Source of the DNA: a bacterium
Lineage (GTDB): Bacteria; Verrucomicrobiota; Kiritimatiellia; CAIVKH01
DNA: 34,477 nt
Assembly (NCBI GenBank): GCA_030432155.1
Contig: JAUIHQ010000007.1
Span: 1-34,477 of the forward strand
Direction of reading: 5' to 3'
Numbering within the stretch: the stretch's first letter is position 1; each line of letters begins with the position of its first letter. A program made the position numbers and the translations under genes. Positions 1-34,477 of this stretch are shown here, piece by piece. Under the pieces are notes generated by a model. That model saw only the letters and a program-made list of their open reading frames with translations, ran no database searches and was not told the origin of the DNA.

Positions 1-1
1 T

Positions 2-382
2 CTGCTGACCGGTATCCGCGTACCGCGGGTTGACCCTCCCGCCGCCTTCGCCTATGCCAAGCAGACTCGCACCGGGGCCGACTTCAGCCAGATGACCGCA
101 GCCTGCGTGTTGACGGTTGCGGAGGGAAAGATTGAATCGGTGAAGCTCGCGGCCGGCGGCGGAATTCCCATGCCGAAGCGCCTCGTGGACGTCGAAGCGT
201 CACTGACCGGGATCCGGGCGGGAGAGAAAGCGGTGCGCGAGGCGGTGGAAGCATCGGCCTCGACCGTCTCCTTCCGTTCGGTGGAAGGTTTTTCGGCGGA
301 GTATATCGCGCGGTTGGGCGCGGTGATTCTCGGCGATGTCGTGATCGCTGCCTGTACCGCGTCGAAAGGAGGTGCGGAATGA
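2..382 (+). CDS. Molybdenum hydroxylase FAD-binding subunit, C-terminal part (CoxM/XdhB-like); 5' end outside window
   Basis: Frame is open from base 2 (LLTGIRVPRVDPPAAFAYAKQTRTGADFSQMTAACVLTVAEGKIE...) and overlaps the 2Fe-2S subunit start; typical FAD-subunit C-terminal sequence and operon position. Confidence 0.85.
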   Translation: MLTGIRVPRVDPPAAFAYAKQTRTGADFSQMTAACVLTVAEGKIESVKLAAGGGIPMPKRLVDVEASLTGIRAGEKAVREAVEASASTVSFRSVEGFSAEYIARLGAVILGDVVIAACTASKGGAE

Positions 383-849
383 ACCGAACCATTTCCTGTA
401 CGATCAATGGAACGGAACGAACGCTGGAGGTCGAGCCTTCGGAGAAACTTTCCTCCCTGATGCGCCGACTCGGTCTCAAGAGCGTGAAGGTCGGCTGCAA
501 CGAGGGTTGCTGCGGCACCTGCACGGTGCTCGTGGATGGACGGACGGTTTACAGTTGTCTTGCCTATGCCGCCTCGGTCGACGGCCGCAACGTCCGTACG
601 GTGGAGCATCTCGGCAGTATCGACCGTCCCAATCCGATTCAGCAGGCGCTGGCTGACGAAGGTGCGGTCCAGTGCGGGTTCTGCATCCCCGCCATGGTCC
701 TGTCCGCCGAGGAGCTGCTGGAAAAGAATCCCCGGCCCACCGCGGACGAGATGCGGAAGCACCTCGACGGCAACCTCTGCCGCTGTACCGGGTATGAAAA
801 AATCGAAAGCGCGCTGATGAAGCTTGCCGGAAAAGAGGAGGACGTCTGA
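379..849 (+). CDS. 2Fe-2S subunit of xanthine dehydrogenase/CO dehydrogenase family
   Basis: Motifs CNEGCCGTCTVLVDG and CGFCIPAMVLSAEELL...NLCRCTGYEKI; overlaps both neighbours. Confidence 0.95.
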   Translation: MNRTISCTINGTERTLEVEPSEKLSSLMRRLGLKSVKVGCNEGCCGTCTVLVDGRTVYSCLAYAASVDGRNVRTVEHLGSIDRPNPIQQALADEGAVQCGFCIPAMVLSAEELLEKNPRPTADEMRKHLDGNLCRCTGYEKIESALMKLAGKEEDV

Positions 850-3167
850 TGAAACGGAAGCACCAGGTTGTCGGCCACTCCGTCCGCAAGATCGACGCCC
901 TTTCGCTGGCCTGCGGCAAACCCATGTTCGTGCCCGACCTCGTCCCGCCGGGCGCCCTTCACGTGAAAATGCTGTGGAGTCCCCACGCCCACGCAAGGAT
1001 CACCTCGATCGACACCTCGGTCGCCGAGGCGATGCCGGGGGTGAAGCTGGTGCTGCACCACGGCAATGTGCCGCGCGTGGCCCATACCACCGCGGGGCAG
1101 GGGTTCCCCGAGCCGTCGCCCTACGATACCTTCATGTTCGACCACAAGGTCCGGTTTGTCGGCGACCGGGTCGCGGCGGTGATCGCCGAGACCCCGGAGC
1201 AGGCCGCCGCCGCGGTCGGGGCCATCAAGGTGGAGTACGACATCCTGGAGGCGGTTCTCGATCCCCATGATGCCGATCGCGAAGGCGCCCCGGTGATTCA
1301 CGACCAACCGGAAACCCACGTCCCGATTCCCGTGCCCTACGAACCGGAGAAGAACGTGGCCGCGCGGGTGGGGATGGATATCGGGTCGATCGATGACGCG
1401 ATGGCCGCGGCCGATGTTTCCCTTGATCACACCTACGCCACCCATTACGCCCAGCATGTCCCGATGGAGCCGCACGTTGCATTTGCCGAACCTGCGAACG
1501 ACGGGCGCATCACCATCGTCACCAGCACCCAGGTTCCGTTTCACGTACGGCGCATCATCGCCCAGACCCTTGAGATTCCGGTGAGACAGCTCCGGGTGAT
1601 CAAGCCGCGGATCGGCGGCGGGTTCGGGGTGAAGCAGGAGATCCTGCTCGAGGATGTGGTTGCGCTCGGTGCGATACGGACCGGCCGCCCGGTGTACTGG
1701 AAATACACCCGGGCCGAGGAATTCATCAGCGCCCGCACTCGGCATCCCATCGAGACCCGGCTCCGCATGGCCGCCACGAAAGACGGCGTGGTGACCGGGA
1801 TCGGGATGGACTGCCTCTCCAACACCGGGGCCTACGGCTCCCATGCCCTGACCGTGGTCTGCAACGCCGGCAGCAAAATGCTGCCCCTGTACCGGTCGCC
1901 CAACATTCACTTCACCGGGACCGCGGTCTATACCAACCTGCCGGTCGGCGGGGCCTACCGCGGTTACGGCGCCACCCAGTCGTCGCTTGCCGTCGAGTGC
2001 ATGGTGGATGAGCTGGCGGAGAAGCTGGGGATGGATCCGCTGCAGTTCCGCTTGAAGAATCACATCCGCAGCGGCGAGACCTCCCCGGTATTCCGCGCCC
2101 TTGGCGAGGGCAAGGCCGGGGTTGAGCAGTCGATCGGAAGCTGCAAGCTCGAACAGTGCATCAAACTCGGGGCGAAGGAGATCGGCTGGCGACGGCGCGG
2201 CCGGCCCGAAAACAAGAAGGGCCGGTACCGGACCGGGATCGGGATGGCGGCGTTGATGCAGGGCTCGAGCATTCCCGAGATCGATATGGGCGCGGCCTCG
2301 ATCAAGATGAACGAGGACGGTTCCTTCAACCTGCTCATGGGGGCTACCGATCTCGGGACCGGCAGCGATACCGTGCTCGGCCAGATTGCGGCCGAAGCCC
2401 TGAGCACCACCATCGACAAAATCCTGGTCTACAGCTCCGACACCGACATGACCCCGTTCGATGTCGGCGCCTATGCCTCCAGCACCACCTACCTCAGCGG
2501 GTCCGCGGTGCGGAACTGCGCGGAGAAGGTGCGGAAGCAGATCCTCAAGGTCGCGGCCTCCATGCTGGACTGCAAGGTCGGCGAGCTCGCGATCGCAGAT
2601 GCGATGGTCGCAAAGAAGGACGGCACGGCATCCGTATCCTTTGCCGACGTGGCCACCCACTCCATGTACGCCTCCGACCAGCATCAGATTGGCGACATGT
2701 CCTCCCACATCACTCACAAGTCGCCGCCCCCGTTCTCCGCCCATTTTGCCGAGGTGGAGGTGGATACCTGGACCGGGGCGGTCAAGGTGCTGAACTACGT
2801 GGCCGCCGTCGACTGCGGGACCGCCATCAATCCGAAGCTGGCTGAGGGCCAGACCGAGGGCGGGGTGCTGAACGGCATCAGCTTCGCCCTGACCGAGGAC
2901 TACCGGTTCAACAGCCGCGGGGTCATGCAGAACGCATCCCTGATGCATTACAAGATCTTCTCCATGCGCGACAAACCCCCGATCAAAACCATACTCGTGC
3001 CGAGTTACGAGAAGACCGGCCCGTTCGGGGCCAAGAGCGTATCCGAGATATGCATCAACGGCCCCATCCCCGCCATCGCCAACGCAATCTACAACGCAAC
3101 CGGCGTCCGCCTGTACCGCTCCCCCTTCACCGCGGAAACAGTGTGGCGGGCGTTGGCGGAGGGATGA
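849..3167 (+). CDS. Molybdopterin-binding catalytic subunit of xanthine dehydrogenase family
   Basis: GGGFGVKQE, AYRGYGATQSSLAVECMVDELAEKLGMDPLQFRLKN, VDCGTAINPKLAEGQ motifs; overlaps the preceding gene. Confidence 0.93.
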   Translation: MKRKHQVVGHSVRKIDALSLACGKPMFVPDLVPPGALHVKMLWSPHAHARITSIDTSVAEAMPGVKLVLHHGNVPRVAHTTAGQGFPEPSPYDTFMFDHKVRFVGDRVAAVIAETPEQAAAAVGAIKVEYDILEAVLDPHDADREGAPVIHDQPETHVPIPVPYEPEKNVAARVGMDIGSIDDAMAAADVSLDHTYATHYAQHVPMEPHVAFAEPANDGRITIVTSTQVPFHVRRIIAQTLEIPVRQLRVIKPRIGGGFGVKQEILLEDVVALGAIRTGRPVYWKYTRAEEFISARTRHPIETRLRMAATKDGVVTGIGMDCLSNTGAYGSHALTVVCNAGSKMLPLYRSPNIHFTGTAVYTNLPVGGAYRGYGATQSSLAVECMVDELAEKLGMDPLQFRLKNHIRSGETSPVFRALGEGKAGVEQSIGSCKLEQCIKLGAKEIGWRRRGRPENKKGRYRTGIGMAALMQGSSIPEIDMGAASIKMNEDGSFNLLMGATDLGTGSDTVLGQIAAEALSTTIDKILVYSSDTDMTPFDVGAYASSTTYLSGSAVRNCAEKVRKQILKVAASMLDCKVGELAIADAMVAKKDGTASVSFADVATHSMYASDQHQIGDMSSHITHKSPPPFSAHFAEVEVDTWTGAVKVLNYVAAVDCGTAINPKLAEGQTEGGVLNGISFALTEDYRFNSRGVMQNASLMHYKIFSMRDKPPIKTILVPSYEKTGPFGAKSVSEICINGPIPAIANAIYNATGVRLYRSPFTAETVWRALAEG

Positions 3168-3286
3168 AGGCGGAAGTATGAAGGATGAAAGGCCGGTAGG
3201 GCGGCCGCCGCGAGTGGACGACAAAGATTGGGACAAAGGTCCCGACAAAGTTTTTCGAAACCCCCGATTCTTGTCGATTCCTTTGG

Positions 3287-3319
3287 CCTCCCCGGAGGGG
3301 CAACCTCCCGGTTGCCCGC
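3287..3319. repeat. Double-hairpin intergenic repeat copy (CCTCCCCGGAGGGGCAACCTCCCGGTTGCCC)
   Basis: Shares GGAGGGGCAACCTCCCGGTTGCCC with copies at 17707 and 17783; contains CAACC-tccc-GGTTG hairpin. Confidence 0.8.
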
Positions 3320-3577
3320 AGACTGTTGAAAAACCCTCCGGAACGATCTTTCAAGCGTACCTATCATCATCAGTGACAATCGTTGGAGGCACGGTGCCCT
3401 CACCGTGCATATGTGCATCTTCGCCATGAAAAGGATCGTCATCCCCGGTGGGGGCATCCGCCTTCGCGCCTGGCGCTGCGGCGAGACGCCGCCGGGGCTC
3501 CATCAACTTGTATGTGTGCGTGATTCAGCCCGGTGATATGTTTTTCAACAGCCTCGGGGCAAGCTCCCGGTTGCCCG

Positions 3578-3713
3578 CGGGGGAGGGGATCGGGTGTTTG
3601 CGCGGTTGTTCGTAAGGGAAGAGAACCACGGAGATCCCAGAGGTACAATCCCGCCCACCCCCTCGTAATCGTAATCATAATCCTCATCTTAATCGAAGAA
3701 GATCAGGGTCGGG
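3578..3713. repeat. Left copy of ~135 bp intergenic direct repeat
   Basis: GGGGGAGGGGATCGGGTGTTTGCGCGGTTGTTCGTAAGGGAAGAGAACCACGGAGATCCCAGAGGTACAATCCCGCCCA...GAAGAAGATCAGGGTCGGGA, near-identical to 4708-4840. Confidence 0.9.
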
Positions 3714-3813
3714 AGTAAGGGTCAGGATCATGATCTTCAGACCCGCGGCATATAGTTGAAGTCGTGCTTATTCGTCCCAAATGCTGTTGAGAGCGCGGGG
3801 TGGCGCAGCCACT

Positions 3814-4071
3814 CTACAGATGGAGTATCCGCCAGTCACCGGAAGACTCAGAAGTCATTTCGACACCTTTCGGCCCGAGGATGCCCATCGCGAGATAATC
3901 CATGGCCCATCCGTGCATATTCTTTGGAGGCGGCCGTCCGAAATACTCTTCAAAAGTTTCTACAGAACCTTCATAGCTGATGGGAGAATGAGCCATGTCG
4001 GATTCGAACTCGGCCCGGGCAATGACGACATCTCCATTCGGAAATCGGTAGGTATTCTTGAACGTCTTCAT
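3814..4071 (-). CDS. Hypothetical 85-aa protein
   Basis: ORF MKTFKNTYRFPNGDVVIARAEFESDMAHSPISYEGSVETFEEYF...; GAGGAG Shine-Dalgarno 5 nt upstream (plus-strand 4077-4082). Same orientation and directly downstream of the Cas9-like fragment. Confidence 0.6.
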   Translation of the reverse strand: MKTFKNTYRFPNGDVVIARAEFESDMAHSPISYEGSVETFEEYFGRPPPKNMHGWAMDYLAMGILGPKGVEMTSESSGDWRILHL

Positions 4072-4130
4072 TTGTACTCCTCAAAGATCCTCAAGACTGA
4101 AAAGAGCATCGCCGAAATTGTTCTGTCACA

Positions 4131-4247
4131 CTACGTGAATAAAAGTATGACCCCTTTCTTCAGCAGGGACGTCCGAGTGCCGTTGCGTTCAATGAGTGCC
4201 CAGCCAATGCTGTTGGTTCCAAGGTCAAGACCAAGCGTTTTGATCAT
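4131..4247 (-). pseudogene. N-terminal fragment of a type II Cas9 (RuvC-I motif), 38 codons then TAG
   Basis: Manual reverse complement: ATGATCAAAACGCTTGGTCTTGACCTTGGAACCAACAGCATTGGCTGGGCACTCATTGAACGC... = MIKTLGLDLGTNSIGWALIERNGTRTSLLKKGVILLFT*. LGLDLGTNSIGWA is the Cas9 RuvC-I signature; GGAGG Shine-Dalgarno at 4255-4259. Confidence 0.8.
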
Positions 4248-4581
4248 TTCTATGCCTCCGGTGAAGATTGATGAGGCATGATAGGCAGGGCGTCGTTGCG
4301 TGAAAAGCAAACTTAGCGGCGCCGATTGTTTCCATGAGTGAGTCTCTTCACGACGGGCAAGCAGTCTGTGTGGATCATCCCTGATAGCGATTTAACATAT
4401 CATGCCCCCTATGTCGTGGTAGGTCCATGTATGCGCTGCAATATATCGTGATGGCATACAACATGCCGGTGGTCATCGTGTCGGTAAATTCCCGATGCTG
4501 GAATGGGAAAAGATATAAAATTATGTCGGCTCGCGGGGCCGCTCGCCCTCCCGGGTGGATGATCGAGACACGTGACCACCA

Positions 4582-4730
4582 CCAACCCGATCCCCTCCCG
4601 CGGAGGGGTGCCCGGAAGGGCGGGGTGGGTTTTGGGGTTGGCGGAAACATGCCGGTTATGCGGAACGAACGACCCACCCCGTCTCCGCTTGCGCGGAGCC
4701 ACCCCTCCGGGGGAGGGGATCGGGTGGTTG
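4582..4730. repeat. Imperfect palindromic element (about 150 bp)
   Basis: Outer arms CCAACCCGATCCCCTCCCGCGGAGGGGTG (4582-4610) and CCACCCCTCCGGGGGAGGGGATCGGGTGG (4699-4727), inner arms CGGGGTGGG / CCCACCCCG. Confidence 0.75.
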
Positions 4731-4840
4731 CGCGGTTGTTCGTACGGGAAGAGAACCACGGAGATCCCAGCAGTACAATCCCGCCCATCTCCTCGTAATC
4801 CTCATCCTCATCCTCATCGAAGAAGATCAGGGTCGGGATG
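4708..4840. repeat. Right copy of ~135 bp intergenic direct repeat
   Basis: GGGGGAGGGGATCGGGTGGTTGCGCGGTTGTTCGTACGGGAAGAGAACCACGGAGATCCCAGCAGTACAATCCCGCCCA...GAAGAAGATCAGGGTCGGGA. Confidence 0.9.
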
Positions 4841-5078
4841 ATGAGGCGGTGTGATCGCTATTAAGGTCGCAAATCTGATTCTTCCAGAGAAAGCCCGCAT
4901 AGCGCACGAATCATCACGAATCCGGGGTGGGCTTGAGCGGAACACATGCCGTCGTTGCTGATGAGGTCATGTTCGGATCTCGTTCTCTTCTTTGTGCCTC
5001 GCAGGACTCGGCGAAGGCGCTTCGTTGTCTCCTCGCGATCGATCCTGTTTCCGCAGCGGAGGCTGGAGTGGCGCCCGT

Positions 5079-6056
5079 TCACGGGGCGAGGGCGTTTAAA
5101 CGATCCTCGTACCGTCTCAGATAGTCCTTGCACGCTTCGGCGCTGAGGAAGCTACGCTCGACGAGTTGACGCACCTCGTCCAGCTTTTCTGAAAAGCGGT
5201 CGATGAGCGTACCGGCAAAGTCCGAATTCATCCCGAACTTCCCGGCGAGCAGCAGGAAATCTTCGCGGCCCGGGAAGCCGTTATTCTGAAAGAAGGCGGT
5301 ATCGTCGTCGGTAAACAGATCCAGCGCGCAGCGTGCTTCGTTGGGCATATGCAGGGATGTACAGAGCAGATCATAGGCGGGCGTCAGCAGGTAGTCGCGC
5401 ATCGGACTCTGGTGCAGCGAGAAGTTCTTGAGGTGCGCATCGCCGTTCGACACCGCGTAGTTGAACAGGTGCCTCAAGTACAACTTTTCCAGCTCAACCC
5501 GGGCCGCGGAGCAGAATCGGCGAAGCAGCACGCCGGTTTCTTCCATGGTCGCGTCGTACTTATAGTTTCGGCCGTGCGTTTCCTCGCTTCGGTTGGACAA
5601 CTGGCAGAAGTCTTCCTGCGGAATCTTCGTCCCATCCGCCGCCCGGTCAAACCGCCGGACCAGGTAGGCGGGTTCCCCATCCTTCAACTCAACCAGGGCG
5701 CACGGCGGAGTCGCGATGCCGAATACCTGGGACGCGATCTGCATTGTGACATGCTCGTTCGCCGGGACATCTTCCCGGAACGCAAGGGAGGGGATCGAGG
5801 GAATCGGCTTCAGGATGAACTCGCCGTCGCTCGTGGCAGGCAAAAGTTTCCCCCGCTCGAACCTGAGCGACAGCTTGTCTTGAATGCCCGATATCGAGAG
5901 ATGTTCCGCATCTTCGGCGCGGCGCGTGATGATCTGATCATGGGTGATATCCAGCCGATGCGGCAAGGACCGTTTTCCGCCGGACAGCCGGCGCGCCGCC
6001 GCAGGTGCATACCCGTCCCGCTCGATGGTTCTGAGGGTGGATCGGCAGCAGGGCAT
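5079..6056 (-). CDS. hipT: HipT-like serine/threonine kinase toxin (HipA-family kinase lacking the N-subdomain)
   Basis: SISGIQDKLSLRF Gly-rich loop, FILKP, SNGDAHLKNFSL catalytic loop, LTPAYDLL metal-binding motif; 325 aa; ATG overlaps the TGA of the preceding HipS-like ORF. Confidence 0.88.
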   Translation of the reverse strand: MPCCRSTLRTIERDGYAPAAARRLSGGKRSLPHRLDITHDQIITRRAEDAEHLSISGIQDKLSLRFERGKLLPATSDGEFILKPIPSIPSLAFREDVPANEHVTMQIASQVFGIATPPCALVELKDGEPAYLVRRFDRAADGTKIPQEDFCQLSNRSEETHGRNYKYDATMEETGVLLRRFCSAARVELEKLYLRHLFNYAVSNGDAHLKNFSLHQSPMRDYLLTPAYDLLCTSLHMPNEARCALDLFTDDDTAFFQNNGFPGREDFLLLAGKFGMNSDFAGTLIDRFSEKLDEVRQLVERSFLSAEACKDYLRRYEDRLNALAP

Positions 6057-6379
6057 CAGCCGTGCTCCTCATGAACGGTCACCGCGCCGACCGTGTCGTC
6101 ACCGGCGGTCCGAATGAGCCGTCCGAAATGATCCTCTTCATCCAGCTTCAGCTTGCGGCACTGTTCCTCCTTCAATGCGCCTTCAGCCAGCAGGCCGAAG
6201 AAGAAAGGAAAGAGGACCCTGGATTCCATCGGTTCGCTCCGCCTGGGAATCGTCAGGCTGATCCCAGGGGCGTCGGGGTCGGCGAGGTATTCCGGGAGGT
6301 AGGTGAAGCGATACCCCTCCTCCGTCTCTTCCAGGATCCCGGCCGGCCTCCGATTGAACTGAACGAGCGCCCTACGCAT
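6056..6379 (-). CDS. hipS: HipS-like protein (detached HipA N-terminal subdomain 1)
   Basis: MRRALVQFNRRPAGILEETEEGYRFTYLPEYLADPDAPGISLTIPRRSEPMESRVLFPFFFGLLAEG resembles the HipA N-terminal subdomain, here as a separate ORF between HTH and kinase genes. Confidence 0.87.
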   Translation of the reverse strand: MRRALVQFNRRPAGILEETEEGYRFTYLPEYLADPDAPGISLTIPRRSEPMESRVLFPFFFGLLAEGALKEEQCRKLKLDEEDHFGRLIRTAGDDTVGAVTVHEEHG

Positions 6380-6599
6380 CGTCTGCTCCGGACGGCAGCT
6401 CTTTCAGATTCGTCTGCAGCTCGAGGCCGAGGACATCCATGACCTTTTCAAGCGTCTGAAGGGTCGGGTTCCCTTTTCCTGATTCAAGGTCGCTCAGGGC
6501 ATGAACCGAAATCCCGGCGATCCGGGCCAGGTTGCGCTGATCGACCCCCAGCAGCTTCCGCCTCACGCGAATCGACTCTATGACGCCTGTAGTTTTCAT
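6372..6599 (-). CDS. hipB: HipB-like HTH (XRE family) antitoxin/repressor
   Basis: MKTTGVIESIRVRRKLLGVDQRNLARIAGISVHALSDLESGKGNPTLQTLEKVMDVLGLEL; HTH_3 pattern. Start at 6599 preferred over the ORF-track start at 6671 because of the promoter position. Confidence 0.85.
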   Translation of the reverse strand: MKTTGVIESIRVRRKLLGVDQRNLARIAGISVHALSDLESGKGNPTLQTLEKVMDVLGLELQTNLKELPSGADDA

Positions 6600-6731
6600 T
6601 GAAGTAAATATATTTGGTAACACGGATCGATGCAAGCAGACTTGCTCACAAATATTCGTTATGATGAACATATCGCACTTAGCCGGAAGCTGAGGGGCAT
6701 ATTTTTATACTACATATTCATTATAATGAGT
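6600..6731 (-). promoter_or_regulatory. Predicted hipBST promoter and operators
   Basis: Minus strand TTGCAT (6635-6630), 17 nt, TATATT (6612-6607), 7 nt, ATG at 6599. Related palindromic boxes ATTCGTTATGATGAAC (6654-6669) and ATTCATTATAATGAGT (6716-6731). Confidence 0.55.
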
Positions 6732-6760
6732 TTAGATGTTCCCTATCGCCTTCACGCGCC

Positions 6761-6827
6761 CGGCGGGCAGCGGAGTGCCCGCCCTACCCGATTGCGAAAG
6801 GTAGGGCGGGCACTCCGCTGCCCGCCG
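6761..6827. repeat. 28-bp perfect inverted repeat, 11-nt loop
   Basis: CGGCGGGCAGCGGAGTGCCCGCCCTACC (6761-6788), loop CGATTGCGAAA, GGTAGGGCGGGCACTCCGCTGCCCGCCG (6800-6827). Confidence 0.92.
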
Positions 6828-6928
6828 CAGACGATGGCCCGACACGATCCGACATATCAACGACCCGCTGCACAAGAACTGGCCGCACGCCTCAGCGTCC
6901 CCAACAGGTTACGCCTCTCCACACGCCG

Positions 6929-6963
6929 TTGACGGAATGTTCCTATATGGCTATCTTGGCTAT
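6929..6963 (+). promoter_or_regulatory. Predicted phd-vapC promoter and direct-repeat operator
   Basis: TTGACG (6929-6934), 17 nt, TATCTT (6952-6957), 6 nt, ATG at 6964; TGGCTAT direct repeats at 6948-6954 and 6957-6963. Confidence 0.5.
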
Positions 6964-7263
6964 ATGAAAAAGGCCAATATATCCTATACGAAAAACCACC
7001 TGAGTGAGTTGCTTCATCTGGTGCGTGAAGGTGAGTCTGTGCTTATCGTGGACCGGAAAACACCCATCGCGAAAATCGAACCGGTTACCTACAGCATCAG
7101 GAATCACAGTGCCTGGCTCGCGGACAAGGTCAGGAAGGGTTTGCTATCCGAGCCCCGGCAGAAGAAAACCGCATCGCCGCTTGCCGGGTGGAAACCGGTA
7201 CGATCGGCAACCGGGGCCGATGCGCTTGATGCGCTGAACCAGGATCGCGAGGACCGGGTATGA
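6964..7263 (+). CDS. Phd/YefM-type antitoxin
   Basis: MKKANISYTKNHLSELLHLVREGESVLIVDRKTPIAKIEPV; ATGA overlap with the downstream PIN toxin. Confidence 0.85.
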   Translation: MKKANISYTKNHLSELLHLVREGESVLIVDRKTPIAKIEPVTYSIRNHSAWLADKVRKGLLSEPRQKKTASPLAGWKPVRSATGADALDALNQDREDRV

Positions 7264-7682
7264 AGTTCTGGGACGCCTCGGCCATTGTCCCGCTTCTCGT
7301 TCAACAGGCATCCAGCAGCGATGCTTTGCGAATACTCCGGGACGATTCAACCATGATTGTCTGGTGGGGGAGTCTCCTGGAATGCGAATCTGCGCTCGCT
7401 CGGCTTTATCGCCAGGCAGACCTGACAAGGGCGGATTACAGCCGGACCCGAAAGATGCTTGAGGAGCTGGCCCGGGCCTGGATCGAAGTAAAGCCTGCCG
7501 AAGAGGTAAGGAAGCGGGCGGCGAGGCTGCTTCGCGTTCATCCACTCCGGACCGCAGACGCCCTCCAGCTTGCCGCCGCCCTGGCGGTCGCTGAAGGTGA
7601 GTCACTCGAATTCGTCTGCACCGATAACCGCCTCGGTAACGCCGCCGAACTCGAAGGGTTCATTGTTTCACCTTCGGATTGA
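7260..7682 (+). CDS. vapC: VapC-type PIN-domain toxin
   Basis: MKFWDASAIVPLL (PIN acidic residue), ECESALARL, LRTADALQLAAAL, FVCTDNRLGNAA. Confidence 0.88.
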   Translation: MKFWDASAIVPLLVQQASSSDALRILRDDSTMIVWWGSLLECESALARLYRQADLTRADYSRTRKMLEELARAWIEVKPAEEVRKRAARLLRVHPLRTADALQLAAALAVAEGESLEFVCTDNRLGNAAELEGFIVSPSD

Positions 7683-7694
7683 GAGTCCCTTTGA

Positions 7695-7808
7695 TTACAG
7701 TCCGAGCGCTTGCAGGCCTTCACCGGCGGTGACCGCGAGGTGCAGGTCGGCAATCGGCGACAGGGGTGTTTGATCGGGGTTGATCTCGATGATGAAGCCG
7801 CCGGTCCA
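7695..7808 (-). pseudogene. C-terminal remnant of a SIR2/CobB-type sirtuin
   Basis: Minus strand reads WTGGFIIEINPDQTPLSPIADLHLAVTAGEGLQALGL*, matching the conserved C-terminal sirtuin pattern (IEINPexTPLsxxADxxLxGxAGExLpxL). Upstream coding is replaced by the ADH gene. Confidence 0.7.
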
Positions 7809-7811
7809 ACG

Positions 7812-8822
7812 TCAGTCGTCACGGGTCAGGACGATCCGGTACCGCGCCTTGCCCGATTCGAGGTGCGCGAACGCTTCGTTGATCCGCGACATGGGGAAGG
7901 TTTCCACCTGGGGGGCGATGTCATGCCGGGCGCAGAAGTCCAGCATCGTGCGGGTCGTGGCCGGACTGCCCAGCGGCGTGGAGGAAATCGATTTCTGCCC
8001 CATCAGCAGGCTGAAGACGCTGACCGGTATCGGCTCCAGCACCGCACCGACGATGTGCAGTTTTCCTTTCGGCCGCAACGCCTGAATGTAGAGATCCCAA
8101 TTCAGGGACGCATTGGCGGTCACGAGGATCATGTCCAGGGTGCCGGCGATGCTTTCAAGGTCGCTGTCTTCGCGCGAGGAAACGATGCGGTCGGCCCCGA
8201 ACGAGCGGGCCTCATCCGCCTTGTCCGGTGATGACGTGAAGGCGGTGACGTCACAGCCCCATTTGTCGAAGAACTGGAGGGCCATGTGACCGAGACCGCC
8301 GATGCCGACAACCCCGACCCGGTCGGTGGGCAGGACGTTGTACTGAACAATCGGGTTGAACACGGTGATGCCGCCGCAGAAGAGGGGACCGGCAGCCAGG
8401 CTTTCGACCTTCTCCGGAAGGGGGATTGCCCATGCCCAGTGACAGCGGACGCGATCCGCGAATCCGCCGAACCGGCCGAGGATGGTATCCTGCCGTTCCG
8501 GACACAGGTTGTGATCGCCGGCGAGGCAGGCATCGCATCCCATACAGCTCCGGGCAAACCATCCCAGGCCGACCCGCTGACCTTCTTTCACATGCTTCAC
8601 CGAGGAACCGACGGCAGCGACCCGCCCCGCCACCTCATGGCCTCCGACGAAGGGATACGCTGCATTGCCCCACTCGTTCTTCCAGACGGAAAGGTCCGAG
8701 TGACAGATGCCGCAGGCTTCCACCTCAATGTCCACCTCATCCGGAGCAAGTTCCCCGGGATCATACTCAAACGGTTTGAATTCACCGCCCTGCTCGCGGG
8801 CCGCGTATGCGTGAATGGTCAT
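7812..8822 (-). CDS. Zinc-dependent alcohol dehydrogenase (cinnamyl-ADH/YahK-like MDR family)
   Basis: EACGICHSDLSVWKNEWGNAAYPFVGGHEVAGRVAAVG, CMGCDACLAGDHNLC structural zinc site, GVVGIGGLGHMALQF nucleotide-binding motif. Confidence 0.93.
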   Translation of the reverse strand: MTIHAYAAREQGGEFKPFEYDPGELAPDEVDIEVEACGICHSDLSVWKNEWGNAAYPFVGGHEVAGRVAAVGSSVKHVKEGQRVGLGWFARSCMGCDACLAGDHNLCPERQDTILGRFGGFADRVRCHWAWAIPLPEKVESLAAGPLFCGGITVFNPIVQYNVLPTDRVGVVGIGGLGHMALQFFDKWGCDVTAFTSSPDKADEARSFGADRIVSSREDSDLESIAGTLDMILVTANASLNWDLYIQALRPKGKLHIVGAVLEPIPVSVFSLLMGQKSISSTPLGSPATTRTMLDFCARHDIAPQVETFPMSRINEAFAHLESGKARYRIVLTRDD

Positions 8823-9016
8823 GTTTTCGTTCTCCTCTCTGTACGGCTACTGTACCACTACCTGTGCGCCCTGCAATGGCGGGGCCGGATTGATGGTCGC
8901 CTATTCCCGGGCGCCGGAATCATGATCCGGACCGTACATTCCCCATTCCTCTTGAGAATTGCCGTCCGGAGCGTTATTGCTATGTGGGCTCTAAACATGT
9001 TTCCGCGGATCAATCC

Positions 9017-11308
9017 ATGCCGACCAAGAAGGACAATGTAGATCTGATCTGCAGCATCGGCGAGCTGGCCGGGTTGTTTGAAAAGAGCGCCAGCCTCGAG
9101 GATTTTCTGCAGACGGTCGTCAGCATCGTGGCCTACCACATGCGGGCCGCGGTCTGCTCGGTCTACATCTATGAGGAAGACACCCAGGAGCTGGTGCTGA
9201 CCGCAACCCAGGGGCTCAGCATGGAAAACGCGGGGCAGGTGCGGCTCAAGCTCGGTGAAGGTCTCACCGGGCTTGCCCTCAAGGAGTTGCGTCCGATCCG
9301 CGAGGGAAGCGGTTTCCACAACCCCCACTTCAAGTACATCCCCGGAATCTACGAAGAGAAGTACCAGGCTTTTCTTGCCGTCCCCATCCTTCGCGGCCTG
9401 ACCCGGGTCGGGGTCATGGTGCTTCAGGATCCGGTGACGGACTATTTTGACGAGAATGATACCAAGGCCCTGCAGGCCATCGCCGCCCAGTTGGCGACGA
9501 CCATCGAGAACGCAAAGCTGTTGATGACCCTCCATCGGATGCGCTCGGACCTGGCCGCGGAGCTGAAGGAGGCCGAGGCGGAATTCCGGGAAACGCCGCG
9601 CTTCATCAAGGGGTCTCCCGGTGCGGGCGGTTACGCGACCGGGCGCCCCACCATTTTCTCCGCGGCGGGGGAGCAGTTTGTCGTTGATGACGCCCCGGCC
9701 GGGGCCGGCGGAACCCTTGAGGATTTTGAACGGGCGCTGAAGCGCACCGAGGAGCAGCTTGAGGATCTGCAGGTGCAGCTCGAAGAGAAGCTGGCCGATG
9801 TGGCCTCGATGATTTTCAGCGCGCACATTCTCATCGTGAAGGATCCCAAGTTTTCCGGGAGCATGTCCGAGCTGATCCGCAACGGAATGAGTGCGCGCAA
9901 CGCGATCATTACCGTGGTCGGGAACTACATCAGCATGTTTGCCGAAAGCAAGAACCCCCGGTTGCGGGAAAAGGTCCAGGATCTCAAGGATCTCGGACAC
10001 CGGCTGATTCACAACCTCGGGACCAACCAGGACGATGTGGGCGATTACGCCGACCATGTCGTCATCGCCGGGGAGCTCCTGCCGTCCGATGTGCTCAAGC
10101 TGCATGCACAGAATGCCGCCGGAATCATCATGGTCGGCGGCGGAATGACGGCGCATGTGGCCATCCTCGCCAGGTCGCTGGATCTCCCGATGGCCATCGT
10201 CAACGACCGCATTCTCTTCGACCTTCCGCCGGACCGTATGCTGCTGGTGGATGGCGACCAGGGCAATGTCTACATCGATCCCGACGACGAGGTCCTCAGC
10301 CAGTTCCGCGAGATGGAGGAAAGCCGCCGCGAAGCTGAATCCTTTGCCGCGTCGTGGGAAGGCCCCTTGGTTACCCGGGACGGGGTTGCCGTTCGAATTC
10401 TCGCCAACATCAACATGTTGAGTGAGCTCGAGGCGGCCCGCCGGCTGAAGGCGGAAGGCGTGGGGCTGTATCGCAGTGAATTTCCGTTCATTGTCCGCAG
10501 TAACTTCCCGTCGGAAGAAGAGCAGTACCGGGTATACCGGACCCTGGTCGAAGGGATGGGGGACCGGCCGGTTACCATGCGCACCCTCGATGTCGGCGGC
10601 GACAAGGCGCTTTCCTATTTTCCGGGCAAGCAGGAGAGCAACCCGTTTCTCGGGCTCCGCGCGATTCGATTCTCTCTGCGGTACAAGGATGTGTTTATCC
10701 AACAGCTTCGGGCCATGATCCGGGCCGGCGAAGGACACGCCCTGAGGATCATGTTCCCCCTGATTTCATCGGTGGATGATTTCCTGGAAGCCCGGGGGAT
10801 TCTCCGGCAATGCATCGAGGATCTCGGCCGCGAGAATGTCCCCCATCATCCCCGGCCGGATGTCGGGGTGATGATCGAACTGCCGGCCGCAGTCGAGGTG
10901 GTGGATGAGCTGGCGGCTGAAGCGGATTTTCTGTCCATCGGCGGCAACGACCTCGTGCAGTACACCCTCGCCGTGGACCGGACCAACGAACACATTTCCG
11001 ATATGTACCTGACCCATCACCCCGCGGTCCTGCGGGCGCTCAAGCGGATCGCCGTGGCGGCACAGAAACACAAGCGCTCCCTCTCATTCTGCGGCGAAGT
11101 CGCATCCAATCCCCGGCTGTTCACGTACCTGGCGGGAATCGGGGTCCGCGACTTCAGCGTGGATGCCCGTGCCATTCCGCGCATTCACAAGGCCCTGACA
11201 TCCCTTTCGGTGAAAGACGCCGAGGCGTTTTCGGGCAAACTTCTGGCCACCGCCACCATCCGCGATATCGAGAAGATCGCAATACCCGCACCCGGCGGAT
11301 CATCGTGA
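9017..11308 (+). CDS. ptsP: PEP-protein phosphotransferase with N-terminal GAF domain (EI-Ntr)
   Basis: N-terminal GAF region; GGGMTAHVAILARSLDLPMAI phospho-His site; RTLDVGGDKALSYFPGKQESNPFLGLRAIRFSL; SIGGNDLVQYTLAVDR; FCGEVASNP. Confidence 0.93.
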   Translation: MPTKKDNVDLICSIGELAGLFEKSASLEDFLQTVVSIVAYHMRAAVCSVYIYEEDTQELVLTATQGLSMENAGQVRLKLGEGLTGLALKELRPIREGSGFHNPHFKYIPGIYEEKYQAFLAVPILRGLTRVGVMVLQDPVTDYFDENDTKALQAIAAQLATTIENAKLLMTLHRMRSDLAAELKEAEAEFRETPRFIKGSPGAGGYATGRPTIFSAAGEQFVVDDAPAGAGGTLEDFERALKRTEEQLEDLQVQLEEKLADVASMIFSAHILIVKDPKFSGSMSELIRNGMSARNAIITVVGNYISMFAESKNPRLREKVQDLKDLGHRLIHNLGTNQDDVGDYADHVVIAGELLPSDVLKLHAQNAAGIIMVGGGMTAHVAILARSLDLPMAIVNDRILFDLPPDRMLLVDGDQGNVYIDPDDEVLSQFREMEESRREAESFAASWEGPLVTRDGVAVRILANINMLSELEAARRLKAEGVGLYRSEFPFIVRSNFPSEEEQYRVYRTLVEGMGDRPVTMRTLDVGGDKALSYFPGKQESNPFLGLRAIRFSLRYKDVFIQQLRAMIRAGEGHALRIMFPLISSVDDFLEARGILRQCIEDLGRENVPHHPRPDVGVMIELPAAVEVVDELAAEADFLSIGGNDLVQYTLAVDRTNEHISDMYLTHHPAVLRALKRIAVAAQKHKRSLSFCGEVASNPRLFTYLAGIGVRDFSVDARAIPRIHKALTSLSVKDAEAFSGKLLATATIRDIEKIAIPAPGGSS

Positions 11309-11327
11309 CCGTCAGCGGCGATGCTTC

Positions 11328-12635
11328 ATGATCCGCGCGCTGCTCCTTGTACTTGCGGGTTTGACCGGCGTGGCTGCCGCCGGGCCCCTGTTTCAAGTAA
11401 CCGATCCCGGATCCCTCGGCGGGGGATACAGCCGCGCCTATGCCGTCAACAACCAGGGGGAGGTGGCCGGTGAGTCGGAAACCGCGGAAGGCTGGGTGCA
11501 TGCCTTTCTGTGGCGGGAGGGAGAGGGCATCCGGGATCTCGGAACCCTCGGAGGGTCGGTCAGCCGTGCGCTGGACATCAATCACAACGGGATGGTGATC
11601 GGCGAGGCCGAGGACGCCGATGGCCGCATGATGGCGTTCCGGTGGAGCGCCGGGGAGGGCATGACCGCGTTGCCCCTTTTGGCCGGGGCGATCGCCGGCC
11701 GGGCCGGCGCGGTCAACGACGAAGGTGTGATCGTGGGGGCGATGGATACGGCGGATGGCACGGTGCCCGTCTTCTGGCAGGATGGCGAGGTTCACCGCCT
11801 GCACATGCTTCCGGTGAGCGGACATGTTCAGCTTCATGACATCAATGACGAGGGGGATATCGTTGGCCAGGTGGAAGCGGGGCCGCTTGAATCGTTTATC
11901 AGCTATGCATTTTATTATCGCCGGGCGGTGGAAGCTCCGAGCCTCACCACCTTCCGCTTCATTTCCAGCGAAACCCCCAGCGCGGCTCAGTCGGTGAACG
12001 CAGACGGGATGGCGGCGGGGTTCACGACATCCGGCGGCCGCGCGCATGCATTTCTCTATGACCGGCGACATGCCGCGGAAGGCCTTGTCGATATCGACAC
12101 CCTGACCAACTTCTACAGTGCCGCCCTCGGTGTGAACCGGCAGGGGTGGGTCGTCGGCGAATGCATCATCCACGAAGCGGAGGATGCCCATGCCTTCTTC
12201 TTCAACGGAACCCGATTGCTTCTACTCGATGACCTGGTGGATGGGGGCGAAGCCTGGGATTTCGTTCGCGCCCACGGGATCAACGACAAGGGATGGATTG
12301 TCGGCCAGGGTCTGCAGGGTGAAGACGAACGGGCCTTTGTGCTTCGACCTTCAGGAAACCCGGAAGCGCCGGGGCTTCCCGGTATTGTACCGATGATCGC
12401 CATGGGCGATGACGGACTCCGTTTGACGGCCGAGGTCGTGGATGGGGAGCCTCCCCAGCGTCTGACCTGGGAGGTTGACGGCGCGGTCGCCGGCACCGCG
12501 TGGGAGCCGCCTTTCCACCTCACCATACCCGAACCGGCAGTGGGTTCCTGTATTCAGGCTGTCGGCTACTGGTGGAGCGGTCAACGCATCCGGTCCGCTC
12601 GCACACGATGGGCGGGACGTGAGGGTGAAGAATAG
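11328..12635 (+). CDS. Secreted HAF-repeat family protein
   Basis: Signal peptide; repeated units such as IRDLGTLGGSVSRALDINHNGMVIGEAEDADGRMMAFRW. Confidence 0.85.
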   Translation: MIRALLLVLAGLTGVAAAGPLFQVTDPGSLGGGYSRAYAVNNQGEVAGESETAEGWVHAFLWREGEGIRDLGTLGGSVSRALDINHNGMVIGEAEDADGRMMAFRWSAGEGMTALPLLAGAIAGRAGAVNDEGVIVGAMDTADGTVPVFWQDGEVHRLHMLPVSGHVQLHDINDEGDIVGQVEAGPLESFISYAFYYRRAVEAPSLTTFRFISSETPSAAQSVNADGMAAGFTTSGGRAHAFLYDRRHAAEGLVDIDTLTNFYSAALGVNRQGWVVGECIIHEAEDAHAFFFNGTRLLLLDDLVDGGEAWDFVRAHGINDKGWIVGQGLQGEDERAFVLRPSGNPEAPGLPGIVPMIAMGDDGLRLTAEVVDGEPPQRLTWEVDGAVAGTAWEPPFHLTIPEPAVGSCIQAVGYWWSGQRIRSARTRWAGREGEE

Positions 12636-12713
12636 ACGACCGGTGCGGCCTGCCCTCGTCCTGCGGCGGATGGACCCTGTGGCATCCCGCGCATGTTGAT
12701 GTATAATGCTGCC

Positions 12714-13931
12714 ATGACGAGATTCCTCTACAGGGCGGCGGGACTGCTTCTGGTGTCTGCATGTTTCGCTCAGGCTGCGGACTACGGCCGGCGAGGCCCG
12801 TATGCCGTGCAGCAGACGGCGATTGACATAACCCGCGCCGACCAGACTCGGTTCAGCGCTCTTGTCTTTTATGCGCCGGACGCCGGCCCCGGCCGGCCCG
12901 TGGTCTGTTTCGGTCACGGTTTCCTGTCTCCGCCCTCCCTCTACACCGTCACATTACGTCATCTCGCATCGTGGGGTTATCTCGTGGTGGCGCCTCAGTC
13001 GGCGCTTGAACTCTTCCCCGATCATGATGCCTATGCCCGGGATCTTGTGTCGGCGATCGAAGAAGTCCGCAGGGCCTCGGCCTCTCCCTGGCACCTGCTT
13101 TACGGTCTGGCTTCGCCCGATTCCGAGGCGGTGGTCGGCCATTCCATGGGCGGGGGTGCGGCGATTCTTTCTACCCGGTACGGGAGGCCGGATGCCGTGG
13201 TGACCCTCGCGGCCGCCGAAACCCGCCCTTCGGCCATACGCGCCGCTGCCGACATCGCAACCTCAACCGGCTTTGACGGTACCGCCATGCTGTTTATCAC
13301 CGGCCGCCGCGATACCATTACCCCCTCCCCCCGGCACACCCAGCCGATGTTCGAAGCGATGAACATCGCCCGGGCCTGGGCCGATATCCGCGGTGGATCC
13401 CACTGCGGGTTTGTCGGATTCCCTCTCCCCGACGCGGTTTGTGATGATGCGCTGATCCCCCTGGCGTGGCAACTGAACCGGACGCATCGCCTCCTGACCG
13501 CCTTCCTCGAATTCCGTTTTCAGGCATCCGCTGAGGCGTGGGATGACATGTGGGGGGCGGGGGCGGTCATGGATCCTTTGCTGACCTGGCGATATGCGAG
13601 AGGGGTGGAGGTGGAGCCGCCTTCGACGGTGATCGAAGCCCGGGTCGGGGAAACGGTCGAGTATAGCTTCACCTTGCGAACCACCGGGACCGTCGGTGAC
13701 ACCTATCGCATAGAGCTGGAAAGCAACGCCGAGATCCTGACCCGGCTTCCGGCGTCGGTGACGCCCGGCGGTCCGGTTGGGTTCCGGATCCGCGCGGTCA
13801 AATCCTCCGTCGTCCGCGATTATATCCTGATCCGCTTCATACCTGATGGGGCGGCCGCGGACGGGGAACCGGCGTTGTCCACCGGAGGAACCTGGCATCG
13901 GACGGAGCTGGTTCTCATCGGGGACAGGTAA
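12714..13931 (+). CDS. Secreted alpha/beta hydrolase (chlorophyllase/dienelactone hydrolase-like) with C-terminal beta-rich extension
   Basis: Signal peptide MTRFLYRAAGLLLVSACFAQA; FGHGFLSPP, nucleophile elbow VVGHSMGGGAA, late His in GGSHCGF. Confidence 0.8.
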   Translation: MTRFLYRAAGLLLVSACFAQAADYGRRGPYAVQQTAIDITRADQTRFSALVFYAPDAGPGRPVVCFGHGFLSPPSLYTVTLRHLASWGYLVVAPQSALELFPDHDAYARDLVSAIEEVRRASASPWHLLYGLASPDSEAVVGHSMGGGAAILSTRYGRPDAVVTLAAAETRPSAIRAAADIATSTGFDGTAMLFITGRRDTITPSPRHTQPMFEAMNIARAWADIRGGSHCGFVGFPLPDAVCDDALIPLAWQLNRTHRLLTAFLEFRFQASAEAWDDMWGAGAVMDPLLTWRYARGVEVEPPSTVIEARVGETVEYSFTLRTTGTVGDTYRIELESNAEILTRLPASVTPGGPVGFRIRAVKSSVVRDYILIRFIPDGAAADGEPALSTGGTWHRTELVLIGDR

Positions 13932-14081
13932 TACCAGTCGGAAGAACGTATCGGTATTATTCCAGCCTTCCTCAATAGGTTTCGGGTGTCAGGTTTCAGG
14001 CCCTCCTGACACCCGAACACTGAAACCTGGAACCAAATCGTCTGGCGCATTTATACCTGTAAGTATCTGCGATTGGTATAA
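13929..14081. repeat. About 150-bp intergenic element with imperfect 12-bp terminal inverted repeats
   Basis: TAATACCAGTCG (13929-13940) versus reverse complement of CGATTGGTATAA (14070-14081), 10/12 match; internal interleaved inverted repeats. Confidence 0.5.
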
Positions 14082-14270
14082 GTTGTCCGGCACCTCACGC
14101 CCGGATAAATTTCCGCAATCAATCACCGCAATATCCTTGACAACAAGAACTTAAACAATTAAGTAAAAATATCTATCAAAACGCTTTACAAAAACGCTCT
14201 ACCCGCCTACATATGGTTCCTGCGTGTCACATGAAACGAACAGGATTGTGGCGGTTGCACAGACATACCT

Positions 14271-14837
14271 ATGAAGATGACTCGATACATGGTGGAGAGC
14301 GGGATCCGTTCACGGTTGCGGCTTGATGTTGCGGTCGGGAAGGGCTGGTCCATGCATGCCGCATGTACCATCCTTCTGGCAGGCCTTCTCAACGCGGTTC
14401 CCGTTTCTCGGGGTTTTGCCGAGTCCGGGCTGACCGTACATCTCGCGCGGCCGGGGGTGCAGGGCGAAACAGAGATGCATCGCGTCTCGGATCATGTCTG
14501 GCGCGGATGGATCCGCGGAGGTCTCGATGTCATGATCCAATTTCACACGCTTCGCGACGGTGAGCATCGGATCTTCACCGCCTGTCACCAGGTGGATTAC
14601 ACCCCGCCCTGCGAAGGGTACGCCATGGCCGGCGGTCGAGGATGGATACGCTGTGATGCACCCCGGGGTACGCTCCTTCGCGTCTCGTTTCACGACCGCT
14701 CCGGCTGGTTCCGCATTGAAGAGGCCGGAGGTTCGCTGCCGGCGCCGGTATGCAACATTCATCAACAACATCCAACCGCGGACAGGTTCCTCGGAACATC
14801 GCTCCGCTATGAAACACGAGGAAAGAGCAAAACATGA
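14271..14837 (+). CDS. Hypothetical secreted protein upstream of amylase (true start may be 14352)
   Basis: MHAACTILLAGLLNAVPVSRGFA signal-like segment; 4-nt overlap with the amylase ORF. Confidence 0.6.
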   Translation: MKMTRYMVESGIRSRLRLDVAVGKGWSMHAACTILLAGLLNAVPVSRGFAESGLTVHLARPGVQGETEMHRVSDHVWRGWIRGGLDVMIQFHTLRDGEHRIFTACHQVDYTPPCEGYAMAGGRGWIRCDAPRGTLLRVSFHDRSGWFRIEEAGGSLPAPVCNIHQQHPTADRFLGTSLRYETRGKSKT

Positions 14838-17629
14838 AAACCAGAAAAATCCATTCATGGCTCGTCGCCGCCCTGTTGCTGGCGGGAAGTCTGTCGGCCT
14901 GGGCTGCACCATGGCTGCAGGTCAACGGAACGAGCGGGGAGTATGCAACCTTCCACTATTATATCGATGAATCGGAAGGGGAGACGGACCAGATCCAGGT
15001 CGAGTTCTGGCCGAATGAGGCCCAGGTCGAAAAGGTGGAGTTGTGGAGCAATCTGAACAATCGCGACTTCGCCACCCTGTACCCGGCTGATCCGAATACG
15101 GTGAATCCCGGCGATGAGGGATACTGGACCGCCCATACGATGACCCACGGCGGGAATGGACGGTATTGGATCAATATGCCGGTGGAAAAGTGCGGCGCCT
15201 ACCGTTTAACCGCCCGCTACAAGGTCAGCGGCGATCCGAACTGGCGCTGGTACCAGGGTCGCAACACGGCGGTTGTGATCTCCGACACCTCGGTTCGCGA
15301 CATGATCATGATGGAGGTTCAAGTCAACGTCGTCGATGCCGTCGGCGACGACTATAACAGCCGCAGCACCTTTGCCGATCTCCATGACGACTGGCGGTTC
15401 AATCTCGATTACGTCAACGAGCTCGGCGTAAACACCCTCTGGCTCATGCCGTTTCATCCCATCGGATCGAAATCCGACGGGAATCACGGAGAGGTAGGGA
15501 GTCCCTATTCCATCAAGAACATGTGGAAAGTGGCCGAGCACCTCGGTCGCGACGGAACCCGCGAGGGTGCGATGAACGAGTTCAAGGCCTTCGTGGCCGA
15601 GGCCGAAGCCAAGGGGGTCAACATCCTGTTCGACACCATCTTCAACCACACCGCGAAAGATGCGGAAATGGAGCGGAATCCCGACAATCCATATGAGCTT
15701 CACAGCGACCCGCCGGCCCAGATCCGATACCTGCGTCCGAGCTGGTATTCGAAGTACACCGGCAACGGCTATTGCAACTGGACCCAGGATCCCGGCGGCT
15801 CCCCTCCCTACGAGTACTGGGCTCCCGCCGACGATGCCAACCAGGTCGGGCCCGCACCCGCGGACCGGCATGACTTCGGGAAATGGTGTGATGCCATCGA
15901 CCTGTTCTGGGGCAATTACAGTGCGCTTGGCAGCCCGGCCAATGAGGATGACGGGATGTGGGGGGCATCCGCTGAAGTGAAGAAGATGACGGAGTATTTC
16001 ACCTATTTTGCCGAGTACTGGCTCGATCAGACCGACGGAGCCATCGACGGTTTTCGTTGCGACTTCGCCCAGGGGCTGCCGCCGCAGGCCTGGGAATACA
16101 TCATCAACCGGGCCAAGTCGAAGAAGCCCGAATTCATGTTCATGGCGGAATCCCTCGACGGCGGAGCGGTGTCCCGCCGTGCCGCCCGCCACTTCGACGT
16201 GGTAAACGAAAACTGGGTCTGGTCGGTGCTGGAGAACGGCGGAAGCGCCGCGGCCCTCCGTTCGGTGATTGATGAGCGCAAAGCAAACTACGGCTACGCC
16301 GGTGTTCTTCGCGGTCTCGTGAACCACGATCAGAATGCTCCCGCCGACAAATGGTTCACCCTGGCCCATTACGCGGTCGGCGCCGCGGTGGACGGATCTC
16401 CCCAGATGTTCATGGGGCAGGAGCTCGGGTACCGGGACGCCTATGGCTTCTCCCGCTTCCGGACCGAGTATGGCCGCTCCATCCCCGATATCCGGAATTA
16501 CTACAACATGCAGGCTCTCTGGAATGACATGTCTCCGGACCATGACGCCCTCTGGAATCGGTATGCGGAGATCAACCATGGCCGTCAGCGCTCGGCCGCC
16601 ATTCGCCTGGCGAATCAGTATTACATCGACATGAAAGGCGGCGGGATCCATGACAAGATTTTCTCCGTCCTGAAGTATGAATCGTTCGGATGGGACGCCG
16701 CCGACCAGGATGTCGTGTTGTGCTTCGTCAACCTGGAGCCGTGGATCGGCCATTCGGGGAATTTTGAGGTGAACGTTCCCGCGATTTATCTCGATCCGAA
16801 CAAGCGCTACAATGTTCGCAACCTATCCTCTTCCGATCCCGACAGCTATGTCTGGCCGGAGGCCAGGACCGGTTCGGATATCGTACAGAACGGGTTCTTT
16901 GTTTCTTTCCCCGGCAATGGCTATGCATCCGGTGCGGTCGCACAGTTCATGAAGCTCGAGGAGCAGGGTGTGGTGGAGCAACTGTGGGTAGGAAACACCT
17001 ACAACTGGCCGTTCAGCGGTGATGTGGATGCCGGGGAAGATCTTTGGATCAACGCCGAAACCTGGCCGATCGCCGACGGGCAGACTGTGACCATCGCGTA
17101 CCGCACCGAGGCGGGCGGTGACTGGAGCCGGGTCGATGCATCATGGGATTTCAATAGCGCCAACAATTCCCACTGGCATGTGAACCTTGGTTCATTCCCG
17201 TCGGGAACAGTGATCGAGTATTACGTTGAGGCAACAAAAGGCCGGGTCTCCGCCCTCGACAATCACAATGGCGACAATTACCGGGTGACGGTAAACGGTC
17301 TCGATCCGGTTCAATGGATCGGAGGCACGTACCACTGGCCGTTTGACGGCGAGATCGATCCGGGCGAGGATCTTTGGATCAATACCGAAACCTGGCCTGC
17401 GGGTTCGGCAAGCGAAACCTATATCGTATATTCGGTGAACGGCGGCGACTGGCATTCCGCACAAATCGATTATGGGATGCAGATCGGCAACAACGACTGG
17501 TGGCACATCAACCTCGGTTCGTTCCAATCCGGCGATCGCATCCGCTATGCCGTCACCGCCTACGATCCCGCCGGCAACAACCTGTGGGACAGCAACGGCG
17601 GCGCGGATTACGAAGCCGTCGTCAAGTAA
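14834..17629 (+). CDS. Secreted GH13-family alpha-amylase with two C-terminal tandem domains
   Basis: Signal peptide; [51 protein letters not shown] (nucleophile region), [20 protein letters not shown]. Confidence 0.87.
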
Positions 17630-17706
17630 AAGCCTTCATTGCCCGCCCAAGTTCTGGAGCCCCGGCACCCCCGCCGGGGCTCCAATTTGTTTCAGGATTT
17701 TCAGCA

Positions 17707-17738
17707 CCCCTCCGGAGGGGCAACCTCCCGGTTGCCCT
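17707..17738. repeat. Double-hairpin intergenic repeat copy
   Basis: CCCCTCCGGAGGGGCAACCTCCCGGTTGCCCT; perfect 14-bp palindrome plus CAACC-tccc-GGTTG. Confidence 0.9.
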
Positions 17739-17782
17739 CACCGCGCAAATATGCATGTCCGTCATCAGGCACAATGTATGCC

Positions 17783-17815
17783 CCCCTCCGGAGGGGCAAC
17801 CTCCCGGTTGCCCTC
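17783..17815. repeat. Double-hairpin intergenic repeat copy
   Basis: CCCCTCCGGAGGGGCAACCTCCCGGTTGCCCTC, identical core to the copy 76 bp upstream. Confidence 0.9.
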
Positions 17816-17841
17816 GGGCCGGAGCATACCTTCACCCCGGC

Positions 17842-19272
17842 CTACCGCGCATCCCACTTCATCGCCGCCACCTGTCCCTGGCGGGCGACATCGGCCGCGG
17901 TACCAAGAATGCGGGCCGCTTCCTGGGGCGCGTGGAACCCCATGGAATTCTCAGCGGCGATGAAGTCGATGTACCACTGGGCTTTTCTCTGCAGCTCCAG
18001 AGACTCCCGAAGATCCTCCTCGCTCGCGCCTTCGGCCTTGGCCGCCTGGATGGCATCGAGCTGGGCCATCAGGGCATCGGCTGCCCGTTGCAGAAGCTCG
18101 TGATTCTTGCTCTGGATGGAATCGACCCGGGCAAGGATCTCCTCTTCGGGAATGTGGTGGCAGACCTGGCAGGACCGGTTCACATTCAGAAGGGGACTCC
18201 GCACCCAGTGATCGGAAACCTTGGTGGCGCCTTCCCGCATGTAAGGCATGTGACAATCGGCGCAGGCAACCCCGCTGCGGGCATGAATACCCTGGCTCCA
18301 AAGCTCGAACTCCGGATGTTGCGCCTTCAGAATTTCCGCACCGGACTCCTTGTGCACATAGTCGAAAAAGCGCTTGCCGCTCGCAAAGGTGGTTTCATTC
18401 CAGAAGGTTTCGATGTCTTCGGCGGTTAACCCGTTGCCCCACGGGAATGTCAGAGGCATTTCACTCGAGCAGTAATATTCCACATGACATTGGCCGCACA
18501 CGAAGGAGCGCATTTCCTGCCGCGTTGCATGGACGTTCGGATCATAGGTCCCCTCCCGGCCTTCTTCCCGCCAGCGCTGAACGGAAGGCAGGTGGGGTAC
18601 CGGGGCGTCGGAGTTCGCGAGCTTTTGGATGCCCAGCATGAACCCCGGCCGGGTCACCCGGATTTCCATCGTGTCGGGATCATGACAGTCCACACATGAG
18701 ACGGGGTGGGCATGCCCCATGTCATGCAGCATGCCGTTCAGTTCCTGGTACGACATCTTGTACGTTTCCTTGAAGCCGGCCATGGCGTCGCCATCCCCAA
18801 GTGCGCGGTACACCGGCATGACCGATGCATGACAATGCAGGCATGAACCTGATTGAGGCTTGGTCAGGCGCTCGGTGGATTCCTGGTCCACGAGCATGTA
18901 GGCATGACCCCGGCGGTCCCGATAATCGATGGAGAAGGCATAACCGAGAAACATGCGCTTCAGCCAGGGGTCCCGCTCGATCTTCTGCTCGGGAAGCGCT
19001 TCGCTTCCGCCGTGACCCCCGAAACGGGTTCGGGTCGAGATGGCGGTGCGTTTGTAGGAATCGTACTGCTTCGGCCAGTTGATACCCCAGGTTTCCGGGT
19101 CGGTGTCGTCTTCGGTTACCTCGACCAGCCGCACATAGGGGGTCAGCGCCTCGGCTTTCCGCTGCTGGATGTTCATCAGCAGGGCGGTGATCAGTGCGGT
19201 ACCGGTCGCGGTGACGACGAGTACGATCAGGAAAAGCAACCGTATCCATACCTGTTTGGTCTCGCGTGTCAT
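17842..19272 (-). CDS. nrfA: Cytochrome c nitrite reductase, pentaheme (NrfA)
   Basis: Five heme motifs CLHCH, CVDCH, CGQCH, CADCH, CQVCH; VEYY and KAQHPE active-site/calcium-site segments; directly downstream of nrfH. Confidence 0.9.
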
Positions 19273-19811
19273 CGGGTTCTCCTTTCGTCGGGCAGGGTCG
19301 GGTCGGGGCCGCCGAGACCGGCCGGAGGGCCGTGTCCGACGGATTGATGGCAGTGAACACAGGTCACGGCATCCGGTCCGGTCGTGGCTCCTCGAACCAT
19401 CTCGTGAACCAGGCCGTCATGACAGGATAGGCAGTTCTCCTGAAGAATCCGTGCGTTCTTCGGTTTGATCATGATCGGCTCGTGAAAATCCTGGAAGGTG
19501 AACCCTTTGGAGTGATGGTATCCGTTCTCCGCCTTCGCGATGTATTTCGGAATGAAATCATGTGGCAGGTGGCAGTCCACGCAGGTGGCGACGGTGTGAT
19601 GGCTTGCCTTCTGCCACGAGTCATACTGGCTCTGCATGATGTGACAGTTGGCACAAGCCGCGGGATCGGTGCTGAAATACGACAGTCCTTCAGCAAACTG
19701 GAACGTGTAACCGGCCAGCCCGATGCAAACTCCCATCAAAACCGCCAGCAGCAGAATCAGCTTCATGGATACGGCAGCATGTGCACGAGTACGCTTGAAT
19801 CGAGGAATCAT
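19269..19811 (-). CDS. nrfH: NrfH-type tetraheme membrane cytochrome
   Basis: N-terminal TM helix; CANCH, CVDCH, CLSCH, CVHCH; 4-nt overlap with nrfA. Confidence 0.88.
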
Positions 19812-19901
19812 GTTCTCCCTGAAGGACAGAGTAGTGCCGACAAGGTCGGTTGTCGACCCTCAAGACCTGAATCTCACAAGCGGATTCTGTGCAAACGCCA
19901 A

Positions 19902-19929
19902 ACGGCCTTCACCCGAGGGTGAAGGCCGT
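19902..19929 (-). terminator. Hairpin terminator-like stem-loop
   Basis: ACGGCCTTCACCC-GA-GGGTGAAGGCCGT, 13-bp perfect stem between the Spy-like gene end and nrfH. Confidence 0.75.
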
Positions 19930-19956
19930 CTGTGTTGCGTGACATGGAATCGATGA

Positions 19957-20550
19957 TTATTCCCGGCCGTCACCTTCGCTATCGGGCCGGCCTCGCTCGC
20001 CGTCCCGTTTGCCCTGGCGCTGCGGGCGTTCGCCATCGCCCCGGCCCTGGCCTTTGCCGCGGCCTTCCTGCATCTGCTTGCGGGCATTGTCGCGAATGGC
20101 GTTCAGGGTTTCTTCGCCGAGAATCTCCCGGACCTTGAACTGCATTTCGACTGCGTTCTTTCGGATCTCGATTCCCTTCTCGCCCGCCTTCTCGACCGCG
20201 GCGAGTACCGTGCCGAGCTCCGCGCCCTCATCCTTCATCAGGCGGCGGGCTTCCAGATCGGCCATGTCTTTTTCCGCCTTCAGGCGGATCATGGATTCCT
20301 GGTTGGCATAGTAGACCTCCCGCAGGGCATTGACCTGGTCCTCGGTGATCCCGAGACGTGATGCGAGCTGATCATTCTCGATCAGGCGTTCGATCATGCG
20401 GCCCCGGTCGGGTCCTCCCTGGCGGCCTTCACGTTGTCCCTGGAAACCCGGGCTGTCCCCGCCGGCCCGGCCCGGTCCGGGCTGTGCATATACGAGGCTT
20501 GCGATGGCGAGGCTGAATACGGCGATACTTGCGATCATCCATGTTTTCAT
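19957..20550 (-). CDS. Spy/CpxP-like (LTXXQ-type) periplasmic protein
   Basis: Signal peptide MKTWMIASIAVFSLAIASLVYAQ, helical SRLGITEDQVNALREVYYANQESMIRLKAEKDMADLEARRLM core, low-complexity RGQ-rich tail. Confidence 0.7.
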   Translation of the reverse strand: MKTWMIASIAVFSLAIASLVYAQPGPGRAGGDSPGFQGQREGRQGGPDRGRMIERLIENDQLASRLGITEDQVNALREVYYANQESMIRLKAEKDMADLEARRLMKDEGAELGTVLAAVEKAGEKGIEIRKNAVEMQFKVREILGEETLNAIRDNARKQMQEGRGKGQGRGDGERPQRQGKRDGERGRPDSEGDGRE

Positions 20551-20664
20551 TGTTCTGTCCTTTCGATTGTTCACGTTCGTTCCGATCTCCGTCTCTGGGC
20601 ATAGAACGGGCGGGAAGCTCCTTTATTGCAGGCGCCGGACGGAAAGAAAAACAGGGGGTCTCGG

Positions 20665-21852
20665 TCAGTCGGGCCGGGGCAGCGTCCATTTCGTCGGAAG
20701 CTGAAACACGCCGAGGTCAGCCGACGGGCTGGTTACCGCAAAGGGGTACCAGTCCTCCAGCCGGTGGTATTGCGTCTCATGGTCCCAACTGTGGGCCGAC
20801 AGGGAGAGGAAGTATTTCCCGGCCATCAGCGACAGGGGTTCGATGCGGAGTTGGAAGCTGCCTTCGCCCTCGACCGCATCGATATCGACCTTCATCAACT
20901 GGGTGTTGGTGCCGTAAATGAAGAAGCCGTTGCCGGTCTTGATTGAGTAGCCGAATACGGGTTTCTCGATCCGCTTTTTCGCACGGTAACGGATATCCAC
21001 GACAAGGGCCTTGCCGGTTTCAAAGGATGTTCCTTCCTTGCCGTTTTCATCGAGCAGGGCAACCTGGGTGAACTCCACATCGCGGGTCCCATGTTCTTCC
21101 ACGTTCAGTTGCCCGATCCGGGTCATGTAGCGCTTCAGGTATTCCATGACCACATCGGCCGGGGCGCCCTCGGCGACGAGGCTGCCTTCATGGATCAGCT
21201 TGACCTCGTTGCAGAATTGTTCCACCGCGACGAGGTCGTGGGTCACGAGAAGGATGGTTTTCCCCTGCTTCTTGAATTCGTTGAGCCGGTCGAAACATTT
21301 CATCTGAAATGCGACATCCCCGACGGCCAGCACCTCATCGATGAGCAGGATGTCGGGATTCATCTCCACCGCCACTGCGAATCCCAGCCGGACGTACATA
21401 CCGCTGGAGTAGTGCTTGACCGGTGTGTCGATGAAGTCCTTGAGTCCGGCAAACTCGACGATCGCATCCATGCGCCGGGCGATATCCTCGCGGGGGATAC
21501 CCAGCACGGCCGCATTCAGAAACACGTTCTCCCGGCCGGAAAGATCCGGATGAAAACCGGCGCCCAGCTCGAGCAGCGATGAAATACGTCCCCGGGTGAT
21601 GATCCTGCCCTCGGTGGGATGAATCGTTCCCGCGGCCAGCCCCAGCATCGAACTTTTGCCCGATCCGTTCGGGCCCACGACCCCGACTGTGGTACCCCGG
21701 GGAATGGAAAAATTCACGTTCCGTAGCGCCCAGAAGGGTTCATGAACCGTGGACTTGCCCATGTGGGCGAGACGGCTCATCAGGGTGGGGGCGCCCACAC
21801 CTCTGCGCTGGTAGCACTTGCCGAGATCAATGGCTTCAATAACCGGTTCCAT
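20665..21852 (-). CDS. wzt: ABC transporter ATP-binding protein, polysaccharide/O-antigen export (Wzt-like) with C-terminal sugar-binding domain
   Basis: VVGPNGSGKSSMLGLAAG Walker A, KHYSSGMYVRLGFAVAVEMNPDILLIDEVLAVGD signature/Walker B; C-terminal beta-rich domain. Confidence 0.92.
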   Translation of the reverse strand: MEPVIEAIDLGKCYQRRGVGAPTLMSRLAHMGKSTVHEPFWALRNVNFSIPRGTTVGVVGPNGSGKSSMLGLAAGTIHPTEGRIITRGRISSLLELGAGFHPDLSGRENVFLNAAVLGIPREDIARRMDAIVEFAGLKDFIDTPVKHYSSGMYVRLGFAVAVEMNPDILLIDEVLAVGDVAFQMKCFDRLNEFKKQGKTILLVTHDLVAVEQFCNEVKLIHEGSLVAEGAPADVVMEYLKRYMTRIGQLNVEEHGTRDVEFTQVALLDENGKEGTSFETGKALVVDIRYRAKKRIEKPVFGYSIKTGNGFFIYGTNTQLMKVDIDAVEGEGSFQLRIEPLSLMAGKYFLSLSAHSWDHETQYHRLEDWYPFAVTSPSADLGVFQLPTKWTLPRPD

Positions 21853-22652
21853 TACAGCATATCCGCAAAGTTTTTCTGTTGCCGGGAAAAGATGCGGTCC
21901 GCCAGCACATACAGCAGCCCGCAGCCGGCGATGGAGATCCAGATCAGTCCGGTCCACGGAAACGATACATGGGGAAGGATGATGGCCCGGTAGGCGGTGC
22001 AGATGATCGCCATCGGATTCATCATGTAGAGATCGAGAAGGATGGGGTGATCAGCCGCCACCCGCTCGATAAACGACAGGTTGTACATGACCGGGCTGAT
22101 AAAAAACCAGGCGCTGAGGATGACCCCGATCAGGTGCTCAAGGTCACGGAAATGTACGTTACCCGCAGCAAGCAACAGTGCGATGCCGTAGTTGAGGATG
22201 AAGTGCAGGATCAGCACAAGGGGAAGGGCCACGGCCATCGGGCTGATAAATTCCCCCTGCAGGTAGAGCAGGAACGCGACCAGGGGAAACTGCACGATCA
22301 GGCTCAGCAGGTAGTTGATCAGGTTGGCCAGGGTGGCGGCCAGCGGGAGAATGATGCGCGGCATATACACCTTTTTCACGAGGTTGGTATTGCCGGTAAT
22401 GCTGTGAAGGCCGCTGTTGACCGACGTCACCGTGAACTGCCATGCGAACACGCCGATGATGATTTCCGACATCGGAACGCCCCGGCCGGCCATCAGGCGC
22501 AGGAAGAACATGTAGATGAGCCCCATGAAGAGGGGAATCAGGAGGGTCCACAGAAAACCGAGCGCGGAATTCCGGTACCGTATTTTCAACTCGCGAACCG
22601 TGAGGTTCCACAGCAGGTCCCGCCGTTCCATAATGTCATGCAGATGGTTCAC
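21852..22652 (-). CDS. wzm: ABC-2 type polysaccharide export permease (Wzm-like)
   Basis: RELKIRYRNSALGFLWTLLIPLFMGLIYMFF; TAATG coupling with wzt. Confidence 0.92.
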   Translation of the reverse strand: MNHLHDIMERRDLLWNLTVRELKIRYRNSALGFLWTLLIPLFMGLIYMFFLRLMAGRGVPMSEIIIGVFAWQFTVTSVNSGLHSITGNTNLVKKVYMPRIILPLAATLANLINYLLSLIVQFPLVAFLLYLQGEFISPMAVALPLVLILHFILNYGIALLLAAGNVHFRDLEHLIGVILSAWFFISPVMYNLSFIERVAADHPILLDLYMMNPMAIICTAYRAIILPHVSFPWTGLIWISIAGCGLLYVLADRIFSRQQKNFADML

Positions 22653-23158
22653 GTCCCGGTATCCTGCCGGTTTGCCGTGATCTGATCAATCACGAGGGTG
22701 ACCCGCAGACGGCCCGGTTCGCTTTCCGACGGTATGACCAGGAGTTCGGCCACCCGGCAATCCGGCAGCCGATGGTCGAATGCGTCCAGCAATCGCGCGA
22801 GTTGGGCCGCGGGAAGACCGGCGGCAAACAGTTCGCTTCGCTCAAGTTCCCATGGCGGCGTGAGCGGGCGGGTTTCCGTGGCGGACAAGTTGAAGGACGT
22901 GGCGCCCAGGGTGTCCTCGATCATCTGTCGCAGCGGGGTGGAGGTTGCCGGGGTTCGGGCGGCAAACGTCTCGACCGCCGAGGTCCAGGTCAACCATTCC
23001 CGCTCCACGTCGTGGAGCTCCTGCACCTGCTGGTGCCGGGAGCGGATGGTTTCGTTGCGGCGATCGGACTGCCGGAAACCCTGGACCGCGGCCCCGAGGG
23101 CAACCAGGAGCACGACGACCATGACCCAGCGGGTGCGCTTGTGGGCCGCGGGCGTCAT
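22649..23158 (-). CDS. Type II secretion GspM-like protein
   Basis: Short cytoplasmic N-terminus, single TM, coiled periplasmic part; overlaps GspL-like gene. Confidence 0.6.
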   Translation of the reverse strand: MTPAAHKRTRWVMVVVLLVALGAAVQGFRQSDRRNETIRSRHQQVQELHDVEREWLTWTSAVETFAARTPATSTPLRQMIEDTLGATSFNLSATETRPLTPPWELERSELFAAGLPAAQLARLLDAFDHRLPDCRVAELLVIPSESEPGRLRVTLVIDQITANRQDTGT

Positions 23159-24528
23159 GTCCGATCCTCCAGCCGGAAGCGAACGCCGTCTCCGGCGCCT
23201 GCGGGTTCGATCGAGATCTTCATCTCAATCCCCACTGCGGACAGGGCATCCCGGAAGGCTTCGGCTTCGCCGGCCGATGGTGCGTTCCCCCGGATCACCG
23301 AGCCCCCGTCCATCAGGTTCAGGTGGGTAAGCGCGATGCCCCGTTCATGGGCTTCATTCAGCAGTTGGTAGAAACGTGTATTCATACCCGGCCGGGTGAA
23401 TTGAAGAAACGGCTCATACTGTTCCCGGGCCTCGTTCATGAAGCGGGTGGTGATGAAGGCTTCCTGGCCGCGGGGAATCCGCTCGCGACCGGTGATGGAG
23501 GCGGCCGTGGCCTGGGCCTCCCGGGTGAGCTGTTCCGCCCGGTGATCCTGAAGCCGGGTCCAGGCGATGTTCACGCCAATGACCAGGGCGGCGGCCATGC
23601 CACAGGTCAGCCACGCCTTTTGCAGGGGCCGGGATGTCAGGGAGTCCCAGGCGGGATGGGCTGCTCCGACGGCACGGAGGTTGACGATGGCGCCCGGTTC
23701 CTGGAGGGCGTTCCGGCAGAGACCCTGCAAGAGGATGTCCTCTCCGCCTGCATCGTGCATCGCAGCGGGCTGGATACTGCACGACCGGAGAATCTCTTCC
23801 TTGTCGCTGGAGGCAAGGGCGGGATGTCCGGACCAGATCAGTTCGGCGGGGGACCCGCCCGAGGGTATCACCGAGCGCAGAAATCTTGCCATGCGGCGGG
23901 AAAGATCTTCCGTGGAAATCCAGGATCGGACCGATGTTCCGGACAGAAAGCGGTCGCCTTCACCATACAGAATCAGCACGCGTGACCCCTCGCGGTGTAC
24001 GACAAGTCGGGATGCCGGATCCGCGGGGGGGAACCGCTGGGCCAGCTCGGACCAAACCGCCCTCGGTTCGGCATCAAGGATCACGGGCCGGAGTTTCCGC
24101 CCCGCGAGCTCGTCGATACAGGTGCTGATGGATTCCCGCCGGGCGGCGATGGCCAGGGTCTCCACCTTGCCGCCGGCAACCATCCGGATTTGTTCGAACC
24201 GGCACTCGCACTGCTCCACCGGAAAGGGTAGTGCCAGGTCGAGTAGCGATGGGAATACCTTTCGCGCCTTGCGGATCGAAGGGAAAGGCGCGGTCAGCCG
24301 ATGGATGACCGTTTCATGCGCCGGCAACGCGGCCGCGGAAACAGCCCGGCCCGTCATGACATCCGCCTCCACCTGCTGCAGAATCGACATGGCGGCCGGC
24401 CCGTCCGCCGGTACGCCCTCTGCAAGCGTGTCCATGCGGATTCGTCCGGCCGCGCGTCGGCCTTTCAGCGCGCGCAGTCGGCCGTCTTCCACGGACAGGG
24501 CATAACAGATCGATCGGTTCTTCCACAT
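23155..24528 (-). CDS. Type II secretion GspL/PilM-like protein
   Basis: Actin-like cytoplasmic domain followed by one TM helix (AWLTCGMAAALVIGVNIAW) and periplasmic domain; between GspK- and GspM-like genes. Confidence 0.7.
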   Translation of the reverse strand: MWKNRSICYALSVEDGRLRALKGRRAAGRIRMDTLAEGVPADGPAAMSILQQVEADVMTGRAVSAAALPAHETVIHRLTAPFPSIRKARKVFPSLLDLALPFPVEQCECRFEQIRMVAGGKVETLAIAARRESISTCIDELAGRKLRPVILDAEPRAVWSELAQRFPPADPASRLVVHREGSRVLILYGEGDRFLSGTSVRSWISTEDLSRRMARFLRSVIPSGGSPAELIWSGHPALASSDKEEILRSCSIQPAAMHDAGGEDILLQGLCRNALQEPGAIVNLRAVGAAHPAWDSLTSRPLQKAWLTCGMAAALVIGVNIAWTRLQDHRAEQLTREAQATAASITGRERIPRGQEAFITTRFMNEAREQYEPFLQFTRPGMNTRFYQLLNEAHERGIALTHLNLMDGGSVIRGNAPSAGEAEAFRDALSAVGIEMKISIEPAGAGDGVRFRLEDRT

Positions 24529-24588
24529 CTGAACCGATAGAGTAGCCGGACCGCGCGATGAAACAAGAACGATTCCGGCGGCGGGCGA

Positions 24589-25905
24589 TCAGAGAATGGA
24601 CTGGATGATGCTCATGGTTCCGTTGTCACTACGGGCGGCGATCCATCGGACATGGCCCGCGGCCTCGCCGGTCCACGACTGCGCTTCGACAAGGAAGAAG
24701 GAGCTTTTCACATCCAGATAGGGCATGACCCCGGAGGCCGTCCATTCATCCGGCGTAACCGGCAGCATGTCCAGAGAGCGGATTTCCCTCAGTTCGCGGA
24801 AGGTGACAATGCGGTCCACGATATCTTCGCGGACCAGCCCGAACAGGCCGAGCAGAACCGGCCGGGGGGCGGTGTTGATATTCACCGGGATCGCCCGGCT
24901 GCGGGGTACGGGAATGATGGTGACACACTGGTCGAGGGGGGCGTCGAACAGGCCCCGTTCCGCCGAGGATTCGATGGAGCGGTCGAACATCGCCCGGGTC
25001 CACCCGTCGACCAGCAAAAGTTCATTCCAGGTAAAGACCGCGCGGTTGGGGGGCAGTACGGGTTTGTTGCGTCGAGCGAGGTTTTCCTGTTCGTACATGC
25101 CTTCCTTGTCGCCATCCATCCAGTCGCGAAGGGCCGAGACCGGCGTCTCGGTTGAGAATTGGCCGGACTGGTTCAGGAGGGCATGCAGAATGTCGGACGC
25201 CGGACGTGTCGCGCCGGTGGACGGCACAGCGACATTGTTCAGGTCGTAGTACCGGTTCAGGTCGATGGCTCGGCCGATCACGTTGACGCCGTCGGGATCG
25301 GTCCATTCCACGACTTCCGTCCAGGGGTCGTCGGACCGGTCGATCCCGGTATCCGGATCATCGGCTATACGCTGCAGGAGCTCACGAGCGCATTCCATGG
25401 CCGCCGTCCGGGCCCGAAAACGGTGTACCGAGGCCTCTTCACGGTCTGCATGGACCGAGGTGGATGCCCGTACCTGGACAAGGATGGCGGACACGATGGC
25501 GAGAATGACAAGAACCGCCGGCAGGACGGAGCCTTCCCGTTGTTTCGGGGAAAATCCGGAAGGAAGGGTGGGCTCCTCGGCCGGTTTTCCGGCCGGCGGC
25601 ATGTTCAACTGCCGCCGCCGGCGTTTCTGGCTGGGGGACCGGTGGGCCCGGAACCGTTCCGGCAGGATGAAAAAGAGAAGCCAGATCAACCAGAGGCCGG
25701 CGCCGCTCGCCACATACCCGACCCCGAACCGGAGAATCCGGTCGCGGTTGACTTCGTTGAACGCGAGGCTGGATGCGCTGATGAGCAGGCCCAGGGCCAC
25801 CAGGAGGCCGCTCAACACGAGAAGGAGGATCCCGATACGGCTTATGATGCGCCGATTGCGGTTTCGGCGGTGCGCCGATGTATCCTCCTGGAACTTTTTC
25901 CCCAT
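24589..25905 (-). CDS. Type II secretion minor pseudopilin GspK-like, with N-terminal two-TM extension
   Basis: Internal prepilin-like segment KQREG|SVLPAVLVILAIVSAILVQ, RDWMDGDKE, VNINTAPRPVLLGLFGL (helix-hairpin-helix of GspK). Confidence 0.78.
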   Translation of the reverse strand: MGKKFQEDTSAHRRNRNRRIISRIGILLLVLSGLLVALGLLISASSLAFNEVNRDRILRFGVGYVASGAGLWLIWLLFFILPERFRAHRSPSQKRRRRQLNMPPAGKPAEEPTLPSGFSPKQREGSVLPAVLVILAIVSAILVQVRASTSVHADREEASVHRFRARTAAMECARELLQRIADDPDTGIDRSDDPWTEVVEWTDPDGVNVIGRAIDLNRYYDLNNVAVPSTGATRPASDILHALLNQSGQFSTETPVSALRDWMDGDKEGMYEQENLARRNKPVLPPNRAVFTWNELLLVDGWTRAMFDRSIESSAERGLFDAPLDQCVTIIPVPRSRAIPVNINTAPRPVLLGLFGLVREDIVDRIVTFRELREIRSLDMLPVTPDEWTASGVMPYLDVKSSFFLVEAQSWTGEAAGHVRWIAARSDNGTMSIIQSIL

Positions 25906-26013
25906 TCGTGTGGATATTGTTATCCATCCTGTTTCCGAAGGGAAAGAAAAACATGGTGGCCGTGCCGCGGTTCCGGCTGTCATCCCCCTCAAAACAACGC
26001 TACAGTTGTCATT

Positions 26014-26283
26014 ATGAGTGATGTGGAATTCGATTGTCCGTTCTGTGGGCAGGGCTTGCTTGCAGAGGACACCAAGATCGGCCTGTTTGTCGAGTGTCCG
26101 GCCTGCGGGGAGGTTCTCCAGGTTCCCCGGAAAGCGGTCATTTCCCGGTCGTCCGGGGCCGGCACGGCCGACGAGGAATCCGTCAGCAAGTCCGACACCA
26201 TCCGTCTCGACCTGCCCCGTGACGGCGGCGTACCGCCGGATCCGAAACCGCGAAAATTCGTGGTGCGGCGTCGGCCGTCATAA
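26014..26283 (+). CDS. Small zinc-ribbon protein
   Basis: MSDVEFDCPFCGQGLLAEDTKIGLFVECPACGEVLQVPRK: two CPxCG knuckles; only in the track as part of a longer spurious ORF (25159..26283). Confidence 0.75.
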   Translation: MSDVEFDCPFCGQGLLAEDTKIGLFVECPACGEVLQVPRKAVISRSSGAGTADEESVSKSDTIRLDLPRDGGVPPDPKPRKFVVRRRPS

Positions 26284-26290
26284 ACGAGTC

Positions 26291-27451
26291 ATGAAATCGT
26301 CCCGGCACCGTATTGTTTGCGCGGCCAGTGTGGCCGAAGGAATGGGCATTTTGTCCCGCCTTGGCGAGGTTGAGGTGATCCCGGAGACGGAGATCGACCG
26401 CGCGGCCATCCGCGGGGCCGATGCGCTGGTGAGCCGGTCCAAGGTACGGGTAAACGATGACCTCCTCGACGGGTCATCGCTTCGTTTTTACGGGACGACA
26501 ACCGCCGGGTTTGACCATGTCGATGCGGAAGCGCTGGCCCGGCGGGGCATCGCATGGACGTCGGCGCCGGGCTGCAACGCCAACAGTGTGGCGGAATACG
26601 TGGTGGCAGTGCTGTTACGGTACGCCCGACGGAGCGGGCGACCGCTTCGCGGATTGACCCTCGGCATCATCGGCGCCGGCCATGTGGGCTCGCGGTTGGC
26701 CGCGCTGGCTCCGCTGCTTGGATTCGCGGTGCGGCGTAACGACCCGCCGCTTCGGGCCTCGACCGGGCGGGATGAATATGAACCCCTTGAAGACGTTCTC
26801 GCCCACGCCGACATTCTGTCGCTCCACGTACCCCTGGAGGATGCCACGGCCTGGCCTACGCGGGGTATGGTGGATGCCGCGTTTCTTGATACATGGAAAA
26901 ACGGGGCCCTGTTCATCAACGCATCTCGCGGCGAAGTTGTGCAGGAGAGCGCCTACCTGGCTGCGAGGGCTTCCGGCGCCATTCCCGAGGCGGTCCTCGA
27001 TGTGTTCGATCACGAGCCCGCGGTGGATCCGCGCATGATTGAGTCCGCGGCCATCGCCACCCCGCATATCGCGGGCTATTCATACGACGGTCGGGTCAAG
27101 GGCACCCTTCAGGTGGCTCGCTCCCTCGCCGCCGCCTTCGGAATGGATCTGCCGGAAACCATGTCCACGCCGGGGATGGACCAGCGCTTTCCGCTCGAGC
27201 TCGATCCCGGATCGCCGGTAGATGACATTGTGCAGGCTTCAGTGACCGCAGCCTATGATGTTGAGGCGGATGACCGGAACTTCCGGCCGGCCGCAGGTCT
27301 CACAGAGCCGGAGAGGGCCGCGCTGTTCAAGAAACTTCGGGCGGAATATCCCGAGCGCTATGAGTTTCATCACTACCGGGCACGTCTGCCCGAGGGTCAT
27401 CCTGCCGCCGCTATGCTTGCGGGTCTCGGATTTGAGGTTGTTCCGTGTTGA
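26291..27451 (+). CDS. pdxB: 4-phosphoerythronate dehydrogenase
   Basis: LGIIGAGHVGSRLAALAPLLGFAVRRNDPP, VSRSKVRVNDDLL, NSVAEYVVAVLL, TPHIAGYSYDGRVKGT. Confidence 0.88.
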   Translation: MKSSRHRIVCAASVAEGMGILSRLGEVEVIPETEIDRAAIRGADALVSRSKVRVNDDLLDGSSLRFYGTTTAGFDHVDAEALARRGIAWTSAPGCNANSVAEYVVAVLLRYARRSGRPLRGLTLGIIGAGHVGSRLAALAPLLGFAVRRNDPPLRASTGRDEYEPLEDVLAHADILSLHVPLEDATAWPTRGMVDAAFLDTWKNGALFINASRGEVVQESAYLAARASGAIPEAVLDVFDHEPAVDPRMIESAAIATPHIAGYSYDGRVKGTLQVARSLAAAFGMDLPETMSTPGMDQRFPLELDPGSPVDDIVQASVTAAYDVEADDRNFRPAAGLTEPERAALFKKLRAEYPERYEFHHYRARLPEGHPAAAMLAGLGFEVVPC

Positions 27452-30189
27452 ACTGTTTACGTTACCCGGTTCTGCTCATCCTGCTTTTCGCGGCAGCGTC
27501 CTGCTCCAGGCCGTCGGATGAGGAGTCGTCTATCAACGGCGGATCCCGGGTGGCGATTGTCTCCCTCGATCCGGCCGATGCATCCGGCTGGTCAGCCTTT
27601 CTTCGGGACGAGATAAAGTCGGGACCGCACTATGGCCCGGCCCAGGTGGAGCAGGCGTTGGGGGATGCTCTGCGCGACGATCGGGTGTTGGTCGTAGCCG
27701 GCGTGGAACAGGCGGATGATGCCTGGGTCGCGGGTGTTGAGCCCTACCTTCAGGCCGGAGGCCGGCTGGTGTATTGCGGCGCCGAGCCGTTTGCGTCGGT
27801 TGAACCCCCGCCGGATGTTCCGATGATGTCCCCCCCGGGGCGCCGATATGCCACCACCTGTTCCTCGTTGCGCGACGAAACAACCGGATCGAGGTTGCAG
27901 ACCGCCGGCCTTGCCTGTCAGTCGCCGGTGTCCGCGGCCCGGGGATGGGGAGGAAGGCTGGGCGCGGAGACGCGGTGGATACCTCTTGTGACCGCCCTTG
28001 ATGATCGTGGTGACCCTGTGGGGTGGCCGGTCTCCATGTGGGTCGGTCCGGGGGAAAGCGGCGCCATGGCCTACGGGTGGGTGGCCGTCAACCCGTTGCG
28101 TGACGCCAGGGCTGCAGCCGCATGGTGTCTGCAGCGAGCCTTGGAGGAGGCGCGTAAGAATCATTTTCTGATACAGGCCGGATCCGCCCGCCATGCCTTT
28201 ACCGAGGGGGAGCCGATTGTCGTGGAAGGGAGATGGGTAAGCCGACATGCCCCGGAGGCGTCATTCCGTATCGCCGCCGCCCTGGTGGAGGCCGGCGGCC
28301 GTGTGGTGCGCAGGGTGGTGTCGCCGCCCTCGACAGACCGCGGGGAGGGGATACGGCTGCCGACGGGCATGGCCTCGATACCGGGAAGCCGGACAACATT
28401 GGCGACCTTGCGGGTGCGCCTGCGTGATGCGGATGACAGTCGGACGCTGGACGAATTGAACCAGGTTGTTTCCATTCTTCCCCGTCAGCCTGACCCGGCC
28501 GACATGGAGCCGGTGACCGTTTCCGGGGGAAGCCTTCGCCAGGGCCGCCGTTCCCTGGTGATCAATGGCCTGAACTATTGGCCGGTCTGCCTTGGTTCCG
28601 CCCCCTCGACCGGACCGCTCCCCCACTGGCTCGATCCCGCGAGGTTTGACGGCCCGGCCGTGATGCGGGATCTGGATCGCATCCAGGAAGCGGGCTTCAA
28701 CGCGATCGCTCTTCAACTCATGCACCCCGACCAGGTTCCGCAATTCCGATTTGTGATGGAAGAGCTGCGCCGCCGGAACCTATGGGCCATGGTCTATGTC
28801 AACGGCCTCGACCCGTATTTTCCCCGACTTGAGGATGCGAGGTTGCTGATCCGGGCCGCCGGGCTCGCGGCCTGGCCGAATCTCCTCACCGTAGAAACGG
28901 CCTGGAGGCCGGTCGTTGATACGCGCAGTGTCCGGGAGCGGTTGTCCGCCCAATGGAGGAGTTGGCTGAGCCATCATTTCGGAACACCGGCCGCCGCCGC
29001 CCGCGTACTCCATGTGACCGACCGCCCGTTTGTATCGGGCTGGCCGGACATGCCCGACCTGGAAAACCATGAACATGGCTCCACGGTGCTGGATCTGTAT
29101 TTTCACCGTTTTCTGATCGATATGGCGGACCGGGGATCCCGAACGTCCGTCCAGCTCTGTCGCGGCGAAGGGGTAACCGTGCCGTTGACCGCCCGGTTGA
29201 CCGCGCCGGTGAAACCCGCGGATGATGCCGATCTGCATCATGCGCCTGCCCCCCAGGCCGGATCGGCTTTCCTGGATCTTGTTTCGGTTGATGGCTGGGG
29301 CATCGGGCCCGACCGGACCGTCGAAACCGCGGACCGAATTCTTCGCTATGCGCGTGGTATGAGCGGAGGCAAGCCGGTCATGCTGACCGAATGGGGCCGC
29401 GAGGTGGTGCGGGGCGATGCGGGGAGTCTTGCGCGACAGGAGGTGTATTACGATGCGGTGTATCAGGCGATCGAGCAAACAGCCGCCGCCGGTTCGTTTG
29501 TCTGGTGGTATCCCGGCGGGTGCCGGTTTGGTCCGGCAGGGCGGGACTTCGGCCTGACGCATCCCGACGGCCGCTGGCGCCGGGCGGTGGATGCCGTTCG
29601 CCGTTTCACGAATCGGAGCCGCAATCGGAATCCGGTGGTGGAGCCATGGCGCGGCGCCGAACAGGATCCGTATCATGGTATGCATCTGTTCCGTCAGGAA
29701 ATGTCATCGGAAGATGTCCGGATGCCGACCGGCGAAATCCGGCCGGCCGGTTGGAAGGAAACGTCTCTGGGCCTGATGGCGTCTCTGGACCGGCCGTTTA
29801 AAAGCCGGCCGGAGCACCTCGACCTGATGAATGCAGCATGGGGAGAGGTGCTGGTGGACGGTCATGCCCGCCTGGTCCGGTATGGTGATCCGATCACGGT
29901 AGAGGTCGGCAACGAATTGACTCTCCAGGCCGTGAATACCGGCTCGGTGGCCTGGGATGCCGGGGGACGAATCCGGGACGGGGAGGTTGCGGTTCGCGTG
30001 CGAACGCCGGAAGGATTGGATGAGATCGTATCCGTGAAAACGAATCCGGGAGATGCCGGAAGGCAGGCCACGCTGCGGTGGACCCCTGCGCGGCCGGGAC
30101 TGTGGGAAATCTCGCCGGTGTGGGTCGGTAGGGGTAGCTTTGGTGAAACGCTCAGGGTTGAGGTTGCTGCATCACCCCAGGTGCCCTGA
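27445..30189 (+). CDS. Large lipoprotein with glycoside hydrolase-like TIM-barrel region
   Basis: Lipobox LLFAAASC; IQEAGFNAIALQLMHPDQ..FRFVMEELRRRNLWAMVYVNG; GKPVMLTEWGREV resembling a catalytic Glu strand. Confidence 0.65.
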   Translation: MLNCLRYPVLLILLFAAASCSRPSDEESSINGGSRVAIVSLDPADASGWSAFLRDEIKSGPHYGPAQVEQALGDALRDDRVLVVAGVEQADDAWVAGVEPYLQAGGRLVYCGAEPFASVEPPPDVPMMSPPGRRYATTCSSLRDETTGSRLQTAGLACQSPVSAARGWGGRLGAETRWIPLVTALDDRGDPVGWPVSMWVGPGESGAMAYGWVAVNPLRDARAAAAWCLQRALEEARKNHFLIQAGSARHAFTEGEPIVVEGRWVSRHAPEASFRIAAALVEAGGRVVRRVVSPPSTDRGEGIRLPTGMASIPGSRTTLATLRVRLRDADDSRTLDELNQVVSILPRQPDPADMEPVTVSGGSLRQGRRSLVINGLNYWPVCLGSAPSTGPLPHWLDPARFDGPAVMRDLDRIQEAGFNAIALQLMHPDQVPQFRFVMEELRRRNLWAMVYVNGLDPYFPRLEDARLLIRAAGLAAWPNLLTVETAWRPVVDTRSVRERLSAQWRSWLSHHFGTPAAAARVLHVTDRPFVSGWPDMPDLENHEHGSTVLDLYFHRFLIDMADRGSRTSVQLCRGEGVTVPLTARLTAPVKPADDADLHHAPAPQAGSAFLDLVSVDGWGIGPDRTVETADRILRYARGMSGGKPVMLTEWGREVVRGDAGSLARQEVYYDAVYQAIEQTAAAGSFVWWYPGGCRFGPAGRDFGLTHPDGRWRRAVDAVRRFTNRSRNRNPVVEPWRGAEQDPYHGMHLFRQEMSSEDVRMPTGEIRPAGWKETSLGLMASLDRPFKSRPEHLDLMNAAWGEVLVDGHARLVRYGDPITVEVGNELTLQAVNTGSVAWDAGGRIRDGEVAVRVRTPEGLDEIVSVKTNPGDAGRQATLRWTPARPGLWEISPVWVGRGSFGETLRVEVAASPQVP

Positions 30190-30257
30190 AATCGAATTGC
30201 ATTTCAGAGATTTACGCATGGGGCGGATCGTGGTATCCGTATGCGAGAGAACACATC

Positions 30258-30464
30258 ATGGCCCGACAACGAGATATACCTGAAGAAGACTGGGAGTCGA
30301 CACAGACCGCTCCCGGCGTTCGCATGCTCAAGGATCTTTGGAACATTCCGTCGTCGCGGCCCAAGGACTCTGTTCAATCCGGTGCAACATCGTCCGATAT
30401 TTACAGTGTTCCCGACCGGCGCAATTCCATTCCCCGCCGGCGTCAGGGCCGGGCCGTGCGCTGA
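30258..30464 (+). CDS. Hypothetical 68-aa protein
   Basis: ORF MARQRDIPEEDWESTQTAPGVRMLKDLWNIPSSRP... filling the gap before rsmB. Confidence 0.4.
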   Translation: MARQRDIPEEDWESTQTAPGVRMLKDLWNIPSSRPKDSVQSGATSSDIYSVPDRRNSIPRRRQGRAVR

Positions 30465-30478
30465 GCCGCACGTCCGCC

Positions 30479-31747
30479 ATGAAGCCGTCCCTCTCCCCCC
30501 GCCATGAGGCGGTCAACTGCGTCCATGCCTGGCTGACCTCCGCTCGGGTACCGTCCGATGCTGCCTCGGCCTCCGGGGTGGTTCTCGAAATCACCCACGG
30601 AGTGATACGTCACCAGCGATACCTGGAGCACATTCTTGCCCGATCGGTAAACCGGATGCCGGTGCCCGAGGTGTATGCGGTCCTGCTCGCCGGAGCGTAC
30701 CAGCTCCTGTTCATGAACCCCGCCGATGCCTTTGCCGTGGTTCATGACATGGTGGACATCGTCGGCTCAATGCGCGGCAAGGCGGTCAAAGGCTTTGTCA
30801 ACGCAGTGCTTCGCGGGATTAGCCGGCAGCGGGATGCGTTGCTGGCGGAACGGGAATCTCTCCCCCCGGGGATCCGCTGGTCGCTGCCGGATTGGCTGGC
30901 GGATGCACTGGCCGGGGACTGGGGGGAGGTTCGGCGGGATCGGCTTGGTGCGTGGTCGATCGAGCGTCCGGACACCATCGTACGGCTGACCGCAACGGGG
31001 GCGGAGGCCGGTGCGGCGGACAAGATTCGGGACGCGGGAATCGATTTGGAACCCCATGCCTTCCGTCCGGCGACACATTTTATGATGCCGCGCGGGATGC
31101 CGGTCACCCGCCTGCCCGGGTTTTCCGACGGCTGGTGGACGGTACAGGATCCGGGTACCGCTGTGGCGATTGAACAGCTCGACCTCCAGCCCGGGCAGGA
31201 TGTCCTCGATGCCTGCGCCGCACCGGGAGGCAAGACCGGCATGATTGCCGATGCGATCGGTTCCCAAGGCCGCTGCCTGGCCGTCGATAGCGAAGACCGG
31301 CGCCTGAAGCGCCTCACCGACAATGCCCGTCGCCTTGCCTGGGGACAGGTGATCTGCCGCCGGGCTGATGCCACGGATCCGGATGCCCTGGCCGACACGG
31401 CCGCGGCGGCGGGGTTTGACCTTTTTGACCGGATCCTGATCGACACCCCCTGTTCCAATACCGGCGTTCTGCGCAGAAAACCCGATATACGCAGCAACAT
31501 GACCCCCGATAAGATCGCCCGGCTCGAAAAACTCCAGCTCCGCCTCCTCGATGCCTGCAGCGGGTTGCTGAAGCCGGGGGGAAAACTCGTCTACAGCACC
31601 TGCAGCCTCCTCACCCGGGAAAACGAGGGACAGGTACAACGCTGGCTCGACCAAAACCCGCATTTCCGCCTGGAGCAAAGTGCCTGTCCCTTTCCGCCCG
31701 AACATGGGATCGATGGGGCCTACGCTGCCGCCCTGACCCTCGGTTAA
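30479..31747 (+). CDS. rsmB: 16S rRNA (cytosine-5)-methyltransferase RsmB
   Basis: N-terminal NusB-like region; VLDACAAPGGKTGMIAD, DTPCSNTGVLRRKPDIR, YSTCSLLTRENEGQVQ. Confidence 0.92.
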   Translation: MKPSLSPRHEAVNCVHAWLTSARVPSDAASASGVVLEITHGVIRHQRYLEHILARSVNRMPVPEVYAVLLAGAYQLLFMNPADAFAVVHDMVDIVGSMRGKAVKGFVNAVLRGISRQRDALLAERESLPPGIRWSLPDWLADALAGDWGEVRRDRLGAWSIERPDTIVRLTATGAEAGAADKIRDAGIDLEPHAFRPATHFMMPRGMPVTRLPGFSDGWWTVQDPGTAVAIEQLDLQPGQDVLDACAAPGGKTGMIADAIGSQGRCLAVDSEDRRLKRLTDNARRLAWGQVICRRADATDPDALADTAAAAGFDLFDRILIDTPCSNTGVLRRKPDIRSNMTPDKIARLEKLQLRLLDACSGLLKPGGKLVYSTCSLLTRENEGQVQRWLDQNPHFRLEQSACPFPPEHGIDGAYAAALTLG

Positions 31748-31859
31748 GCGCTTTACTTTTGTGTTTTCAGCGGGTACTCTCCTGCCAGATATGTACCTGT
31801 CCCCGTTTCGTGCGGGGACGGGTGAAGGCGGAAGTGGTTGATTGATAAAGGTTAACAGG

Positions 31860-34477
31860 ATGATGGTTGTGCGTTGGATGAATATAGCCGGGTCGGTTTT
31901 GCTGGTCTGGGGAATGATGGCGGCCCCCGCGATTGCGGTGACCATTGGCAGCGGTCCGGTTGTCGGGACCGACAAGCGCGGCGTTCAGTGGCGGCAGGAA
32001 TTTCAGGACTGGACATACGATGACCTCCGGGCGCTGGATTCCAATGACGATCACTATCGCTTCAGCGACAGCGGGGACGCGGGACGGGATATCGTGGCCT
32101 TCTATTCCCACGACGACGGGACGAATCTGTACTTCCGGGTCGATTTCTTCGACATGGTGACCAATCTGCAGGACTACGCGGTGGATGTGTATGTTGCGAT
32201 CGATTGTGCGCCCGGTGGCGTGAACTGGCTGCCTGACTTCACCGATACCCGGTGGGACCGGCAGTGGGAGGCCTGCATCGCGGTTTATAACGGTTCTTTC
32301 GGTAAAGTGGTCGATACCAGCTACACCAATAACTATCCTGCCGACTACCTCGGCAGCTACTGGCAGACGGAACTGGATTCGGTGGAGTTCGGTATCCGGC
32401 GTTCCTTTCTCACCAGCCGGGGATGGGATGGCAGTTCGCCGCTCAACCTGATGGTGTTTACCACGCGGGATGGTACCGGCGAGGGACAGGCGGGCAATCT
32501 CGCGGGCAGTGACGTCGTGGACTCCCTCGGCTCGCTGGTCCGGGATGACGGAAATCCCTCCGGCACCGGCCTGCTCTCCGGCAGCATTCTCTCCGATGCC
32601 TCCACCGGCCGGGCCAAGTATGCCCTGATCGCCCATGCCAACCAGTCGCTGAACACCCGCGACGGAACGCAGAATCACATTTATACCGACAAGGGATCGC
32701 AATACGGACTGCATCCCGGCTTCATCCGCCTCCTCGACACCGCGGAGATGTTCAACCTCCCGGTCAACCTGCACATCAGCGGCACGCTGATGATGTCATT
32801 CCTGTGGGCGGCCCAGGATCCGAACGAACCCGGCTACCCCGATCGCGACGGCCCGACCTTCATGCAGCGGGTGAAGCAGTTCGTCACCTCCGGCCCCGGT
32901 TCGTTGATCGGCGGCGTCCTCGCCGAACACATCATGCCCTATTTCGAGGGTGAGGTGAACCGGAAGAGCATCGAGCAGAATGACCTGTTGATCGAACACT
33001 ACTTCGGTCTCACGCCGGAAGACATGAAGATCATGCACACCCCCGAGCGGGTGATCCGATCCGACACCAATCACCCGCATGTGTCGGCCGAAGGACCGCT
33101 GACCGGCAAAACGTTCGAGGATATCGAGGCCAGCCGTTACACCGCCACCTATCTCGATGAAGTGACCCACCTCCACTGGTGGTTCTATGCCGATGAACAG
33201 AATGATCCGGGTTGGACCACCAACAACTGGGGTAAGTGGGCCGGTGCGGATGGCGATGACGACCGCCCGTACCATCACAAGGTGCATAAGATCAACGGTG
33301 TCTACACCTTCATGATCAATGACAAGGAGGATCAGGAAAAGTTCGGCAATGACGACTACGGTATGAACAACGCCACCCGTTACAGTCTGCTCCAGAAAGC
33401 CCTGTCCGCGGATTCCGCGCAGGTCACCATCGTATTCGACGACTGGGAAGCGCTGGCCGGCAACTCGTTTGCCGACGACGTGCCGAATAACAATGCCGAC
33501 CAGATTCATAACACCCTTCGCTGGGTTGCGAATCACCCATGGATCGAAATGGTCAACCTGGAGACGGTGCTTGACTGGGCGCTGTCCGATACCAACTGGG
33601 TCATCGATCACGGGTATCAGTATGACAAAACCAGCCAGACCTATGAATGGCTCAAGCGTGCGACGGAGCAGAGTTACGACCACTGGTACTACGGGAACAG
33701 TATCGAGGAGGATTTCTACAACTCCACCGCTGCCGTGCACAACGGGTGGGCGCCTTCCGGGATGAAAAAGTACGGCGACATGAATACCCCCGGAACCCTG
33801 ATCCGCGACTCCTGGGACACGATTCAGTCCATCACCGCCACCAACCTGAAGCGGATATCGGAATGGGCATACAGTGCGATGATCTATGAGACGGCCTGGC
33901 ACGATGAAAATCCCCCCGCGAACTTTCCCCCGATCGATAAGCCATGGCTGAAATGGGCCGATGCCTACAAGTCCCGCAATTACCAGGTTACATTCGACCG
34001 CCCGGAGGCCAATTCCTACGCCGACGGCCTGCCCCTCGACAACACCGCGGGCTGGGCGAGGCGCCTGCACGGACACGTGAGGGACATGGGCGTCTTGAAG
34101 GCGGCATCGGACTGGATCGAAAACATCCGCTCCGGTGCTCAGGGCAAAAATACAACCGTCTTCGCCGCGGATATCGATGACGATACGCTGGATGAATATA
34201 TTCTCTGCAACAATCGCGTGTTCCTGTGTTTTGAGCGTTGGGGCGCCCGCCTCGTCATGGCTTTTGTCTATGATCCCTTTTACAACGGGGGCGATGCCCG
34301 CATGGTGATCGGGGCGCCGGCGGTCAATCCGGCCGAGGAGTCGGAGAACGAAGGGCAGCACAACAATCGATGCACATCCTTCAAGGATCTGTGGAGCACC
34401 GGCCTGGGTACAAACAAATACATCGACCTGGACTTTGCCCTGACCCCGCCGACGGCGGGTGCGGATGCCTGGACCTT
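31860..34477 (+). CDS. Secreted GH57-like glycoside hydrolase with N-terminal beta-sandwich domain; runs off the window end
   Basis: Not in the ORF track because no stop in window. Translation MMVVRWMNIAGSVLLVWGMMAAPAIAVTIGSGPVVGTDKRGVQW...; LPVNLHISGTLMMSFLWA, LAEHIMPYFEGEVNRKSIEQNDLLIEHYFGL, MHTPERVI, VTIVFDDWEALAGNSF. Confidence 0.7.
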   Translation, partial: MMVVRWMNIAGSVLLVWGMMAAPAIAVTIGSGPVVGTDKRGVQWRQEFQDWTYDDLRALDSNDDHYRFSDSGDAGRDIVAFYSHDDGTNLYFRVDFFDMVTNLQDYAVDVYVAIDCAPGGVNWLPDFTDTRWDRQWEACIAVYNGSFGKVVDTSYTNNYPADYLGSYWQTELDSVEFGIRRSFLTSRGWDGSSPLNLMVFTTRDGTGEGQAGNLAGSDVVDSLGSLVRDDGNPSGTGLLSGSILSDASTGRAKYALIAHANQSLNTRDGTQNHIYTDKGSQYGLHPGFIRLLDTAEMFNLPVNLHISGTLMMSFLWAAQDPNEPGYPDRDGPTFMQRVKQFVTSGPGSLIGGVLAEHIMPYFEGEVNRKSIEQNDLLIEHYFGLTPEDMKIMHTPERVIRSDTNHPHVSAEGPLTGKTFEDIEASRYTATYLDEVTHLHWWFYADEQNDPGWTTNNWGKWAGADGDDDRPYHHKVHKINGVYTFMINDKEDQEKFGNDDYGMNNATRYSLLQKALSADSAQVTIVFDDWEALAGNSFADDVPNNNADQIHNTLRWVANHPWIEMVNLETVLDWALSDTNWVIDHGYQYDKTSQTYEWLKRATEQSYDHWYYGNSIEEDFYNSTAAVHNGWAPSGMKKYGDMNTPGTLIRDSWDTIQSITATNLKRISEWAYSAMIYETAWHDENPPANFPPIDKPWLKWADAYKSRNYQVTFDRPEANSYADGLPLDNTAGWARRLHGHVRDMGVLKAASDWIENIRSGAQGKNTTVFAADIDDDTLDEYILCNNRVFLCFERWGARLVMAFVYDPFYNGGDARMVIGAPAVNPAEESENEGQHNNRCTSFKDLWSTGLGTNKYIDLDFALTPPTAGADAWT

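What the first reader, a model, noticed from the sequence alone, without database searches (positions are those of the whole stretch)
4131..4260. Cas9 N-terminal (RuvC-I) fragment with intact Shine-Dalgarno, hidden in an intergenic region
Seen directly: minus-strand 4247->4131 encodes MIKTLGLDLGTNSIGWALIERNGTRTSLLKKGVILLFT*, with GGAGG 7 nt upstream. Family knowledge: LGLDLGTNSIGWA..., followed by a K-x-GV-hydrophobic strand, is the Cas9 RuvC-I start (catalytic Asp in LGLDLG). Inference: this is the 5' stub of a cas9 gene whose rest is deleted. It could be a scar of CRISPR loss, or a short peptide that is still translated. It is below the supplied ORF track's apparent length cutoff, so automated annotation would likely miss it.
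Basis: partly seen in the sequence, partly recalled or inferred. Interest (0 to 1): 0.8.

Follow-up and report, generated by a model that had tools for sequence, protein, structure and literature searches.

The report
Stub of a lost Cas9 gene
A 38-codon reading frame in an uncultured Kiritimatiellae-type bacterium is the first ~33 codons of a CRISPR cas9 gene, broken by a frameshift and followed by no more cas9; it is most likely a dead scar of CRISPR loss, an ordinary kind of gene decay that I also found in two related genomes.

Summary
The first ~33 codons are a Cas9 N-terminus: TIGR01865 E=4.6e-7; a Cas9 N-terminal profile gives E=2.5e-14, against 0.02 for the best frame in 30 shuffled windows. 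The nearest intact Cas9 N-terminus is 75% identical. After Lys-Lys-Gly-Val the frame shifts: the next Cas9 residues (H-T-F) appear to be read one frame over, followed by a stop. So the 'hydrophobic strand' ILLFT is out-of-frame sequence, not Cas9. No other cas9, cas1 or cas2 was detected in the 86%-complete assembly, and there is no CRISPR array in the window. The stub lies in a 1.9 kb, repeat-rich, lower-GC intergenic region between a xanthine-dehydrogenase-type gene and a HipBA-like operon, bracketed by a 137-bp direct repeat (88%). Its neighbourhood is not shared with the relatives fetched. Two other genomes of the phylum hold longer cas9 stubs: 270 codons with no array nearby, and 196 codons with an 18-repeat array but no cas1 or cas2 between. 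A third holds an intact cas9-cas1-cas2-array. These look like stages of cas9 decay. Best reading: a frameshifted, truncated cas9 pseudogene. A functional peptide is not excluded, but nothing supports it.

The parts
4149..4247 (-). In-frame Cas9 N-terminus, codons 1-33 (MIKTLGLDLGTNSIGWALIERNGTRTSLLKKGV), including the RuvC-I motif with its Asp
   Evidence: Translation; TIGR01865 E=4.6e-7 over residues 4-34; own N-terminal profile E=2.5e-14; 75% identity to the nearest intact Cas9 N-terminus, L029
4141..4149 (-). Probable continuation of cas9 in another frame (H-T-F), i.e. a frameshift equivalent to loss of one base at the GV/H codons; stop TGA four codons later
   Evidence: DNA comparison with L029-L032; the H-T-F score at that exact place is reached by 0.035% of window positions; similarity beyond it is not significant (7% of positions)
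4131..4148 (-). Out-of-frame tail of the ORF (ILLFT*), not native Cas9 sequence
   Evidence: No intact related Cas9 has it; they read H/Q-x-F-x-x-G-V
4255..4259 (-). Shine-Dalgarno-like GGAGG, 7 nt before the ATG
   Evidence: Read directly
3814..4071 (-). 85-codon ORF downstream of the stub, its start preceded by GAGGAG; orphan, probably not Cas9
   Evidence: No Pfam, NCBIfam, PHROGs or PDB match; only a weak match to a pseudopilin-like protein in the phylum (E=0.007)
3578..3714 (.). Left copy of a 137-bp direct repeat bracketing the stub region
   Evidence: 88% identical to 4708-4838; only partial copies of 26-48 bp elsewhere in the assembly
4708..4838 (.). Right copy of the same direct repeat
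4588..4738 (.). Dispersed repeat, 89% over 151 bp to another contig of the same assembly; overlaps the start of the right direct repeat
   Evidence: L022 = G000:C193

Best explanation
A pseudogene remnant. An ancestor carried a cas9 gene here, probably of the cas9-cas1-cas2 (II-C-like) arrangement seen in the nearest intact relative. All but the first ~35 codons was lost, with a one-base frameshift at the junction, leaving the ribosome-binding site, start codon and RuvC-I segment. It does nothing now; at most it is read as a short, non-functional peptide. Shown: Cas9 identity of the stub, loss of frame after codon 33, and no detected cas9/cas1/cas2 elsewhere in the assembly. Inferred: that the loss was by deletion, possibly helped by the repeats around it, and that the gene was acquired horizontally (the region is 50% GC against 61% for the window).
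For: Cas9 models are the best matches and the profile score is far outside chance. All 29 fetched phylum hits are Cas9 N-termini, most in frames of 900-1485 codons. The frame is lost exactly at the GV before the conserved H-x-F-P-K-G-V. A full-length intact Cas9 finds only this stub in the assembly; cas1 and cas2 are not found although the controls ring. Comparable truncated cas9 stubs occur in G146 (270 codons, then an unrelated spermidine-synthase-like gene) and G269 (196 codons, then an 18-repeat array with 66-bp period and no cas1/cas2 between), while G009 keeps cas9-cas1-cas2-array. GC is about 50% around the stub, and GC3 0.61 against 0.72-0.86 for most neighbours.
Against: The surviving codons are as similar to intact Cas9s as intact ones are to each other (0.75 against 0.71-0.77 at best) and keep start, ribosome site and frame, which could hint at constraint, although a young pseudogene gives the same picture. 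No sister genome with an intact cas9 at this very locus was found, so deletion in place is not shown. The assembly is a fragmented MAG.
Confidence: 0.88

Rival explanations
1. A short peptide still made and used, for example interfering with Cas9 or regulating something by RuvC-I mimicry.
For: Intact ribosome site, ATG and an uninterrupted 38-codon frame; Cas9-like residues well kept; a second small ORF with its own ribosome site follows.
Against: The last residues are out of frame relative to Cas9; the promoter scan over the region finds one weak site, no more than chance; no conserved stand-alone 38-codon version was seen among 388 genomes of the phylum; without a CRISPR system in the genome there is no obvious target.
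Confidence: 0.05
2. Assembly or sequencing error: the gene is intact in the cell and the contig is chimeric or has a base error here.
For: MAG of 466 contigs, 86% complete; one-base frameshift is a common error type.
Against: A base error cannot explain the absence of the following ~1000 codons: no Cas9 signal downstream or on any other contig. The stub is inside the window, ~4 kb from the nearer contig or window end, not at a break.
Confidence: 0.05
3. A captured fragment: the 5' end of a foreign cas9 was inserted here as part of a small mobile or recombined segment, so a full system never existed at this locus.
For: Lower GC than the surroundings; bracketed by a 137-bp direct repeat; no shared neighbourhood with relatives.
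Against: No integrase, transposase or terminal structure recognised in the 1.9 kb region; stubs elsewhere in the phylum look like deletion remnants, one still with its array.
Confidence: 0.15
4. Not Cas9 but RuvC, RuvX or another RNase-H-fold protein.
For: Weak matches to RuvC and RuvX and to phage RuvC-like resolvases.
Against: Cas9 scores clearly higher on the same sequence, and the segment from residue 20 to GV matches the Cas9 group specifically.
Confidence: 0.02

Closest known systems
Cas9 of the intact cas9-cas1-cas2-array locus in G009 (L067) and Cas9s at L029/L030
   Same: N-terminal ~33 residues: 67-75% identical, same RuvC-I motif and the same Gly-Val before the H-x-F-P-K-G-V stretch
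   Different: Those proteins continue for 914-1267 residues as read on the fetched contigs; the stub ends after 33 matching codons and has no cas1, cas2 or array beside it
Truncated cas9 remnants in G146 (L151) and G269 (L152)
   Same: 5' part of cas9 with start codon kept, the remaining cas9 not found in the fetched surroundings
   Different: Longer (270 and 196 codons); G269 keeps an 18-repeat array next to it
RuvC / RuvX Holliday-junction nucleases
   Same: Same RNase-H-fold first strand and catalytic Asp motif
   Different: Lower scores than Cas9 on this sequence

Membership tests
Cas9 (type II effector), as descent of the fragment | RuvC-I N-terminal motif in Cas9 context | tested here: met
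   TIGR01865 E=4.6e-7; N-terminal profile E=2.5e-14 against 0.02 at best in random windows
Cas9 (type II effector), as a working protein | Bridge helix, REC lobe, HNH, RuvC-II and RuvC-III | tested here: not met
   ORF ends after 38 codons; an intact Cas9 finds nothing else in the assembly; TIGR01865 finds only the stub and a weak HNH-region match
Type II CRISPR-Cas locus | cas1 and cas2 nearby or in the genome | tested here: not met
   No match to PF01867 or PF09827 in the assembly, controls positive; assembly 86% complete
Type II CRISPR-Cas locus | CRISPR array | tested here: inconclusive
Type II CRISPR-Cas locus | tracrRNA | tested here: inconclusive
   No Rfam match in 3000-5600 and no match to the G009 repeat, but the lost system's own repeat is unknown
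Pseudogene | Disrupted frame and loss of most of the gene relative to intact homologues | tested here: met
   Frameshift after codon 33 and no following Cas9
Pseudogene | Relaxed selection on the remaining codons | not testable with these tools
   No same-genus genome with the stub is held; the 8 same-family genomes lack it at this place

The most novel reading that the evidence does not exclude
The 38-codon frame is an expressed RuvC-I micropeptide kept after CRISPR loss, with a role such as dampening Cas9 of incoming elements.
Probability: 0.03. Interest if true: 0.75.

Novelty: new member of a known kind. Interest (0 to 1): 0.2.

Why it matters
It documents loss of a type II CRISPR system in an uncultured Kiritimatiellae-type lineage from a remnant so short that gene callers miss it. 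With the stubs in G146 and G269 it suggests that cas9 5' ends often outlast the rest of the locus, so short RuvC-I frames could be used to count CRISPR losses across genomes. For the single locus the consequence is small.

Tried and rejected
Rejected: RuvC/RuvX or another RNase-H-fold protein (scores); remaining cas9 elsewhere in the assembly (the second weak TIGR01865 match, C335, lies in the HNH part and resembles generic HNH matches seen in many relatives); the downstream 85-codon ORF as part of cas9 or of a known defence family (viral contigs none; plasmids one weak chance match). PF18541 as a search model was uninformative because the controls did not ring either. Synteny: the xanthine-dehydrogenase-type gene is found in relatives, but its neighbours differ and no cas9 lies beside it. 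The stub was too short for a collection scan. First run of the frame statistics timed out and one script had a syntax error. Literature searches for cas9 remnants or Kiritimatiellae Cas9 gave nothing pertinent.

Full report
Observation. The minus-strand frame 4247..4131 is present as described and reads MIKTLGLDLGTNSIGWALIERNGTRTSLLKKGVILLFT*, with GGAGG at 4259..4255 and a 7-nt spacer. It lies in a 1.9 kb gap between a xanthine-dehydrogenase-type gene ending at 3167 and a HipA-like gene starting at 5079.

Identity. NCBIfam gives Cas9 (TIGR01865) E=4.6e-7 and RuvC only 0.0048; PADLOC gives five Cas9 models first; phmmer against the PDB lists mainly Cas9 chains, best E=0.017, which is weak alone. 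A profile I built from Cas9 N-termini of related genomes scores the frame at E=2.5e-14; the best frame in 30 random windows of like composition is 0.02 and the next best real frame in the window 0.49. Among 388 genomes of the phylum, 51 besides this one match at E<=0.01. I fetched 29 of these and all begin a Cas9 N-terminus. The other 22 were not read; their frames are given as 171 to about 1300 codons.

Where the homology ends. Related Cas9s read ...KGV-H-x-F-P-K-G-V-G-D.... The window reads KKGV-ILLFT-stop in frame, but H-T-F directly after GV in another frame, with a TGA four codons on. The H-T-F score at that exact place is equalled by 0.035% of window positions, not counting the choice between two frames; what follows is not significant (7%). 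The simplest account is a one-base frameshift at codon 33-34, with Cas9 similarity lost about three codons later. This part is probable rather than proven.

The rest of the system. A full-length intact Cas9 finds only the stub in the assembly. cas1 and cas2 are not found, while positive controls ring. The assembly is 86% complete in 466 contigs, so absence is likely but not certain. The window holds no array. The whole assembly could not be scanned for arrays.

Surroundings. The stretch 3715-4587 is 50-52% GC against 61% for the window; GC3 is 0.61 for the stub and 0.57 for the next ORF against 0.72-0.86 for the neighbours measured. It is bracketed by a 137-bp direct repeat, 88% identical, 3578-3714 and 4708-4838, which has only short partial copies elsewhere in the assembly. 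A dispersed repeat lies at 4588-4738. These repeats could have promoted loss or insertion; that is inference. The 85-codon ORF at 3814-4071 is an orphan.

Host and synteny. The nearest named relatives of the adjacent xanthine-dehydrogenase-type protein are Verrucomicrobia, Lentisphaerae and Kiritimatiellae MAGs at 68-71%, so the host is probably of the Kiritimatiellae group. The fetched relatives share the xanthine-dehydrogenase-type gene (and some the frame opposite its start) but not the region downstream. No same-genus genome was available, so an empty or intact version of this site could not be examined.

Comparison cases. G009 keeps cas9 (1267 aa), cas1 (TIGR03639, type II), cas2 and an array. 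G269 has a 196-codon cas9 start followed by an array of about 18 repeats at 66-bp spacing, with no cas1 or cas2 between. G146 has a 270-codon cas9 start followed by an unrelated spermidine-synthase-like gene, no array in the 5.6 kb held; that contig ends 2.8 kb after the stub. Together with the window these look like successive stages of loss, though they are separate genomes, not one lineage.

Conclusion. The finding is a frameshifted, truncated cas9 pseudogene. Conservation of the surviving codons (0.75 identity to the nearest intact Cas9, where intact ones have 0.71-0.77 with each other) fits a fairly recent loss and does not by itself argue for function.

Noticed in passing
L152 7982-10124 (G269): A cas9 start of 196 codons next to an intact-looking array of about 18 repeats (66-bp spacing) with cas1, cas2 and the rest of cas9 missing between.
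   Followed up: partly
L151 2007-2819 (G146): A 270-codon cas9 5' stub directly followed by a spermidine-synthase-like gene; another cas9 remnant.
   Followed up: partly
window 3578-3714 and 4708-4838: 137-bp direct repeat (88%) 1.13 kb apart, bracketing the stub and an orphan ORF; nearly specific to this locus in the assembly.
   Followed up: partly
window 4588-4738: Dispersed intergenic repeat with an inverted-repeat core, 89% to another contig of the assembly (L022).
   Followed up: no
window 5079-6671, minus strand: HTH regulator, HipA N-terminal (Couple_hipA) and HipA C-terminal domains as three separate adjacent ORFs: a split HipBA-like toxin-antitoxin operon.
   Followed up: no
window 3292-3320, 17712-17740, 17788-17813: A short G+C-rich palindromic intergenic repeat (CCGGAGGGGCAACCTCCCGG) in three copies.
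   Followed up: no
window 3814-4071, minus strand: Orphan 85-codon ORF with a good ribosome site and lower GC3 than its neighbours; no family match.
   Followed up: partly
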